Origin: Lachnospiraceae bacterium
GTDB taxonomy: Bacteria; Bacillota; Clostridia; Lachnospirales; Lachnospiraceae
Direction: 5' to 3'
DNA length: 64,000 nucleotides
Assembly: GCA_017938145.1 (NCBI GenBank)
Contig: JAGBCB010000021.1
Location: 48,794 to 112,793, forward strand
A program made the position numbers and the translations under genes. Below the pieces are notes generated by a model. It was not told the DNA's origin and searched no databases. It saw only the letters and a program-made list of their open reading frames with translations. The first letter of the stretch is position 1; every line of letters begins with the position of its first letter. This document shows, in pieces, positions 1 to 64,000 of this stretch.

Positions 1-597
1 CAATCCGATACCGCGAATGTTCATTTCGCGCAAATCCAGTTCATCATAGTCTCTCCAGACGCCGTCGTCTCCCTTACGCCACTGAATGTTTTCCAACTCA
101 AAGTAAGACTTATCCCGTCCGTTTTCTTCTATGGCAAAAAGGAAATAACCGGTATCTTCAGAAAAGTTTTCATAATCCGCATAAATCCGCTTCCACTCTT
201 CTGCCTCGGTAATATCTGTGGTAAGCAGCGTTCCGGTAAATTCTACGCTAAAATCTTCTTCCCAGGTAATATCTACAGAAATTACCTCTTTATTGACATC
301 ACCGCATAGGTATAACCGCACGGTTTTATTGGATGCAATCCAGGAAATATCAAAGGAAGCTTTTCCCTCTCTTACTTCACATTCATCCCACTTTGACACG
401 TCCTTGTTATATACTTCTGTAAAATAAATTATTTCATCGGTATCGGAAAAAACCGTTACCGTTTCATTCACGTAATCCACAATTACCGAGTCAGAATCAA
501 TCGCCCCTGCAGATACGGTAAACTGCATGGCACCGATTACAGCTAAGCCCAACAGCAATACAAATACTATCAGTTTTTCTTTTATATTTTTCTTCAT
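1..597 (-). CDS. Exported protein of unknown function, C-terminal part outside window
   Basis: Reading leftward from an ATG at 597 the frame is open to the window edge, giving 199 visible codons. The first ~30 residues are a short basic stretch (KKNIKEK) and a hydrophobic core ending VSAGA, which looks like a cleavable signal peptide, so the product is probably exported. A GGAGG five bases before the ATG decides the start. The visible mature part is acidic and rich in aromatic residues with beta-type patterning; I recognise no family. It follows fliT by 21 bases in the same direction and may be the tail of the flagellar operon. Confidence 0.75.
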   Translation of the reverse strand, partial: MKKNIKEKLIVFVLLLGLAVIGAMQFTVSAGAIDSDSVIVDYVNETVTVFSDTDEIIYFTEVYNKDVSKWDECEVREGKASFDISWIASNKTVRLYLCGDVNKEVISVDITWEEDFSVEFTGTLLTTDITEAEEWKRIYADYENFSEDTGYFLFAIEENGRDKSYFELENIQWRKGDDGVWRDYDELDLREMNIRGIGL

Positions 598-618
598 CTT
601 GGCCTCCATTCCGAACTT

Positions 619-1107
619 CTACTTTTTCTGATCCATAAAGTAAGAAGCGCCTGTCTGCATTCCAATCATGTTTTTATAATACTTGTCTGCGGTCTGCTTG
701 CTGACCTTAAACTGCCGGATATTCTGACGTTTTCCCTGTAAGTTTGCTTCCAGGGCTGTCTTGTTTTTTTCCTCCAGTGCAGAAAGCTTTACTCCCAAAT
801 CGGTAACTCTGGTAATTAAGCTCTGCATTTCTATAATCTGGTCTTTATATTCATCTTTATTATTTTTCATTTCTTCAGCCACTCTATTATAAATAGCCTG
901 GAATCCGTTGTCTGCTTCTTCAATTTTAAGAAGGTGTCCCCGCTTTTTTGCAATAAGCTCTGTGAATTCCTCCTCAATAAACTCTTCCCCTTTTAAAAGC
1001 TGCTCCTGCGCGGTTGTTAATTCCAAGAGTGATGCTAAATGATTTTCTTTTTTTCCCAGGATATCTAACATCATTCTGATGTATGTAATTCCCTTTGTTT
1101 CTGCCAT
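619..1107 (-). CDS. fliT: FliT-like flagellar chaperone
   Basis: The 162-residue, almost entirely alpha-helical, charged protein is the next gene after fliD and fliS, the usual place of the FliD chaperone FliT in Firmicutes. In that family the protein binds the C-terminus of the filament cap FliD in the cytoplasm and guides it to the export gate. Sequence support is the helical heptad-like pattern (for example LLELTTAQEQLLKGEEF) and the absence of membrane segments; there is no sharp motif, so the call rests largely on context. It could equally be named a FlgN-like helical protein. Confidence 0.6.
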   Translation of the reverse strand: MAETKGITYIRMMLDILGKKENHLASLLELTTAQEQLLKGEEFIEEEFTELIAKKRGHLLKIEEADNGFQAIYNRVAEEMKNNKDEYKDQIIEMQSLITRVTDLGVKLSALEEKNKTALEANLQGKRQNIRQFKVSKQTADKYYKNMIGMQTGASYFMDQKK

Positions 1108-1146
1108 AAAAACCGCCTCTCTTTTCTTTCTCCTGTATGCAAGGCA

Positions 1147-1174
1147 GGGCTGCCGCAGTTTTCTGCAGCAGCCC
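1147..1174 (-). repeat. Hairpin between fliS and fliT
   Basis: GGGCTGC-C-GCAG, a TTTT loop and CTGC-A-GCAGCCC form a 12-bp stem with one mismatch. No T-run follows on the minus strand, so this looks like an mRNA-processing or stability hairpin that separates the expression of fliS and fliT rather than a terminator. Confidence 0.6.
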
Positions 1175-1192
1175 GCTTTGGATACTTTGTGA

Positions 1193-1576
1193 CTAACGTA
1201 CGTACATATGATTCTGCTTCATAATCTCTTTCCAGAGGTCTCTCATTTCACGAACCTGGTCGAGTGCCTGATTTAACATTTCAGGATCTTTCTTAATGTT
1301 AGCCTGTACCAGCAGATTGCTGATATACTCATAAACCACATCAAAATCCTTTGCTGTCGGATATTTAAAATCCAGTGTGGCACGAAGCTCTGTAATAATG
1401 TTCTGTACTTTAATAATGTTATTGTTTACTTTTTCGTAATCCTTAGTTTCAAAACCAAGAAGACCGATATTACAGAACTTAATGGCTCCTTCATATAACA
1501 TTAAAGTGAGTTCTGCAGGAGATGCGGTGTTAACCTTTGTTCCCTGATAAAGCGTTGCAGCATTTGTATAAGCCAT
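1193..1576 (-). CDS. fliS: Flagellin export chaperone FliS
   Basis: This 127-residue protein has the FliS family signature at its start (YQGTKVNTASPAELTLMLYE), where the usual form is Y...Q-V-T-A-S-P-x-x-L-x-x-M-L-Y-x-G. FliS binds the C-terminus of flagellin in the cytoplasm, prevents premature polymerisation, and in FliW/CsrA species also strengthens FliW binding to flagellin. The ATG at 1576 is chosen because GGAGGT lies directly upstream; a longer frame from 1591 would place its start codon inside that ribosome site. It lies between fliD and fliT in one leftward operon. Confidence 0.93.
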   Translation of the reverse strand: MAYTNAATLYQGTKVNTASPAELTLMLYEGAIKFCNIGLLGFETKDYEKVNNNIIKVQNIITELRATLDFKYPTAKDFDVVYEYISNLLVQANIKKDPEMLNQALDQVREMRDLWKEIMKQNHMYVR

Positions 1577-1605
1577 GTTATGTACCTCCAAAACCTATTC
1601 TGTAA

Positions 1606-3639
1606 TTATTGTTGTACTGTCTGTCCTAATAAAGATGCCAGAGAATTCTGCTGGCTCTGCAGTTTACTCAATGCTGTTTCCATTGCTGTAAACTGTTTGT
1701 AATATTTATCTTCTAAGTCCTTAATTCTTTCTTCCATAGTGTCTAAGTCTTCTTCATAATCCTTTAATAAGGAGTTATACTGCTTATCATTATAGAAGGT
1801 TAATGCGCTGCTGACTTCTGTCTTTGCGCATTTTTCAGTCATGGTGTCATATAATTTTCCGAATACGCTGGTCAAAGTATTCATTACCTGATCAGGATCT
1901 TCTTCCAATGCCTTCTTTAAACGATCTGCATAGGTTGCATAAGTTGCATCATCCTCGTCGCCGTAAATATGAAGCTTACCGTTTTCGGTATAGTTACCGG
2001 TTACAATACCGAAGGAAGATAAGGAAAATGTCTTGCCGGTTTCTTCATCGGTATAAGAAGAAGCCAGTGCGGTTCTCATACCGGAAAGCAGGGAACCGAG
2101 AGTATTGTCACGACGTAACAGGGAACTCTTAATTTTATCTTCCCAGTTCTTGATTTCTTCTTCGGACATTGCTTCTTTCTGTTCGTCAGTTAACGGATCG
2201 TAACCTCTTGCAGAGTCTGCAGTATAGAGCTTGTTCATTTCTTCGATTAACTTGTTGTATTCGGTTAATGCTTCTTTTACAAGCTCGTATGTGGAATCAC
2301 TGTCCTTGCCAACAGTAATCTGTACGGATTCAAATGTATTTGGATCTTCCTTGCTTGCTGTTGTCTTGGAAAGATTAAAGGTAATACCGTTTACCGTAAA
2401 GTTATTGGAGGACTCGGTCATCTCTGCACCATCCAAAACAAATACTGCATCGGATGCTGCTATTTCGGTTCTGTCTGCGCCAAGACCCATTGCGTTGAGA
2501 CTTCCGTTTGCTGCATCTGCTGCAATGTCGGTAGAACTCAAATTATTCATATGACCAAGAATATTATTCTCTATATTGGTAAGGGTAGTCTGGGATTCTG
2601 CTATCTTAGCTTCGATAGCAGCCTTTGTATCTGCATCGAAATCAGCTTCGCTGAGAGCCGCCCATTCTGCCTTTTCAGCATCCGTAAAATTAGCTTCGTC
2701 ACCTTGGATTACCTTGGTCAGGGTTCCTGCGCTGATTTTCGCATCCGGATAAGCCTTTGCGATTTCGTCTGCCATCTTCTTTGCACGGCTGTCTACTGCA
2801 AGACTCTTTATGTCGTACACTGCTTTTTCTAATTCGGTAGCCTTTGTTACATCGAATCCGCTTTCCCGAACCTTAGCCACTGCTGCATCAATACTTGCCG
2901 GATCATCTTTTGCTGCCTGGGCAAGAACTGCTTTGGCAGACTTATATAACGCTTTTTCCGAGTCGCTTAAATAATCCTCAGCCACACGCTTTGTAACTTC
3001 ATCCATACCAAGCACGCTCTTACCGCCAACAGTAATTTCAAATGCATTTTCGGAACCACTGTCCTGGGAGCTCAAGAAGAATCTCTGCTGGTTTGTATCG
3101 AAGTTGGCATTTAAGCCAGCCTTCTTACATGCATCTAAGAAATCTCCGATAGTACTGTCAGCTTCTATTGTAAACGTTTCTTCTTTCTTTCCTTTGATGG
3201 TAATGGCTGTACCTTCTGTCATACCCGCCATCTCGGTCAGCTTGGTATTCTTAGAATAGTTTGCTTTTTTTTCTACGCCGTTTTCATCCTCTACCATTAA
3301 CTGTTTTCCGGTTATGTACTGGGAGCTTGCCAGTGCTTTCACCTGAAGGCTGTGGGTACCAACCGCTGCAGAAGAATTAGCAGTAGCGGTAGCAACGCTC
3401 TCATCGGAGCTCTTTGCGGTTCTTGTCATATAAGAACTCTGCAAACGAAGTTTAGATGCAAACTTTGTATAAAAAGAATAAATCTTTGTATTTAAGCCGG
3501 ACCACGCTTCGGTTGTCCACTTGTTTAACGTAATTTTGTTTTCAACTTTTGTTGCCTTTAACTGTTGTCCTGATACCATCGCCTTTACGATGCTGTCGGT
3601 ATCCAGACCAGAAATCATACCGGATAATCCAATTCCCAT
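1606..3639 (-). CDS. fliD: Flagellar filament cap protein FliD
   Basis: The 677-residue protein starts with the FliD N-terminal pattern (GLSGMISGLDTDSIVKAMV) and ends in a coiled-coil D0/D1 region (KDYEEDLDTMEERIKDLEDKYYKQFTAMETALSKLQSQQNSL, read in parts), so both conserved termini are present. FliD sits at the tip of the filament and helps flagellin fold into it. It is longer than many FliD proteins (about 450-500 residues) because of a central alanine-rich helical insertion around residues 210-380. Located between flaG and fliS; GGTGAGG precedes the ATG. Confidence 0.95.
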   Translation of the reverse strand: MGIGLSGMISGLDTDSIVKAMVSGQQLKATKVENKITLNKWTTEAWSGLNTKIYSFYTKFASKLRLQSSYMTRTAKSSDESVATATANSSAAVGTHSLQVKALASSQYITGKQLMVEDENGVEKKANYSKNTKLTEMAGMTEGTAITIKGKKEETFTIEADSTIGDFLDACKKAGLNANFDTNQQRFFLSSQDSGSENAFEITVGGKSVLGMDEVTKRVAEDYLSDSEKALYKSAKAVLAQAAKDDPASIDAAVAKVRESGFDVTKATELEKAVYDIKSLAVDSRAKKMADEIAKAYPDAKISAGTLTKVIQGDEANFTDAEKAEWAALSEADFDADTKAAIEAKIAESQTTLTNIENNILGHMNNLSSTDIAADAANGSLNAMGLGADRTEIAASDAVFVLDGAEMTESSNNFTVNGITFNLSKTTASKEDPNTFESVQITVGKDSDSTYELVKEALTEYNKLIEEMNKLYTADSARGYDPLTDEQKEAMSEEEIKNWEDKIKSSLLRRDNTLGSLLSGMRTALASSYTDEETGKTFSLSSFGIVTGNYTENGKLHIYGDEDDATYATYADRLKKALEEDPDQVMNTLTSVFGKLYDTMTEKCAKTEVSSALTFYNDKQYNSLLKDYEEDLDTMEERIKDLEDKYYKQFTAMETALSKLQSQQNSLASLLGQTVQQ

Positions 3640-3717
3640 TTTTTCCTCACCTTCCGTCAGAGACTTAAGCTCTGACTATCATCCTTGATTTTAGTTACAT
3701 CCCTGTGTATTACACAT

Positions 3718-4152
3718 TTATCTTCTTTCGTCTACCAGAAGTCCGGAGAACTCCCAGATTCTTGCCAGCATATCTAATGTTTCCTCTGCAGGAATTTCTT
3801 TGATTGTTTCTTCTGTTGTCTGGTCAATTACCTTGATGGAGATGCGGTTGGTATCTTCATGATAAGAAAACTCACATCTTGTTTTACTTGGAACAATCTT
3901 CTGATTTACCTTGTCCACTGCATCTTTAATCTTACTGGAGACAGCTTCTTCCTCTTTCTGTCCTTCCTTAGCGGCACCCTTTGGTTCTGTAGAAGCAGCA
4001 GCGTTTACTACCGTCGCCGGTGCTGCAGGTGCTGTCTTTTTCACAACCTCTTCAGCCGCTTTTACCTGTGTCTGTGGTACCTTGTTTACTGTTTTTACTA
4101 CATCAACATAATTTCTGCTATTACCGGTTGCACCAATTGATTCTAATGCCAT
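3718..4152 (-). CDS. flaG: FlaG-family flagellar protein
   Basis: The C-terminal ~60 residues carry the FlaG domain pattern (FSYHEDTNRISIKVIDQTT, then EETIKEIPAEETLDMLARI). The first ~90 residues are a low-complexity Ala/Pro/Val/Lys-rich tail. FlaG proteins accompany fliD and influence filament length. Of two possible starts, the ATG at 4152 follows AAGGTGG by five bases, whereas a GTG at 4161 lies inside that ribosome site. It is the first gene of the flaG-fliD-fliS-fliT unit, whose leader carries a sigma-28-like promoter and a GGA-loop hairpin. Confidence 0.88.
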   Translation of the reverse strand: MALESIGATGNSRNYVDVVKTVNKVPQTQVKAAEEVVKKTAPAAPATVVNAAASTEPKGAAKEGQKEEEAVSSKIKDAVDKVNQKIVPSKTRCEFSYHEDTNRISIKVIDQTTEETIKEIPAEETLDMLARIWEFSGLLVDERR

Positions 4153-4205
4153 AATTTCCACCTTGCCTTTCCATGACCAAAACCTTTGCAGTATTTATTC
4201 TGCAA

Positions 4206-4229
4206 TTATCAAAGATCCTTCTTTGATAA
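4206..4229 (-). promoter_or_regulatory. Candidate CsrA-binding hairpin in the flaG leader
   Basis: On the minus strand TTATCAAAG and CTTTGATAA form a perfect 9-bp stem around the six-base loop AAGGAT. A GGA trinucleotide in a hairpin loop is the hallmark of CsrA sites; a second GGA lies in the flaG Shine-Dalgarno (AAGGTGGAAATTATG). csrA and fliW are immediately upstream. Binding itself is inferred. Confidence 0.55.
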
Positions 4230-4250
4230 AACAACATTCTCTTATCATTT

Positions 4251-4277
4251 ATATCGACCGGTTTAAAGATTTCCTTA
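4251..4277 (-). promoter_or_regulatory. Probable sigma-28 (FliA/SigD) promoter of flaG-fliD
   Basis: Minus strand TAAG, 15 bases, GTCGATAT resembles the sigma-28 consensus TAAA-N15-GCCGATAA (3/4 and 6/8 matches, exact spacing). It lies just downstream of the csrA terminator and upstream of the candidate CsrA hairpin. Confidence 0.55.
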
Positions 4278-4289
4278 ATACTTTTTTAC

Positions 4290-4320
4290 AAAAAAAGAGA
4301 GGGATGATTTACATCTCTCT
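4290..4320 (-). terminator. Intrinsic terminator after csrA
   Basis: Minus strand AGAGAGATG, loop, CATCCCTCTCT followed by TTTTTTTGT; it directly follows the csrA stop and separates the flgM...csrA unit from flaG. Confidence 0.75.
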
Positions 4321-4327
4321 CCTAAAA

Positions 4328-4546
4328 CTAAAATACTTTTTTCAAATCTTCCAGGGAAGCGCCGCCGGCTACTGCCTCTTTATTTGCTTCCTGAATCTGA
4401 ACGTAGATTTCTTTTCTGTAAATCGGAACGGTCTTTGGTGCGTTAATGCCGATTTTTACCTGGTCACCCTTTACTTCCAGGATGGTAATTTCCACGTCAT
4501 GACCCACTACGATGGACTCATTTGCTTTTCTGGATAATGCCAACAT
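4328..4546 (-). CDS. csrA: Carbon storage/translational regulator CsrA
   Basis: The 72-residue protein matches CsrA from the first residue ([15 protein letters not shown], then [18 protein letters not shown]). CsrA is a small dimeric RNA-binding protein that blocks translation by binding GGA motifs near ribosome sites; in flagellate Firmicutes the main target is flagellin mRNA and FliW is its protein antagonist. The gene begins four bases after the fliW stop, and its ribosome site (GGAGGTG) overlaps the fliW end, indicating coupled translation. A terminator follows. Confidence 0.97.
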
Positions 4547-4550
4547 CGGC

Positions 4551-5015
4551 TTACACCTCCTTCTGTTCCTTCATTTTCTGGATCACATCATAAATGTTAT
4601 ACTTAACTACATACTCCGGATTTTCCGCAATTACCTGACAGCCCTTCTTAGTATCCGCATTGATAATAATCGGAGCCTTTAAGTTTGTTGTCATCTTTGT
4701 AATATCGGACGGCACGGTTAAGGTAAGGAAAACTGCAGTATTTTCCTCTGTAAGCTCGCCCAGTTTTATTAAAACTTCATCCTCAACAATAGGATTGTAA
4801 TCTGTCATTACATAGAACGGACTAAGAGCAGGAAACGCCACCATCGGCTCATCCAAGCTCTGAAGCCAGGTTACCGTACTGCTGCTCTCCGATTCGTTAT
4901 TGTAAATCAGGGTGAATTTCTTCAGATATTCAAATCCGATCAGACCGTTGTCGAAGGTAATAATCTTCTGGTCATCCACATCAATTTCGCCAAAATATCT
5001 TGTTTTAATTAACAT
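4551..5015 (-). CDS. fliW: Flagellar assembly factor FliW
   Basis: The 154-residue protein has the FliW opening ([19 protein letters not shown] followed by LIGFE) and the expected length. FliW binds either free flagellin or CsrA: when cytoplasmic flagellin is exported, FliW sequesters CsrA and relieves repression of filament protein synthesis. It is placed between flgL and csrA, the classical flgL-fliW-csrA arrangement. GGAGGATTG precedes the ATG. Confidence 0.96.
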
Positions 5016-5047
5016 AGCAATCCTCCTTTTGCTCCTCTAAAACCTTT

Positions 5048-6550
5048 TTATAAGAAATCCAACAGTGATGTCTGTACAAGCTTGGATGCCGCAGAAAGAG
5101 AAGAATTATAGACTGTTTCTGCTGCAGAATATTTAATGATGGTATCTACCAGATCTGCATCTTCATTTTTAGAAAGCAGTTCTTCAAAATCCACCTGCTG
5201 ATCGGAAAGTCTGCTTTCTGTCAGCTGTAATCTCTTATAGCGTCCACCAAGGTCCGCAGTTGCCACATTTAAGACCTCCTGCTCCTTTTCCGTTGTGGTA
5301 ATACCGCGTTGGAAGGCTTCGGTCATTACTGCTGTTTTTAACGTAAATTCCGATTTTAACTGCTCTTTAATTTCTTCCAGCTTGCTGCGCTGCGCATTGG
5401 AAATGGATGCATCTTCTAACATTTTATCCACTTCCGCCATGGAATTTTCCACTGCCTTTACATCATTTACCGCATTGATAATTTCATCAATCATACGGCA
5501 GATTCCGGTGGTAAACGCCTCAGAGCCCTGGGTATTGATAGTAAGCTTCTGATTAAAGTTTACTTCATACTGAATCGGCTGGTCCTGCTTCGTATAAGTT
5601 ATCGGCTCCTTGGCCGGGTCTTCCGTATCTGTTACCGTACAGTCAAAATAATGTTCCGGACGCAAATCGTTAATATCAAACTCATCTTTCACATATTCTG
5701 CCTTAATGTCTGTAGATGTACGTAATGTTTCATACATATCCTTCGCCAGAATCAGCTCACCGGTTTCCGGAATGAAGTGAATAGTTCCTTCTGCCGGCTC
5801 GTATGCTCCGTCATCCAGTACAGATTTTGTTACAATCATCGGCACCGCATTTTCCGTTCCGTCTAAGGTAACCGCTTCACCTTTCTTGGTTGTATACGAA
5901 AATTTGATGGCCGTATCCTCTACATTCGTGTAGGACAGTTTCATCCGGTATGCCTCAATTTTTGAAGGTACTGTTTTATCCCATGCCGCCAAATCATCCG
6001 GGTCATACTCATCTATATCAACTTCATTGACGATTTTGGAAATACGGTCAATACTATCTGCCTCCAGAGGCTCGGTAATTTCATATTTCAAATTTGTCGT
6101 TGCTTCATTAAACACTAAGCTGGTATCGGTTTTATATCCGCTGAATACATATCGTCCAGCATAATTGGTATTGCCTTCCTGATATAACTGACCCTTTAAC
6201 TGCTCCAGATTGGTTGCAATCGCATTACGGTCCTCCGCAGTCGGATAATCATTTGCTCCCTGATTACAATAGGTATTCATGGAAGTAATAATGCCGTTTA
6301 CCGTATTCAGGGCACTTTCCGTCACATCCATCCACGCAAGAGCATCCGGAATGTTCTTTTCGTAATACTGATTTAATTCCGCCAAATTGGTACGGAATTT
6401 CAATGCACGGACCGCTACAATCGGGTCGTCGGATGGCTTTGTGATTTTCTTACCGCTGGAATACTGTTGCTCCAGATTACTCAACAAATTTTTATTATTG
6501 TTGATGTTGTAAAGCGCATTATTCGTCATCATTTTGTTTGTAATACGCAT
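5048..6550 (-). CDS. flgL: Hook-filament junction protein FlgL (HAP3)
   Basis: The N-terminus (MRITNKMMTNNALYNINNNK, then LEQQYSSGKKITKPSDDP) and C-terminal helix (AAETVYNSSLSAASKLVQTS) are the flagellin-like D0/D1 ends of FlgL. FlgL joins the hook to the filament outside the cell. At 500 residues it is much longer than common FlgL proteins (about 300), through a beta-rich insertion around residues 140-350. It follows the second flgK by 23 bases and precedes fliW. Confidence 0.93.
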   Translation of the reverse strand: MRITNKMMTNNALYNINNNKNLLSNLEQQYSSGKKITKPSDDPIVAVRALKFRTNLAELNQYYEKNIPDALAWMDVTESALNTVNGIITSMNTYCNQGANDYPTAEDRNAIATNLEQLKGQLYQEGNTNYAGRYVFSGYKTDTSLVFNEATTNLKYEITEPLEADSIDRISKIVNEVDIDEYDPDDLAAWDKTVPSKIEAYRMKLSYTNVEDTAIKFSYTTKKGEAVTLDGTENAVPMIVTKSVLDDGAYEPAEGTIHFIPETGELILAKDMYETLRTSTDIKAEYVKDEFDINDLRPEHYFDCTVTDTEDPAKEPITYTKQDQPIQYEVNFNQKLTINTQGSEAFTTGICRMIDEIINAVNDVKAVENSMAEVDKMLEDASISNAQRSKLEEIKEQLKSEFTLKTAVMTEAFQRGITTTEKEQEVLNVATADLGGRYKRLQLTESRLSDQQVDFEELLSKNEDADLVDTIIKYSAAETVYNSSLSAASKLVQTSLLDFL

Positions 6551-6573
6551 GTCCGTTCCTCCAAATCAGTCTG

Positions 6574-8394
6574 TTACTGGACCGTATTGATTAGTGTATC
6601 ATAGGTTTCGCTCATGACTGCAATTACCTTGGCTGCCAAATTGTATGCTTCCTGGTATTTAGCCAGATTCATTGCTTCTTCATCGATATCTACGCCTGCT
6701 ACGGAAAGCCGCTGGCTGACTACAGCCTGCACAATATCTTCCTGGCTTTCTGCAAAATTCAAAGAGGCTTTGGTGTCTACACCAACTTCACCTACCAGCG
6801 TCTGCAGGAAAGCCGCCGGGTCACCCTGCTTAAACATGGATACATCACTCTTTAAAGCAAGGAGCTTATTAGCTATATCGGCATTTCCTACGCCGTTTGT
6901 AATATCTGATGCCGCAGAAATTGTATGCGGATTCATCTGAATGGTTTCATTTACCGTAAAGTTTGCTGCTGTTAACATATAATAAGGCGCTTCTACCGTT
7001 AACGGGTCGGATTCATACTCAGACATGGTTACATTTTCCGCACCCTCTGCACCAAAACTGTTTAAATGATACTGCTCCGCAGTCATAGGATTCATGGCTG
7101 AAAAGAAATTCACACCGGTATCACCGTTCAAATTCCGGCCGGAAGCATGAACCTCATTAAATTCTTTGGAAAACACACGGATAAACTCATTTAACTGAGC
7201 ATGATAATAAGGAATTCCCTTATAGTCCATAGTAGTTCCGATGGAAACCTTGGTACCTTCCGGATACTGACGTCTTGCTTCGTCCTTTAACTGGAAGGTA
7301 TAAGAATATGTACCATCTTCATTTGCGGTCACCTTAAAGGAAGTGTAGGTATATTCGCCGTTTCCGATGGTTATTTTTCCTTCTGCCGGAATGTTTAAAT
7401 CTTTTAAGTCGTTAATATTTGTATTGATTATGGTGATTTCGGCAGCACCGTCGTCCACTTCCTCTGCATAACCCTGGAGATTTTCTTTGTTGTTTCCGTC
7501 TCTTACCTCGAACAGGGCCTTTAGTGTACCCTTCAGGGTTGCGCTCTCTGCGTTCAGCTTTTCTCCGTTATCCCAGTACACATCATACAAGCCGTCTACA
7601 TCACACTGGCTCATATTCTCGGTACGAGGAATCACTTCCAGGCTTCTTGCTTCATAATTATCCACCAGAAGCTGACCATCCAGCCGGACAATATATTCTG
7701 TCATGCCAACCGTACCGATTTCTCTCTCGGTTACGGTTACGTTAGCGATTTCCGACAATTCATCAATGAGGTTTGCTCTCTGGTCACGGAGGTCATTGGC
7801 ATTCTGCCCACCGATTTCCACAGTGTTAATCTGCTTTGTTAAGGTTGCCACCTGGGTTGCCAGAGAATTAATTCTGGATACCTGATTTTTTACTTCATAG
7901 TTACATTCCGTCTGCACCTGATTAAGACTGGTAGACAGGGAATTAAAGTATTCGCACATACTCATGGCATAATTGCTTACCTGAGTACGGACAGTTAAAT
8001 TTGATGGGTCCTTTGCCAGTTCCTGCAGGGAATCATACATGCTGTCAAACGTAGTAGTAAAGCCTTCCAACTCGATTTCATTCAAATAGGACTGTACCTC
8101 ATTCATAAAATAGCTTCTGGATTCGTACATGCCAAGTAATGCGTTGTTGGAACGGTACTTTTCATCATAGTACTGGCTGCGCATCTGGGTAATTTCATTT
8201 ACCGCGACACCGCTTCCCAACATACCAAACCGATTGTTTGTAGAAAGGGGCATATCTGCAGACTGTTTGAGTACCTGTCTGGAATACCCTTCCGTTTCAA
8301 TATTCGCAACATTATGGGCCGTAATATTCAGACCGGACTTAGCTGCATATAAACCGGTTGTTCCGATATTCAGACCAAAAAATGTATTTGCCAT
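6574..8394 (-). CDS. flgK: Hook-associated protein FlgK, second tandem copy
   Basis: This 606-residue protein has the FlgK N-terminal signature (GTTGLYAAKSGLNITAHNVA, then NIETEGYSRQV), the central NDLRDQRANLIDELSEIANV motif (read in parts) and the C-terminal D0 helix (EAYNLAAKVIAVMSETYDTL). FlgK forms the first junction ring between hook and filament. It is the second of two adjacent flgK genes, 18 bases apart, clearly diverged from each other outside the terminal helices. GAGGAG precedes the ATG. Confidence 0.9.
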   Translation of the reverse strand: MANTFFGLNIGTTGLYAAKSGLNITAHNVANIETEGYSRQVLKQSADMPLSTNNRFGMLGSGVAVNEITQMRSQYYDEKYRSNNALLGMYESRSYFMNEVQSYLNEIELEGFTTTFDSMYDSLQELAKDPSNLTVRTQVSNYAMSMCEYFNSLSTSLNQVQTECNYEVKNQVSRINSLATQVATLTKQINTVEIGGQNANDLRDQRANLIDELSEIANVTVTEREIGTVGMTEYIVRLDGQLLVDNYEARSLEVIPRTENMSQCDVDGLYDVYWDNGEKLNAESATLKGTLKALFEVRDGNNKENLQGYAEEVDDGAAEITIINTNINDLKDLNIPAEGKITIGNGEYTYTSFKVTANEDGTYSYTFQLKDEARRQYPEGTKVSIGTTMDYKGIPYYHAQLNEFIRVFSKEFNEVHASGRNLNGDTGVNFFSAMNPMTAEQYHLNSFGAEGAENVTMSEYESDPLTVEAPYYMLTAANFTVNETIQMNPHTISAASDITNGVGNADIANKLLALKSDVSMFKQGDPAAFLQTLVGEVGVDTKASLNFAESQEDIVQAVVSQRLSVAGVDIDEEAMNLAKYQEAYNLAAKVIAVMSETYDTLINTVQ

Positions 8395-8412
8395 AAAATA
8401 TTCTCCTCTTTA

Positions 8413-10188
8413 TCAGCCAAGGGAATTCAGCAGATGCTCTAACATTTGACTGACTACGTTAATGTATCTTGCGGATGCATTGTATGCCTGCTGGAAACGG
8501 ATCATATTGGTCAGTTCCTCATCGGAAGAAACTGCAGTTACGGAAAGCCGCTGGGTATCCACACTGTTTACCAGTGTTTCCTGACCCTGATAAATGTTGC
8601 GGAACTTTTCACCTCTGGTTGCCAGCGCACCAATCATCTCGGTATAATATTCATTAAAATTATGTGCTTTATATTCGTTTGGTGTCAAAGTTGAGAACGG
8701 TTCCTGCCACTCCAACATCAATTTATCACAAATTTCTACGGCATAATCTCCGGTTCCGTCGTTGGAGGAAAGCGGGATTAAGGAAGGGTCTTTCATGATG
8801 TTCTCATTTACTTCGATTTCTCCGAGGGTAAACAGGCTGTAGTTATTGGAAGCATCCTCTTCATTATACTTCCAAACCTCAACCTCTTGGAACACACCGT
8901 CCACTTCAATAATTTCCGTTGTTTTTTCGTAACGGTCCATGGACTTACGGTTAAACAACGCTTCACCCGGTGTTTTGTTGGCATCCATACCCACAGGGGC
9001 ATTCTCTGCATCAAAAATAAGAATCTTTTCACCTTCGGAAGTGATAACCTCTTTGTTTGGACAAAGAATATCATTAATAGTTGTTACGATACCGTGGATT
9101 AACTGGTCAAATTCTGCCTGCACTGCAACGATAGCAGATGCATCAATTTCCAAATTAAAAATTTCAACTTCTTTTTCGTATTCACGATATGCATCTTCAT
9201 AATCGTCTTTATAGAAGTAACCGGATTCATCCGTATAATCCGCCTTATCCGGCTCCACCGGAATGTCAGTATGTTTACCAACCTTATCACCACGTACCAG
9301 AAGAAGTCCTTTTAAAGTACCGATATCTGTATTGGCTTCCGAACTTGGTAACGGGTTAAAATTATATACAGGCACATCTCCGAAGGATGGCCAATACGGC
9401 TCTATCATGCCGGTGTCATTTTCTAAAAGTCTGGTGTCCATGTGGTATACTAAATCTTCAGAAACCAACATCTGATTTTCGAACATTACGGTTACTACAC
9501 CGTTTGCCTGCTCTTTAATAGAAATATCTCCCAGACCGCCGAGTTCATCCAAAAGAAGATTTCTCTGGTCACGGAAGTCATTGGCATGCTCCATACCGCT
9601 GGCCTCATACTTTTGGATTTCACCGTTCAGGCGCTTGATTTCATCAGCTATCTCGTTGATGCGGTCTACATTGTTCCGGATATTGGAATTTAAACTTAAC
9701 TGATATTCTTTAATCTGGGTATATACAGTTTCTGCACGTTCAATAAAGCTTACTGCTGTTTGAATAAAACTGGAACGGGTAACAATACTGTCAGGTTCTT
9801 TGCAAAGCTCCTGCATGGCAATCCAAAGTTCTTCTACCGAGTCCTGAAATGCAACGCCCTCGGTTTCTCCCAAAATTTCTTCCATTTCGGTGGCACATTC
9901 ATACTGTGCCTCATAAAACTGCTGTCTGCCCAGTTCCTGCCGATAAGATTTATCTAAAAAATTATCTCTTACCTGGGTGATGGCTGCTGCCGCCGCACCA
10001 TGTCCGACCTGCAGATAAGAAATATGATTGGTTCCGATGTTCGAATAGAAGGAGTCTGTCTGCAAAGTTTGCTGGCGGACATATCCTTCTGTTTCCAGAT
10101 TGGAGAGATTATGCGCCGTTGTGTTTAATCCGCGCTGACTCACCTGCAGTCCGGACACTCCGGTATATAAACTGCTCATTAAACCCAT
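8413..10188 (-). CDS. flgK: Hook-associated protein FlgK, first tandem copy
   Basis: The 591-residue product carries the FlgK N-terminus (YTGVSGLQVSQRGLNTTAHN, then LSNLETEGYVRQQ), the NDFRDQRNLLLDELGGLGDI motif and the C-terminal QQAYNASARYINVVSQMLEH helix. The function is hook-filament junction formation, as for its neighbour. The start at 10188 is favoured because GGAGG is about nine bases upstream; an in-frame ATG three codons later would be too far. It follows flgN. Confidence 0.9.
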   Translation of the reverse strand: MGLMSSLYTGVSGLQVSQRGLNTTAHNLSNLETEGYVRQQTLQTDSFYSNIGTNHISYLQVGHGAAAAAITQVRDNFLDKSYRQELGRQQFYEAQYECATEMEEILGETEGVAFQDSVEELWIAMQELCKEPDSIVTRSSFIQTAVSFIERAETVYTQIKEYQLSLNSNIRNNVDRINEIADEIKRLNGEIQKYEASGMEHANDFRDQRNLLLDELGGLGDISIKEQANGVVTVMFENQMLVSEDLVYHMDTRLLENDTGMIEPYWPSFGDVPVYNFNPLPSSEANTDIGTLKGLLLVRGDKVGKHTDIPVEPDKADYTDESGYFYKDDYEDAYREYEKEVEIFNLEIDASAIVAVQAEFDQLIHGIVTTINDILCPNKEVITSEGEKILIFDAENAPVGMDANKTPGEALFNRKSMDRYEKTTEIIEVDGVFQEVEVWKYNEEDASNNYSLFTLGEIEVNENIMKDPSLIPLSSNDGTGDYAVEICDKLMLEWQEPFSTLTPNEYKAHNFNEYYTEMIGALATRGEKFRNIYQGQETLVNSVDTQRLSVTAVSSDEELTNMIRFQQAYNASARYINVVSQMLEHLLNSLG

Positions 10189-10249
10189 GGCGTTAATCCT
10201 CCTTTCCTAAAACGTAAAACAGACAGAGCTGTCCTAAGCAACATTGCAT

Positions 10250-10762
10250 TTACTGCTTTGCATCAAACATCCCTGTCTGAGAAGCGGTCATATCCCACTG
10301 ACCCGCATTCTTATTATAATTATTTCCAGGTACGATCCTTGTACTCTGGAGCAGATTCATATTATATGAAATCATTTCAAGCGACTGTTCGATTAGATTC
10401 CGGTTGTGTCCATTCACTTCTGACAGACGCTTTAATACATCCGTCAACTCCTTGTGAATTTCTTTTAAAGTTTCCTGTTCATCCGGCTGCCGGTCCAATA
10501 ACTGAATCAGATTTGGCAGGGTCAGTTCAGGAAGCTTCTTGTTTAAAACCACACTGATATTCTGCATTATTTCAGTTCGCTTTTGTTCTAACCCGCTGAT
10601 CTTTCCGATAGCAGACTGCTCTGTTTCCGTAATGGTTTGCACCTTTTGCAAATCATTTGCGATAATTGCCTGAGTCTTTTGTTCTACTACCGGCAGCAGC
10701 TCCTGATAGGCCGCATGCTCCTTGCGGAGAGTGGCTATCAGTTCTTGCATTAAGCTTGCCAT
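10250..10762 (-). CDS. flgN: FlgN-family export chaperone
   Basis: A 170-residue all-helical protein (MASLMQELIATLRKEHAAYQ, repeated Q/E/L heptads, central KISGLEQKRTEIMQ) with the FlgN domain pattern, located between flgM and flgK as in most Gram-positive flagellar operons. FlgN binds the C-termini of FlgK and FlgL in the cytoplasm and delivers them to the export apparatus; here it may serve two FlgK versions. The last ~20 residues (NKNAGQWDMTASQ) look disordered. Confidence 0.88.
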   Translation of the reverse strand: MASLMQELIATLRKEHAAYQELLPVVEQKTQAIIANDLQKVQTITETEQSAIGKISGLEQKRTEIMQNISVVLNKKLPELTLPNLIQLLDRQPDEQETLKEIHKELTDVLKRLSEVNGHNRNLIEQSLEMISYNMNLLQSTRIVPGNNYNKNAGQWDMTASQTGMFDAKQ

Positions 10763-10780
10763 AGCATAACTCCCCGCCTC

Positions 10781-11050
10781 TTAGATAGTAAATCCATTCA
10801 ATAATTTGTCTGCCAGTGCTGACATTGGAACGTTGTAAGTTCCGTTTGCCATACTGGTTTTTAATTTCTGGACTCTCTCGGTGCGGACATCTTCTGCCTG
10901 GGCAACTGCCTGCTTTGCGATCTGAAGGTCTCTGCCGAAGGAAGAAATCTCGACAGAATCCTTAGAGTAGCTTGCTGGCTTCTCTGTCTTTTTTCTTGTG
11001 CTGTTTACCTGATATAACTGGGTAATTTCCGACATAGCATCAATACGCAT
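10781..11050 (-). CDS. flgM: Anti-sigma-28 factor FlgM
   Basis: The 89-residue protein has the typical FlgM start (MRIDAMSEITQLYQ), the VEISSFGRDLQIAKQA segment and a C-terminal region ending LADKLLNGFTI. FlgM binds and inhibits the flagellar sigma factor until it is exported through the finished hook. The ATG at 11050 is preferred, with GGTGAG four bases upstream and the expected N-terminus; an ATG at 11062 would add VRIM-type residues. It is the first gene of the leftward flgM-csrA unit. Confidence 0.9.
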   Translation of the reverse strand: MRIDAMSEITQLYQVNSTRKKTEKPASYSKDSVEISSFGRDLQIAKQAVAQAEDVRTERVQKLKTSMANGTYNVPMSALADKLLNGFTI

Positions 11051-11116
11051 TATTCTCACCATCCTATTCTTAAACCATGAACAAAATAACGTTTGTTCTT
11101 AATGCTTACATACTAA

Positions 11117-11144
11117 ATATCGGAGAGTTTTTCAAAATACTTTA
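11117..11144 (-). promoter_or_regulatory. Probable sigma-28 promoter of the flgM operon
   Basis: Minus strand TAAA, 16 bases, TCCGATAT resembles TAAA-N15-GCCGATAA (4/4 and 6/8 matches, one base wider). It sits between the lysA stop and flgM, where a class III flagellar promoter is expected. Confidence 0.5.
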
Positions 11145-11146
11145 GA

Positions 11147-12400
11147 CTACTTAAAAAAATTTGTAAAATCAAAGGTAGCAAAATAATCTGCCGGAGTTTC
11201 CGCACGGCGGATCATCTGTACATCACCGTTTTCCTTAAGCAAAAGTTCTGCAGAACGCAGTTTGCCGTTGTAATTGTAGCCCATGGAAAAGCCATGTGCA
11301 CCGGTATCGTGGATTACTACGTAGTCACCCATATCAATCTTCGGTAACATTCTGTCGATGGCAAACTTATCATTATTTTCACAAAGAGAACCGGTTACAT
11401 CATACATATGGTCACAAGGCACATCTTCCTTGCCCGGAATTGTAATATGATGGTATGCACCGTACATTGCAGGACGCATCAAGTTTACGGCACAGGCATC
11501 CAGACCAATGTATTCTTTATAAATGTGCTTTTCATGCACAGCAGTTGCCACCAGCTGTCCGTAAGGCGCCAGCATAAAACGGCCCAGTTCTGTAAAGATT
11601 GCCACATCGCCCATTCCGGCCGGAACCAGAACCTCTTCGTAAGCCTTACGCACGCCTTCACCGATAATAAAAATATCGTTGGCAGGCTGCTCCGGACGAT
11701 ACGGAATACCAACACCACCGGATAAGTTGATGAAGGTAATTTTGGCACCGGTCTTTTCCTTTAATTCTACTGCAAGTTCAAATAAGGTTCTTGCTAACAT
11801 CGGATAATAGTCGTTGGTTACGGTATTGCTGCAAAGGAAGGAATGGATACCAAACTCCTCCACACCCTTGCTCATTAAAATCTTGTATCCTTCAATCATC
11901 TGCTCCTTGGTCATACCATACTTGGCATCTCCCGGGTTATCCATAATACCATTACTAACTTCATACACGCCACCCGGATTATAACGGCAGCAGATTCTTT
12001 TTGGAAGACCGGCTACCTTTTCCAAAAAGGCGATGTGGGTAAAGTCATCCAGATTGATGATAGCGTTTAACTCTCTTGCTTTTACAAATTCCTCCGGCGG
12101 AGTAGCATTGGAGGAAAACATAATTTCAGAACCTACGGAACCTACTGCTTCGGACATCATAAGCTCGGTCAAAGAGGAACAGTCAAAGCCGCAGCCTTCC
12201 TCCTTTAATACCTGCATAATATAAGGGTTTGGCGTTGCTTTTACCGCAAAATATTCCTTAAAGCCCTTGTTCCAGGAAAATGCCTTTGCCATGTTTCTGG
12301 CATTTTCACGGATGCCCTTTTCATCATAAATATGAAACGGGGTTGGATAAGTTTTTACTACCTCTGCAATTTGTTCCTTAGTCAAAAAAGATTTTTTCAT
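11147..12400 (-). CDS. lysA: Diaminopimelate decarboxylase-like PLP enzyme
   Basis: The 417-residue protein is a fold-type III PLP decarboxylase: the PLP lysine is in FAVKATPN (near residue 53), the glycine-rich phosphate loop is SGGVGIPY, and the CENNDKFAIDR and MYGAYHHI segments match the substrate/PLP contacts of meso-diaminopimelate decarboxylases. It would make L-lysine from meso-diaminopimelate. The usual HIGSQ segment is replaced by HSFLCSN, so it belongs to a divergent branch and another basic amino-acid decarboxylase is possible. It lies 40 bases downstream of the glycerol-phosphate polymer cluster and may be cotranscribed. Confidence 0.8.
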   Translation of the reverse strand: MKKSFLTKEQIAEVVKTYPTPFHIYDEKGIRENARNMAKAFSWNKGFKEYFAVKATPNPYIMQVLKEEGCGFDCSSLTELMMSEAVGSVGSEIMFSSNATPPEEFVKARELNAIINLDDFTHIAFLEKVAGLPKRICCRYNPGGVYEVSNGIMDNPGDAKYGMTKEQMIEGYKILMSKGVEEFGIHSFLCSNTVTNDYYPMLARTLFELAVELKEKTGAKITFINLSGGVGIPYRPEQPANDIFIIGEGVRKAYEEVLVPAGMGDVAIFTELGRFMLAPYGQLVATAVHEKHIYKEYIGLDACAVNLMRPAMYGAYHHITIPGKEDVPCDHMYDVTGSLCENNDKFAIDRMLPKIDMGDYVVIHDTGAHGFSMGYNYNGKLRSAELLLKENGDVQMIRRAETPADYFATFDFTNFFK

Positions 12401-12440
12401 ACTGTTATTCTCCCATTTTATACTAAAATTGATTTAATAA

Positions 12441-14918
12441 TTACGGAAGCAGGGACTCAAATTGAGCAATAGCTTCCCGATTGTATTGTTCGTAGTCTAC
12501 ATTCAGCTTTTTCGGCACTCTGCCGTCCAGGCAGGCACGAAGACCATCCAAGACACCTTCCTGGCTGTCTTCTACCAAAAAGCCTCCCACCTGCTCCATA
12601 AAGAGCTTTGGTCCCGTGATATCCGTAGAAAAGCACGGCAGGCCCAAAATATCCGCCTCTGCCAGCACCAGTCCAAATCCTTCGTATAAAGAAGGCAGCG
12701 CTAAATAATCGCAGGCCTTCATCAGCGGATAAGGATTCGACATATAACGGATGATAAAAATTGCCTCCGGACAGGAAGACTCTGCTGCCAATCTCTTAGT
12801 TTCGTTGAATAACACACCATAACCGCCCAGAATAATCAATATCGTATCCGGATTTTCTTTATGAAGAATTTCAAAAGAACGAATCAAACGCGTATGACCC
12901 TTTTCCTTAGAAAAACGTCCTACAGAAATAAACTTTTTCTTATCGGAGGCCAATGCGGCACGAAGCTCTTCTTCCTCCACATTCATGCGGGTTCTTGCGT
13001 CAAAAACCAGTTCTTCTTCTGCCCGTTTCAAAATGGACTTGTAATTAATTGTATTTTTAACAAGCACCAGATTGGCGTCCTTCTTTGTATCCTCGTCCTC
13101 GTAAGCAGACGCAATGGCCTGTGTGGATTGACGGAGATCCTCCGTTACGATAGCCACGTTATCATACTTACGGTATTCCCGGCTTAACAGTCTGCGGAGC
13201 AGCGTGCGCTTTGTCCGGATTTCCTCTTCCATATCATTATGTACAAAAATAGTTCTGCTGCAAGGCGCCTGTCCGATTACTTCAATCAGTTCATGTTCAT
13301 ATCCGAAAAACTGGATTGCCTTATCAATACGGCAGCTTCCCAGAATTCTTCCGTATTCACGCTGTGCCACCTTTTCCACCAGTTTTTTCATCGGTTCATA
13401 CGGTAAAATATGAAATTCCTGGAATAACATGTAGCAGAAAGTTTCCCAGGCAGTGGCACTTCTTGCATGATAATAACTGAGGGTAGAAATACCCTCCGGC
13501 AGCATTTTAATGCAGTCCTGTCTCTTTTTAATGGCATTGATTTTATACAATACCGCAAAATTATACTTTTCCTTATCCACCATGGATAACAGGTTAACCG
13601 CTGATGTTGTGATTCCGTTTCTTTCCAGATTTCCGGCATACAAAACCACATTTTTCTTTCCGTTATCCGGTGTCATCCGGATATCCAGCAGTTCAGATGT
13701 TTCATGAAACAACAGCTGATGGCAGACTGCCTTTGTCATCCCCGGCACATCATAGGCACAGAATTTCTGAAGAAATTCCGCATCATCATATGTTTTTGGC
13801 GCACGGATATGCTCCATCAACTCTTCAATATTTGATGCCTGTGGGAACGGAAGCTCATCCACAGAAAAATACATGCCTCTTTCCTGCATATACTCTTCCT
13901 TATCATAAGTGAACAGTACAATTTTTCTGCCACTGGCGGCAAAATCAAAGAACACGCTGGAATAATCCGTTACCAAAACATCCGCAGCATTTAAAAATTC
14001 GTAGGTATCATATTTATCCGCAGGAAAAGGCACAATATGGGTATACTGTGTTACATCAATGGCTCCCCTGCTTAACGGATGCAGTTTTACATATAAGATT
14101 TGATTGCCGTCCAGCTTTGCATCCCACTCATCAAAGTAGTTTTTCAGGATTTCATTCTGCATTTCACTGGTCACATTACCGATAACACCACGCCAGGTCG
14201 GCATAAAAACAATAATTTGTTTTTCACCAAAATCACATTCCCGGCGGATTTCCTGACGACGCTTTTCATCCAGAAACGCCTGATTACGCGGATAGCCTGC
14301 CAGCATAAGCTTGGTATGACCAAAGTTTGCAAGGCTGTAATCATCAATAAAATGCTGCATGGTATATTCATTCGGACAAAGAAGATAGTCCGCATTGAAC
14401 ATATTACGCTGCACATTACCAAAGGTGGCAAAGTCGTTTGCCACCTTATTTCCAAGACATTTTAAAGGCGTTCCGTGCCAGGTATTCAAATATACCTGTT
14501 CCGGACGTTTATTGAAAATGATAAAGAAAGTGTGCTCGTTTACCAGATATTTTGCCGTAGCAAGTACTTTAAAATATTCCTTAGTCGTAACATCCAGCAG
14601 CGTTACTCCGGAAATATTTAATGCTTCCAGATATTTTTTACGCTCCTTCACATCCCGCCTTCTGCAGGACAGATAAATTTTGTAACCGGCATATTCCTCC
14701 CCGGTTGTCAATTCCTTTAACAAAGCATTTATGTTACCGTCCGGACTCTGACCGTTTAACGTTTCCAACAGCACCGCGCTTTCATCAATCGGAAGATTCT
14801 CTCTGTATGAAATATATTTTTTTCGGTTTAAATATTGACGGTCTACCCGTTTCAGTTTACGATGCAGCTTCTTTATTTTTTTCCGCACCTTACCGGTCAG
14901 CGCTTTAAGTTTTCCCAT
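12441..14918 (-). CDS. CDP-glycerol glycerophosphotransferase fused to GT4 glycosyltransferase (paralogue 1)
   Basis: This 825-residue protein has two domains. Residues ~30-400 are a TagB/TagF-type glycerophosphotransferase with WHGTPLK (147-153), PTWRG (240-244), KLHP (278-281) and VTDYSSVFFD (316-325); the two histidine motifs are those required in the family. Residues ~425-825 are a GT4 glycosyltransferase with SVGRFSKEKGH and LPSLYEGFGLVLAEAD. It would add glycerol phosphate from CDP-glycerol, and a sugar, to a wall or lipid-linked polymer at the cytoplasmic membrane face. Both domains look intact, unlike its two upstream paralogues. Confidence 0.85.
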   Translation of the reverse strand: MGKLKALTGKVRKKIKKLHRKLKRVDRQYLNRKKYISYRENLPIDESAVLLETLNGQSPDGNINALLKELTTGEEYAGYKIYLSCRRRDVKERKKYLEALNISGVTLLDVTTKEYFKVLATAKYLVNEHTFFIIFNKRPEQVYLNTWHGTPLKCLGNKVANDFATFGNVQRNMFNADYLLCPNEYTMQHFIDDYSLANFGHTKLMLAGYPRNQAFLDEKRRQEIRRECDFGEKQIIVFMPTWRGVIGNVTSEMQNEILKNYFDEWDAKLDGNQILYVKLHPLSRGAIDVTQYTHIVPFPADKYDTYEFLNAADVLVTDYSSVFFDFAASGRKIVLFTYDKEEYMQERGMYFSVDELPFPQASNIEELMEHIRAPKTYDDAEFLQKFCAYDVPGMTKAVCHQLLFHETSELLDIRMTPDNGKKNVVLYAGNLERNGITTSAVNLLSMVDKEKYNFAVLYKINAIKKRQDCIKMLPEGISTLSYYHARSATAWETFCYMLFQEFHILPYEPMKKLVEKVAQREYGRILGSCRIDKAIQFFGYEHELIEVIGQAPCSRTIFVHNDMEEEIRTKRTLLRRLLSREYRKYDNVAIVTEDLRQSTQAIASAYEDEDTKKDANLVLVKNTINYKSILKRAEEELVFDARTRMNVEEEELRAALASDKKKFISVGRFSKEKGHTRLIRSFEILHKENPDTILIILGGYGVLFNETKRLAAESSCPEAIFIIRYMSNPYPLMKACDYLALPSLYEGFGLVLAEADILGLPCFSTDITGPKLFMEQVGGFLVEDSQEGVLDGLRACLDGRVPKKLNVDYEQYNREAIAQFESLLP

Positions 14919-14948
14919 GAATTACTGTTGCTCCTTTATTTCCTATTC

Positions 14949-16649
14949 TTATTTCAATTTCTGTTCTAATAAAAGTTCCACCTGCTCTGCAGTTTCAACT
15001 TCTATTCGTTCTGTATCCAGAACGCCCTTCAACTGCCGGTTGATTGTTTTTGACATATTCGGCATCTTCAGCCGGCTCATCGGATATGCCGCAAGAATCA
15101 GCATGGTTTCATCGTTGCTTCCGCTGAAATCCAGTACGTAATCAATTCTGCAATCGGTAAAAAGGCGTTGTTTTTCATTGTCAACCAAATGACGGATTAG
15201 TTCCTTTTGCTTCTCGGAAGGCGCAGTTCTGCTCTTCCGCCATGCGATATACTGCTCCTTTTGCTTTTCTTCCAGACTGAATGCTTCATAAAAGCCAAGA
15301 TAATTCATACCCTCAGGAAGTCTTTGTAGTTTCTTTTGCCGGTAAATCACTTCTTCCATTTTATAAATCAACGTATAATTATATTTTTCGGTATCCAGCG
15401 ATTTTATCAATTCAAAAAAGCGGTCTGTGGTACGGCCGGTATTCAGCGGACCACCATACAAAAATACATTTTTCTTTCCGTTGTTTTTCAGGCTCCGTTC
15501 TTCTATCAGCGGGCTTTCCTGATTAAAAAAGACGCGCCGGCAAAGAACCTTTGTAGCTTCCTTTGTATCGTAAGCACAATAGGTTTTCAAAAAAGCAGTA
15601 TCATCATAATCCTTCTTCCCATCCATATACTGCACTAATTCTCTTATCGTAGCAGCCTGCGGAAACGGCAGTTCCTCCATCGGGAAATAAAAACCTCTCT
15701 CGGAAGTATATTCCTCTTTATCATAAGTGAATAAAAGAATCTTTCTTCCGCTGATGGCATAATCAAAAAAGACACTGGAGTAGTCGGTAATCAGGCCATC
15801 GGTGGCATTCAGGAACTCATAGGTTTCATATTCCTGCGGAAACGGCAGAATACGTTTAAACATTGAAAGATTAATTCCTTTACTGTTCATCGGATGCAGC
15901 TTCACATAAACCCGCTGATGCTCGCCCAATAAGCTCTCCAGTTCTTCAAAGTAACCGGTCAGCTGCTCATTTTGCTTTTCATTATCAACCTGGTTGAGAA
16001 CACCTCTCCAGGTAGGCAGATATGCATAAACTTCTTTGTTTTCCAGGCCGCACTCCCGGCGAATAACACTGCGCCGTTCCTCATCCATAAATTCCGTGTT
16101 TCGAGGATAACCTCCTAAAAGAATCCGTGTATTTCCCAGATTTTCTATCATATAGTCTTCGGTCAGGCTTTTCATTGTGAGTTCATTCGGGCACAATAAA
16201 TAATCCGCACACAAAAAGTTACGCTGTGCATTTCCTATCATAGCCGCATCATCTTTAATTTTTCTGCCGAGTGTTTTTAACGGCGTTCCGTGCCAGGTAT
16301 TTAAATACACCTGCTCCGGACGTTTAATAAAATCCAAAATAAAGGTATTATCATTAATCAGATACTTGGCAGCGGCCAATAGTTTAAAATATTCCCTGCT
16401 TCCCGTCAACACCGGCCGGATGTTACTTAAATTATGCTTCTTCAGCTTTGCCGTCAGTTCTTCTATCTGATTCTCCTGACAGGAAAGCCACAACCGGAAC
16501 CCTTTGTACTCCGGAGCAGTTGCCAGTTCTTTGGCAATTGCGGCAATGTTGCCGCCCAAAGTTCTGCCGTGCTGGGATTCCAGTAAAACAACGTTATGTT
16601 TCACCCTGCAATGTTCCAAATAATGAATATAACGTGTTTGTTCTTCCAT
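14949..16649 (-). CDS. CDP-glycerol glycerophosphotransferase, GT domain truncated (paralogue 2)
   Basis: At 566 residues this paralogue keeps the complete glycerophosphotransferase domain (TWHGTPLK, PTWRG, KLHP, ITDYSSVFFDYA) and the first ~150 residues of the GT domain (GKKNVFLYGGPL, TDCRIDYVLDFSG), but ends before the donor-binding half: there is no GRFSKEKG or YEGFG segment. The likely activity is therefore glycerol-phosphate transfer only. It lies between the other two copies with gaps of 16 and 30 bases. The truncated end is an ordinary stop codon, with no obvious leftover GT sequence downstream. Confidence 0.82.
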   Translation of the reverse strand: MEEQTRYIHYLEHCRVKHNVVLLESQHGRTLGGNIAAIAKELATAPEYKGFRLWLSCQENQIEELTAKLKKHNLSNIRPVLTGSREYFKLLAAAKYLINDNTFILDFIKRPEQVYLNTWHGTPLKTLGRKIKDDAAMIGNAQRNFLCADYLLCPNELTMKSLTEDYMIENLGNTRILLGGYPRNTEFMDEERRSVIRRECGLENKEVYAYLPTWRGVLNQVDNEKQNEQLTGYFEELESLLGEHQRVYVKLHPMNSKGINLSMFKRILPFPQEYETYEFLNATDGLITDYSSVFFDYAISGRKILLFTYDKEEYTSERGFYFPMEELPFPQAATIRELVQYMDGKKDYDDTAFLKTYCAYDTKEATKVLCRRVFFNQESPLIEERSLKNNGKKNVFLYGGPLNTGRTTDRFFELIKSLDTEKYNYTLIYKMEEVIYRQKKLQRLPEGMNYLGFYEAFSLEEKQKEQYIAWRKSRTAPSEKQKELIRHLVDNEKQRLFTDCRIDYVLDFSGSNDETMLILAAYPMSRLKMPNMSKTINRQLKGVLDTERIEVETAEQVELLLEQKLK

Positions 16650-16665
16650 ATCATGCCTCCATGTT

Positions 16666-19107
16666 TTACGGAATCAGGGATTCAAACTGCTCCACTGCCT
16701 CCCGGTTATACTGCTCATAATCAATTGTCAGCCGTTCCGGAACCTTTCCGGCAAGACAATCCTGCATTCCTTTCAAGATTCCTTCCTTGCTGTTTTCCAT
16801 CAGATATCCGCCGTACTGTTCCATGAACTTACTAGGTCCCACAATCCGGGTGGAAATACATCTTACCCCCAGCATGTCCGCCTCCGCAAGTACCAGACCG
16901 AAACCTTCGTAAAACGAAGGAAGTACAAAATAATCGCACTGCTTTAACAGCGGGAACGGATTGGACATATAATAAATAACAATAATACGCGCAGACGCTT
17001 TGGAAGCTGCCGCTTTTCTTACCGTTGCTTCATATAAATCTCCGTAGCCGCCCAGAATAATCAGACAGGTATTCGGATTTTCTTCATAGATTTTTTCGAA
17101 AGCTTCTATCAGCCGGAAATGTCCTTTTTCTTTGGAAAAACGCCCGATGGTAATAAATTTTTTATCCGAAGAAGCCAGCAGTTTTCTTAAATAGGCTTCT
17201 TCCACATTAAGCAGCGTATCCTCATCAAAAGTCAGTTCCAGCTTTGCTTTTTCCAATACCGAACGATGGTCAATAATATTTTTTACCACGCGGATATTCG
17301 GAGTTTCTGCAGGACTTTTTGCCCGTCTCTTTGCCATTTTTTCGATTCCCGGAATCAGGTCCGGTGTCACCGCAGCTACGGAATCACAATGCAGATAGGC
17401 ACCGGCCAGGGTATCACGGTCTGCGTTTCCCTTAGTACGGATTTCCTGCTCCATGTCATTGTGTACGTAAATGGTACTGCTGCAAGGCATTTGTTCAAAT
17501 AAACGGATAACATCATCCACGTATCCGTTAAACTGGATTACTTTATCAATCCGGCAGCCGCCAAATACGCGGTTTACGTCATGCATTGCCTGCTTTTTCA
17601 AAATAATGCTTTTTTTCGAGTAAGGATAAAACGGCAGCTTACAAAGCAGCGTATCCAACAAAGACAAACTTCTTACGTGGTAAAATCCCATGTAAGATAC
17701 ATTCTCCGGAAGCTTTTTTAAGCTGTTCTGTCTGCCCCGTAAGGTATCCAGCTTATACAAAATAATATAATTAAACTTGGTTCTGTCCAAGGAATTCAAT
17801 AAATTAATCAGGGACGTAGTAATACCGTTCTGTCTGAAATCCCCACCGAAAATTGCTACGTTTTTCTTTCCGTTATCCGCAATCGGACTAATTTCAACCA
17901 ACGGGCTGTCCTCTTCAAAAATAAACTTTGCGCAAATTGCTTTTGCTGCACCCGGCTGTTCTTTTGGGCAGAAAAGCTTTAAGAAACCGGTGTCATCATA
18001 AGTTCTTTCCACTGTCAGTCTGTCTGCCAGTTCCTTTGGTGTTTCTGCCGTCGGAAACGGGAATTCCTCCACCGGCACCGCAAAATTGTTATTGCCCATA
18101 TATATTTTTTTATCATATTGGAATAAAATAATCGGACGGCGCGTCACGGCATAATCCAGCATAATACCGGAATAATCGGTAATCAGACCGTCTACCGCTC
18201 CCATAAATTCATAAGTAGAATAGCCGGAAGGAACCTTTACTACATGGTTCATGCCACCCCAGTCAATTAAATCTGCCATTTCTTTCTGGACCTTGGCATA
18301 GACTCTCTGATTGTCAGAAAGCAACTTATCCAGCTTCCACAGCTGTTCAATCATTTGCTCTCTCTGGGCCTTCAAAGTAATATTATCCTCTTCCACTCGG
18401 CGGACCGGGGAATAGAAATAGGTTTGAATGCCTTCCATATCATGCTTTTTTCTGATTTGGCTGCGTTTTTCCTCATCAAACAAAATTTCATTTCTCGGAT
18501 ATCCGCTGATAAGAGCCTTGGAAGTGGATACATTTTCCAGCATATAGTCACGCTGTACCTGCTCTTTTGCAAATTCGTTGGCAAAGAAAATATAGTCCGC
18601 CGCAAAGAAATTTCTTTGCTGGTTACCTATCATTCCAAAACCCTTCTTTTTGCTTTTTCCGGTAGCACGAATCGGCGTCACGTCCCAAAGCTTCATATAC
18701 TTCTGACCGTCACGTTTAATAAAAACCGCAGGGAACTCACTGTCATTGAGCAGGAATCCGGCCGTAGCAAGACGGAGGTAGTACTCCTCGCTTTCCCGGA
18801 GTATTACTTGTGCATTCTTCATATTGTGTCTGCTTATGAATTTTTCGCGCTTTTCCCGGTCATCCTCCGTTACCGCAATATAAATCCGGAACTCCCGGTA
18901 CTTTGGATCTGAGGTCAGTTCCTTAAGCAGGCCGATTAAATTCCATTCCAGTTCTTTACCCATTTTGGATTCCAGTAAAATCACGTGTTCCTCCACCGGC
19001 AGGGTTTCAATATATTTGAAATATTTTTTTAATCGAAAATAGCCAGGCCCTACTTTCCTCCTGGCATTTTGATACTCTTTACTGATTCTGTTAAAAAACT
19101 TTTGCAC
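16666..19107 (-). CDS. TagF-like/GT4 fusion with degenerate glycerophosphotransferase domain (paralogue 3)
   Basis: The 813-residue protein has the same architecture, but its N-terminal domain has lost the key motifs: WHGTPLK is WDVTPIR (141-147), PTWRG is SPVRRVE, and KLHP is KVQK (272-275); only ITDYSGIMLDYA remains. The C-terminal GT4 domain is intact (TIGRFSKEKGHFRLIEAFEK, LPSFYEGFGLVLAEADMLG). I infer a glycosyltransferase with a catalytically dead, perhaps polymer-binding, N-terminal domain. It is the gene next to tagD in the same leftward operon. Confidence 0.8.
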   Translation of the reverse strand: MQKFFNRISKEYQNARRKVGPGYFRLKKYFKYIETLPVEEHVILLESKMGKELEWNLIGLLKELTSDPKYREFRIYIAVTEDDREKREKFISRHNMKNAQVILRESEEYYLRLATAGFLLNDSEFPAVFIKRDGQKYMKLWDVTPIRATGKSKKKGFGMIGNQQRNFFAADYIFFANEFAKEQVQRDYMLENVSTSKALISGYPRNEILFDEEKRSQIRKKHDMEGIQTYFYSPVRRVEEDNITLKAQREQMIEQLWKLDKLLSDNQRVYAKVQKEMADLIDWGGMNHVVKVPSGYSTYEFMGAVDGLITDYSGIMLDYAVTRRPIILFQYDKKIYMGNNNFAVPVEEFPFPTAETPKELADRLTVERTYDDTGFLKLFCPKEQPGAAKAICAKFIFEEDSPLVEISPIADNGKKNVAIFGGDFRQNGITTSLINLLNSLDRTKFNYIILYKLDTLRGRQNSLKKLPENVSYMGFYHVRSLSLLDTLLCKLPFYPYSKKSIILKKQAMHDVNRVFGGCRIDKVIQFNGYVDDVIRLFEQMPCSSTIYVHNDMEQEIRTKGNADRDTLAGAYLHCDSVAAVTPDLIPGIEKMAKRRAKSPAETPNIRVVKNIIDHRSVLEKAKLELTFDEDTLLNVEEAYLRKLLASSDKKFITIGRFSKEKGHFRLIEAFEKIYEENPNTCLIILGGYGDLYEATVRKAAASKASARIIVIYYMSNPFPLLKQCDYFVLPSFYEGFGLVLAEADMLGVRCISTRIVGPSKFMEQYGGYLMENSKEGILKGMQDCLAGKVPERLTIDYEQYNREAVEQFESLIP

Positions 19108-19124
19108 AAGAAACCTCCCGCAGA

Positions 19125-19511
19125 TTACTTATGTAAATCATCCTTAATCTGTGTTGTGGATATGCCCTCTGTACGGGGCAGATAAACAACCTCACAATAC
19201 TCTTTCAGGAAGTCAAACTTTCCTTCCCAGTCATTACCCATAACAAAAATATCTACCTGATTATCCACCACATCAGAAATCTTTTGTTCCCAACAGGTTT
19301 CCGGAATTACTTCATCCACATAGCGGATAGCCTCTAATATAGTTTTTCTGTTTTCATAAGAATAATACGCCTCTTTGTGCTTGCCCCGGTTAAATTCATC
19401 GGTAGAAAGAACTACGATTAAATAATCTCCCAGTGCCTTGGCACGGCGCAGTAAATTTATATGTCCAACATGCAGTAAATCAAATGTTCCGTATGTGATT
19501 ACTTTTTTCAT
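19125..19511 (-). CDS. tagD: Glycerol-3-phosphate cytidylyltransferase
   Basis: This 128-residue protein is a complete TagD/GCT family member: the nucleotidyltransferase HxGH motif is in TYGTFDLLHVGHINLL and the RTEGISTTQI motif is near the C-terminus. It makes CDP-glycerol from CTP and sn-glycerol 3-phosphate, the donor for the three downstream glycerophosphotransferase-type proteins. It is the first gene of that leftward operon (13-base gap) and has a sigma-A-type promoter in the divergent region shared with parE. Confidence 0.94.
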   Translation of the reverse strand: MKKVITYGTFDLLHVGHINLLRRAKALGDYLIVVLSTDEFNRGKHKEAYYSYENRKTILEAIRYVDEVIPETCWEQKISDVVDNQVDIFVMGNDWEGKFDFLKEYCEVVYLPRTEGISTTQIKDDLHK

Positions 19512-19541
19512 GCTTATAACCTCCCAGACTTACTCTATCAT

Positions 19542-19570
19542 ATTATATCGTTCTTTCGGGCATTATGCAA
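19542..19570 (-). promoter_or_regulatory. Sigma-A promoter of tagD operon
   Basis: Minus strand TTGCAT, 17-base spacer, TATAAT, 30 bases upstream of the tagD start. Confidence 0.65.
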
Positions 19571-19615
19571 GCAGAAACCTTAGGAAAATTCTGCACTTTT
19601 TCAAGGTTCCCGCTA

Positions 19616-19645
19616 TTGAAAAATTACCAGAAAATGTGCTATACT
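19616..19645 (+). promoter_or_regulatory. Sigma-A promoter of parE-parC
   Basis: TTGAAA, 18-base spacer, TATACT, about 60 bases upstream of the parE ATG. Confidence 0.6.
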
Positions 19646-19704
19646 AAAGATTAGTGACAAGATATTGAGGAACGACAAAAAGAAACTGTTTTAGGAGGAT
19701 TATA

Positions 19705-21654
19705 ATGGAACAATATACTGGCAGCCAGATTGTGGTACTGGAAGGTCTGGAAGCGGTGCGTAAGCGTCCGGGTATGTACATCGGAAGCACCGGTTCCAGA
19801 GGTCTGCACCACTTAATCTGGGAAATATTAGATAACGGTATTGATGAACACCTGGCGGGATTTTGTAACCGCATCGACATCGTGCTGCAAAAGGACGGCG
19901 GTATCTCCATTACCGACCACGGCCGCGGCGTCCCGGTAGATATCCATCCAACCAAGGGTATTCCTACCGTCCGCGTAGTTTACACCATCCTGCATGCCGG
20001 CGGTAAGTTCAGCAGCAGCGTTTATAAGGTCTCCGGCGGTCTGCACGGCGTAGGTGCTTCCGTTGTAAATGCCCTTTCCACAAAAATGATGGTAGAAGTC
20101 CGGAAAGACGGCAAAATCTACCGCGATACCTACGAAAACGGCGGTCACCCAACTACCGAACTGGAAAAAGGCCTGCTTCCTGTTGTGGGCAAGTGCACCA
20201 AGGCCGACACCGGCACCAAAGTTGTGTTCTATCCGGACCCAACCATTTTTGAAACCGTAGAGTTTAAACCGGATATCATTACCAAGCGTTTAAAAGAATC
20301 CGCATATTTAAACAAGGGGCTGACCCTGAATTTTAAAGACGAAAAGAACGGAACAGAAACCGTCTTCTATGAGGAAGAGGGAATTAAGAGCTTTGTTTCC
20401 CACATTACAAAAACATCCATGAAGGATTCCGAAAATACAAAATTACTTATTCCGGAACCGGTCTATGTGGAAGGAACCAGCGGCGACATTGAGGTCGAAG
20501 TCGCCTTTACCTACACCAATACTTACCAGGAGCAGATTAACTCCTACTGTAACCGCATCAACGTAGTTGACGGCGGTACCCTGGTTACAGGTTTCAAGAA
20601 CGCCCTGACCCGTATCATGAATAAATACGCCAGAGAGCTTGGCATCTTAAAAGATAAGGATGAAAACTTCGATGGTAAGGACATCCGTAACGGTCTCATT
20701 GCCATTGTTTCTATCAAACATCCGGACCCACAGTTCGAAGGCCAGACCAAAACAAAGCTTGGCAACACTGATGCCAAGAGTGCTGTAGACGACGTATTTG
20801 CCGCAGAGGTTACCCGTTACTTTGATAAAAACATCGAAGAACTCCGGGCAATCCTCGACAACACCATGAAGTCCTACAACGCACGTAAAGCCGGCGACAA
20901 AGCACGCAACGCCATTTTAAAACAGTTAAACGACGTAGACACCCGAAGTAAACTCGCCTCCTGCTCCTCCAAAAAGCCGGAAGAATGCGAAATTTACATC
21001 GTCGAGGGTGATTCCGCCGGCGGTACCGTAAAAACCGCAAGAAACCGTAAAACCCAGGCTGTGCTTCCTCTGCGCGGTAAAATCTTAAACGTAGAAAAGG
21101 CCGCCCTTGAAAAAATATTGGTAAATAACGAAATCAAAACCATGATTGCATCCTTCGGCTGCGGCATCGGCGACGATTTCGATATTACCAAGTTACGTTA
21201 CCACAAAATTATCATCCTGACCGATGCGGACGTGGATGGTGCCCATATCAGCACCCTGCTCCTCACCTTCTTCTACCGCTTCATGCCGGAGCTCATCATG
21301 GAAGGAAAGGTATTCCGCGGTCTGCCGCCTCTCTACAAAGTAGATTACGAAGTAGCAGGCAAAACCAAGAAGACAAAACAGTCCAAATACTTATTTAACG
21401 ACTTTGAGTTGGAAAAGTTCCGTAAAGAAGGCCACAAGATTTTAGCTCTCCAGCGTTACAAAGGTCTTGGTGAAATGGACGCAGACCAGCTTTGGGAGAC
21501 CACATTAAATCCGGAAACCCGCATTTTAGCCCAGGTTTCCATTTCCGACACCGTAGAGGCCGACGAAGTAACCTCCCTGCTTATGGGCAGTGCGGTTCCT
21601 CCAAGACGTGCCTTTATTGTAGAAGAAGCTAAGTACGCAAAATTGGATGTTTAA
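19705..21654 (+). CDS. parE: Type IIA topoisomerase ATPase subunit (ParE/GyrB family)
   Basis: The 649-residue protein has the GHKL ATPase motifs (EILDNGIDEHLAG, ITDHGRGVPVDIHP, GGLHGVGASVVNAL) and the TOPRIM motifs (EGDSAGG, ILTDADVDGAHI), ending in the expected KLDV-type tail. With the next gene it forms an ATP-dependent DNA strand-passing enzyme. I prefer topoisomerase IV over gyrase because the pair is isolated from dnaA-recF and the partner lacks a clear GyrA box, but this cannot be settled from one window. TAGGAGG lies seven bases before the ATG. Confidence 0.85.
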   Translation: MEQYTGSQIVVLEGLEAVRKRPGMYIGSTGSRGLHHLIWEILDNGIDEHLAGFCNRIDIVLQKDGGISITDHGRGVPVDIHPTKGIPTVRVVYTILHAGGKFSSSVYKVSGGLHGVGASVVNALSTKMMVEVRKDGKIYRDTYENGGHPTTELEKGLLPVVGKCTKADTGTKVVFYPDPTIFETVEFKPDIITKRLKESAYLNKGLTLNFKDEKNGTETVFYEEEGIKSFVSHITKTSMKDSENTKLLIPEPVYVEGTSGDIEVEVAFTYTNTYQEQINSYCNRINVVDGGTLVTGFKNALTRIMNKYARELGILKDKDENFDGKDIRNGLIAIVSIKHPDPQFEGQTKTKLGNTDAKSAVDDVFAAEVTRYFDKNIEELRAILDNTMKSYNARKAGDKARNAILKQLNDVDTRSKLASCSSKKPEECEIYIVEGDSAGGTVKTARNRKTQAVLPLRGKILNVEKAALEKILVNNEIKTMIASFGCGIGDDFDITKLRYHKIIILTDADVDGAHISTLLLTFFYRFMPELIMEGKVFRGLPPLYKVDYEVAGKTKKTKQSKYLFNDFELEKFRKEGHKILALQRYKGLGEMDADQLWETTLNPETRILAQVSISDTVEADEVTSLLMGSAVPPRRAFIVEEAKYAKLDV

Positions 21655-21673
21655 TTAGAAGTGGAGATATATC

Positions 21674-23920
21674 ATGAAAACAACAACTACCGAAAACCTG
21701 ATTCAGCTGGATTTTGCGGAGGAAATGAAAACCTCCTTCCGTGACTATGCGGTCAGTGTTATCGTGGACCGTGCCCTGCCGGACGTAAGAGACGGCCTCA
21801 AGCCGGTTCAGCGAAGAATATTATATGCCATGACCGAACTTGGTCTGGACCCGAAAAAACCACACAGAAAGAGTGCCCGTATTGTCGGTGATACCATGGG
21901 TAAATACCACCCGCACGGTGACTCTTCCATTTACGATGCCCTGGTACACATGTCCGAGGACTACTCCCTTTCCATTCCGTTAATTGACGGCCACGGAAAC
22001 TTCGGTTCCTTAGACGGTGACCCGGCGGCTGCCATGCGATACACCGAAGCCCGTCTTTCCGAAGGTGCCATGACTATGCTCGACCATTTGGAAAAGGGTT
22101 TAGTAGACTTTGTCCCAAACTTTGATAACAGTGAAAAAGAGCCGACCGTACTTCCGGCCATGCTTCCAAACCTGCTTATCAACGGTACCACCGGTATTGC
22201 GGTAGGTATGGTAACCAACATTCCGCCTCACAATCCGGGAGAAGTCATTGACGGTGCCATTGCCTTTATCGACAACCCGGACATTTCCTTAGAAGAGCTG
22301 ATGACTTACATTCCGGGACCGGATTTTCCAACCGGCGGTATGATTACCAACGCCGAGGTGCTTCCTGCCCTCTACGCCACCGGCGAAGGCAAATTAAAAG
22401 TCCGTGCCAAAGCCCATATCGAAAACGGCGACTACGGCAAAAAGAACATTGTCATCACCGAAATCCCGTATACCAGCGCAGGTAACAAAACCCGTCTGGT
22501 AGAAACCATCGTAGACTTAATGAAGGACAAGGTCTTCGAAGAAATCAACGATGTAAGAGACGAATCCTCCAAGGACGTCCGCATTGTTATCGAAGTAAAG
22601 AAAGACCGTGACGCAGACAACCTGCTCAACGGTTTATATAAGAAAACCGGTCTGGAAGATACCTACTCCGTAAACATGCTGGCGGTAAAAGACCAGCAGC
22701 CGATTGTATTTAACTTAAAGTCCATGCTGGCTGAGTTTGTGGAGTTCCAGGAAATCCTCTACACCAAAGAATACCAGCACATGCTTTCCAAGGCAAATGA
22801 CCGTTTGGAAATCGTAGGCGGTTTAATCCGCGCCACCGACATCATCGATTTAATCATCGAGATTTTACGAGGCAGTACTTCCGTAAAACAGGCCAAAGGC
22901 TGCTTAATGACAGGTGACACCACCGATATCAAATTTAAGTCCGAAGCTTCCAAAAAGCAGGCTTCCACGCTGGACTTTTCCGAGCGTCAGGCGGATGCCA
23001 TTCTGGCAATGCCACTCAGCAAATTAATCGGACTGGAACTGATGAAGCTGCATGAAGAAAGCGATACTTTGCTTAAAAATATCGAAACCTACAAAAAGGT
23101 GCTGGGTTCCATGAAAGAGCTCCACAAGGTTATCAAGAAACAGTTGCAGGAATTCCGCAAGAAATTCGACCAGCCTCGCCGCACCGAAATCAGCCAGGTG
23201 GCTACGTTCAACTATGTGGTAGAAGAAAAGATCGAAGATATTTACGTACTTATCGACAAATTCGGTTACACTAAGTCCTGTGAGGCTTCCATTATTGCAA
23301 AGCAGGGTGAAGAAGTCCTGAAAGACTTCCCGAACACCGTCAAGATGAAGAACACGGACAAGCTCTGCGTCTTCACCGCCGAAGGTAACATGTATCAGGT
23401 AAAGGCTTCCGCCATTCCTAAGGGAAGACCAAAGGATAAGGGTGTTCTTATTCACACTTTATGTAAGGTTGGTAAGGAAGATATCATTGCTTACATGTGT
23501 TTTGAAGACCTGTTCGAGTCCCAGCTGCTCTTTGTAACCAAGTCCGGTTACATCAAACTGGTATCCGGTATCGAATTCGATACCAACCGAAGCGTAGTAA
23601 CCACCACCAAACTGGAGGACGGCGACTTAGTTGTTGGTTTAACCCAGCTCTCCGCTATGGATGTGCTCTCCTGCACCCAGAAGGTAATCCTTTATACCAA
23701 TGCGGGATTATCCCTCGGATTCCCTCTGGAGGAGGTTCCGGAGCTTAAGAAAGTGAGCCGTGGCGTTAAGGCTATCTCCCTTGATAAAAATGATTTTGTT
23801 GCTTACGCCACCAGCGTTGGTCCGTACGACGAATTCTTTACTTACCGCGGAAAGGAATATTCCGCAAAGAAGGTAAGAAACCGTAAGCGAGGGGCTAAGG
23901 GCCAGAAGGCAACATTGTAA
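21674..23920 (+). CDS. parC: Type IIA topoisomerase cleavage subunit (ParC/GyrA family)
   Basis: This 748-residue protein carries the DNA-cleaving core: [17 protein letters not shown], with Ser and Asp at the two positions usually altered in quinolone resistance, and the catalytic tyrosine in [12 protein letters not shown]. The C-terminal beta-pinwheel follows from about residue 500. A basic RKRGAKGQ sits at the extreme C-terminus, reminiscent of but not equal to the GyrA box, and at an unusual place. It starts 19 bases after parE and ends in a strong terminator. Confidence 0.85.
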
Positions 23921-24014
23921 AAAAAAACCATATCCACATCCAGAACGTCAGCGTAGCGGTTCTGGAGTGGATATGGTTTTTTATATCTGACGTTCTGTGC
24001 ACGGATATGGTTTT
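23921..24014. terminator. Bidirectional terminator with two alternative right arms
   Basis: The left arm (23927-23951, ACCATATCC then CAGAACGTCAG) can pair with a near arm (GTTCTGG...GTGGATATGGT, ending 23977, followed by TTTTTT) or with a far arm (CTGACGTTCTG 23987-23997, then GGATATGG 24003-24010, followed by TTTTCTTTTT). On the minus strand the hairpin is followed by eight or more T. It separates the convergent parC and transporter genes. Confidence 0.85.
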
Positions 24015-24018
24015 CTTT

Positions 24019-25125
24019 TTACAAATTTGTCTGAACCAAATAAAGTACAACTAAAAACAGTACATTCAAGCCGGTAAACATTGCAATGTATTTCCCCATC
24101 TTCTCCGGCTGACGCTTCTTAAACTCAGTTAATGTAATTAAACTTGCTAAAGAAGCAATCGGAGTACCGAGACCACCGATATTTACTGCCGGAAGCAGGC
24201 TGGCATAATCCATGGTAAAATGGGACAACAGCACTGCACTCGGTACATTACTGATACACTGGCAGGATAAAATACCAAAGAGTACTGTATTCTTTGGAAG
24301 CAGTGTAGAAAACAACTCGTTTACCGCCGGAATTCTGGCTGCGTTTCCGCTGAATACAAAGAACACGCAAAATGTTAAAAGCAGCGGATAATTTACTTCC
24401 TTCAAGGCTGCCCTATCAAAGTATAAAAGTGCAAGCACTACCACTGCAGTTCCTAAAGCATACGGTACCACGCGGAATACAATCAAAATACTAAAAACAA
24501 ATAATGCCGCATAAATCAACGTTCTCTGTTTATCCAGCACGTACCCCTCATCTCGCTTCAAAGCAAGCGGGATTGGCTTTACAAACAAGCAAATGGCAAG
24601 AATCATCAGAGTCGACATGAAAAAGCTAGGAAACATAATCTGCATAAATTCCACCGTGCCAATCTGATAGTGGGCATATAAATACAGGTTCTGCGGATTA
24701 CCGAAAGGAGTTAACATACCGCCTAAGTTTGCGGCAATATTCTGCATAATAAAAGTAAATGCCATAGCCTGCTTATTATCCGTTTTATGCAGGACAAAAT
24801 ATCCTAACGGAAGGAAAGTCAACAGTGCCATATCATTTGCAAGAACCATGGAACCAAGAAAAGTGATGAACACCAAAGCAATTACAGCACTTCTTAAATT
24901 AGCAAGCTTTAGAATAATACTTTTACTTAAAATTTCAAACACATGAATGTGGCTGAAGGCGCTTACCACTGCCAACGTACAAAACAGTGTTGCCAAGGTC
25001 TGCAAATTAAAATAGTCCAAATATTCACCGTCTACCGGCACAAACACACAAGTGATTAGCATAGCCACAATAGCCACACAAAGCACCGGCTGATCCTTTA
25101 CTACTCTTACTACCTGATGTCTCAT
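24019..25125 (-). CDS. Ion transporter superfamily permease (SLC13/CitMHS/ArsB-like)
   Basis: The 368-residue protein is nearly all hydrophobic, with about 10 predicted membrane segments and the superfamily signature region MQNIAANLGGMLTPFGNPQN, a re-entrant loop pattern shared by SLC13, citrate and ArsB-type carriers. A second similar loop is CISNVPSAVLLSHF. It probably moves an anion or dicarboxylate across the cytoplasmic membrane; the substrate cannot be read. It is shorter than many members (about 400-430). It is a single gene between two terminators. Confidence 0.75.
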   Translation of the reverse strand: MRHQVVRVVKDQPVLCVAIVAMLITCVFVPVDGEYLDYFNLQTLATLFCTLAVVSAFSHIHVFEILSKSIILKLANLRSAVIALVFITFLGSMVLANDMALLTFLPLGYFVLHKTDNKQAMAFTFIMQNIAANLGGMLTPFGNPQNLYLYAHYQIGTVEFMQIMFPSFFMSTLMILAICLFVKPIPLALKRDEGYVLDKQRTLIYAALFVFSILIVFRVVPYALGTAVVVLALLYFDRAALKEVNYPLLLTFCVFFVFSGNAARIPAVNELFSTLLPKNTVLFGILSCQCISNVPSAVLLSHFTMDYASLLPAVNIGGLGTPIASLASLITLTEFKKRQPEKMGKYIAMFTGLNVLFLVVLYLVQTNL

Positions 25126-25198
25126 TTCTCCCTAACTCCCTAAGTTATGTATTTTCTGTATCATTCCCAATATATGCGTTCTTCCTTTTCTTATACAA

Positions 25199-25239
25199 AA
25201 ACGCCCGCAACGGTGCAAATTGTACCACTGCGGACGTTT
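25199..25239 (-). terminator. Terminator of the ABC exporter operon
   Basis: Minus strand AACGTCCGCA...TGCGGGCGTTTTTGT is a stable hairpin (AACG-CCGCA-GGT arms with small mismatches) followed by five T, 70 bases after the last permease stop. Confidence 0.75.
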
Positions 25240-25311
25240 CAGGTCAATTCGTTATTTCACTAATTTTTCAACCAATTTTGAAAAGATTTTATGCATTTTA
25301 CCAATGGCAGG

Positions 25312-26661
25312 TTAATTCTTGTTCTTTAAGATGCCAATCAGGTTCTTTAAGGTTACCTTTTCTCCAGTATAGAGCACCAGACCCTTATAAATTCTGCCGG
25401 ACAGCATAATAATGAGCACGGAGAACACCAACAGAATAACCGTAGAAATAATACCCTGACCAATGCCTATTGCACCGGTAAGTAAATCCACCGGTACGCA
25501 GAACGGAATAGTAAACGGAATATTTCTAGCCACAACCAACAGACTTTCCTTTTCCATAAGTGTACCAAAATAGCACACAAGCCAGCTGACGATAATCGGA
25601 AGAGTAAAGATACTCTGGGTATTGGCTGCTTCCTCCGGACGGCTGACCATGCTTCCTGCCATACCGGAAAGCACACAATAAAACAGGAAACCGCAACAGA
25701 AAGTAACAAGTGCCAAAACAACTGCCATAGGCGACAGGGCACTCTCTCCTATATTTGTACGCATAAATTCAATCACTACCGAAAGACCGCTTTCCGTTCC
25801 CGGATACATAGCCTCGGAAATCATTCCTCCTGCCACAATACCTACAACCAGGGCGGCCACCCAAATAAAGAATTGCTGCATGGCCGTTGCTACAATAGCA
25901 AAAACCTTACCGGTAAGTAAAGCATACGGATGCAGGGAGGTGAGCAGTGTTTCCACCAGCTTGGAGGTTTTTTCCACAGATACACTCTGGTTAATCTGCT
26001 GACCGTATAACAGAAGCAGAAAATACAGTACCAGACCAAAAATAGCAGGAGCAAGATATTGTACCAGGTAAACCACCACATTGGTTTCTTCACCGGCATC
26101 CACCACGGCAATGGACGCCTGCTTGTTAATCATGGAAAGCTGCAGCTCGGAAAGACCGCTCTTTTCGAATCTGGCCTGTTCTACCGCAACTGCAACTAAA
26201 TCAGCCACTTCCTTACCGTCGGATGTATAAAGTTCTTCGGAAGTAGACGGCACAAGCGCCGCTACGGAAATCGTGTTACCTTCCTGCTTTATGACAACAC
26301 CGACTGCTAAACCGCTTTCTTCTTTTGCTGCCTTAGCCCTCAGTTCTTCTTCCGTCAGATTCTCCACCTGTACCAGGGAAAGCTTACTGTAATATTCTTC
26401 CGAAAGTGCCGGAATCCACTCTTCAAACTTCAATTCACCCAAATCAGCCAAGTCCAATACATATGCTGTTTCTACCGTGCAATATTCCGTTTCCTTATTC
26501 TCATCATCTTTATCAGGTGCAGCAGCCGCAATACTGATTATAATTGCTGCAGCCATAAGTAACACCGCCACTAATACGGTAACAAGAATATAGGATTTGG
26601 AACCTGCATTTTGCTTATAGTTAAAGGAAAATACGTCTCTCCAGCCTTTAAAATTCTTCAT
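25312..26661 (-). CDS. ABC-2 type exporter permease (second subunit)
   Basis: This 449-residue permease has an N-terminal membrane helix (residues ~26-47), a ~150-residue extracytoplasmic domain and five or six further helices, the layout of NatB/ABC-2 exporters. Its start overlaps the stop of the first permease (TAATG), showing translational coupling. With the other permease and the ATPase it would form an exporter of the Na+/drug/peptide type; the substrate is unknown. The shared N-terminal pattern (GWRDVFSFNYKQ versus GWKDVFTFTLTQ) shows that the two permeases are paralogues. Confidence 0.85.
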   Translation of the reverse strand: MKNFKGWRDVFSFNYKQNAGSKSYILVTVLVAVLLMAAAIIISIAAAAPDKDDENKETEYCTVETAYVLDLADLGELKFEEWIPALSEEYYSKLSLVQVENLTEEELRAKAAKEESGLAVGVVIKQEGNTISVAALVPSTSEELYTSDGKEVADLVAVAVEQARFEKSGLSELQLSMINKQASIAVVDAGEETNVVVYLVQYLAPAIFGLVLYFLLLLYGQQINQSVSVEKTSKLVETLLTSLHPYALLTGKVFAIVATAMQQFFIWVAALVVGIVAGGMISEAMYPGTESGLSVVIEFMRTNIGESALSPMAVVLALVTFCCGFLFYCVLSGMAGSMVSRPEEAANTQSIFTLPIIVSWLVCYFGTLMEKESLLVVARNIPFTIPFCVPVDLLTGAIGIGQGIISTVILLVFSVLIIMLSGRIYKGLVLYTGEKVTLKNLIGILKNKN

Positions 26662-28016
26662 TATGCATTTTCCTCCTTTTTCTTACTTTTTGTACCCTTT
26701 GCCATAGCAAAAACATCTTTCATTTTCAAACGTGCACCGTTGTGTAAAATCAGCCCCTCATAAACCTTTGCCACAAACTTAAACATAAGTACAATGGAGA
26801 GGAACAGTACTACAATGGCAATCAGGGCAATCCAGGTACTCGCCTTACCCACCAAAAGGGCGGCCGGTAAAAGAAAGGCCGAAGAAATCGGGAAAATAAG
26901 GGCAAAAGTAACAAATGGATTTTCGCCGGATGTCATCAAGGTACTTGCTGCGCCAAAACCAATATAAAAACCAACCAAAGAAGTCATGGATAATAATGTA
27001 AGACTTTCGCTGGAATCTTCCATACGGCTTGCGGTTGCACCGCAAAGACCGGCCAGAGTTGCATAAAGTACCATACCTGCGCCTGCGGTAACAAGACCCA
27101 GAACAATATTTCCAAAGTTCAGGCTTGCCAACATTTCCGGTGTCATATACCGGGTAATTACATTGGTACTGTCTCCGGTAATCAGGCCGCCGATTTTAGT
27201 GGAAACAAAGCCGGCAAGCACCAGAGCAATCAGCTGAATCATTACGGTCACCAGCATAGCAAATACCTTGCCCACAATAATGGCAAGCGGTCTTACGGAA
27301 GTCAGTAAATACTCGATAACCTTCGAAGATTTTTCCTGCACAATAGAGGTTGCCACCGTAGTAGATGCCAAAATGCAAACCATCAGTACAACAAACATCA
27401 TACCGTAAATAAACCAGTATTCACCCTCACTAATGGAGGTGTCCTCAATCATTAAATCGCTTTTCGTATCTACAATGCCGGCAGAAGATACCACACTTGT
27501 ATCAAAGAACTTAATCTGTTCTTCCGTCAGACCTAATAATTCCACCTTAGCCTTCGTATATGCATTTTGAATATACTGGCCAAGCAGTTGTAATTCATAG
27601 TTTGTAACATCACCGTCCGGAGAACGCATAAACTGGATATAACAGTAATTTTCATCCTCCATCAGGGTAAGAATTACAGCATTTACTTCTTCTTCCTGAA
27701 GCTTTGTTTCCAATTCTTTTATATCTCCCACCGTATCTTCAAATACAATGTGGCGGTAGCTTTCAGGAAACTCACTTTCAAAATCAATGTTTCTGCATAA
27801 GGTCATGTTATAAAAGTACACCTTTTCCACTGCACTTTTTTCCGGTTCCTCCGCAGTATTACCTTTCATAAATATATTCATAAGAGGCATGGAAATCATG
27901 GCGCTGACAATCATGATAATTAATGTCACAATGTAAGTCTTGCTCTTTAATGTCTGAGTCAGCGTAAAGGTAAATACATCCTTCCAGCCTCTGACACTAT
28001 CTTTCTTCATTGTCAT
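26661..28016 (-). CDS. ABC-2 type exporter permease (first subunit)
   Basis: A 451-residue permease with one N-terminal helix, a long external domain and a C-terminal block of about five helices. The conserved cytosolic segment VQEKSSKVIEYLLTSVRPLA is typical of NatB-like ABC-2 permeases (E-K-x-S/T-K-x-x-E). It overlaps the ATPase end by 20 bases and the second permease by one base, so the three proteins are made as one coupled unit. Confidence 0.87.
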   Translation of the reverse strand: MTMKKDSVRGWKDVFTFTLTQTLKSKTYIVTLIIMIVSAMISMPLMNIFMKGNTAEEPEKSAVEKVYFYNMTLCRNIDFESEFPESYRHIVFEDTVGDIKELETKLQEEEVNAVILTLMEDENYCYIQFMRSPDGDVTNYELQLLGQYIQNAYTKAKVELLGLTEEQIKFFDTSVVSSAGIVDTKSDLMIEDTSISEGEYWFIYGMMFVVLMVCILASTTVATSIVQEKSSKVIEYLLTSVRPLAIIVGKVFAMLVTVMIQLIALVLAGFVSTKIGGLITGDSTNVITRYMTPEMLASLNFGNIVLGLVTAGAGMVLYATLAGLCGATASRMEDSSESLTLLSMTSLVGFYIGFGAASTLMTSGENPFVTFALIFPISSAFLLPAALLVGKASTWIALIAIVVLFLSIVLMFKFVAKVYEGLILHNGARLKMKDVFAMAKGTKSKKKEENA

Positions 28017-28935
28017 CGCCCACCTTTTCTACAAAGATTTCATGCAGGGACGGTTCGCGGAGCTCAAACTTAACAAGCGGCTCATTATCCTGCATCATGC
28101 TGGCTAAAAATTCTCTGGCCTGACGCTCATCCGTTACCTTTAAGTGATACTCACTTGGCATTTTTTCCACAATCTGAATACCAAACTTCTGAATGTAGGA
28201 AGCAATTTCAGAATCACTCTTTACAAATAAGTTTACACGGCCATAGCTCTTTTTGATATCATTTAAATTGCCCTGAAGCACTGCCTGACCACGGTTCATA
28301 ATGGTAATGTCCGTACAGAATTCTTCAATGGTAGGCATCTGGTGACTGGACATAATTAAATACTTGTTCTTCGCAATTTCCTCGCGGATGATGCCCTTAA
28401 ACAGGTCTGTATTAACCGGGTCAAGTCCGCTGAGCGGCTCGTCTAAAATCAGAAATTCCGGCTCGGAAATCAATGCTGCCATTAACTGTACTTTCTGCTG
28501 ATTACCCTTGGATAACTGGTCGGCACGGTTTGCCTTTGCTGCCTTTCCTTTTACAGTCTTTGGAGGAAAAATATATTCTTCCACCTGCAGGCGTTCTGCC
28601 CAATACTTAATGCGGTCCATGGCTACCTTCTTCGGAACCTTCTTTAAGGACGCAAAATATAACAGCTGGTCTAACAGGGAATACTTTGGATACAAGCCTC
28701 TTTCCTCTGCCAGATAACCCACATTCAGTTCTGCGGCAGAAAACGGTTTCCCGTTCCACAATACTTCTCCGCCGTTTTTGGCAAGCATGCCAAGAATCAT
28801 ACGGATGGATGTTGTTTTACCCGCACCGTTGGTTCCGAGCAGGGCATACACCCCCGGCTCACTGATGGAAAAGCTAAGGTCATCTACAACCACCTTTTCT
28901 CCATACTGTTTTGTCAAATTCTTTACTTCTAACAT
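27997..28935 (-). CDS. ABC transporter ATPase, NatA-like
   Basis: The 312-residue protein has Walker A (LGTNGAGKTTS), the signature LSKGNQQKVQL, Walker B (LILDEPLSGLDP) and the switch histidine (SSHQMPTIEE). The C-terminal ~80 residues form the extra domain seen in NatA/CcmA-type exporter ATPases. It would power the two downstream permeases. It belongs to the XRE-DUF3169-ATPase-permease-permease operon. Confidence 0.93.
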   Translation of the reverse strand: MLEVKNLTKQYGEKVVVDDLSFSISEPGVYALLGTNGAGKTTSIRMILGMLAKNGGEVLWNGKPFSAAELNVGYLAEERGLYPKYSLLDQLLYFASLKKVPKKVAMDRIKYWAERLQVEEYIFPPKTVKGKAAKANRADQLSKGNQQKVQLMAALISEPEFLILDEPLSGLDPVNTDLFKGIIREEIAKNKYLIMSSHQMPTIEEFCTDITIMNRGQAVLQGNLNDIKKSYGRVNLFVKSDSEIASYIQKFGIQIVEKMPSEYHLKVTDERQAREFLASMMQDNEPLVKFELREPSLHEIFVEKVGDDNEER

Positions 28936-28968
28936 GTTTTTTCTCCTCTCTGCCTTTTGGCAAATCCC

Positions 28969-29814
28969 TTATTTCATAACCTCAGACGGATGCTTTGCAA
29001 AGTAAATCCCCTGCACGCTGTATACTGAGATTTGAATAATCATAAATACTGTAACAATAATTGTAGCAAATACGCCGGTTCCGAAAATCATCTGACCAAT
29101 CAGGCATATAATCCAGAGCACCATTCCGGTCAACTGCATTACTTTAAATGTTTTGAAAGAACATTTGTATGCTGCAAAGCGTTCTGCTTCATCACAGTTT
29201 GCCAGCCATTTGTCCTGGAACTTAGTATCATAAATACTGCCCTGCTTTTCCGGATTGATTTCTTTCATCAAATTCACTGTTTTTTGTTGAATAACACAGG
29301 ATACAATCAACGCATATACCATATGTAAAAACACGGTTCCAAGGGAAAACCAAAAGCCGGTATTGCTCTGCTCCACAGCAGCTTTTGCATCAGCCAAACC
29401 CACAGCCCAGACGCCTGTGGCAAAGAAAAAATAGGAACCGAACATAATCAGATTGGAAAACCAGATAACGTAAGAAATTTTTGTTTCCAGCCCTTCCAGC
29501 ACCTCTTCGTCTTCTTCGTCCCATGCAATATATTCCTTGCGGCTTTTCTGATATAACACAATGCTGACAATAAGCAGTACCGTAGTAAAAAAATAACCGC
29601 CGTATATCGCCAAATACTGTAATGCAGTAAGAATTGCTTCCTTTACCGGTTGGTTTTCCAACACATCACCGATAAATGCACTTCCGATCCCAACAACAAT
29701 TCCGGTGAAAAATGCCAGTACCAGAATCCAAAAAAACTTTTTTAATGCTTTCTTATCTTCCTTTTTATTCTCCCGTTGTTTTTCGGTCAGACCGATAAGG
29801 TTTTCCTTATTCAT
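28969..29814 (-). CDS. DUF3169-family membrane protein
   Basis: This ~281-residue protein has six likely membrane helices and a charged linker (AWDEEDEEVLEGLETKISY) typical of the DUF3169 family, which usually accompanies a small XRE regulator and an ABC exporter in Firmicutes. The role is unknown. The ATG at 29814 is chosen because GGAGG lies six bases upstream; the ATG at 29820 directly abuts the ribosome site. It overlaps the XRE gene by eight bases, indicating coupled translation. Confidence 0.8.
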   Translation of the reverse strand: MNKENLIGLTEKQRENKKEDKKALKKFFWILVLAFFTGIVVGIGSAFIGDVLENQPVKEAILTALQYLAIYGGYFFTTVLLIVSIVLYQKSRKEYIAWDEEDEEVLEGLETKISYVIWFSNLIMFGSYFFFATGVWAVGLADAKAAVEQSNTGFWFSLGTVFLHMVYALIVSCVIQQKTVNLMKEINPEKQGSIYDTKFQDKWLANCDEAERFAAYKCSFKTFKVMQLTGMVLWIICLIGQMIFGTGVFATIIVTVFMIIQISVYSVQGIYFAKHPSEVMK

Positions 29815-30019
29815 TTTCATCCTCCTCGTATTGAAAAATGTCCTCCACTGTCACATTGCACAATTTGGCAAGCTTTAACGCTAATGTTACGGACGGAGAA
29901 TAATCTCCCCGCTCAATCTGGCTGATGGTCTGGCGGGAAACCCCTGCCAGTTTTCCCATTTCCTGCTGGTTCACGCCAAGCAAAGCTCTGTAATCCTTTA
30001 ATTTATTGATTAATGGCAC
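29807..30019 (-). CDS. XRE-family HTH regulator
   Basis: A ~70-residue one-domain repressor: QQEMGKLAGVSRQTISQIER is the classic XRE helix-turn-helix, followed by the GDYSPSVTLALKLAKLCNV pattern of small autoregulators beside ABC exporters. I choose a GTG start at 30019, with AAGGGAG about nine bases upstream, over a TTG at 30067 that would lie almost at the transcription start and inside an operator copy. It probably represses its own operon through the paired palindromes at 30061-30111. Confidence 0.85.
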   Translation of the reverse strand: MPLINKLKDYRALLGVNQQEMGKLAGVSRQTISQIERGDYSPSVTLALKLAKLCNVTVEDIFQYEEDENE

Positions 30020-30060
30020 ACTCGACTGCTCCCTTCTACTTTTTTTTACAAACTCTCTTT

Positions 30061-30111
30061 TTGACAACTTTCCTTGTCAAAAATCATACCATTGACAACT
30101 TTTCTTGTCAA
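30061..30111 (-). promoter_or_regulatory. Promoter and paired operators of the XRE-ABC operon
   Basis: Minus strand TTGACA (30111-30106), 17 bases, TATGAT (30088-30083) is a strong sigma-A promoter. Two near-identical 20-bp palindromes, TTGACAACTTTCCTTGTCAA (30061-30080) and TTGACAACTTTTCTTGTCAA (30092-30111), start 31 bp apart and cover the -35 and the probable start point. Confidence 0.75.
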
Positions 30112-30214
30112 TACTTATTTTCAAATTAATAAAATTTTGATTTTTTTGGTATGTTTTATCCCTATTATGTCCATACTTTATAAAAATGGGCATTTAATAA
30201 ATAGGTAGAAACTC

Positions 30215-30231
30215 TTGTGCAACATTCACAA
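30215..30231. promoter_or_regulatory. Palindrome upstream of pflB promoter
   Basis: TTGTG, seven bases, CACAA (CTTGTG/CACAAG with one flanking base on each side) lies about 40 bp upstream of the pflB -35. It resembles half-sites of Rex or CRP/FNR-type regulators (TTGTGA...TCACAA) but is one base short of either consensus. The stretch 30112-30385 otherwise holds only the pflB promoter and leader. Confidence 0.45.
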
Positions 30232-30271
30232 GAATTTTGTCAAAAAATTAACTTATTCTATCTTTCCAACA

Positions 30272-30301
30272 TTGACAAAAGAGTAATGTAAGTGCTATCA
30301 T
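30272..30301 (+). promoter_or_regulatory. Sigma-A promoter of pflB
   Basis: TTGACA, 18-base spacer, TATCAT. The ~75-base leader then contains two small hairpins (GTCG...CGAC and CGTG-GAAAA-CACG) before AAGGAGT and the ATG. Confidence 0.6.
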
Positions 30302-30385
30302 AATCTGTGGTTTAAATGAGTCGAGTCTAATACCCGACCTTAATTAGCGTGGAAAACACGTGTATAAAGAAAGGAGTACTCAAAG

Positions 30386-32437
30386 ATGAGAGAAGAGTGG
30401 AACAATTTTAATAGTGGTATCTGGGTAAAAGAAATTAACGTTCGTGATTTCATCCAGAAGAACTACACTCCATACGAAGGTGATGATTCCTTCTTATGTG
30501 ACGCAACCCAGAACACAAAGGATTTATGGGCGCAGGTAATGGAATTAACTAAGGAAGAGCTTGCAAAGGGTGGTGTCCTTGATATGGATACCCACATCAT
30601 CTCTACTATCACTTCCCATGGCCCTGGCTATTTAAATAAAGATAAGGAAACTATCGTAGGTTTCCAGACAGATAAGCCATTTAAGCGTGCACTTCAGCCA
30701 AACGGCGGTATCCGTATGGCAGTTAAGGCTTGTGAAGATAACGGCTACACTGTAGACCCGACTATCGTAGAGTTCTACACAAAGCACAGAAAGACACACA
30801 ACGCAGGTGTATTCGATGCTTACACACCTGAAATGCGTGCCTGCCGTTCCAGCCACATCATTACCGGTCTTCCGGATGCTTACGGCCGCGGACGTATCAT
30901 CGGCGACTACCGTCGTGTAGCTCTTTACGGTGTTGACCGTCTTATTGCTGACAAGCAGCAGCAGAAGGCTACCACACGTAAGACAATGTACTCTGACGTT
31001 ACCAGAAACCGCGAAGAATTATCCGAGCAGATTCGTGCATTAGAGGAATTAAAGGAACTTGGTAACATTTACGGTTTTGATATTTCCAGACCGGCTCAGA
31101 ACGTACAGGAAGCTATTCAGTGGACTTACTTCGGTTACCTTGCAGCAGTTAAGGAGCAGAACGGTGCAGCTATGTCCCTCGGACGTACCTCTACCTTCCT
31201 TGATATCTACGCTCAGCGTGACCTTGCAAACGGTACTTTCACAGAAGAGCAGATTCAGGAATTCGTAGACCACTTTGTAATGAAGCTTCGTCTTGTTAAG
31301 TTCGCAAGAACACCGGAATACAATGCACTGTTCTCCGGCGACCCAACTTGGGTAACCGAATCCATCGGTGGTATGGGTATCGACGGTCGTACACTTGTTA
31401 CAAAGATGTCCTACCGTTTCCTTCATACATTAGTTAACTTAGGTACCGCTCCGGAACCAAACCTTACCGTATTATGGTCCACCAGACTTCCTGAAAACTT
31501 CAAGAAGTTCTGTGCTAAGACTTCCGTTATGTCCTCTTCCATCCAGTATGAGAACGATGACTTAATGCGTGTAACTCACGGTGACGACTACGCTATCGCT
31601 TGCTGCGTATCCTCCATGAGAGTAGGTAAGGAAATGCAGTTCTTCGGTGCTCGTGCTAACCTTGCTAAGTGTCTCCTCTACGCTATCAACGGTGGTGTGG
31701 ATGAAGTTTCCAAGAAGCAGGTTGGTCCTAAGTTCCGTCCAATCACTTCCGAATACCTTGACTTCGATGAAGTTTGGGATCGTTACAAGGATATGATGTG
31801 GTGGTTAGCAAAGGTATATATAAATACCTTAAATATCATCCACTACATGCATGATAAGTACTGCTACGAAAGATTACAGATGGCATTACATGATAAGAAC
31901 GTAACACGTTGGTTCGCAACAGGTATTGCAGGTCTTTCCGTAGTTGCTGACTCCTTATCCGCTATCAAGTACGCAAAGGTTAAGACAATCCGTGATGAGA
32001 ACGGTATTGTTGTTGACTACGAAGTAGAAGGCGATTTCCCTAAGTACGGTAACGATGATGACCGTGTAGATGACCTTGCTTATGACTTAGTAAGCACCTT
32101 CATGGGTTATGTTGGCGGTGTTCACACTTACCGTGGCGGTATCCCAACCACTTCCATCCTTACTATCACTTCCAACGTAGTTTACGGTAAGAATACCGGT
32201 TCTACTCCGGATGGCAGAAAGGCCGGCGAACCATTTGCTCCGGGTGCTAACCCAATGCACAACCGTGATAAGAATGGTGCTATCGCTTCCTTAAGCTCCG
32301 TATCCAAGCTTCCGTTCAAGTATGCACAGGATGGTATCTCCAATACCTTCTCCATCATTCCGGATGCTCTTGGTAAGGGCGATGACGTATTCTTTGCAGG
32401 CGATGCTCTCAATGTAGATGGCATGAAGCTTGACTAA
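30386..32437 (+). CDS. pflB: Pyruvate formate-lyase catalytic protein lacking the glycyl-radical domain
   Basis: The 683-residue protein matches formate C-acetyltransferase throughout, including the adjacent active-site cysteines in [21 protein letters not shown] (read in parts; Cys406-Cys407). It splits pyruvate plus CoA into acetyl-CoA and formate in anaerobic metabolism. It stops at ...[10 protein letters not shown], before the C-terminal glycyl-radical segment present in normal ~750-residue enzymes. That segment is encoded 90 bases downstream in the same reading frame as a separate 80-residue protein, and three in-frame stops lie between. The catalytic protein therefore cannot make its own radical. 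Confidence 0.93.
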
Positions 32438-32458
32438 TTCATCAAAATATAGTATAAT
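32430..32458 (+). promoter_or_regulatory. Sigma-A promoter of the glycyl-radical gene, overlapping the pflB stop
   Basis: TTGACT (32430-32435, its last base being the first of the pflB TAA), a 17-base spacer, and TATAAT (32453-32458). Confidence 0.75.
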
Positions 32459-32463
32459 TAAGT

Positions 32464-32497
32464 TCCACTTCAAACAAGATATTGTGTTTGGAGTGGA
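32464..32497 (+). ncRNA. 5' stem-loop in the leader of the glycyl-radical gene
   Basis: TCCACTTCAAACA and TGTTTGGAGTGGA form a 13-bp stem (one G-U pair) with an 8-base loop, beginning at the start point predicted from the internal promoter. No T-run follows, so it is not a terminator; an mRNA 5' stabiliser or processing element is likely. Confidence 0.65.
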
Positions 32498-32527
32498 GAT
32501 AGACTAAAAATAAAGGAGGAAACTATC

Positions 32528-32770
32528 ATGTCCGTTAGCGAAAATCAGATCGATAACTTAGTAAACATGCTCGATGCATATGTTGAAAAGGGTGGTCATC
32601 ACTTAAACGTAAATGTATTTACAAAGGAAACTTTATTAGATGCTCAGGCTCATCCTGAGAAGTATCCTCAGCTCACTATCCGTGTATCCGGATACGCTGT
32701 TAACTTCAACAAGTTAACCAAGGAGCAGCAGGACGAAGTTATCTCCAGAACCTTCCATGAAGGAATGTAA
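32528..32770 (+). CDS. grcA: Free-standing glycyl-radical domain of pyruvate formate-lyase (GrcA-like)
   Basis: This 80-residue protein is the missing C-terminus of pyruvate formate-lyase: [30 protein letters not shown] with the radical glycine at residue 55, and [14 protein letters not shown]. In E. coli a similar spare domain (GrcA/YfiD) rescues oxygen-cut enzyme; here the main enzyme lacks the domain, so this protein should be an obligatory subunit that docks to PflB and is activated by PflA. It has AGGAGG before its ATG, its own promoter, and its end overlaps pflA by 14 bases. Confidence 0.93.
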
Positions 32771-33497
32771 TTCCGGAGCAATACACTCTGTCGAAACATT
32801 TGGAACTGTAGATGGACCGGGCATCCGATATGTGGTATTTTTCCAGGGATGCCCGTTTCGTTGTTTATTCTGCCATAATCCGGACACCTGGACTCCTCAG
32901 GGCGGCACGCAAATGACGGTGGATGAGCTTCTGGCAGGCTATCAGAAAAACATCAGCTTTTATAAAAAAGGCGGCATTACTGCCAGCGGCGGTGAACCGT
33001 TGATGCAGCTTGACTTTTTAACCACACTGTTCAAAAAAGCCAAGGAAGCAGGCATTCACACCTGTCTTGACACTTCTGCTGCCACCTACAGCGAAGCCCG
33101 CCGGGAAGACTTTGAGACACTTCTCCAATATACCGACCTGGTTCTTCTTGATTTTAAGCACAGCGACCGCGAAGAGCATAAAAAGCTCACCGGCATGTAC
33201 AACGATGCCCCTCTCGCCTTTGCAAAGCTTTTAGACGAAAAGAAAATTCCGATGGTTGTCCGTCATGTACTGGTACCGGAGATTACCGACACACCGGAAC
33301 AGCTTAGGAATCTGGGCAGGCTGATGAAACAGTTTAAAAATGTAGTCGGTTTAGAGGTGTTACCGTTCCATCAAATGGGTACGGTAAAGTATAAAAACCT
33401 GGGTATTCCGTATCCGTTAGAGGGTGTAAACGCACTCACCAAAGAAGATGGAAAGCGGGCAAAAGAAATGATTTTGAAGGCCTATAAAGAGGCGTAA
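32757..33497 (+). CDS. pflA: Pyruvate formate-lyase activating enzyme
   Basis: The 246-residue radical-SAM enzyme has the cluster motif CPFRCLFC near residue 30, the family opening ([18 protein letters not shown]) and the ASGGEPLMQ segment. It abstracts a hydrogen from the glycine of pyruvate formate-lyase, here the Gly55 of the separate small protein. The ATG at 32757 lies within the last codons of that gene, giving translational coupling of radical subunit and activase. A strong hairpin terminator follows. Confidence 0.95.
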
Positions 33498-33532
33498 AAA
33501 GGAGGCGGTTCCATATTTACCGCCTCCTTTTT
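33496..33532. terminator. Bidirectional terminator after pflA
   Basis: AAAAAGGAGGCGG, an 11-base loop and CCGCCTCCTTTTT form a perfect 13-bp stem with T-runs on both strands, between convergent pflA and the lipoprotein gene. Confidence 0.9.
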
Positions 33533-33535
33533 GAC

Positions 33536-34249
33536 TTATTCTGAAATCAACTCAGAAAGTGGCGCAGACAGCACGTTGGCTTCTACCGGATTTTCAGTGG
33601 TTCTTTTACTGTTATTTGTAACAAGAACAGTAATTCTGGAATTTGATGTTTTAATATAGCCCTTAAAAGCAAACGGCGACTTCTCATCTTCTACATTATA
33701 TAAATTTAAAGACTTATTTCCAACATTTAAATTTCCTACAACCTTACCGGTAGCAGACTCGTTGCCTGCAGTGTCAATCCTTTCATCCGTTGCACCGATA
33801 TAACAGAAGAATCTAATCATTTCACTTTCATTTATATATGACGACATAACATATCCATAGCTGACATAATATGAAATTCCGGCCAACTCATAACCTGAAG
33901 CCTGATCTAAATACAGCATATTTAAATCACCGATTTCATCAAACATTTTGACAACATCATCTTTTGAGGTTAACCCATTCATGCTATATCCTTTGCTATT
34001 CAGGTAATTAACGATTTGCGTTTCCTCTTCGTTAAGAATAGCTTTTAACTCAGCGATTTTTTCGAACGAATCAAACGCTAATATCTGCGGAACATCCTGC
34101 ATATGCTCTTCTGTTGAGCTGTCGGTGATTTCGTCGTTTTTTTTCGTATCAGTCACATAATTCTCATTCTCCGGCACAACATTTGCGGAACATCCGGCAC
34201 AAACTGCACATATACATGCGAGAAAAATTATTACTATTGTATTTTTCAT
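33536..34249 (-). CDS. Lipoprotein of unknown function
   Basis: A 237-residue protein with a lipoprotein signal peptide (IVIIFLACICAVCAGC; modified Cys near residue 20), then an acidic linker (NENYVTDTKKNDEITDSSTE) and a globular part I do not recognise. It is the last gene of the AT-rich island and lies 18 bases after the metalloprotease gene, so the two are probably made together and both act outside the membrane. It might anchor, inhibit or be a target of the protease, but the sequence shows none of these. Confidence 0.75.
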   Translation of the reverse strand: MKNTIVIIFLACICAVCAGCSANVVPENENYVTDTKKNDEITDSSTEEHMQDVPQILAFDSFEKIAELKAILNEEETQIVNYLNSKGYSMNGLTSKDDVVKMFDEIGDLNMLYLDQASGYELAGISYYVSYGYVMSSYINESEMIRFFCYIGATDERIDTAGNESATGKVVGNLNVGNKSLNLYNVEDEKSPFAFKGYIKTSNSRITVLVTNNSKRTTENPVEANVLSAPLSELISE

Positions 34250-34267
34250 TACATAATCCTCCTCTTA

Positions 34268-35854
34268 TTATTGATGGTGTTCTGTCAGATGATTATCAAT
34301 AACGGAAAGACACGAAGTACAGTATAGCAAACACTCATTCCAGTTTTCGATGTCGCGCCTATAAGACATCATACACTCCCTTGCCACCGTTTTTCCCATA
34401 TAGCAGATATCACAATTACTATTTATGCAGACGCTATCCCCCTCAGAAACTCCGTAACAATAATGATCTGGCGCACCTAACTGATGCGAAAGCTCATGCA
34501 TTAACGTATAAAGACTTTCCATTCTTACTTCAGCATCACTTTTATTGACATAATTGCTGTTCGTTGTCTGGTTTGGTGTTATAATTACAGAAAAATCAGA
34601 ATACGAACTCGAAGGGGGATTGCCCGGCAAAATATGACCTGTCCACAAAACATATGATGTCGTACTTGTTCCACTACCCATTATTGCATGTAAAGCATCT
34701 TTCGTCAAATGACTAGTATTATGCGGACACCCTATAGTTAAATTACTATTTGTGACAGAACCTGTTTGATTAATTTTGCAAATGTCAGCAGAAGAAGTAT
34801 GCAGCACATATTGACTACTACTATTTAAGCCAAAAAAATGTGCGAACTTATCAGCAACAACTGTATTACATGTAATAACATTTGAATCACTACCGAACCT
34901 TACACAATATCCTTGGTCAACATGATTTCGTATCGTGTATGATGGCTCATTTCCAACAATAACAGCAAACATAAATTGCAAATCCGTAACTTTATGTGTT
35001 GCAACAATTGTCGTTACACCAGTTGAAATTCCTGTAAAAATCCCATCTGAAACATTCACATGAGATGTAACCTTTCGTGAATAAGTAATGTCACTACTGG
35101 TTGCCCAAATTGCATTAGACGGCACACGTAACATTGAAGGTATTCCTGTACCTCCTACTGTAATAGATAAATTTGAAAAAACAGAAGACTGTCCAAGTTC
35201 TCGACTACTTATATTCTCTGGACTCATAATACGCCATACTCGAGAATCATATACTGACGACCCTAACTCCCCCAAGGAATCAGTGGTATACACAGACGTG
35301 CCATTTGAAAATAGATAACGTGAATTGTATACATTCTGTACCAAACATGCACCACCATCCGCAATGGTAATATTCCACAAACATTGCGTTGGAATCGTCG
35401 AAGTCCCTATTGTAACAAGTTGCAAGTTAGGATTGGCAGAGCCGGCTGTCGGAACAGCTAAGTATTTACTTAAATCATTTGAAGAACGAATAGTATAGTA
35501 CCCATTGACATAAGTAATTTGCCATTGAATAGAATCTCCCAACAATGCTATTTTTCCAGAAGTAGCAACAATCGTCGAGGAGCTATTTCTTAAATAATCT
35601 CCACTATATTTACCGTTTAAACAATAAGTTCCATTTGAAACAAGTTGTGTTAATGTGGCTACAAGGTTAACGCTATTACTCAAATCTGATATATCTCCTA
35701 AGCCAGCCAAGACATCTTCCAGTGTAAGTATATCTTCGGATGTTGCAGAAGACAATTCTTCAGCATTAGCAATAAACATTCCTCGCCCTAACATGTTTAT
35801 GAATATAAGTATGACAAAAAGATAGGCAAAACATTTACGCTTCATATTGTACAT
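34268..35854 (-). CDS. Secreted metzincin-type metalloprotease with RICIN-like and Ig-like domains
   Basis: The product is ~528 residues from the ATG at 35854 (AAGGAGG nine bases upstream; a longer frame from 35941 has no ribosome site). It has a signal peptide (FAYLFVILIFINMLG...ANA), a RICIN-like beta-trefoil with W-Q-I/W-N-I/W-R-I strands (~60-205), a bacterial Ig-like region (VPSNAIWATSSDITYSR, to ~290) and a C-terminal protease domain with HELSHQLGAPDH zinc motif and Met-turn CMMSY. I infer cleavage of an extracellular or glycosylated target. Base composition is more AT-rich than the flanks. Confidence 0.75.
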   Translation of the reverse strand: MYNMKRKCFAYLFVILIFINMLGRGMFIANAEELSSATSEDILTLEDVLAGLGDISDLSNSVNLVATLTQLVSNGTYCLNGKYSGDYLRNSSSTIVATSGKIALLGDSIQWQITYVNGYYTIRSSNDLSKYLAVPTAGSANPNLQLVTIGTSTIPTQCLWNITIADGGACLVQNVYNSRYLFSNGTSVYTTDSLGELGSSVYDSRVWRIMSPENISSRELGQSSVFSNLSITVGGTGIPSMLRVPSNAIWATSSDITYSRKVTSHVNVSDGIFTGISTGVTTIVATHKVTDLQFMFAVIVGNEPSYTIRNHVDQGYCVRFGSDSNVITCNTVVADKFAHFFGLNSSSQYVLHTSSADICKINQTGSVTNSNLTIGCPHNTSHLTKDALHAIMGSGTSTTSYVLWTGHILPGNPPSSSYSDFSVIITPNQTTNSNYVNKSDAEVRMESLYTLMHELSHQLGAPDHYCYGVSEGDSVCINSNCDICYMGKTVARECMMSYRRDIENWNECLLYCTSCLSVIDNHLTEHHQ

Positions 35855-35906
35855 TAAAGACATCCTCCTTAAATTTGATTTCTGAAAACTATCATTTAGT
35901 TTATAC

Positions 35907-35937
35907 ATTATAGCAATATATGCTGTAATGTATTCAA
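35907..35937 (-). promoter_or_regulatory. Promoter of the metalloprotease gene
   Basis: Minus strand TGC-TATAAT is an extended -10, with a weak TTGAAT 19 bases upstream. The interval 35855-36108 has no other gene. Confidence 0.5.
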
Positions 35938-35993
35938 TCAATAGTTACTAGGTGACGACGAACCCTTTGTAAAACTCACCCATGTCCGACATG

Positions 35994-36003
35994 AAAAAGT
36001 TTC
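35994..36003 (-). promoter_or_regulatory. GAAACTTTTT motif upstream of the metalloprotease gene
   Basis: Minus strand GAAACTTTTT is identical to a 10-mer upstream of the sigma-factor gene (37632-37641). GAAAC is the usual core of ECF sigma -35 elements, so this is a candidate target; no matching -10 is evident. Confidence 0.3.
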
Positions 36004-36108
36004 CTCTCCAGTAGACGGTAATTAATGTATGTCAGGTAATAAATTTATCGTATTCCAATCTTTTTAACCTACGGGTTTGATTAATCTCAAGCTTTCGCAT
36101 TACAGGTC

Positions 36109-36669
36109 CTACTCTTCTAAAATATTATAACTTGGTTGGGACGAACCATGATTAAACGTAACCGTAAAATACATTTTAGGACATCTATAAAACTGTGATA
36201 ATGTATCAACCTCAGACATTCCCACGGAAGCAGTACCATCAGAATTAGCTATTATATTTGACATCACAATTGCCGAATACAATGGATGAACATTACTTAT
36301 TGAACTTCCAAGCGAGTATAAATGAACCTTTCCATCTGCATATAAGTACATTACTCCATGCATTTCATGTGTGAACAGAGTCACTAAAGTGCCATTATCA
36401 TTTATTACAACATTGGTCGTTTTACGAAAATCATAAGGAACATAACTATTCCTTAATATCGGAGCATCATAAACCGCCCCACACTGGGTAAGCACATTCT
36501 CGGTACTTGGAGTAAAATATTGTTCCACTTCCACATACTGTATTTCTCCTGTAATTAATTGCTTTTCCTGTTCATACTCTGTTTCGCTTGCATATGCAAA
36601 TGTATCTGCACTTTTCATACTAAAAACAAACATAACAAACATAACTACTAATGCAAATCTTTTTCCCAT
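36109..36669 (-). CDS. Secreted protein of unknown function
   Basis: The ~186-residue protein starts at the ATG at 36669, with GGAGGT five bases upstream. It has a signal peptide (FALVVMFVMFVFSMKSADTF, cleaved near FAYAS) and an otherwise beta-rich mature part with HEMHGVMYLYADG and FTVTFNHGSSQPS segments; I recognise no family. It lies just after the membrane-anchored sigma factor gene and upstream of the secreted protease, so it may be a sensor ligand, substrate or partner in that island. AT-rich codon use matches its neighbours. Confidence 0.7.
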   Translation of the reverse strand: MGKRFALVVMFVMFVFSMKSADTFAYASETEYEQEKQLITGEIQYVEVEQYFTPSTENVLTQCGAVYDAPILRNSYVPYDFRKTTNVVINDNGTLVTLFTHEMHGVMYLYADGKVHLYSLGSSISNVHPLYSAIVMSNIIANSDGTASVGMSEVDTLSQFYRCPKMYFTVTFNHGSSQPSYNILEE

Positions 36670-36709
36670 ACTGTACCTCCATTTTCTTACTATTGTCATA
36701 TGTACTTTT

Positions 36710-37588
36710 TCATTGCTGTATTTCTAAAAAACTGTCTACTTCTATAAAATAAAAATCACCTTCCTCCTCCATTTCTTCTGCTGATTCATCAGCATTCCAA
36801 TTTATCTTTGTAAGCCATGGATTCTCCAGCCATATTTTTTCTAAATCAGCAAATGAATACTCAACATCATTGATATTTATACACACATTTTCGGATACCG
36901 TACCATTGTCTACAAGTACCTTGTATTTTTTATAAAATGCACCGCACAACATGATATCCGCAATATCCTCTGCCAAATAATTTTTTATACTATAAACCAT
37001 CTCTTCTGCCCACGTATATACCGGTTTTGCAAGTAACGCCGCCAGCAAAAGAATCCCCGCAATTATAGCAAACCGCTTCATTCCCTTAAGTTCTTTTAAC
37101 GTGCGGTACAGCCGGTTCTTTACCGTGAACTCCTTTACCCCTTGGACTTTAGCAATCTCCTTTATGGTTTTATTCTCAAAGAAATGCTGGTAAAAAATTT
37201 CTTTGGTGAGTTCGTCCCTTTCTGCAAGATATTCCATCACCTCTTTCGCAGTCAGTTGATCTATAAGCACATCCTCCCATGTGGCGTTCCGATTTGTATC
37301 AAACGTAGCAGATTCTTCCGGTTCTTCCACATAGTCACAGACCTTCTGCTGCTCCTGCTCACTGTAATACCGGTACACCTTGCTTTTTGCCAGTTGCAGC
37401 ACAAACGCCTCCGGAGATTTTATGTAATGGACTTTCTTTTGTTCCAAAACCTTAAGAAGCTCTAAATAAACCTCCTGCAAAATATCCTCTACTACATCTT
37501 TTCTTCCGCACTTTGTAAGAATATAAGCAATGGTCTTGTCGTAGGTTTCATTATATATCTGATCAAAGTATTTTCTTATCTGCTCCAA
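36710..37588 (-). CDS. ECF-like sigma factor with C-terminal membrane anchor and external domain
   Basis: In the 292-residue protein, residues ~10-80 form a sigma region 2 (KDVVEDILQEVYLELLKVLE), and residues ~110-170 form region 4 with a helix-turn-helix (NKTIKEIAKVQGVKEFTVKN). A membrane helix follows (FAIIAGILLLAALLAKPVYT, ~174-193) and then ~100 acidic residues predicted to be outside. Fusing sigma and sensor in one chain suggests regulation by localisation or by proteolytic release rather than by a separate anti-sigma factor. It leads the island; the secreted protein gene follows closely. Confidence 0.8.
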   Translation of the reverse strand: MEQIRKYFDQIYNETYDKTIAYILTKCGRKDVVEDILQEVYLELLKVLEQKKVHYIKSPEAFVLQLAKSKVYRYYSEQEQQKVCDYVEEPEESATFDTNRNATWEDVLIDQLTAKEVMEYLAERDELTKEIFYQHFFENKTIKEIAKVQGVKEFTVKNRLYRTLKELKGMKRFAIIAGILLLAALLAKPVYTWAEEMVYSIKNYLAEDIADIMLCGAFYKKYKVLVDNGTVSENVCININDVEYSFADLEKIWLENPWLTKINWNADESAEEMEEEGDFYFIEVDSFLEIQQ

Positions 37589-37631
37589 TGTTCTTCTCCT
37601 CCTTCTACTATATAAGTGTACTTTTCCCGTT

Positions 37632-37641
37632 AAAAAGTTTC
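37632..37641 (-). promoter_or_regulatory. GAAACTTTTT motif in the promoter region of the sigma-factor gene
   Basis: Minus strand TTGAAAC...: TTGAAA, 17 bases, TACACT can be read as a sigma-A promoter, while the GAAACTTTTT core equals the motif upstream of the protease gene and fits an ECF -35, suggesting possible autoregulation. Confidence 0.35.
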
Positions 37642-37678
37642 AAGAAAATGTAAAAATTTACAAAAAGATTCATTTACC

Positions 37679-37711
37679 AAAAAAACAAGCCGCAGCATAA
37701 TGCTGCAGCCT
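37679..37711 (-). terminator. Terminator after the Rpn-type nuclease gene
   Basis: Minus strand AGGCTGCAGCA, TTA loop, TGCTGCGGCTT followed by G and seven T. Confidence 0.8.
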
Positions 37712-37722
37712 ATCTCATCGTC

Positions 37723-38526
37723 TTAATTTAAATATTTTAACACTTCTTCCCGGGGAGTATTTTTGTAGGCCTCGTTTTTGATGATGGCCCTGTATAAAGC
37801 ATCTTCATCTTTAATAAACTCATTTAAAGAAGATACCAAAGCTTCTAAGCCTTTTTCCAATCCTATATCCTGGTTCTCCATATCCCGAAGATACAGCGTC
37901 ATATACTCCACCTCCCATTCCTTATGCTCTCTTACTTTTTCTACTTCATTATCAATCATTTGCACTAATTCATTTTCTACAACTTTACCTTTTAAATATT
38001 GCAGAAAAGCTGCCAAATCCTCCGGCAATCCTCTCAAATCTCCATCCGCATTGATAAATACCTTGATTGCCTCATCCTTTAATAAAATTCCTCCGTTTTG
38101 CACGCAGATATTTTCAAACCGGTATACCGGCAAACCATATCCAAACGGATCCTTTAAGCAAATAAAAATAACAAAGCTCAGTTTTAATTCCTTATACTTT
38201 GCGCCCCTCTCAATCAGGTTCATATCTATCATGCCCTGATAATAACGGCTACGCTTTGGAAGCTCCTTCTTTACCTTAGTCTGCATCTCGATGTTATATA
38301 TAGTGCCGTTTTCATCATCTACATAAACATCCAGACGAATACCCTTTCCGTCAGAAAGTATTTCTACGGTTTTCTGTCGTTCCGGGAAGGAAATTCTTTT
38401 AATTTTTATCTCCAGCAAAACCTCTAACAATCTGCGACAAATTTCCGGATTATTCACCAGAACCTTGCCAAACATAAAATCATCGGTAAACGTGAGCTCC
38501 TGATACTTCTTTTGCAATTGTTCCAA
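37723..38526 (-). CDS. Rpn-family recombination-promoting nuclease/putative transposase (PD-(D/E)XK)
   Basis: The 267-residue protein has the family opening (LTFTDDFMFGKVLVNNPEIC) and the nuclease core RLDVYVDD...YNIEMQ, where D and E-x-Q are the PD-(D/E)XK metal ligands. Members of this family occur in many genomic copies; some promote DNA recombination or act in phage defence, but most are uncharacterised. The start is a TTG at 38526 with GAGAGG upstream, since the next ATG would remove the conserved opening. It has its own promoter and terminator, as a single-gene unit. Confidence 0.85.
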   Translation of the reverse strand: MEQLQKKYQELTFTDDFMFGKVLVNNPEICRRLLEVLLEIKIKRISFPERQKTVEILSDGKGIRLDVYVDDENGTIYNIEMQTKVKKELPKRSRYYQGMIDMNLIERGAKYKELKLSFVIFICLKDPFGYGLPVYRFENICVQNGGILLKDEAIKVFINADGDLRGLPEDLAAFLQYLKGKVVENELVQMIDNEVEKVREHKEWEVEYMTLYLRDMENQDIGLEKGLEALVSSLNEFIKDEDALYRAIIKNEAYKNTPREEVLKYLN

Positions 38527-38544
38527 ACAAACTACCTCTCTTTC

Positions 38545-38573
38545 ATTATAAAGTTTTCTTGCCCTATTTGCAA
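38545..38573 (-). promoter_or_regulatory. Sigma-A promoter of the Rpn-type gene
   Basis: Minus strand TTGCAA, 17 bases, TATAAT. The rest of 38574-38720 shows no gene. Confidence 0.65.
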
Positions 38574-38720
38574 GGCTTTTTACATAAGTTACTGTGTGGA
38601 ATCTTCGGCAGAACGCCTAGAAACAATAAAGACTTTCGCGAAATCTTATGACCAGTTTACACGCAATGTGTGGTTTGCGCAAGTAGAAAATTCATTACAT
38701 TTTTTGGTGGATTTGCATAA

Positions 38721-38755
38721 AAATAATCGCTGAAGCTATTACAGCCCCAGCGATT
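38721..38755 (-). terminator. Terminator of the PadR-HAAS operon
   Basis: Minus strand AATCGCTG, loop, CAGCGATT followed by ATTTTTATG, just after the stop of the 176-residue protein gene. Confidence 0.65.
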
Positions 38756-38765
38756 AAACATTTTC

Positions 38766-39296
38766 TTAATACTCCACTTCTTCTATCAGTTCTCCCGCAG
38801 CATTGTATGCTTTGTAAGTTCCGGGATACCATTCTTTCTTATCGTTTACCAAAAATCCGGCATAATTTTCCTGCCACTCTGTGATGGTATGCTGCTCACC
38901 ATCCTGCATTTCTACCTCTACCCTGACAATTTCCGGATGATTCCGATAAATAAACACAACACCGCCCCGGTCAGAAGAAAATGTTCCGGAAACCTTCATC
39001 GCTCTTTCCTTATCAATCTGTACTCCTACGGAGCTAGAGGCGGTGCGATACAGGAAACCTTTTTTCTTTATTCCCACGATAGAAAAAGATTCATCATTCT
39101 CGTCTGCCATCAGGGTAATGATATAGTTTCCCTGTTGTAGTTCCATAATCTCTCTGGTTTCCGTGCCGTAAAGTCCCCGAAGTGTTTCCAGGACACACTG
39201 CTCCTTTGAAAAATAAAATCCGCCAAAGTAATAGAGTCCGAGCAGAATCACAATAATAAGTGCCAGATTGATTGCAAGCTTTTTACCCCGCTTCAT
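38766..39296 (-). CDS. Membrane-anchored protein of unknown function
   Basis: A 176-residue protein with one N-terminal membrane helix (LAINLALIIVILLGLYYFGG) and an external beta-rich domain containing repeated G/Y-rich strands (VFIYRNHPEIVRVEVEMQDG). I recognise no family. It overlaps the HAAS-domain gene by 14 bases, so it is translated with it under PadR control. It may be a cell-envelope stress component, by analogy with PadR-controlled envelope modules, but this is inference. Confidence 0.65.
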   Translation of the reverse strand: MKRGKKLAINLALIIVILLGLYYFGGFYFSKEQCVLETLRGLYGTETREIMELQQGNYIITLMADENDESFSIVGIKKKGFLYRTASSSVGVQIDKERAMKVSGTFSSDRGGVVFIYRNHPEIVRVEVEMQDGEQHTITEWQENYAGFLVNDKKEWYPGTYKAYNAAGELIEEVEY

Positions 39297-39957
39297 TTCC
39301 CATCACCTCATTTAAATTTATTTCTATCAGTTGATCGTCCCGGGTGCGCAAATACAATAGACCATCCTCCGGCCATGCAAACTCCTTATATCCATACCGC
39401 CCCCCGGAGGAAAAACCACTCTTCCCCAGATACTTTCCATTGCTATCCTGCAGATAAAACAGTTCTGACGACCAGCCTGCCCGGCTGTAGGAATACTTGG
39501 TCCAGGCGCGGTATGTCAAATAATAATCTCCTTTTTCGTTGACACAAATGTTATCCAGCCGCACTTTATGGGTAGACAGTTCTAACTCCATATCTAAGGA
39601 GTAATTTTTCTCACTGTTTTCTATGGTTATCGGTGTTATGGTTTTTATCCCCATGTAAACCATGTTACCCACACTTAGCACCAGCGGCACCGCAAGTACA
39701 ATCAAAATCAGCACCGATGCCAGCCATGCATACCCAAGCACCGGATGATGCTCTTTGTTTAACTGCTTTCCCACCTCATCCGGACTGCCCATGCGATCAA
39801 CTGCAAGGTTCTCTGCTTCTTCCTTGGAATATCCTTCTTCCCGCAGAACGTCCATGCTGTCCTGCAAATGCTCTGCCAGCTCCTGCTCGATGCTATCCCT
39901 GTCAAATACATAGTAAATATGCTTTCTGACTCTCTGCAAATATTCTTTTCCTGTCAT
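39283..39957 (-). CDS. HAAS/permease-prefix domain membrane protein
   Basis: In this 224-residue protein, residues 1-70 form the HAAS/permease-prefix helical domain (EQELAEHLQDSMDVLREEGY, then AENLAVDRMGSPDEVGKQL) that typically follows PadR regulators. A membrane segment (~78-102) leads to an external beta domain (~105-224). Its start directly abuts the PadR stop. The function is unknown; such proteins are thought to act as membrane partners of PadR-regulated envelope systems. Confidence 0.75.
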   Translation of the reverse strand: MTGKEYLQRVRKHIYYVFDRDSIEQELAEHLQDSMDVLREEGYSKEEAENLAVDRMGSPDEVGKQLNKEHHPVLGYAWLASVLILIVLAVPLVLSVGNMVYMGIKTITPITIENSEKNYSLDMELELSTHKVRLDNICVNEKGDYYLTYRAWTKYSYSRAGWSSELFYLQDSNGKYLGKSGFSSGGRYGYKEFAWPEDGLLYLRTRDDQLIEINLNEVMGNEAG

Positions 39958-40290
39958 CTACACCACCCCAAACGTCAGCACCTGGTTTACCGCCATGGAA
40001 AACACTTCCCATTCTTGTTTTTCTTTGGCCAGCACTTTGCTGCCCTTTTCCGTAATGGAATATACCTTACGGACTCTGCCGGAGGCTTCCTGATTGGAGG
40101 ATGCCACCAAACCGTCGTTTTCTAACTTGTGCAAAATCGGATACAGAGTTCCCTCCTTCATGTCAAAGGTATCATTGGAACGCTGCTTCAGCGTTTTAAT
40201 CAGTTCATACCCATAATATGGTTTTTCGCTTAAAATTGCCAGCACCAGCAATGTGGAGCTGCCGGACATATACCCCTTATCTACTGCCAT
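39958..40290 (-). CDS. PadR-family transcriptional regulator
   Basis: A 110-residue winged-helix repressor with the PadR signature (LVLAILSEKPYYGYELIKTL, then EGTLYPILHKLENDGLV and the wing VRKVYSITEKG). It leads a three-gene leftward operon and probably controls itself through two 21-bp operator copies at 40328-40376, one filling the promoter spacer. Confidence 0.93.
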   Translation of the reverse strand: MAVDKGYMSGSSTLLVLAILSEKPYYGYELIKTLKQRSNDTFDMKEGTLYPILHKLENDGLVASSNQEASGRVRKVYSITEKGSKVLAKEKQEWEVFSMAVNQVLTFGVV

Positions 40291-40327
40291 AAAAATCCCT
40301 CCCTGTTATGTAGTAAATGAATCATTT

Positions 40328-40381
40328 ATACCTAGTTATTCTATGTATTCACATTATACCTTGTTGTTCTAGGTATGTCAA
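40328..40381 (-). promoter_or_regulatory. Consensus promoter and tandem PadR operators
   Basis: Minus strand TTGACA (40381-40376), 17 bases, TATAAT (40358-40353) is a perfect sigma-A promoter. The 21-mers ATACCTAGTTATTCTATGTAT (40328-40348) and ATACCTTGTTGTTCTAGGTAT (40356-40376), read on the plus strand in halves, are imperfect palindromes 28 bp apart; the second exactly covers the spacer. Confidence 0.7.
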
Positions 40382-40383
40382 GT

Positions 40384-40425
40384 AAAAGAAAAGAAGTCTT
40401 CCCTCGTTTTGCAGAAAGACTTCTT
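40384..40425 (-). terminator. Terminator after the MFS gene
   Basis: AAGAAGTCTT and AAGACTTCTT form a perfect 10-bp stem; on the minus strand it is followed by TTCTTTT. Confidence 0.75.
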
Positions 40426-40433
40426 ACCACTCT

Positions 40434-41630
40434 TTATTTTGATTTGTTTTTCAGTAACAAATTTACTACCACCAGTAATATCGGAAATACAATGGCACTC
40501 AGAACGCCAATCTTTAAATCGTCCCCAAACCGTTCTGCCACTGCACCCACAATGGTTGGACCGGAGCCACAGCCAAGGTCACCTGCCAGGGCAAGAAATG
40601 CAAACATGGCAGTACCGCCTGCCGGTAGGGAATTAGAGGCAAGGCTGAAGGTACCCGGCCACATAATACCTACGGAAAAACCGCACACGGCACAACCGAT
40701 AAGGCCAAGTACCGGATGTGGCGCAAACGCCGCCAAAAGGTAGCATACGATGCACAAACAGCCGGAGCCTACCATTGCTGCCTTTAAACTGATTTTGTCG
40801 CTTAATTTAGCGTACAGCGCACGGGAAAGTCCCATCAATAAAGCAAACAGACACGGACCCGCCAAATCGCCCACGGTCTTGGACACTTTTAAACCGGATT
40901 CCGCAAAAGCAGAAGCCCACTGGCTCATGCCCTGCTCGGAAGCACCGGAACAAATCATCAGTAAAAATAAAATCCAAAAGGTCTTGTTTTTAAACAATTC
41001 TTTGATTGACATGCCCTTGCCGTCTTCTACAATATTAGCTATCGGCACCAGACTGAAATACACTGCATTCGCAAAAGGAACAACCGACCAGATTACCGCC
41101 ATCCACTTCCAGTTTTCAATACCTGCTAAGGTAAAGAATAACGTACTTGCTAAAACAACAAATACATGACCCCAGCAGTAAAAAGAATGCAACAGACTCA
41201 TTGCCGCTTCTTTCTTGGTAGTCGGACACGCCTCCACAATCGGGCTTACCAGCACCTCAAGGATACCGCCGCCGATGGCGTAGAAAATAATTGCCAGAAC
41301 AATACCAGCATACGGCGGTAAAATTTCAGGAAACACTGCCAGTCCAATCAAACCAACCCCGCTAAAAATATGAGCCGCCACAATGGCAATACGATAACCG
41401 ATTTTGTCAATAAACTTAGCCGCAATGAAATCTACAAATAATTGCACGCCAAAATTGATGGTAACCAGTAAACCGAGCATCTCTAAACTAATATCATACT
41501 TTGACTGGAATGTCAAAAATAATAACGGTACAAAGTTATTTACAATTGCCTGGGTTATGTATCCCACATAACTGGCGTAGATGGTGTGACCATAATCATT
41601 TTTAATCCTGCTAATAAATCTCTGTGACAT
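40434..41630 (-). CDS. Major facilitator superfamily permease
   Basis: The 398-residue protein has about 12 membrane helices and the MFS loop signature between helices 2 and 3 (FIAAKFIDKIGYRIAIV), with a second copy in the C-terminal half (ALYAKLSDKISLKAAMV). Overall shape (LLHSFYCWGHVFVVLAST, IVEACPTTKKEAAMS) resembles the fucose/sugar permease branch, but the substrate cannot be assigned. It lies seven bases after the amidase gene and probably ends the operon. Confidence 0.82.
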   Translation of the reverse strand: MSQRFISRIKNDYGHTIYASYVGYITQAIVNNFVPLLFLTFQSKYDISLEMLGLLVTINFGVQLFVDFIAAKFIDKIGYRIAIVAAHIFSGVGLIGLAVFPEILPPYAGIVLAIIFYAIGGGILEVLVSPIVEACPTTKKEAAMSLLHSFYCWGHVFVVLASTLFFTLAGIENWKWMAVIWSVVPFANAVYFSLVPIANIVEDGKGMSIKELFKNKTFWILFLLMICSGASEQGMSQWASAFAESGLKVSKTVGDLAGPCLFALLMGLSRALYAKLSDKISLKAAMVGSGCLCIVCYLLAAFAPHPVLGLIGCAVCGFSVGIMWPGTFSLASNSLPAGGTAMFAFLALAGDLGCGSGPTIVGAVAERFGDDLKIGVLSAIVFPILLVVVNLLLKNKSK

Positions 41631-41636
41631 TTTCCG

Positions 41637-42518
41637 CTACTCCAAAGCCAAATATTTCTTAATACCGTTCGCTATTCCTTCTGCAACCTTCTGCTGGTAT
41701 TCCGGATCAAACAGCTTTGCACGTTCGGTTTCAGAGGTAATAAATCCACACTCTACCAAACATGCCGGCATCTCGTTATACTTTAACACAATCAGGTTGT
41801 TACTCATCTTGATGCCACGATTTCTGGTATCGATAACCTTACACAGTTCATCAATTACATACTGGGCAAGAATATCACTGCCGTCGTCACGCTTGTCGGC
41901 ATACCATACTTCCGCACCCTGGGTGGCATCACTGTCGGCCTCCAGGGAATTTAAATGGATACTTACATAAATATCCGCTTCGGCTGCAATAGCTGCCGCC
42001 GGACGTTCTTTGTTTTCCACAGTTACATCGGTATCACGAATCATGAATACGGCATATCCCGCATCTTCCAGTTCTTTCTTTAAGAACAGGGCAATGGCCA
42101 GATTAGCATCCTTTTCATACAGACGCTGACGGGTACTTCCCAAGTCCTCACCACCATGGCCCGGGTCAATAGCCACCAGCTTTGCCGGTAACGGGGTTGG
42201 TGTTGGTGTCGGTGCTTCTGTCGGTGTTGGTTCAGGAGTAGCTGACACTATACTTCCCTGATTTTCTCCACCGGAAGTTCCCGGGGTATTATTATCTGTA
42301 TTACCCGAATTATCTCCGCTTAGCCCCGGCGTAATGTTTTCGGACACATTGGTATCCTGTTTTGCATCCTCTGCCTTTTTTTCGTCCATGATAATTTTAA
42401 TCAGTCCCACCACAATCAATACCAAAAGAATAGCACTGAGAGCAATAGTCGCTATCACTTTGCGCCGGTACGCCTTTCTTGCATTAATTCGTCTCTGGAC
42501 AAGATAGTTCATATCCAT
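41637..42518 (-). CDS. N-acetylmuramoyl-L-alanine amidase (Amidase_3), membrane-anchored
   Basis: This 293-residue protein has one N-terminal membrane helix (VIATIALSAILLVLIVVGLI), a Ser/Thr/Pro/Gly-rich linker with PTPTEAPTPTPTP, and an Amidase_3 domain with zinc ligands in AIDPGHGGED, LYEKDANL and VSIHLNS and the catalytic glutamate in LVECGFIT. It would cut the bond between muramic acid and the stem peptide of peptidoglycan at the outer face of the membrane. It sits between a DUF885 lipoprotein and the MFS gene. Confidence 0.92.
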   Translation of the reverse strand: MDMNYLVQRRINARKAYRRKVIATIALSAILLVLIVVGLIKIIMDEKKAEDAKQDTNVSENITPGLSGDNSGNTDNNTPGTSGGENQGSIVSATPEPTPTEAPTPTPTPLPAKLVAIDPGHGGEDLGSTRQRLYEKDANLAIALFLKKELEDAGYAVFMIRDTDVTVENKERPAAAIAAEADIYVSIHLNSLEADSDATQGAEVWYADKRDDGSDILAQYVIDELCKVIDTRNRGIKMSNNLIVLKYNEMPACLVECGFITSETERAKLFDPEYQQKVAEGIANGIKKYLALE

Positions 42519-42531
42519 TCTGTTTATTCTC

Positions 42532-44355
42532 CTATTCGTAAACCTTAATTGCTTCTTCTAACAGTCCAAACGGCGCAGGACCAAGAGTCAGTACCGCTTC
42601 GTGGAACTTCTTTAAACTGTAATTTTCACCCCAGGCTGCTTCTGCCACGTCCTGCAGATCTAAGAATTCCAGATATCCGATATAGTAGCTTAAATAATTG
42701 GCAGGCTCTTCTACCATTATTTCAAACATTGGCTGTGCTGCCTCTGCATTTAATCCATACTTAGCCAAAAACTGCTCTACTTCTTCTACGCCCCAGCCAA
42801 GATAATGCACACCCATATCTACATAGGCATAGATACCCAAGGTTGCCGCATTATTTAACATCAGTACACCGGCCAGGTCTTCATTTAAACCACCAACACC
42901 ATATGCATAGTATTCCACATAGGTTGCCCAGCCTTCGGAATAACCCTGATTGGAAAACATATTCCGGATTAAAGGAAGGTTCTGAGAGGATGTATATACA
43001 TTCTGATACAGATGTCCCGGGAAGCCTTCGTGTGCCATCGTAGTATATAAGTCTCTGGTCACCTGGGATTTGTTGATATAAATCGTATTATTTTTGGTAT
43101 CATCCACCGGCGGTGTCAGATAGAAAGCCGGACTCATATGTTCTTCCATGGAAGGATGTACATACTTGATAACATAATTTGCTTCCACAGGAAGTTCCGG
43201 AAAATCATCCTTAATTTTTACAATTAAATCTTCCAGGATTTTATCCGGTTCACTTTCACAGAATTCATAAGTATCCCACTCATTCATCACATTCGGATTT
43301 TTCATCATAATGCTCTGCATTTGCATAATACAGGCACTGATATGCTGGTCGGTGGCTACCAATAAATCAAATACACTCTTGGAAGAACCGGTAAGGCTGC
43401 GCACCAGATAATTATAGTAGCGCTTGCCGTCTTCATAATGGCAAAGACCCTTATCGTTGGTGCCGGTGCCCTTTAATGCTTCCAGACCGTCAATCAGCGA
43501 CTGGTAAGCAGTTACCAACTCTGTTGTAATCAGTTCTTTATTCTTAGCAATGTAAGTGTTCTTCTGCTCTTCCGTCAAACCCTCCACTGCGTTAATTTCT
43601 GTTTCAAACACATCAATCATGTAATTATCTTCCGGTGTTTCAATAAACTGACGACACTGGTCAATAATAGCATCTGCCGCATAGTCCGGCATAAACAAAC
43701 CGGCTGCAGACTTCGCCTGCTCAAACTCAATCAGTTCCGCAAATAACTCATCTACAAGACCAACCAATGCAAGATAGTCTTCAATATCCCGTACCGTACG
43801 GAATTTATATTCCGCCAACAATACCGGCAGCTGAGCCTGATAACCGGTTACCGGACCGAGAACTTCGGAATAAAGAAGCAAATCTTCTACCGAAAGCTCG
43901 GTTTCTATGTAATCCATGATGATATCGTAGGTAAACTGCTGCTCTTTTGTCAGTTCATCATACGCAAATGCCTCCAGTTCTTCTTTCAGAACCTTCATTT
44001 CACCATAGGACTGCTTCATTTCCTCCACATCAAAGGAACCAAGGCTTGGCTCATACTCTGTAATACCGAAGTTTTCCGGATATGCCAGCGTATAGTGAAG
44101 ATTAATGGTATTTAATGTAATTTCATCTAAGAACAGCTGCTCCGTATAGGCATCAAATAATTCGGATGCACTTGGTGCCGGAGTAGGTGTTGGTGTGGAT
44201 GTGGTAGTTGGTGCCACGGTTTCCGTTGGTGCCTTGGTGGCTTCCACGGTTGGTGTTCCGGATACCGGCTGATTTGTTGTTTCTTTTCCGCAACCTGCCG
44301 CAAGCAGGAGGGCTGCCGCTGTCATCAGCAGCAATACGTACTTTCTGTGTTTCAT
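42532..44355 (-). CDS. DUF885-family lipoprotein, putative zinc peptidase
   Basis: The ~607-residue protein starts at 44355 (GAGGAG before the ATG) with a lipoprotein signal (LLMTAAALLLAAGC), then a Thr/Pro-rich linker and a DUF885 domain. The MAHEGFPGHLYQ segment is the family's HExxGH-like metal site. DUF885 proteins are thought to be metallopeptidases; the substrate is unknown. It precedes the amidase, which suggests a shared role at the cell surface, for example in handling wall peptides, but this is inferred. Confidence 0.85.
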   Translation of the reverse strand: MKHRKYVLLLMTAAALLLAAGCGKETTNQPVSGTPTVEATKAPTETVAPTTTSTPTPTPAPSASELFDAYTEQLFLDEITLNTINLHYTLAYPENFGITEYEPSLGSFDVEEMKQSYGEMKVLKEELEAFAYDELTKEQQFTYDIIMDYIETELSVEDLLLYSEVLGPVTGYQAQLPVLLAEYKFRTVRDIEDYLALVGLVDELFAELIEFEQAKSAAGLFMPDYAADAIIDQCRQFIETPEDNYMIDVFETEINAVEGLTEEQKNTYIAKNKELITTELVTAYQSLIDGLEALKGTGTNDKGLCHYEDGKRYYNYLVRSLTGSSKSVFDLLVATDQHISACIMQMQSIMMKNPNVMNEWDTYEFCESEPDKILEDLIVKIKDDFPELPVEANYVIKYVHPSMEEHMSPAFYLTPPVDDTKNNTIYINKSQVTRDLYTTMAHEGFPGHLYQNVYTSSQNLPLIRNMFSNQGYSEGWATYVEYYAYGVGGLNEDLAGVLMLNNAATLGIYAYVDMGVHYLGWGVEEVEQFLAKYGLNAEAAQPMFEIMVEEPANYLSYYIGYLEFLDLQDVAEAAWGENYSLKKFHEAVLTLGPAPFGLLEEAIKVYE

Positions 44356-44426
44356 TATTCTCCTCTTTTCTGTCGTTTTTTCTGACTGCATTCTACGACT
44401 CTCTCATTCGACATTTTTCACCGCTC

Positions 44427-44729
44427 TTATGCTTCAAAATCCATGCACGCCCGGGTTTTGGTAAACGGGCGCACCTGATTATCTGCCACTTTCACATGCG
44501 CAGGATGACCCGCATAGGTTTTTAGTGCGTTTTCATCTACAAATGTAGAATCAAGCATCACGTCCACATTAGAACTGGCCAGACCTTCTGTTTGTACCTT
44601 TATGTCGATAAGCCCCGGAATTTGACCTGCAAGACCCTCTAAGCCTGCCTTAATTCCTGCCTTTACTGATTCTTTTTCTTCTCCCTGTATTTCATCCTTT
44701 AACTGCCATAAAATAATATGTTTAACCAT
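44427..44729 (-). CDS. Dabb-family (stress-responsive A/B barrel) protein
   Basis: A 100-residue protein with the Dabb pattern (MVKHIILWQLKDE, then IKVQTEGLASSNVDVMLDS and TYAGHPAHVKVADNQVRPF). Such proteins form small dimeric ferredoxin-like barrels; some are linked to stress, none of the bacterial ones has a firm role. The ATG at 44729 follows AGGAGGT by seven bases. Its leader lies in an inverted repeat described separately. Confidence 0.88.
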   Translation of the reverse strand: MVKHIILWQLKDEIQGEEKESVKAGIKAGLEGLAGQIPGLIDIKVQTEGLASSNVDVMLDSTFVDENALKTYAGHPAHVKVADNQVRPFTKTRACMDFEA

Positions 44730-44736
44730 AAATAGA

Positions 44737-44791
44737 CCTCCTATGTATAATAGAATCATATTTGCCCAACATACTCTATTATACTAGGAGG
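44737..44791. repeat. Inverted repeat carrying -10 and ribosome-site sequences on both arms
   Basis: CCTCCTATGTATAATAGA (44737-44754) and TCTATTATACTAGGAGG (44775-44791) are inverted copies differing by one inserted base. On the minus strand the 44778-44783 arm gives TATAAT (with TTGTTT 17 bases upstream) and the other arm gives the AGGAGG of the Dabb gene. Confidence 0.7.
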
Positions 44792-44817
44792 CCGTAAGAA
44801 AAACAAGTCTTATAACC

Positions 44818-46338
44818 TTATAAAAATCTTACATTTATTTCACCGGAAACGGTTTTTGCTTCAATGTTTTTGGTCGGCACCGTACTTTCAGACTTTGTCT
44901 GTCCATAGGTGTTGCATTCACCGGATACACTGTGCATGGATACCTGATAGGTCTCCAACGCTTCTGCTATACGTACTTCCACATCTCCGGAGGTACTGTG
45001 GGCAACCACATCCGCATCATGACGGCTTTCAAGTCCAATGTCTCCACTGCTGGTATTTATACTGTACTTTTTATAAGATGCCATAATGCTGATATCGCCA
45101 CTGGCCGTATTAGCTTCCATATTATCTCCATGGCAATCGTTAATATCAATATCACCACTGGCAGCTCCGAATTTTGCGTTCACTCCCTGCAGGGCATCTA
45201 CGGAAATATCACCACTGGCTGTACTGATTTCTACAGTGGCAGCCTGCACACATTTGATGTTGGCATCACCGCTGGCTGTATGCACTACCAGACCTGCCAC
45301 GCCATCTACTCCCTCCAGGCGGTCTACCACGCAATCACCGCTCTTGGTCGCAACAGAAGTGTTTTTAGAGATAGTCTTTACCAGATTGATGTCGCCGCTC
45401 ATGGTATCCATGGTAATGCGGTCACACACCAGATAGTTTGCCTCCACATCACCGCTCTTGGTACGAAGCACCAGTTCTACCGGAGCCACTTCATTTAACT
45501 TCATATCACCGCTGGTGCTTCCTGCTTCCACCAACACAACACCTGCCGGCAGGAATAACTCAATTTCGATGGAAGGAGACATGCTGAACTGGAAAAATCC
45601 ACTCTTTTTCTCTGTTTCCTGATTGCGGCGTACACCTACATAGAAGGTATCGCCCTCCTGCTTTGCATAAAACGGATACAGCATCGCTGTTTTGTGGGAA
45701 TAGTAATGACACACTGCTCTCGGCTGCGCATCCTGAGTTGGGCGGAAGGTAACATCTGCTATGTCTGCATCTACTACTACTCTGCGGCAGCCTTCCAGGC
45801 CCTCGCCGGACTGTTCCACATTTGGTTCACCCTCAGCATCCTTTTCACAACCTTCGTAAGTATAAGAACCATCCCCATTATAGGTATAATAATGATTTTT
45901 CTTTGCTTCTTCAAAATGGAACTCCATCTTTTCTGCCGCATCTTCAATTACCTTACCGGCCTCTTTCATAACACTGTCGAATACTTTACCGAATTTTCTC
46001 ATAGCGGCATCAAAGGTTTCTGCAAAGGATTTTTCCTGGTAATAAGTACCGGACTGGTTATTGGAATTAGAATCATTTGCACTACCCGCATTATTCTCTG
46101 CAGTCCGGGCAGAGCCTGTTGTCTTAAAACTGTCTCCTGCTCCCTGCTGCATCTCACCCAGTTCCTCTACCAAATCCTTAATGCTGCCAAGCTCTGCAAT
46201 TACCTGCTCCTCTGTCTTGCCTTTTTCCAAACCAATGCGGAAACGTTCTTCATAATCGGAAACAATCTCCTGTACTAATTCTTCGTCAAATCCTGCCAGT
46301 GCACTCTGCAGTGCGCCCATATATTCTTCTCTTTTCAT
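44818..46338 (-). CDS. DUF1700/HAAS - DUF4097 beta-helix protein
   Basis: In this 506-residue protein, residues 1-60 are a DUF1700/HAAS helical domain (FDEELVQEIVSDYEERFRIG, EQVIAELGSIKDLVEELGE). A linker and amphipathic stretch follow, then from ~180 a DUF4097 right-handed beta-type repeat region in which T-x-S-G-D (or S-G-E) recurs about every 20-25 residues, at least 11 times. No clear membrane helix is seen. It directly follows a PadR regulator, the common PadR-DUF1700-DUF4097 envelope-stress arrangement in Firmicutes. Confidence 0.82.
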   Translation of the reverse strand: MKREEYMGALQSALAGFDEELVQEIVSDYEERFRIGLEKGKTEEQVIAELGSIKDLVEELGEMQQGAGDSFKTTGSARTAENNAGSANDSNSNNQSGTYYQEKSFAETFDAAMRKFGKVFDSVMKEAGKVIEDAAEKMEFHFEEAKKNHYYTYNGDGSYTYEGCEKDAEGEPNVEQSGEGLEGCRRVVVDADIADVTFRPTQDAQPRAVCHYYSHKTAMLYPFYAKQEGDTFYVGVRRNQETEKKSGFFQFSMSPSIEIELFLPAGVVLVEAGSTSGDMKLNEVAPVELVLRTKSGDVEANYLVCDRITMDTMSGDINLVKTISKNTSVATKSGDCVVDRLEGVDGVAGLVVHTASGDANIKCVQAATVEISTASGDISVDALQGVNAKFGAASGDIDINDCHGDNMEANTASGDISIMASYKKYSINTSSGDIGLESRHDADVVAHSTSGDVEVRIAEALETYQVSMHSVSGECNTYGQTKSESTVPTKNIEAKTVSGEINVRFL

Positions 46339-46354
46339 TGTTATCTCTCCCTTC

Positions 46355-46666
46355 TTACTCTGCTTCTACCAGACGACCGACTGCCGCCACAAATTCCTGC
46401 CATTCCTTTACTAACTGCTGCTGTCTGCTTCTTCCTTCTTCTGTTAAATGATAATATTTTCTTGCCGGGCCCTCACCGGATTCCACAAGATAGGTTTCTA
46501 CCAATGCTTCTTCCTTCAAACGTTTTAAAACTAAATATAAGGTTCCCGGTGCAATAGCCATTTCCTGAGATACCGCATCTGTCAGCTGATACCCGTAACG
46601 GTCTGCATTTTTTAGCTGTGACAGCACACACAGTTCCAGAGCACCTTTTTTAAATTGTGCGTTCAT
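46355..46666 (-). CDS. PadR-family transcriptional regulator
   Basis: A ~103-residue PadR repressor (NAQFKKGALELCVLSQLKNA, DRYGYQLTDAVSQ, GTLYLVLKRLKEEALVETY). The ATG at 46666 is chosen for its GGAGTGG and the standard PadR N-terminus; an upstream in-frame start adds unrelated residues encoded by leader DNA. It leads the DUF4097 gene and probably represses itself through the palindrome at 46726-46741. Confidence 0.92.
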   Translation of the reverse strand: MNAQFKKGALELCVLSQLKNADRYGYQLTDAVSQEMAIAPGTLYLVLKRLKEEALVETYLVESGEGPARKYYHLTEEGRSRQQQLVKEWQEFVAAVGRLVEAE

Positions 46667-46707
46667 TTTTGCCACTCCTTTCGTAAATATTTTGTTTTGT
46701 TGGGTAT

Positions 46708-46741
46708 ATATTACCACAAGCTATTCTATATTGCAATATAG
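46708..46741 (-). promoter_or_regulatory. Promoter and palindromic operator of the second PadR gene
   Basis: Minus strand TTGCAA (46736-46731), 17 bases, TAATAT (46713-46708). CTATATTGCAATATAG (46726-46741) is a perfect 16-bp palindrome centred on the -35. Confidence 0.6.
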
Positions 46742-46831
46742 TTTTCATTAAAAAATAATTAGAAATTGTTTTCATGTTACATTTCACGAAACAAGCATCA
46801 AAACATTGATATTTTCTTCACATTTGCCACT

Positions 46832-46860
46832 TGAAAACGCTTACACCTGGGTGTATAATA
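46832..46860 (+). promoter_or_regulatory. Promoter with cre site of the OFA-family carrier
   Basis: TTGAAA, 17 bases, TATAAT. TGAAAACGCTTACA (46833-46846) matches the CcpA cre consensus TGWAANCGNTNWCA at every position and overlaps the -35 and spacer, so repression by CcpA is expected. Confidence 0.75.
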
Positions 46861-46922
46861 AGCAGGATATTTTTATTTATTATACTTTTCATATTCTAAA
46901 ATAAGAAAGTGAGAGAGAAAAA

Positions 46923-48236
46923 ATGAAAAATTTGAAGAACAACAAGTGGTTCAGAGCCGCTATTCCTGCGCTCTTACTCCACTGCAGTATCGGTACTGTA
47001 TACTGCTGGTCCATCTTTAGTCAGGAAATCGCTGACTACATCGGACACACTAAGGGAGCAACCGAATGGGCATTCAGCTTTGCCATTTTCTTCTTAGGTA
47101 TGTCTGCCGCATTCTTAGGTAACGTAGTAGAAAAGGACATCCATAAGTCCTCTCTTATAGCAACCATCTGCTTTGCAGGCGGTATGGCCGGTACCGGTTT
47201 CTTCATCTGGTACGGCGGTCAGAATCCGGGCAGCATCGTAGCTTTGCTTGGTATTTACTTATGTTATGGTCTTATCATGGGTATCGGTCTTGGTACCGGT
47301 TATCTTTCCCCGGTTAAGACTCTCATGCTTTGGTTCTCCGACCGCAAGGGTCTTGCTACCGGTCTTGCCGTAGCAGGCTTCGGTGCTGCAAAGGCTATCG
47401 CAAGCCCAATCATGCAGTCCATGCTTGCTAACCTTGGCGAAGGCGGCATCTTCAAGATGTTCTACATCTTAGCAGCTGCTTACTTTGTACTTATGTTCCT
47501 TGGCCATTTACTCTTAAAGAAGCCGGAAGGCTGGCACGAGCCACAGGGTAAGGATGCTAAGCCAAGCATTATGCAGGTACTTAAGACCAGACCAATCAGC
47601 AACTATGTTGGTATCTGGTTAATGTTCTTCTTAAACATTACCTGTGGTCTTGCTCTCATTTCCCAGGAAAAGATGATTATCAAGTGTCTCGGTCTTGCAG
47701 GTGCTGTTGGTATCATTTCCACTGTTTCCGCTATCTTCAACGCAGGCGGACGTCTTGGTTTCTCCGCTTGGGCAGATAAGATGAAGGACAGAAATACCGT
47801 ATATAAGATGATTTTCATCATCTCCATCGCCCTTACTGCACTTGTTGTAGTTACCGGCGGTATCTCCAATGGTAATGGTAACATTCTTGCTATTGTACTT
47901 GTACTTGCCCTTATCTTCATGGTAAATGCAGGCTACGGCGGTGGTTTCTCCAACGTACCTACTCTTCTTTCCGACCATTACGGCATGGGCAGCATCAGTG
48001 CTATCCACGGCATCACCTTATCCGCATGGGGCTTTGCAGGTCTCGTTGGTAACCAGATGGCAGCCTTAATTGTAAAGCACTTCGGTGAAGAAGTTGTGAT
48101 TGACGGCAACACCGTAAACCCAACCGGTTATCAGTACGTATTATATGCAACTTTAGCATTGTATGTTATCTCTTTACTTGTAAGCCTCTTCCTGGTTAAG
48201 CCATCCAAAGCAGGTGAAGCAGTACACGATCATTAA
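46923..48236 (+). CDS. OFA-family MFS carrier (oxalate/formate antiporter-like)
   Basis: The 437-residue protein has 12 likely membrane helices with OFA-type motifs (LLHCSIGTVYCWSIFSQEI, GLGTGYLSPVKTLMLWFSDR, KGLATGLAVAGFGAAKAI). Characterised OFA members exchange oxalate and formate, others move pyruvate or other monocarboxylates; the substrate here is not readable. In a formate-producing fermenter it could handle formate, pyruvate or a related acid. It is monocistronic, with a cre-overlapped promoter and a strong terminator. Confidence 0.85.
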   Translation: MKNLKNNKWFRAAIPALLLHCSIGTVYCWSIFSQEIADYIGHTKGATEWAFSFAIFFLGMSAAFLGNVVEKDIHKSSLIATICFAGGMAGTGFFIWYGGQNPGSIVALLGIYLCYGLIMGIGLGTGYLSPVKTLMLWFSDRKGLATGLAVAGFGAAKAIASPIMQSMLANLGEGGIFKMFYILAAAYFVLMFLGHLLLKKPEGWHEPQGKDAKPSIMQVLKTRPISNYVGIWLMFFLNITCGLALISQEKMIIKCLGLAGAVGIISTVSAIFNAGGRLGFSAWADKMKDRNTVYKMIFIISIALTALVVVTGGISNGNGNILAIVLVLALIFMVNAGYGGGFSNVPTLLSDHYGMGSISAIHGITLSAWGFAGLVGNQMAALIVKHFGEEVVIDGNTVNPTGYQYVLYATLALYVISLLVSLFLVKPSKAGEAVHDH

Positions 48237-48249
48237 ATTTATAAAATAG

Positions 48250-48324
48250 AAAATCGCTAATTCCACGTGCTCTCCGGCTCCCGCTTTGCGGTCCCGAGGT
48301 CGCTACTTAGGAATTAGCGATTTT
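48250..48324. terminator. Long-loop bidirectional terminator
   Basis: AAAATCGCTAATTCC and GGAATTAGCGATTTT form a perfect 15-bp outer stem with T-rich tails on both strands. The 45-base GC-rich interior holds its own CCGCTTTGCGG hairpin. It separates the convergent OFA and transglutaminase genes. Confidence 0.8.
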
Positions 48325-48333
48325 TTATTTTAC

Positions 48334-51084
48334 TTAGTAAATGATGTCCCGATAAATTTTATAACAGAATTCTACTTCTTCTTCCGTAAAGTCTCTTAAA
48401 GAAAATTCCGCCGCCTTTACAATGTCCATATAGCGGTCCCAATCCTGAGGCCACAGTACGGAGAAATTGCTCTTCAATGCTGCTTCATATTCCATATCCG
48501 TACAGTTCTTTTTCACCATACCACTAAAACAAAGCTTGCGGTAAATAGCACGATTCAGCATTTTTATTGCGCGGGCGTTGCCCTTCCGCTTCATTTCCTT
48601 CCTGATTCTTTTGTGGGAAATCTTTTCCAAGCGGAAGAAATGATCCACCAGTGTTGCAGGGGACAACAATATCAATGCAATAGCAATAACCGCAATCACA
48701 ATAAGTAGGCTTCTGCCAAGAGTAGCTTTCCAGTTATTTTGACTCATTCCCGGCGGAAGTTCCTGCTCCGGACGATGTTCCTGTCCGTCTCCTTCTCCCT
48801 TTACTCCTTCGATACCTGTATCATTAATTTGATTACCAATCTCCGAAGTGTCCTGCATCGGCGCAGGCGTCGGAGTAGGTGTTGGCGTTGAAGTAGCAAC
48901 TGCGCCCGGAATAATGGTAGGCGATGTCGCCGGGAGTTCTCCGCCTCCTGTAGGAACCGGTGTCATGCCCGGTGTTTCGGAAGGAACCTCTGCACCGCCC
49001 GTAGGAACCGGTGTCAGCATTTCCTGCGGAGCCGCAGTCCCTTGAGGGGCCTTGGTCGGCGCCGGAGTCGGCGTATTCGTCGGGGTAGGGGTTGGGGTAT
49101 TGGTTGGCGTTGGAGTAGGTGTAGGCGTATTCGTCGGGGTAGGGGTTGGCGTCGGTGTCGGTATCAAAGTGCTATAGCCAGAGGTTACCTCCACCGGAAC
49201 CCAGCCGATACTATCCAAATACACTTCTGCCCAGGCATGTGCCTGATTATCAAGAACCTCTGCCGTAAAACTCTTGCCATCTTCTTCGAAGGAAGTCCGC
49301 GATACCACATATCCGGAAGCATATCTTGCAGGCACACCCATCTCACGCAAAATCATTACTGCTGCGCTGGCATAGTGCATACAATAACCGATTCTTCCCT
49401 GCCCTAAAAAATATTCAATCGGGTCTTCTCCCCAAGGGAGTCTTGGCGGATTTTGGCTATAGGTGGTATTTCTACCCAGCCAGTCTGCCACAAGATAGGC
49501 TTTTGCCAGTCTCTCATTATTGCCGGAACTGATAACTCCAAGCTTTGTACGGTTAATATCCTCAGCAGAAAGTTCTTCTGCTACTTTCTTTACATTAGCC
49601 ATCTCTTCCGGCACGGTCAGATACTGTTCCAGCACATATTGCTCATATGCCGGCTCCCAGGAATACGGAATTCCCTGACCAAACATCCGCAGGCGGATAT
49701 CATAGCTTCCGCCATGTTCCCAGGTTGTACCGGAAATCTCTTCTTCACTTAACCTTTTCTTATAATTTCCTTCTACCTCTGCATAAACACCCTCCATATC
49801 CTCCTCCATAAAGTACGGAAGATATGCTTTTACCGTATCCGGAACATGATAGAAGATACTAAAATCCACGCCGGAACTATGGCTGGACAGTTTTTTCAAG
49901 TTATACCGCTTTTTTATTTTACTAATGCCAAGGGTGCCAAGCTGTTCTGCCATTGTGTCCGGTACTACTTCTTCCAGACTGCAGAATTCTTCGAACCCTG
50001 CCATATTGCGTTCCCAAATACCATTGCTGTACACATCTGCATAAAAACCCTTTAAATAAAAGGTTTCCGAAGGTTTTTGTTCCATTGTGACTTTGAGTAC
50101 CGGGATATCTTCAAACACGGGGCTTCGATTGCTCAGCTGCTCATAGTTATAATCTTTGATACCAAGTATTCCCTCAATCTTTTTTTCAAAACCGCCCGGG
50201 TCTTCTACCATACGCCAAATTTTCCAGTCGGCCACGGCATTTGCAGTATCCAAAACAAAATCCTCTGCTTTTCCCCTATATTCAGTTATTACTTTTTCAG
50301 CAGACATCTTTCCTGCAGCAAAAACAACAAAGTACAGTATCACAAACAGCAGAACAGGAATTCCCCAGTTAAAGCCGGCAAACCGTCCACGCTTTCCTTT
50401 TTTATCCTCGGATGGTTTAAAATCCGGATGCGCTTCCCATTGATTAAGCGAAATAAGAATGCCAAAAAACAATAATAAAATTCCTTGTTCCGATGGTTCT
50501 GCTCCCATCACAAGTCCCGCAGAAAACAAAAGCAACGGAACAACTGCCATCAGTACATTTTTACCGACAATCTTTGCCCACCAGAATAACAATAGTACTG
50601 CTGCCAATAATACTGTCTCCAAAAAGACCATACCGGATTCCGCATCACCCTCCGGACAAGACCACGTACTTTCAAAATATTCGTTCCAGGCTTCCACATA
50701 ATGATATGCCACATTCCAAAATCCGGATATCAGTTTAGCAAATACCTCTTCCCGAAGAACAATGCGCACAGTAATCCATACACTTCCAAGAAAAATGCCC
50801 CAGCGGATCAGCATGCAAGACATTCTCTTTACATATGCTGTAGTCTCGAATATCAGACTAATCAACAGAACCAGCCAGACTGTACGTACCAGAAAGGCCT
50901 GGCTGTGCTCCGGCAGCGGATATACCATTCCAACCATATGACAAGCTGAATACAAAAAGAAGAGCACGCAAATAAGGTCGAAGATTACCGTAGCTCCAAT
51001 AGCTAACAGCACTTCCACCACATTATCCTTATTCCATTGCAAACCTGCAGTGTTTTTCCACTGCGGACTCTTTCGCAATCTCAT
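48334..51084 (-). CDS. Membrane transglutaminase-like (TgpA-type) protein with Pro-Thr linker
   Basis: This 916-residue protein has six or more N-terminal helices (~25-270), an external transglutaminase core with catalytic Cys in GRIGYCMHYASAAV and His in DNQAHAWAEVYL, then VEVTSG in place of the usual Asp-containing motif. A ~130-residue PTPTNTPT-type linker, one more helix and a cytoplasmic tail follow. With MoxR and the DUF58 protein it forms a widespread operon thought to act in envelope assembly or peptide cross-linking; the substrate is unknown. Confidence 0.85.
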   Translation of the reverse strand: MRLRKSPQWKNTAGLQWNKDNVVEVLLAIGATVIFDLICVLFFLYSACHMVGMVYPLPEHSQAFLVRTVWLVLLISLIFETTAYVKRMSCMLIRWGIFLGSVWITVRIVLREEVFAKLISGFWNVAYHYVEAWNEYFESTWSCPEGDAESGMVFLETVLLAAVLLLFWWAKIVGKNVLMAVVPLLLFSAGLVMGAEPSEQGILLLFFGILISLNQWEAHPDFKPSEDKKGKRGRFAGFNWGIPVLLFVILYFVVFAAGKMSAEKVITEYRGKAEDFVLDTANAVADWKIWRMVEDPGGFEKKIEGILGIKDYNYEQLSNRSPVFEDIPVLKVTMEQKPSETFYLKGFYADVYSNGIWERNMAGFEEFCSLEEVVPDTMAEQLGTLGISKIKKRYNLKKLSSHSSGVDFSIFYHVPDTVKAYLPYFMEEDMEGVYAEVEGNYKKRLSEEEISGTTWEHGGSYDIRLRMFGQGIPYSWEPAYEQYVLEQYLTVPEEMANVKKVAEELSAEDINRTKLGVISSGNNERLAKAYLVADWLGRNTTYSQNPPRLPWGEDPIEYFLGQGRIGYCMHYASAAVMILREMGVPARYASGYVVSRTSFEEDGKSFTAEVLDNQAHAWAEVYLDSIGWVPVEVTSGYSTLIPTPTPTPTPTNTPTPTPTPTNTPTPTPTNTPTPAPTKAPQGTAAPQEMLTPVPTGGAEVPSETPGMTPVPTGGGELPATSPTIIPGAVATSTPTPTPTPAPMQDTSEIGNQINDTGIEGVKGEGDGQEHRPEQELPPGMSQNNWKATLGRSLLIVIAVIAIALILLSPATLVDHFFRLEKISHKRIRKEMKRKGNARAIKMLNRAIYRKLCFSGMVKKNCTDMEYEAALKSNFSVLWPQDWDRYMDIVKAAEFSLRDFTEEEVEFCYKIYRDIIY

Positions 51085-51105
51085 TCCGCTCTCCTTATAC
51101 TTACC

Positions 51106-52194
51106 TTACAACAATAATTCTATCTGCCCCAAGGAAGTACGCAGCCTTTTACCCGTATATCTGATAAGCATTTCTTTTTCTTTATAAAGCTGCAGTTTTT
51201 CATCCACTGTCAGTGCCCAGACGTAAGGCTCCTGCCGGTATTTACCCTTGTACCGCTCCTTAATATCTTCCTTACAGCGTACCCAATGCACCCGCATCAG
51301 TACACCAATCATATAAAACAGACTTTCCTCATCATCCACGCGGATGCGCATCACATCTGCCGTTGCCCCGTCATACCACACCACATAGTGGGGACATCCT
51401 GCATCCATAATGGAAAAGGACAAACTGGACACCAGCTCCAAATAATGCAGCAGTTGTTTTTTCTTTCCCGGACGATAGGACAAAAACAAAATGACCGGAC
51501 AGGCCTTTGGCAGGGAATATTCCTTTACAATTAGTTCATCCTGCTTTGCCGTAAGCTTCCAATGCACATTTTGCAAACGGTCTCCCGGCCGGTATTCCCT
51601 TACCTGAAACAATTCGCTCTTATCGTGTCCCGGATGGTTTTCATCATATACATCCGCTTCCCCATAGAAGTTTTTGGTAGCCTGGGTTAGTCTTACCGGC
51701 ACATCATGAAGCTCCGGCATAACCTGTACCGCACCTTGTTTTTTTACCGGAATATTTAAGAAAAGAATTCCCGTAATATCGTATATTCTCAATTTTCGTA
51801 ACGTAATTTCATAATTACCTGTACCGGAAAAGGAAACAGAGCGGATATATTCACTTTCTCCCTTCGGCACTGTAGGAAGTGTCATCAGATAACGACGTTT
51901 TCTGCCACGCATAATATCATTTACTACTATCAATGCCTGCATATGGTTTACCGGAAGGAAGCATTGATTGGTAATAATCAATTTAACAAGGCTTTCCCTG
52001 CCTCTCTCCGCAATTCCTACCGGAACTTCAATATAACCTCGGATTTTAAAGCATCGGAACACCATACTAAAAAAAGCCACCGCAAATAATGCTGCTTCCA
52101 TATAGAAAAGCAGCATCGTTACGGTGCTATGATACATAAATGCCACATATAAAGTTATGCCCATTACCAGCAGGTAGTTCCAAATACTAATCAC
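51106..52194 (-). CDS. DUF58-family protein
   Basis: The 362-residue protein has two N-terminal membrane helices (~5-45) and a cytosolic part with the DUF58 signature (ELFQVREYRPGDRLQNVHWK, then LTAKQDELIVKEYSL). DUF58 proteins always partner MoxR AAA+ ATPases and resemble von Willebrand A-type folds. It lies 3 bases from moxR and 21 bases from the transglutaminase gene in a single leftward operon. Confidence 0.9.
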   Translation of the reverse strand: MISIWNYLLVMGITLYVAFMYHSTVTMLLFYMEAALFAVAFFSMVFRCFKIRGYIEVPVGIAERGRESLVKLIITNQCFLPVNHMQALIVVNDIMRGRKRRYLMTLPTVPKGESEYIRSVSFSGTGNYEITLRKLRIYDITGILFLNIPVKKQGAVQVMPELHDVPVRLTQATKNFYGEADVYDENHPGHDKSELFQVREYRPGDRLQNVHWKLTAKQDELIVKEYSLPKACPVILFLSYRPGKKKQLLHYLELVSSLSFSIMDAGCPHYVVWYDGATADVMRIRVDDEESLFYMIGVLMRVHWVRCKEDIKERYKGKYRQEPYVWALTVDEKLQLYKEKEMLIRYTGKRLRTSLGQIELLL

Positions 52195-52197
52195 TGT

Positions 52198-53145
52198 TTA
52201 TTCTTTCCTCATATATGATGTTGGTTGCTTAATCTTTGCAAGGATTTCCTGCAGCACTCCCACCGTAGAAACTCTTGCTACTCTTGCCTTGGTGTTTAAC
52301 ACGATACGGTGCTTTGCCACATCTAAAAATACCTCTGCCACATCCTCCGGCAATACGTAATCCCGACCCTTTAAATAAGCCCAGGCCTTAATCATACGTA
52401 CGCAGGCGATGGAGCCACGTGGGCTAAGTCCCAACTCAATATACTGATGTTCTCTGGTTGCCTGTGCAAGGCTTGCCACGTAAGAAAATAACCGGTCGCT
52501 GACATAAACCTCTTCCACCCGCTCCTTCATGGCAATTAACTGTTCCAGGGAAAGTGCTGCCTTTACCTCCTCCACGGAAGAGGTGCTCTTGCCCTTTAAG
52601 ATTGCTACTTCATCTTTTAATTCCGGGTAACCCATGCTCATACAAATCATAAAGCGGTCCAACTGGGATTCAGGTAACAGCTGGGTTCCGGAACTTCCCT
52701 TCGGATTCTGGGTTGCCATAACAATAAACGGATCCGGTACCTTTCTGGTTTCACCGTCAATGGTAACACAGCCTTCTTCCATTACCTCCAACAATGCCGA
52801 CTGGGTTTTCGGAGAGGTACGATTAATTTCATCCGCCAGGAATAAATTACACATAATGGCACCCGGATAATAAACAAAATCTCCGGTTTCCTTCTTGAAC
52901 ATATTGAATCCGAGAATATCCGCCGGCATAACATCCGGAGTAAACTGCATACGGTGATTTTCCAGGGAAAGGGCCTTGGAAAATGCTGTAGCCAGGGTGG
53001 TTTTACCTACCCCCGGTACGTCCTCGATTAAAATGTGACCTCCTGCCAAAATAGCAGCAAACACTTTGTAAATACAGTCATCCTTACCGGTGACTGCTTT
53101 TTTTACTTCATTCACTACCATCTGTACCGGTTCATTAATATTCAT
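52198..53145 (-). CDS. MoxR-family AAA+ ATPase
   Basis: The 315-residue protein has Walker A (EDVPGVGKTT), Walker B with the MoxR block FLADEINRTSPKTQSALLEV, and a sensor-2 region (LSPRGSIACVRMIKAWAYL). It acts as a cytosolic chaperone-like ATPase with the DUF58 partner. The ATG at 53145 is chosen (GAGGGCGG just upstream); the longer frame from 53187 would begin inside the -10 box TATAAT. A perfect cre site lies just upstream of that promoter. Confidence 0.93.
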   Translation of the reverse strand: MNINEPVQMVVNEVKKAVTGKDDCIYKVFAAILAGGHILIEDVPGVGKTTLATAFSKALSLENHRMQFTPDVMPADILGFNMFKKETGDFVYYPGAIMCNLFLADEINRTSPKTQSALLEVMEEGCVTIDGETRKVPDPFIVMATQNPKGSSGTQLLPESQLDRFMICMSMGYPELKDEVAILKGKSTSSVEEVKAALSLEQLIAMKERVEEVYVSDRLFSYVASLAQATREHQYIELGLSPRGSIACVRMIKAWAYLKGRDYVLPEDVAEVFLDVAKHRIVLNTKARVARVSTVGVLQEILAKIKQPTSYMRKE

Positions 53146-53209
53146 ATTCCGCCCTCTTTTCTGTATTTTTATACACTTTTTATTCATTATAACATACTAT
53201 CGCAAAAAG

Positions 53210-53223
53210 TGAAAGCGTTTTCA
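53210..53223. promoter_or_regulatory. cre site upstream of moxR
   Basis: TGAAAGCGTTTTCA matches the CcpA cre consensus fully. It lies at the -35 region of the moxR promoter (minus-strand TATAAT 53191-53186 area), so catabolite control of the moxR operon is likely. Confidence 0.7.
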
Positions 53224-53251
53224 TATATTTGTTCTTTTTTCCTTCTAAGCA

Positions 53252-53292
53252 AAGAAGGTACCAAACTGTTTTATCAATTTCGGTACCTTCTT
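53252..53292 (-). terminator. Terminator after the xylanase gene
   Basis: AAGAAGGTACC and GGTACCTTCTT form a perfect 11-bp stem with a 19-base loop; only a short T stretch follows on the minus strand. Confidence 0.6.
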
Positions 53293-53308
53293 GTAATTTG
53301 CTATTCTC

Positions 53309-54604
53309 TTATTTGTACATGCTCTTAAACATGTTATACACTTTGTAATACGCCGGTTTTGGCTGATAATTGGAATCAAACAACCGGGCATTTGTGGTAT
53401 CGTTCGGCTGATAATGGTCAATCAGGCCAAATACTGTAACATTGGTGATATTTGCCGGACCACCGCCTTCTAAATCCTTGTTTCGAAGCAGGAAGAAGAC
53501 ATTTCCGTAAGCCTTTGCCTGTTCTTCGAACTGCTCCGGTGTTTCCTCATCCACACCAATGGAAAGCTCCGTAATATGAATTTCCAGATCCAACTCAGAA
53601 AATTTAAACAACGCACTGCCTATGGTGGAGGTGCTCGGATAATCAATTCCCCAATAGCCCTGCATGCCGATACCGTCAATAAGTCCCTTATCCTTTAAGT
53701 CTTTACACAAGTTATAGATATACTGGCACTTATCGCTTTGGTAGGTATTGAAGTCATTATAAAACAGCTTTACACCCTCTGCCGCATATTTTCTTGCATA
53801 GGTAAAGGCCATTTCTACATACTCCGGACCAATAGTGATATACCAAGGATTTGCTTCACCTTCTCCATGCATGGTACGGCAGCCAAAGTTTGTATTTGGA
53901 TCCGCACTGCCCGGGTCTACTGCTTCATTTACCACATCCCAGCAATATACCACGCCCGGAAACACTTCCTGTACATGGGTCATCAGCTGTTTGATATAGC
54001 TTTCCATGCGGAACAGCATGGTGTCCTTATCTACGTAAGCACCATCGCTTGTGTATCCCTCTCTGAAAAACCAATCCGGTGCCTGGGTATGCCAAACCAA
54101 AGTATGACCTCTCATACCGACACCATTGTCCATACACCACTGTAATGTCGGGTCAATGCTCTCATAGGTGAGCACCGGTGTGCCGTCACCGTTCTTGGCA
54201 TTATTCATACTCTCATTCTGCTTTAAGATATAGCAGCTTTTCATCAAATTAGATAAAGTCACACTGTTAAAATGCTGTTTTACCAGCGCCATATATTCCG
54301 GAGAATGAAGTGTCAAATTGTCAAGAGTACTTCCGTTGATGCCTACACCCAAAGTAAAAAACTTGCTGCACATATCCTTTAAGGAAGCATCTTCAGGAGC
54401 TATAGTAGGTGTTGGCGTATTGGTCGGAGCAGGGGTTGCCGTTGGTTCAGGAGTCGCAGTAGGTGCTGCTGTTTCCGTCGGAGCAATGGTGGCAGTCGGT
54501 GCCGGTGTAGGTTCTGCCTCCGGCTTATTTCCGCAGCCTGACACTGCCACAAGCATCCCCGTGACTGCCAACAAAAATATTTTTTTCAAGTCGTTACCCA
54601 GCAT
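53309..54604 (-). CDS. GH10 endo-1,4-beta-xylanase lipoprotein
   Basis: The 431-residue protein has a lipoprotein signal (LLAVTGMLVAVSGC, Cys24), a ~45-residue Pro/Thr linker and a GH10 barrel with acid/base Glu227 in WDVVNEAV and nucleophile Glu346 in EIHITELS. It would cut xylan chains while tethered to the cell surface. The start codon lies seven bases after the GH39-GH43 stop, with GGAGAG upstream, so the two enzymes form one operon: external chain cleavage, then internal hydrolysis of imported oligomers. Confidence 0.93.
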   Translation of the reverse strand: MLGNDLKKIFLLAVTGMLVAVSGCGNKPEAEPTPAPTATIAPTETAAPTATPEPTATPAPTNTPTPTIAPEDASLKDMCSKFFTLGVGINGSTLDNLTLHSPEYMALVKQHFNSVTLSNLMKSCYILKQNESMNNAKNGDGTPVLTYESIDPTLQWCMDNGVGMRGHTLVWHTQAPDWFFREGYTSDGAYVDKDTMLFRMESYIKQLMTHVQEVFPGVVYCWDVVNEAVDPGSADPNTNFGCRTMHGEGEANPWYITIGPEYVEMAFTYARKYAAEGVKLFYNDFNTYQSDKCQYIYNLCKDLKDKGLIDGIGMQGYWGIDYPSTSTIGSALFKFSELDLEIHITELSIGVDEETPEQFEEQAKAYGNVFFLLRNKDLEGGGPANITNVTVFGLIDHYQPNDTTNARLFDSNYQPKPAYYKVYNMFKSMYK

Positions 54605-54610
54605 GTCTTT

Positions 54611-57600
54611 CTATCTCTCCTTATAAACAAAGTTGCTAAATCCCGCCTGACCGCCGGATTCCTTAGTGGAATACATAAATAAACCAAATCTGCAGCCGGT
54701 GAAATGATCTAATTTAAAATACATCTTATGATCGGTACCAATCTTGTTATAGCCCCAGCCCTTCTTGTACAGGAACTTCGCAGTATCCTTCATATTTGTG
54801 AAATCTGCAATTGCCTTTAAGGTTACGGTTTCGCCTTCCAGTTCCATCGCCTCCCATTCCTTCACTAAATCATCCGGATTATAGTCTGTCATGCCCGGCT
54901 TTACAGCCTCTTTATTCTGCATTACCACATAAGCCTTGCCGTCACGTTTGGTTACTGCTGCAAATGCATAGCAGCTCTGCAGAATGCAAAGACCTGCATA
55001 GTCTCCGTCTTTCATCTTACTGATATCAAGAGTCACCTCTGCGGCACAGCCCGGATACAACATGCGCTGTGTTAAGGTATTTCTTGCCTTCACCAAACTG
55101 TCGCAAAGATCGTTTGTTTCTAACCAAAGTACACCCTTTTCTTCGTCGCAATGTACCAGGTTGAGTTCCGGCTCATGGTTGAACTGCCATGCACTCTTAA
55201 AGCCGAAGGAACCGTACTTTCTTGCTTCTTCTTCCGCAGAAAGTCCTGCTTCAAACTTAAAGTCGTCGCTGCCTACCAACGGAGTATACTCATAATCAGG
55301 ACGAGTAGAATCTGTGTCGATTACAAGCGGGACACGGCCCCGTACCCCAAGTACCGGGAAGTCTTCTTCCCATGTCATCGGAACCAGTACCGGAATTCTT
55401 CCCACTGCACCTCTGTCCTGGAATAACAACGCATACCACTTACCGTCCGGTGTATCTACAATACCGCCCTGGGCAACACCGGAATTGCAGTAGCCCATGT
55501 CATCGTTTAACACATCGCCGCCTACAAATTCACCTTCCAAAGAATCAGATACAAAGCAGGCTTCGGTACGCTTCCATTCCGACTGCAGGGAATGAATGAA
55601 GAACAAATAATACTTGCCATTAATCTTATACATGTGGGTGCCTTCGTAGCCAAGGAACGGACCGTCCGCATCCTTTACTACAATCCGGTCAAGGCCACCC
55701 GGCTTCGGACCGCTTAAATCTTCCTTCAGCTCAGTCAGATGAATGTGCCGGTTGCCGTATACAATATAGGTTCTGCCGTCATCATCAAAGAGCAGGGAAC
55801 AGTCGTGATAGAAGCCCTCGATGGTGCGTTTTTCCCATGGACCTTCTACCTTATCAGCAGTATATAAATAGGTTTTATGTGTGTCATTTGCTACGAAGCA
55901 TACGTAAAACTTTCCGTTATGGTAACGCAGGGATGCTGCCCACATACCCTTACCGTAAATGTTGCCCTCCTTCAGGCACTGTGCCGGTGTGCTGTCCAAG
56001 CGATCATATACGTAGGCTGCATGCTCCCAGTGAACCAGGTCGTAGGAACGTAAAATTTCACAGCCCGGCATAAAGTACATAGTGGTGCTTACCATGTAGT
56101 AGGTGTCATCCACACGGATGGCATCCACGTCAGGATAATCCAATCTAGTTAACGGATTCTTTGCCGGAAACTGCATGGTACGGTCGTAGGAATAACCTAA
56201 ATCCACCGTTTCCTTTCGTGGTGCCAGTTCAAAGTATACTACTGCATTTTCTTCTAAGTTAAAGCTTACGTCCAGCTTACCGTAGGACTCAAATTTCAAT
56301 TCAGAACCTACTCTTGGCTGGGCTGCCATCTGAAGTAACTTGGTCTGCTCAGCATTTAAGTTTGCAGGCTCACCCAGGTCGTGCCATACCTTCAACGGAT
56401 TGGTTCCCTCTTCATCCACACGCTTTGTAAGCAGGAAATAGTTCTTCGTATCTGCATCAAAATTGAAGTTTAATTCTACACTTCGGCCGCTTCTTTCCAA
56501 GGTCATGTTCCAACAGATGCCACGGTATTCCCCGTCTTCTGTTTTCATCACCACGCAGTTGTCATCGCGGTACACGCAAACAGCCGCCTTTTCCTTTAAC
56601 TGCTTATAGAAGGCAAAGGTCCAGAAGGTAGGCTTTGGAATACAACCGTTTGCTACCAAACCGAAACCACCGTGGAACGGTGTAAACGGTACACCCCGCT
56701 CCTCAAAAATATCCCCGAAGGTCCAGTAAGAATAAGACTCATTATCGTCACCAAGACGGGATAACTGGTGGGCAATATATGCTGCATTCTGGTTGGTATC
56801 ATGCAGCGGACAATTTGGAATGTAAGAAGTATTAAACTCCGTAATATGTATCTCTAAGCCCTTGTATTCCGGGAAACTGTCGATAATCTCTCTTGTAGAA
56901 TGAAGGCCTGCAAAACCGTCCTCCGGATTTTCCGGGTCTAATAATTCTGCATAACCGTAGTGACCCACATTATCCGGGAACTTGGTTGCATAGTGATGGC
57001 GGGTAACAAAATCCACCGGAATTTTATTCTCGTGGCAAAACTCCATGAATGCCTTAATCCAAATGCGGTCGCTGCCGCCGCAAACTGCCGGACCGCCCAC
57101 ACGGAACCGCTCATCCACTGCCTTCACTGCCTCAAAGGATTCCTTAAACAGGCGGAAGTATTCCTGCATGTCTGCCTTTTCCCAGAAGCCTCCCAGGTTC
57201 GGCTCATTCCAAACCTCCACCGGCCAGGTAACTACTTCTTCTGCACCATAGCGGTCCATTAAATGACGGAGGGTTGCCTGCACCAGTGCCTTCCAGTCTT
57301 CATAAGACTTTGGCGGTGTAGTATTGCCCCTCCAGTAAAAGATAGTCTGGGTACCACTTGCAAGCTTATACGGCATAAAGCCCAGCTCAATAAACGGTTT
57401 CAGCCCAAGACTACGGTAACTGTCCATTACCATATCAAGATATGTAAAATTGTATTCTACCACTCTCTCGCCATCCATGACGGATTCCTGATAAATTGCC
57501 ATGTCATCGCTAAACAGTCCATGGCCTCTGATATGCTTAAATCCGATGGTGTCCTGCACCAGCTTTAACTGCTCCTGATACTCTTTCTGCAGTGCCAGAC

Positions 57601-57685
57601 CCATACGTCCGGTGCCAATGCAATAATCCACACCATTATGAAAACGTACTTTGTTCTCCGGATTGATATTAATTGTTCTTTTCAT
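54611..57685 (-). CDS. GH39-GH43 fusion, bifunctional xylosidase/arabinosidase-type enzyme
   Basis: This ~1024-residue protein has no signal peptide, so it is probably cytoplasmic. Residues ~1-480 are a GH39 beta-xylosidase-type barrel (acid/base Glu161 in WPVEVWNEPNLGGFW, nucleophile Glu283 in EIHITEFNTSY). From ~510 a GH43 beta-propeller follows (DYPDVDAIRV, HDCSLLFDDDG, GYEGTHMYKINGKYY), with a C-terminal beta-sandwich (~815-1024). It would release xylose and side sugars from imported xylo-oligomers. The ATG at 57685 has GAGGAGG upstream; a longer frame lacks a ribosome site. Confidence 0.9.
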   Translation of the reverse strand: MKRTININPENKVRFHNGVDYCIGTGRMGLALQKEYQEQLKLVQDTIGFKHIRGHGLFSDDMAIYQESVMDGERVVEYNFTYLDMVMDSYRSLGLKPFIELGFMPYKLASGTQTIFYWRGNTTPPKSYEDWKALVQATLRHLMDRYGAEEVVTWPVEVWNEPNLGGFWEKADMQEYFRLFKESFEAVKAVDERFRVGGPAVCGGSDRIWIKAFMEFCHENKIPVDFVTRHHYATKFPDNVGHYGYAELLDPENPEDGFAGLHSTREIIDSFPEYKGLEIHITEFNTSYIPNCPLHDTNQNAAYIAHQLSRLGDDNESYSYWTFGDIFEERGVPFTPFHGGFGLVANGCIPKPTFWTFAFYKQLKEKAAVCVYRDDNCVVMKTEDGEYRGICWNMTLERSGRSVELNFNFDADTKNYFLLTKRVDEEGTNPLKVWHDLGEPANLNAEQTKLLQMAAQPRVGSELKFESYGKLDVSFNLEENAVVYFELAPRKETVDLGYSYDRTMQFPAKNPLTRLDYPDVDAIRVDDTYYMVSTTMYFMPGCEILRSYDLVHWEHAAYVYDRLDSTPAQCLKEGNIYGKGMWAASLRYHNGKFYVCFVANDTHKTYLYTADKVEGPWEKRTIEGFYHDCSLLFDDDGRTYIVYGNRHIHLTELKEDLSGPKPGGLDRIVVKDADGPFLGYEGTHMYKINGKYYLFFIHSLQSEWKRTEACFVSDSLEGEFVGGDVLNDDMGYCNSGVAQGGIVDTPDGKWYALLFQDRGAVGRIPVLVPMTWEEDFPVLGVRGRVPLVIDTDSTRPDYEYTPLVGSDDFKFEAGLSAEEEARKYGSFGFKSAWQFNHEPELNLVHCDEEKGVLWLETNDLCDSLVKARNTLTQRMLYPGCAAEVTLDISKMKDGDYAGLCILQSCYAFAAVTKRDGKAYVVMQNKEAVKPGMTDYNPDDLVKEWEAMELEGETVTLKAIADFTNMKDTAKFLYKKGWGYNKIGTDHKMYFKLDHFTGCRFGLFMYSTKESGGQAGFSNFVYKER

Positions 57686-57710
57686 ACGTAGAAACCTCCT
57701 CTTCTTTTCT

Positions 57711-57739
57711 ATAGTAACGCATTGACTTACCTCTTCCAA
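57711..57739 (-). promoter_or_regulatory. Promoter of the GH39-GH43/GH10 operon
   Basis: Minus strand TTGGAA (57739-57734), 17 bases, TACTAT (57716-57711), in the ~130-bp region shared with the divergent AraC gene. No cre site is seen here. Confidence 0.5.
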
Positions 57740-57814
57740 TGATTTATACTTGAAATAAATTGATATATCCTTTTATTGTAATTTTTTCAACGTCAGATAT
57801 TTAGGAGACTATAT

Positions 57815-58651
57815 ATGAACGAAATTGATTTTATAGGCTACAGCGCAGTGCATCCGAAAGAATTTTGCTATGATATTCCATCGGGCTTTGACTGCTACTT
57901 ATTACTGTTAATTACATCTCCTGCAGAGCTTATAATCGAAAACGAAATACATGCTGTGACCGCAAACACCGCCATTCTTTATACTCCGGGCAGCCATATA
58001 TACTACCGGGCCAAAGGAGAAGAATACCGCAATGACTGGATCCGGTTCCGTTCCGATGAATCTTTTGTGGAGCAATTTCCAATCAAAAACACACCGTTTC
58101 CCGTACGCGACGCGGAATACTGCCACAACCTGTTTAAGCTTCTGACCTGGGAATCTTCTTTTACCTCCACCAACAGCGAGACTACCATTTCCCATCTGTT
58201 ATGGGTTCTGTTTTCCAAGCTTCACGAAACTGCTGCCGAGGAATTACCAAGCACCCATACCCAGGCTCTGGTTCAATTACATAAAAAAATTTGCAACCAG
58301 CCGCAAGCTCCGTGGAATATTAACCAGATGGCAGAAGAGTTACATCTTAGCACCAGCCGGTTACAAACCCTTTATAAGCAAATGTTCGGTATCTCCTGCA
58401 TGGATGATGTGATTAAGCGCCGTCTGTACCGGGCCAAAGACCGGTTAAAGTACACGACAACTCCTATCCGCGAAATTGCAGATGACTGCGGTTACAACAA
58501 CGTAGAACACTTTTGCCGGCAGTTCCGCCAATACAACGGTTGTACCCCGAGCCAGTTCAGAAAGTCTTCCGCAAATCAAAAAGAAGCAGACCTCCCTACC
58601 CACCTGACCTTAGGCGGAAGAGAAGCTGCTTCCCTGAGTGCCGAACACTAA
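57815..58651 (+). CDS. AraC-family transcriptional regulator
   Basis: The 278-residue protein has an N-terminal cupin-like sensor (~1-150) and a C-terminal AraC domain with two helix-turn-helices (INQMAEELHLSTSRLQTLYK, then IREIADDCGYNNVEHFCRQF and the CTPSQFRK end). It is divergently transcribed from the xylan operon and is the natural candidate for its sugar-responsive activator. AGGAG precedes the ATG. The last ~25 residues after the HTH are an extra tail. Confidence 0.92.
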   Translation: MNEIDFIGYSAVHPKEFCYDIPSGFDCYLLLLITSPAELIIENEIHAVTANTAILYTPGSHIYYRAKGEEYRNDWIRFRSDESFVEQFPIKNTPFPVRDAEYCHNLFKLLTWESSFTSTNSETTISHLLWVLFSKLHETAAEELPSTHTQALVQLHKKICNQPQAPWNINQMAEELHLSTSRLQTLYKQMFGISCMDDVIKRRLYRAKDRLKYTTTPIREIADDCGYNNVEHFCRQFRQYNGCTPSQFRKSSANQKEADLPTHLTLGGREAASLSAEH

Positions 58652-58668
58652 CATTCTTTTATTATAAA

Positions 58669-59496
58669 TTACAACATTTCTTCAAATTTACGTACTGCTG
58701 CTGCCGCGCGGTCATATTCCTCCTCTGTTTCCAGATGCTCAAGCATTGCAGGAATATCTGCCGGCAGTTTTTTTATTTCTTCAAGTAAAGTAAGATAATC
58801 AATATTACCCTCTCCAATGAGCACTTCTTCAAACTCTGCCACACCGGAATTTGGCTTCAAACGGATATCTTTTAAATGCAAAGTCACAATACGGTCCCGG
58901 AGCAGTTCAAAGGTATGCCGGATAAATTCCGTGTTATTGTAGAGTCTGCGCGGATTGTTCATGGTGTTACAAATGTCTAAATGTACGCCGGTTGCCGGCC
59001 GGTCAATTGCTGCAAGAAACCTAAGATATTCTTCCGGGCAGTCCAGGAAATAAAACGGCATCATTTCGAAGGAAAGTCTGGTATGGGTTGGATTTACCGC
59101 ATCTATCACACGCTGCATCACTGCAACCGCTTCGTTGAAAAATTCTTCGCTGTAGCCTTCCTTACAAGGGCCGTCCCAATGCACTCCGCTCTTGGAACCT
59201 AAAATATTGACACAGGTATCTGCCTCCAGTGCCTCTGCCAGACGCAGGCGCTCTATCATGTACTGAATATTCCTTTCCGCCATTTCCGGATTTGGGTCCA
59301 ACGGATTACACCAGGCACCCACCTCTGCAATGCGGATGTCATGCTTTTTCATGGCCGCCTTAAACGCCTCGATATCTTCCGGAGTGTTCTGTAACCACCA
59401 AGGACATACCGCAGCTTTAAATCCCTTTGCCACGTGGGCCAGGGCATATTCTTCCGGATTGGTTCCGTTATAAAATACAGTTCCGCCTAATCGCAT
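58669..59496 (-). CDS. Sugar phosphate isomerase/epimerase-like TIM-barrel protein
   Basis: A ~275-residue xylose-isomerase-like (AP endonuclease 2 fold) barrel: conserved metal-ligand segments are LSFEMMPFYF, THLDIC-type GVHLDICNTMN, LHLKDIRLK and the final MLEHLETEEEY. Such enzymes interconvert keto sugars or inositol derivatives; the substrate is not readable. The ATG at 59496 with GAGGAG upstream is preferred. It is the last gene of the phosphatase-msrA unit, and convergent with the AraC gene. Confidence 0.82.
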   Translation of the reverse strand: MRLGGTVFYNGTNPEEYALAHVAKGFKAAVCPWWLQNTPEDIEAFKAAMKKHDIRIAEVGAWCNPLDPNPEMAERNIQYMIERLRLAEALEADTCVNILGSKSGVHWDGPCKEGYSEEFFNEAVAVMQRVIDAVNPTHTRLSFEMMPFYFLDCPEEYLRFLAAIDRPATGVHLDICNTMNNPRRLYNNTEFIRHTFELLRDRIVTLHLKDIRLKPNSGVAEFEEVLIGEGNIDYLTLLEEIKKLPADIPAMLEHLETEEEYDRAAAAVRKFEEML

Positions 59497-59497
59497 A

Positions 59498-60034
59498 TTA
59501 CCAGGTCTCCTCTCTTTGAGGGTCAATGCCTTTTACCCAATGAATTCTGGCAATCGGCACATGACAATAACCACCCGGATTTTTATCCAGATACTTTTGG
59601 TGATATTCCTCCGCAACGTAAAAATTTATTAAAGGACAGGCTTCCATCGCCAAGGGCTCTTTGTTTCCTTCTTTTTCGAGGTTACGTTTCAGTTCTTTCA
59701 AAGATGTGGCTATCACCGCTTCATCTTCACTTTCCGTAAAATAAATACCGGTGCGGTACTGATGACCTTCGTCCTCACCCTGCTTATCCACGGAAGTCGG
59801 ATCAATAATCAGGTAGAACAGTTTTAATAAAACAGACAACGGTAACTGTTCTTCATCATAAACAACCTTTACCGTTTCAGCATGTCCCGTATTATGATAA
59901 CGTACCTGCTCATAAGTAGGGTGTTCCGTATCCCCGTTGGCAAAACCGACCGTAGTTTCCAAAACACCTTTGACGTTACTGATATACTTTTCTACGCCCC
60001 AATAGCAGCCTCCTGCTAAGTAAATTTCCCGCAT
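59498..60034 (-). CDS. msrA: Peptide methionine sulfoxide reductase A
   Basis: The 178-residue protein has the MsrA catalytic motif as GGCYWGVE (Cys10; the usual form is GGCFWG) plus HPTYEQVRYHNTGHAE and EDEGHQYRTGIYF. It reduces methionine-S-sulfoxide in proteins using thioredoxin. It lacks a fused MsrB domain. The ATG at 60034 is used; a GTG two codons earlier is possible. It lies between the tyrosine phosphatase and the TIM-barrel gene. Confidence 0.95.
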   Translation of the reverse strand: MREIYLAGGCYWGVEKYISNVKGVLETTVGFANGDTEHPTYEQVRYHNTGHAETVKVVYDEEQLPLSVLLKLFYLIIDPTSVDKQGEDEGHQYRTGIYFTESEDEAVIATSLKELKRNLEKEGNKEPLAMEACPLINFYVAEEYHQKYLDKNPGGYCHVPIARIHWVKGIDPQREETW

Positions 60035-60068
60035 AAACACGCTCTCCTTCTGCCTGTAAAGCTTTTGC

Positions 60069-60557
60069 TTACAGTTTACCTTCTTCTTTTAAAAATTGTA
60101 AAAAGCCTTCACACCCCGCCAAAACATCCTGATAGGTTGCATCAAAATCTCCGGTATACCAAGGATCCGCCACATCACGTCCTGCTGCCAGTTGATGATT
60201 TGTTTCATACCCTGCAAAACACAACAGCTTATAAATTTTGCCATCCGGGTCACCATCGGCAATGCGGTTCATGTTACGGATATTGGCAGAATCCATTCCG
60301 ATAAGATAGTCATAATAGTCATAGTCTGCCTTTGTCATCTGCACTGCCCGGTGAGGCACCACAGGAACCCCTACCTGACGCAGCTTGCTTACGGTACCGT
60401 AATGAGGACCGTTGCCGATTTCTTCACGACTGGTTGCCGCAGAATAGATTTCAAATAAATGGTCGATGTGACGCTGCTTTACCATATAGGTAAGAACGGA
60501 CTCGGCCATGGTGCTGCGGCAGATGTTGCCGTGGCAGATGAATAGTACTTTTATCAT
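60069..60557 (-). CDS. Low-molecular-weight protein-tyrosine phosphatase
   Basis: The 162-residue protein begins with the P-loop VLFICHGNICRSTMAE (nucleophile Cys8, Arg14) and has the general-acid region VADPWYTGDFDATYQ. It would remove phosphate from tyrosine residues of proteins, or act on small phospho-substrates, in the cytosol. It is the last chromosomal gene before the integrative element. Confidence 0.93.
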   Translation of the reverse strand: MIKVLFICHGNICRSTMAESVLTYMVKQRHIDHLFEIYSAATSREEIGNGPHYGTVSKLRQVGVPVVPHRAVQMTKADYDYYDYLIGMDSANIRNMNRIADGDPDGKIYKLLCFAGYETNHQLAAGRDVADPWYTGDFDATYQDVLAGCEGFLQFLKEEGKL

Positions 60558-60687
60558 AATTTCAAAACTCCTTGAAAATACTCATTTTCCTTGATTTTAC
60601 GCCACTTTCACGGCATTTTTTAACAGAACACTTTCTTCCGTTTCGTCGCATATCGTGGCATAAATTAGTATATTTTGTCATTCAAAT

Positions 60688-60733
60688 TTAGTAAAATTCT
60701 TAGTAAAATGTCTCGATTTTTCCATTTTACTAA
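60688..60733. repeat. Integrase arm-site-like repeats near the element end
   Basis: TTAGTAAAATTC (60688-60699) and TTAGTAAAATGTC (60700-60712) are tandem, and CATTTTACTAA (60723-60733) is an inverted copy. They resemble the TAGTAAATTC-type DR2 sites bound by the N-terminal domain of Tn916 integrase. Confidence 0.6.
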
Positions 60734-60745
60734 AAATCTTTTTGT

Positions 60746-61975
60746 CTAGGAAATTGCCTGTTCCACCTCATTTCTACACTGTGCCAACTTGGTAACTCTC
60801 TCAAGCTCCTCTTTTGCATCATCTAATCCTATATGTGTGTAAGTATTCAAAGTCACTCCTATATCTGCATGTCCCATAAGATATTGCAAAGTTTTTGGAT
60901 TCATACCTGACTTTGCCATGTTACTACAATAGGTGTGCCTACACACATGAGGTGTCACTTTCGGCAATTCTTCTTTATAGATACTGTTGTATTTAATTAT
61001 AATATGTTCAAAATACTTTTCCCAATGTAGAGCTACCATCGGCATATCATTCTTGTCCAAATACAAAAATCCACTATAACCATCTATCTTCGGTTCTTTC
61101 TTTGGCTTTTTCCTCTGGCTAATAATACGCTGAAAGCAATCATATACATCTTCTGTCATCGGAAGCACTCTCGTTCCATTTGTTGTTTTGGTTTCTTCAA
61201 TGATATACACCATATCACTTCTACGCTGTAATTGGTGATTAACCGTTATTGTTCTTTCCTCAAAATCAAGGTCATTCATTGTCAAACCAACAAATTCCGA
61301 AATACGAAGTCCTGTCTTAAACAGAATATATATTCCATCATAATACTTACAAAAATGCTTATCGTTCCTAATGAACTCCAGCAGCATTCTCTCTTGTTTT
61401 CTGGTAATTGCTTCTCTTGTAACACTATCATTGACAACTACAGTACATAGTTGAAATTCAAACGGATTCTTGCGTATCAGGTCATCATCAACCGCCATTT
61501 GAAAAGCAGGTCTTAACACTCCTCGAATGGAATGAATAGAGCTATATCCTCTTCCATTCTCCTGTAACATTATCAGCCATCTCTTTGCATCAGACAGTTT
61601 TACTTTATCAATTCTTCTAGAACCGAATTCTTCCTTTTTCAGAATATTGACCACTGTTTTATATCCGGCTTTTGTAGTATGCCTGACACCTGTTTTCTGC
61701 AAAATATACTTCTGAACCAACATTAGGACTGTTAAATCTCCACCGCAAGGTACGATACCATCCTCCAAATCCCGCATGAGCTCTTTTTCCTTTTCTCTCA
61801 AAGAAACACATTTTCTTCTTCCTGCCGGAAGCGGGTCTGTCGATTCTAATTTCCAACTATAAATAAATTTCTGCTTTCCACGGCAATCTGTATATACATA
61901 CGCATATCTTCCGTCTGCTCTCTGGCTTTCTCCGTTTCGTAAAATGCGACCTTTCTTATCTCGTCTTTTACTCAA
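60746..61975 (-). CDS. int: Tn916-type tyrosine recombinase (integrase)
   Basis: The 409-residue protein has the Tn916 Int N-terminal arm-binding domain (KRRDKKGRILRNGESQRADG, YSWKLESTDPLPAGRR) and a tyrosine-recombinase catalytic domain with Arg224 (TGLRISEF), His343-Arg346 (HVCRHTYCS), His369 (LMGHADIG) and Tyr379 (NTYTHIG). It integrates and excises the element. The start is TTG at 61975 with AGGAG six bases upstream, consistent with the Int N-terminus (SKRRDKKGR). Confidence 0.96.
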   Translation of the reverse strand: MSKRRDKKGRILRNGESQRADGRYAYVYTDCRGKQKFIYSWKLESTDPLPAGRRKCVSLREKEKELMRDLEDGIVPCGGDLTVLMLVQKYILQKTGVRHTTKAGYKTVVNILKKEEFGSRRIDKVKLSDAKRWLIMLQENGRGYSSIHSIRGVLRPAFQMAVDDDLIRKNPFEFQLCTVVVNDSVTREAITRKQERMLLEFIRNDKHFCKYYDGIYILFKTGLRISEFVGLTMNDLDFEERTITVNHQLQRRSDMVYIIEETKTTNGTRVLPMTEDVYDCFQRIISQRKKPKKEPKIDGYSGFLYLDKNDMPMVALHWEKYFEHIIIKYNSIYKEELPKVTPHVCRHTYCSNMAKSGMNPKTLQYLMGHADIGVTLNTYTHIGLDDAKEELERVTKLAQCRNEVEQAIS

Positions 61976-61998
61976 TTTCTGCTCCTTTCTTCCGAAGA

Positions 61999-62047
61999 AG
62001 CCCTAGCACGATATGTTAATTGTATCATACTAGGGCTCGTTTTTCCA
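61999..62047. repeat. Hairpin between xis and int
   Basis: AGCCCTAG and CTAGGGCT flank an inner GATA/TATC pair; the plus strand continues CGTTTTT, so it could stop transcripts coming from the chromosome, or attenuate. On the minus strand no T-run follows, allowing xis-int read-through. Confidence 0.65.
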
Positions 62048-62096
62048 CTTCAACGTGTTAAATTGTATGAATTATATAAATTGCTTTTATCATTCA

Positions 62097-62333
62097 CTAC
62101 AAAGATGTTGTTTCATTAAGGAATTCTTCAAATTTCTGCCTGTTAATCAAAGATTTGTTCCCTATTTGAACAGTAAAACAAAACTCTGTATCTAAGTTTT
62201 CTGCAATCAACGTTCTTATCTTTTTTTCTCCAATTCCAAAATATTGAACCGCTTCATCCACAGTCAGCATATACTTCTCCCAAATCGGAACAGATAAACC
62301 TTGAGATTTTCTATATGAGTTGTTTTGTGTCAT
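62097..62333 (-). CDS. xis: Tn916-type excisionase
   Basis: A ~78-residue small DNA-binding protein matching Tn916 Xis (VPIWEKYMLTVDEAVQYFGI, then GEKKIRTLIAEN and INRQKFEEFLNE). It bends DNA at the element ends and directs Int to excision. The ATG at 62333 follows GGAAGGGAAG. The N-terminal ~15 residues (TQNNSYRKSQGLS) extend beyond the Tn916 protein. Confidence 0.92.
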   Translation of the reverse strand: MTQNNSYRKSQGLSVPIWEKYMLTVDEAVQYFGIGEKKIRTLIAENLDTEFCFTVQIGNKSLINRQKFEEFLNETTSL

Positions 62334-62358
62334 ATCTTCCCTTCCTTCCATATATAAG

Positions 62359-62410
62359 TTTTCTGCTAATCAAGACACACTTTTATAAATGCTCCTTGAT
62401 TAGCAGAAAA
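62359..62410. repeat. Perfect 16-bp inverted repeat upstream of xis
   Basis: TTTTCTGCTAATCAAG (62359-62374) and CTTGATTAGCAGAAAA (62395-62410) are perfect inverted copies around 20 bases. No T-run follows on either strand. Probably a protein-binding or leader RNA structure. Confidence 0.75.
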
Positions 62411-62710
62411 ATATCCTGCAAGTAGCTATCAGGTTAATAGCTCACATTGGAATTGCACCATCTACATATAGACCGCATTGCGGAAGTATCATTATTAAAA
62501 GCAGCATCATCGCTATGGAATACCCCTACTCCATTTTCGACATCAGTATTGTTCGCTATTACCACCGAAATAATATCGGTAGGTAGTCATGGCGTACTTG
62601 CCGGACAGCTCAACTGCTCCACATGTCTTGCAGGACATAATATTCAGTTGTCAAGGTACACTTAGCTTAGCTCCAGTCAGTGTGTGGAAAGGGACACCTT
62701 CAACCAGCCA
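62411..62710. other. Gene-poor stretch between xis and the HTH gene
   Basis: About 300 bases with no convincing gene. It contains one possible 31-residue minus-strand peptide (listed separately) and an unstructured, moderately GC-rich sequence unlike the AT-rich spacers nearby. It may hold a promoter for xis-int or a small RNA; I cannot assign either. Confidence 0.5.
62543..62638 (-). CDS. Possible 31-residue cysteine-containing peptide
   Basis: Minus-strand ATG to TGA: starts MSCKTCGAVE with a C-x-x-C pair and ends in an aromatic segment (MTTYRYYFGGNSEQY). There is no good ribosome site before the ATG and an in-frame stop just upstream, so this is a weak candidate whose main support is its position in an otherwise empty part of the element. 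Confidence 0.22.
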   Translation of the reverse strand: MSCKTCGAVELSGKYAMTTYRYYFGGNSEQY

Positions 62711-62950
62711 CTAAGCTACTTTAAAAGCCAATATCTTCGTAATCAGCTTTGTTTCTAATCTGCGACGCAAGGTTTCATCAACGCAATAGTGCGGATTACC
62801 ATACTCATCATAGAGTTTTCTTGTAGCCAGAGCTGCAATATAACCTTCATAATGCTTCAAAACCACATTGATTGCTTCCACATCGCCGGAAGCCGCTGCC
62901 GCTATGATATGGTAAGGCAGCAATTTTGAACATTTACTTGTTTTCGCCAT
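62711..62950 (-). CDS. HTH-domain protein of conjugative elements (Tn916 Orf8-like)
   Basis: A 79-residue protein with the helix-turn-helix conjugative-transposon domain (LLPYHIIAAAASGDVEAINV, then VLKHYEGYIAALATR and CVDETLRRRLETKL). It normally works with the adjacent sigma-70-like protein to raise transcription of xis and int. It overlaps that gene by 17 bases. Confidence 0.9.
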   Translation of the reverse strand: MAKTSKCSKLLPYHIIAAAASGDVEAINVVLKHYEGYIAALATRKLYDEYGNPHYCVDETLRRRLETKLITKILAFKVA

Positions 62951-63374
62951 TCCTGATACCCTCCATAATCTGTTTTAATGCTTGAAGTGAGCTGACCCGA
63001 TGATGATGAATAGTGCTTCTGACAAGGTTCATGTGCTTGGCTATTTCCGTATCTGTCATATCCATGAAAAACGATAACAATATTACATTGCGTTTCTTTT
63101 CCGGCAAATACTTTAACGCTTCGCCAATCAGCTCGTCCTTGACTTCAACATCATAATCAAGAACACGAAACACCTCTGACTCCACTATGTATTCATCCGT
63201 ATTCGTCATTCGACTCAACTCCTCCTGTGTTAATTCCGAGAAAGAAACCTCATGCTTCAGCCGATAACTTCTCTCCCGTTCATAATCAATCATTTCATTC
63301 TTCAGTAAGGTCTTGCAAAAGCTGTCAAACTGCTTTCTTATCCTCGACTGCTTTTCGGAAGAAGATTGCTCCAT
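62934..63374 (-). CDS. Sigma-70-like regulator of the element (Tn916 Orf7-like)
   Basis: The 146-residue protein has a sigma region 4-type C-terminus (LPEKKRNVILLSFFMDMTDT, then EIAKHMNLVRSTIHHHRVSS), as in Tn916 Orf7, which activates excision genes. The N-terminal ~70 residues lack a normal region 2. GGAGGTGAAC precedes the ATG. An attenuator-like hairpin lies in its leader. Confidence 0.9.
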   Translation of the reverse strand: MEQSSSEKQSRIRKQFDSFCKTLLKNEMIDYERERSYRLKHEVSFSELTQEELSRMTNTDEYIVESEVFRVLDYDVEVKDELIGEALKYLPEKKRNVILLSFFMDMTDTEIAKHMNLVRSTIHHHRVSSLQALKQIMEGIRNGENK

Positions 63375-63892
63375 AAGAGTTCACCTCCTTCCGTACCCAC
63401 TGGAACAGAGTGAAACATCTCCCTTTCACTCCGTAGCACGAATGGAAATTCCGGCTTCGTCGAAACCATAAAACTTTTTTTGAAAAATTTTTTATATACA
63501 AAAAGCGCCCATACAGGAAAACCACCTGTCGGACGCTTCTCATACCTATTATTAAATTCTTACCACACAATACAGACTTGTATAATGCACTTTTCTGATT
63601 GCAAATCTTCACATCACTAAAGATGTCCCTTATAAATGTACCTTTCCACGCATGTCAGAACATTCGAAAAAAAGGACACAAAAAAATCCTTTACAATGTG
63701 AAGTATTCATAAATCTCCCAAACACATTCAAAGGATAAAAACAACGTGAAAAAACCTTTGAACACTGCGTTTTTTTATATGCAGTATCCAAAGTTTATAT
63801 TTTATTGTGTATTATACACCCTCGATAAAGTGAAATATTAGTGCATTTTCAATCTCGAATGTGAACTATACACTATATATGGAGGTGCATAT
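63375..63892. other. Divergent regulatory region of the element
   Basis: About 520 bases without a convincing gene, between the leftward sigma-like gene and the rightward XRE gene. It holds a small hairpin (GAGTGAAA...TTTCACTC, 63408-63431), the attenuator-like hairpin at 63499-63538, and a palindrome GTGTAT-T-ATACAC near 63810 that could be an operator for the XRE protein. Confidence 0.55.
63499..63538 (-). terminator. Attenuator-like terminator in the leader of the sigma-like gene
   Basis: AAGCG-CC-ACAGG and CCTGT-GG-CGCTT arms form an interrupted hairpin; the minus strand continues GCGCTTTTTGTATA, a T5 tract. It lies 125 bases upstream of the sigma-like gene in its direction of transcription. 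Confidence 0.65.
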
Positions 63893-64000
63893 ATGGCTGA
63901 AACTAAGAAAACTGATAAAAGCATGGGTTTTCGTCTGAAGCAGGCAAGAACTGAACAGAAATTAACCTACGAAGAATTAGCAGAAAAGTCCGGTGTTTCC
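63893..64000 (+). CDS. XRE-family regulator, N-terminal part only (Tn916 Orf9-like)
   Basis: The ATG at 63893 follows GGAGGTG by five bases. The 36 visible residues (MAETKKTDKSMGFRLKQART, then EQKLTYEELAEKSGVS) are the start of a phage-type helix-turn-helix. It is divergent from the sigma-like gene, as the repressor Orf9 is in Tn916. The rest is outside the window. Confidence 0.85.
   Translation, partial: MAETKKTDKSMGFRLKQARTEQKLTYEELAEKSGVS

Follow-up and report, generated by a model that had tools for sequence, protein, structure and literature searches.

Pyruvate formate-lyase (PFL), which is central to the fermentation of anaerobes, is a textbook example of an oxygen-sensitive radical enzyme. 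The window analysed here, a stretch of 64,000 nucleotides from a Lachnospiraceae bacterium, carries a pflB gene that ends before the glycyl radical domain, followed by a gene encoding an 80-residue protein that contains the radical loop. The question raised by this locus is whether the two genes encode one enzyme in two subunits, or whether the small protein is a spare part, the remnant of a broken gene, one end of a protein translated across the gap, or a partner of other glycyl radical enzymes. We consider the locus to be a working two-subunit PFL with a probability of about 0.88, in which docking, installation of the radical in trans and catalysis would proceed as predicted from the sequences.

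Organization of the pfl locus

The features of the locus are as follows.

30272..30301, + strand, promoter-like site upstream of pflB, TTGACA-18-TATCAT (consensus scan, 11/12)
30386..32437, + strand, pflB, large catalytic subunit of 683 aa without glycyl radical domain (TIGR01255, alignment with E. coli PFL)
31601..31606, + strand, codons of the catalytic cysteine pair C406-C407 (E. coli C418-C419), in the sequence AIACCVSS
32378..32434, + strand, lineage-specific tail of 19 residues after ALGK (tail consensus over 112 split tails)
32430..32458, + strand, promoter-like site that would serve the small gene and pflA, TTGACT-17-TATAAT, overlapping the pflB stop (11/12)
90 nt, + strand, gap between pflB and the small ORF (sequence)
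32464..32497, + strand, hairpin of 13 pairs, presumably at the start of the transcript of the small gene (folding)
32514..32519, + strand, ribosome-binding site AGGAGG, 8 nt ahead of the small ORF (sequence)
32528..32770, + strand, small radical subunit of 80 aa, GrcA3 family (NF038360, alignment with E. coli PFL)
32690..32692, + strand, codon of the radical glycine Gly55 in RVSGYAVNF, which matches the RVSGYAV motif of PFL and YfiD in the alignment
32757..33497, + strand, pflA, radical-SAM activating enzyme, overlapping the small ORF by 14 nt (TIGR02493, 288.1 bits, cut-off 231.75)

In a profile search the large ORF passed the equivalog cut-off of the PFL model TIGR01255 (1093.1 bits, cut-off 994.2). 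It covers positions 2-665 of 744 and ends at 665-666; the radical domain, tested for in the same chain, is missing from it and is encoded by the next ORF. The small ORF matches this model over positions 663-744 and belongs to the NCBIfam family NF038360, GrcA3 (170.5 bits, cut-off 158). In the alignment with the E. coli PFL (PDB 1h16), residues 10-682 correspond to residues 4-670 of the large protein and residues 684-759 to residues 10-80 of the small one. The two ORFs thus tile one enzyme, with almost no residues missing or doubled between them. The initial annotation, which had the large frame stop before the glycyl-radical segment, is correct on this point, and the two ORFs, the gap with its three in-frame stops (that of pflB included), the promoter-like site, the hairpin and the ribosome site were all found at the positions it had given.

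Distribution of the split genes in the Lachnospiraceae

The GrcA3 model was searched in 299 genomes of the family, representing 298 genera, and a match was considered as stand-alone when its open frame was shorter than 250 aa. At least 135 stand-alone matches were detected in at least 114 genomes, and all 134 loci outside the source genome were retrieved for inspection. In 114 of the 135 loci (at least 114 of the 299 genomes), the small ORF is on the same strand as, and downstream of, a PFL cut at the same place, and the linked large ORF stops before the radical domain in 114 cases out of 114. The split that had been claimed from the window is not peculiar to it. Recurrence of the pair at this frequency is more than chance. 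The motif SGYAV is conserved in 135 of 135 small ORFs, and the cysteine pair in 112 of 112 linked large ORFs long enough to include it (L187 was read by eye and the 111 others by pattern, the fragments L203 and L228 being left out of the count). The gap measures 0-489 nt, or 803-1041 nt where pflA intervenes. The order pflB-pflA-small is observed in three loci (L131, L153 and L154), indicating that the small gene can move without being lost. In the 21 remaining loci no PFL was present in the retrieved stretch. One of them, L184, lies at a contig edge and is regarded as a near-copy of L149 rather than an orphan; the 20 others are unlinked extra copies, and each of their genomes also has a linked copy.

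Since both ORFs of the window are in one frame, pflB might be suspected to be a recent pseudogene or the product of an assembly error, with the small ORF as its remnant. This explanation is already refuted by the conservation and is practically excluded: the same cut is found in 114 genomes with the gap lengths given above and no preferred frame, the motifs are invariant, the large ORF has gained a tail and the small ORF has a ribosome site of its own. Concerning the frame, the small ORF is in the frame of the large one in 40 of the 114 loci and shifted in 33 and 41 loci, and in the sister species (G001) an insertion of 20 nt breaks the common frame. The common frame of the window is thus without meaning, and the idea that it had been kept as a trace of the ancestral split had to be abandoned. 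The 74 loci out of frame, G001 and the three in-frame stops of the window also argue against the synthesis of one protein by stop-codon read-through or frameshifting over the gap, a hardly conceivable explanation for which the common frame in the window is the favourable point.

Distribution outside the Lachnospiraceae

Among 398 genomes spread over the phylum, only two passed the GrcA3 cut-off, both belonging to the family. Nearly all weaker matches are in long frames; those of G343 and G512 are in frames of 198 and 252 aa. Named genomes were scanned with a profile of the small subunit, and the best 80 matches, which do not give a rate, comprise 71 split genes beside a PFL, no full-length PFL and nine genes without PFL in the stretch, two of them (L312 and L366) near a contig edge. 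Isolates with a split PFL include Ruminococcus bicirculans 80/3, R. albus KH2T6, Collinsella aerofaciens MCC370, Collinsella sp. An2, Olsenella uli An733, O. phocaeensis and Lancefieldella rimae ATCC 49626. The metagenome-assembled genomes (MAGs) that carry it include some with the labels Lachnospiraceae, Oscillospiraceae, Erysipelotrichaceae, Spirochaetota, Melainabacteria and Acholeplasmatales; a small number of MAG labels (a Muribaculaceae, a proteobacterium) are possibly erroneous. A locus from a different family of this order, L290 of genome G034, is also split. The arrangement is thus real in this lineage, to which the initial annotation had referred it, but named isolates and MAGs elsewhere show that it is special neither to the strain nor to the Lachnospiraceae.

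Two further observations concern the small gene. Five Gastranaerophilales loci (L354, L356, L362, L369 and L370) have it without any PFL within about 3.5 kb upstream. In Olsenella phocaeensis, two small-subunit frames with equal scores are separated by 5 kb (G712:C1:99242-99472 and 104659-104889), and one of them adjoins the only large subunit of this genome.

Full-length PFLs and other glycyl radical enzymes in the carriers

The source genome (G000, 78% complete) contains a single PFL-like core. Its Gly_radical matches are the pfl locus and one further frame, which reads from its translation as the anaerobic (class III) ribonucleotide reductase NrdD. The same split pair is present in the congener G002 (97% complete), where no Gly_radical match was obtained outside the split locus at 1e-5, and also in the sister species G001; in another congener, G003 (86% complete), the small protein gave no match. 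A second full-length pflB, whose presence would have spoken against an obligatory pair, was looked for and found in neither G000 nor G002. In nine of nine genomes (G000, G002 and the seven named isolates) the split gene is the only match over the TIGR01255 cut-off. In the family, a hand tally with up to three candidates scored per genome gave one TIGR01255 match at 1e-50, taken as the split gene, for 99 of the 114 split genomes. Two matches were obtained in the 15 others: at least six of the 114 (G104, G138, G151, G284, G303 and G314) have a full-length PFL in addition to the split one, and nine more have a second match.

These values bear on the possibility that the small protein acts merely as a spare part for a full-length PFL encoded elsewhere, in the manner of E. 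coli GrcA/YfiD. The NCBIfam name, autonomous glycyl radical cofactor GrcA3, and the genomes with both forms are in its favour. It is nevertheless very unlikely given the 99 single matches in the family and the nine genomes without any full-length PFL over the cut-off (G000 being 78% complete). Moreover, the small protein falls under the cut-offs of GrcA (TIGR04365, 99 bits of 170) and GrcA2 (100.7 of 145), its alignment with YfiD leaves out the first 20 residues whereas the end of PFL is matched over residues 10-80, and the linked large ORF always ends before the domain. In the carriers in which no full-length PFL was found, the radical domain appears to be an obligatory separate subunit, as initially proposed. 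It is also highly improbable that the large protein is a PFL paralogue acting on another substrate, or that several glycyl radical enzymes share the small protein. Other glycyl radical enzymes do occur in carriers, for example in O. phocaeensis and O. uli, but the large ORF scores over the PFL equivalog cut-off and G002 has no Gly_radical match outside the locus at 1e-5. We retain the two-subunit PFL, which is real, widespread and probably obligatory.

Phylogeny of the split PFLs

PFL trees were built without L179, L203, L226 and L228, which are too short, and the later trees were thinned by hand; the tree of named loci included 34 of the 71 named split loci. With FastTree (156 rows, midpoint root), 110 split genes and seven full-length genes form one clade with a support of 99. 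The support of the split clade is also 99 in a quick IQ-TREE analysis (84 rows) and reaches 100/100 in a careful tree (61 rows). The split genes placed in the trees therefore form one clade, and a single fission is most likely. Since the surrounding lineages and 16 full-length PFLs from outside the family are single-chain, we read the fission as the derived state, in agreement with the initial proposal that a single-chain ancestor had been split. Coriobacteriia, Spirochaetota and Melainabacteria are found inside the split clade among Bacillota, which we read as horizontal transfer.

The full-length gene L230 (G115:C26) sits among the split genes with all three procedures. Its linker from ALGK to DGY has 40 residues. 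Among 62 full-length PFLs, this linker counts exactly 16 residues in 60 and 15 in one. The extra stretch of L230 resembles a cysteine-bearing tail followed by the start of a small subunit. Its position inside the split clade and this scar indicate a re-fusion, the only sure one. Six other full-length PFLs (L229 and L231-L235) were within the split clade in six trees (five of the six in three of these trees). A tree holding the split genes and L230 together, with the six outside, was rejected on the careful 61-row tree (p-AU 0.0034, five of the six used), whereas on a quick 79-row tree the same constraint gave a p-AU of 0.6, the held tree being 11 units better. Holding the split rows alone against all seven full-length genes gave a p-AU of 0.0405. 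Because the constraint tests disagree and five of the six have an ordinary linker of 16 residues (15 in L231), only L230 is called a sure re-fusion; the six may be re-fusions or an unsplit side branch.

The tail of the large subunit

Beyond ALGK, the large subunits of split PFLs from the family show the consensus (E/D)D(Q/K)VFAGD(I/L)x(V/L/I)xL. Among 112 tails, F is conserved at position 5 in 96, G at position 7 in 97 and D at position 8 in 99; L183 and L185, both tailed, were left out of a pattern-based tail table. By comparison, 61 of 62 full-length PFLs have just 15-16 residues from ALG(K) to DGY and no such tail, and the tail pattern tried had no match in any linker of the 62. Two or more cysteines occur in 34 of the 112 tails, and the gaps are shorter there (median 63 vs 287 nt). 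Cys-rich ends such as CxxACxIPNLxEGLDxE or DCACCEPN are observed in L112, L130, L137, L098, L096 and others; a metal site or a redox switch is possible.

Nine named split loci have no tail (L321, L327, L329, L333, L337, L342, L359, L360 and L365), their large subunits ending at the LGK/LGR motif or at most three residues from it. The seven that are long enough for the tree form one group (support 100, starred), which joins the tailed split genes at 91, not starred, from the outgroup side. This position suggests that the fission probably came first and the tail later. A separate fission of the tail-less group is possible, so a single fission is not certain. These nine loci weaken the tail as an obligatory docking element; it is kept as a candidate docking aid, with one split clade that lacks it.

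Promoters, hairpin and unlinked copies

In the scanned stretch, 11 promoter-like sites were detected where 7.4 were expected. The folding energy of the gap is -20.7 kcal/mol (z -3.53). In G001 (L291:3200-3370), the 20 extra nucleotides after the pflB stop supply a second TTGACT, which restores the 17-nt spacing of the -35 and -10 boxes despite the insertion (spacer counted by eye). Three positions of the hairpin arm are changed in G001, all of them still paired (by eye). The boxes, spacer and pairing being kept, there is fair evidence that the promoter and the hairpin are used in the source genome and its sister species. The promoter and stem-loop of the initial annotation are thus present in the window and kept in G001, but they are not general across split loci, and in G002 neither the promoter-like site nor the hairpin was found.

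Of 111 gaps, 18 contain sites matching at least 10 of 12 positions, where shuffled sequences give an expectation of 6.4; 4 of these gaps belong to the 37 short ones and 14 to the 74 long ones. With this weak enrichment outside the sister pair a promoter was not retained as a general feature. Terminator-like sites (9 of 111 gaps) and a folded gap RNA (z below -2 for 43 gaps out of 107, with a median of -1.55 and values close to zero in short gaps) were likewise discarded as general devices.

The 20 unlinked small copies are those of L123, L135, L152, L158, L162, L165, L189, L192-L194, L197, L201, L202, L204, L205, L208, L215, L220, L224 and L227. A gene for a Crp-type regulator precedes four of them on the same strand (L135, L197, L202 and L220), the copy of L224 precedes thioredoxin and rubrerythrin genes, and others adjoin spore or housekeeping genes. 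These surroundings are compatible with a separate control of the unlinked copies, in some perhaps by oxygen stress.

Proposed functioning of the two-subunit enzyme

The large protein is a PFL core with its cysteine pair, and the 80-residue protein, encoded by a separate gene, is the C-terminal end with the radical loop. The small protein would dock in or on the large one, PflA would place the radical on Gly55 of the docked protein, and the radical would pass from Gly55 to the cysteine pair, where pyruvate and CoA would be converted into acetyl-CoA and formate. The fission would most likely have taken place a single time, in an ancestor common to many gut anaerobes, and the split gene would then have spread.

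The PFL chain is cut by oxygen at its radical glycine. Remaking the small protein would then suffice, and its exchange after oxygen damage is a speculative extension of this scheme. A broader scenario, which we put forward tentatively and would sooner doubt than accept, is that the central fermentation of a large share of the gut anaerobes runs on a PFL with a disposable radical subunit. The oxygen-cut Gly55 protein would be swapped and the large one kept, new copies would be made in excess from their own promoter or from unlinked genes, the cut gene would have been favoured enough to cross several phyla, and the later tail would have improved docking.

If the split PFL is natural and obligatory, a radical domain can be a constitutive subunit and not merely an emergency spare. 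The radical-bearing part, destroyed by oxygen, might be exchangeable alone, and the repair of glycyl radical enzymes by exchange of this part becomes testable. For annotation, a small gene named as a spare cofactor appears to be necessary for PFL activity in carriers without full-length PFL.

Comparison with known systems

The single-chain PflB of E. coli (PDB 1h16) has the same cysteine pair and radical loop motif as the split protein, with pflA adjacent, and its full length is covered by the two ORFs together. The chain is here broken between residues 682 and 684 of the E. coli enzyme, and the large part often has a new tail. GrcA/YfiD of E. coli (PDB 6owr, TIGR04365) is likewise a separate small protein with the radical loop, which acts with PflA and a PFL lacking this loop, as reported in excerpts of PMC8683613, where the N-terminal half of YfiD is described as disordered. 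YfiD repairs an oxygen-cut full-length PFL; in contrast, the protein studied here has 80 aa and a full-length PFL is usually not found. The name of the GrcA3 family, to which the window protein belongs, implies a spare cofactor acting autonomously, whereas the genomes suggest an obligatory subunit.

The closest experimental parallel is the engineered E. coli PFL 1-695 (tPFL), in which the radical domain is also supplied in trans. According to the excerpts of PMC8683613, tPFL with YfiD has wild-type activity once activated, so that the two-piece chemistry works. The same excerpts report no detectable binding of YfiD to PFL 1-695 and 32-fold less radical than with oxygen-cleaved PFL and YfiD; binding needs PFL residues 696-733 and is helped by the first 60 residues of YfiD. 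The artificial cut is 13 residues further on than the natural one, and residues 684-695 consequently remain with the small protein in the split PFL. Given the poor binding and activation of tPFL (same excerpts), docking must be better in the natural split PFL, and we suggest that the 684-695 stretch and, in most lineages, the tail solve it.

A description of the split PFL and the name GrcA3 were both searched for and not found in the open-access library searched (bioRxiv preprints and most subscription journals lying outside it), and excerpts of a 2025 review (PMC12288474) mention autonomous cofactors for facultative anaerobes only. Concerning structures, the closest solved chains to the large ORF are 38la_A and 38lb_A (Formate acetyltransferase), with 1136 and 1152 bits against 981 for the E. 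coli enzyme. An alignment-based PDB search, whose query alignment contained one junk row (a single codon of L107), agrees in ranking with the other PDB searches. Over its C-terminal part, 38lb shares 84% identity with the split large subunit from Olsenella uli and 75% with the best full-length PFL of the set, and it groups with Atopobiaceae. The C-terminal part of 38la is 82-83% identical to split large subunits and 78% to the best full-length PFL; its chain end, natural or designed, is at SLGKED, the fission point, and it groups with split genes of the Melainabacteria type. No chain of entries 38la and 38lb was found when the small protein was searched against the PDB. As both chains are nearest to split large subunits, the structure of such subunits has probably been solved already. 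The GrcA3 family name in NCBIfam and PDB chains close to the large subunit are thus already known, and the probably obligatory two-part PFL is a variant form of a known enzyme.
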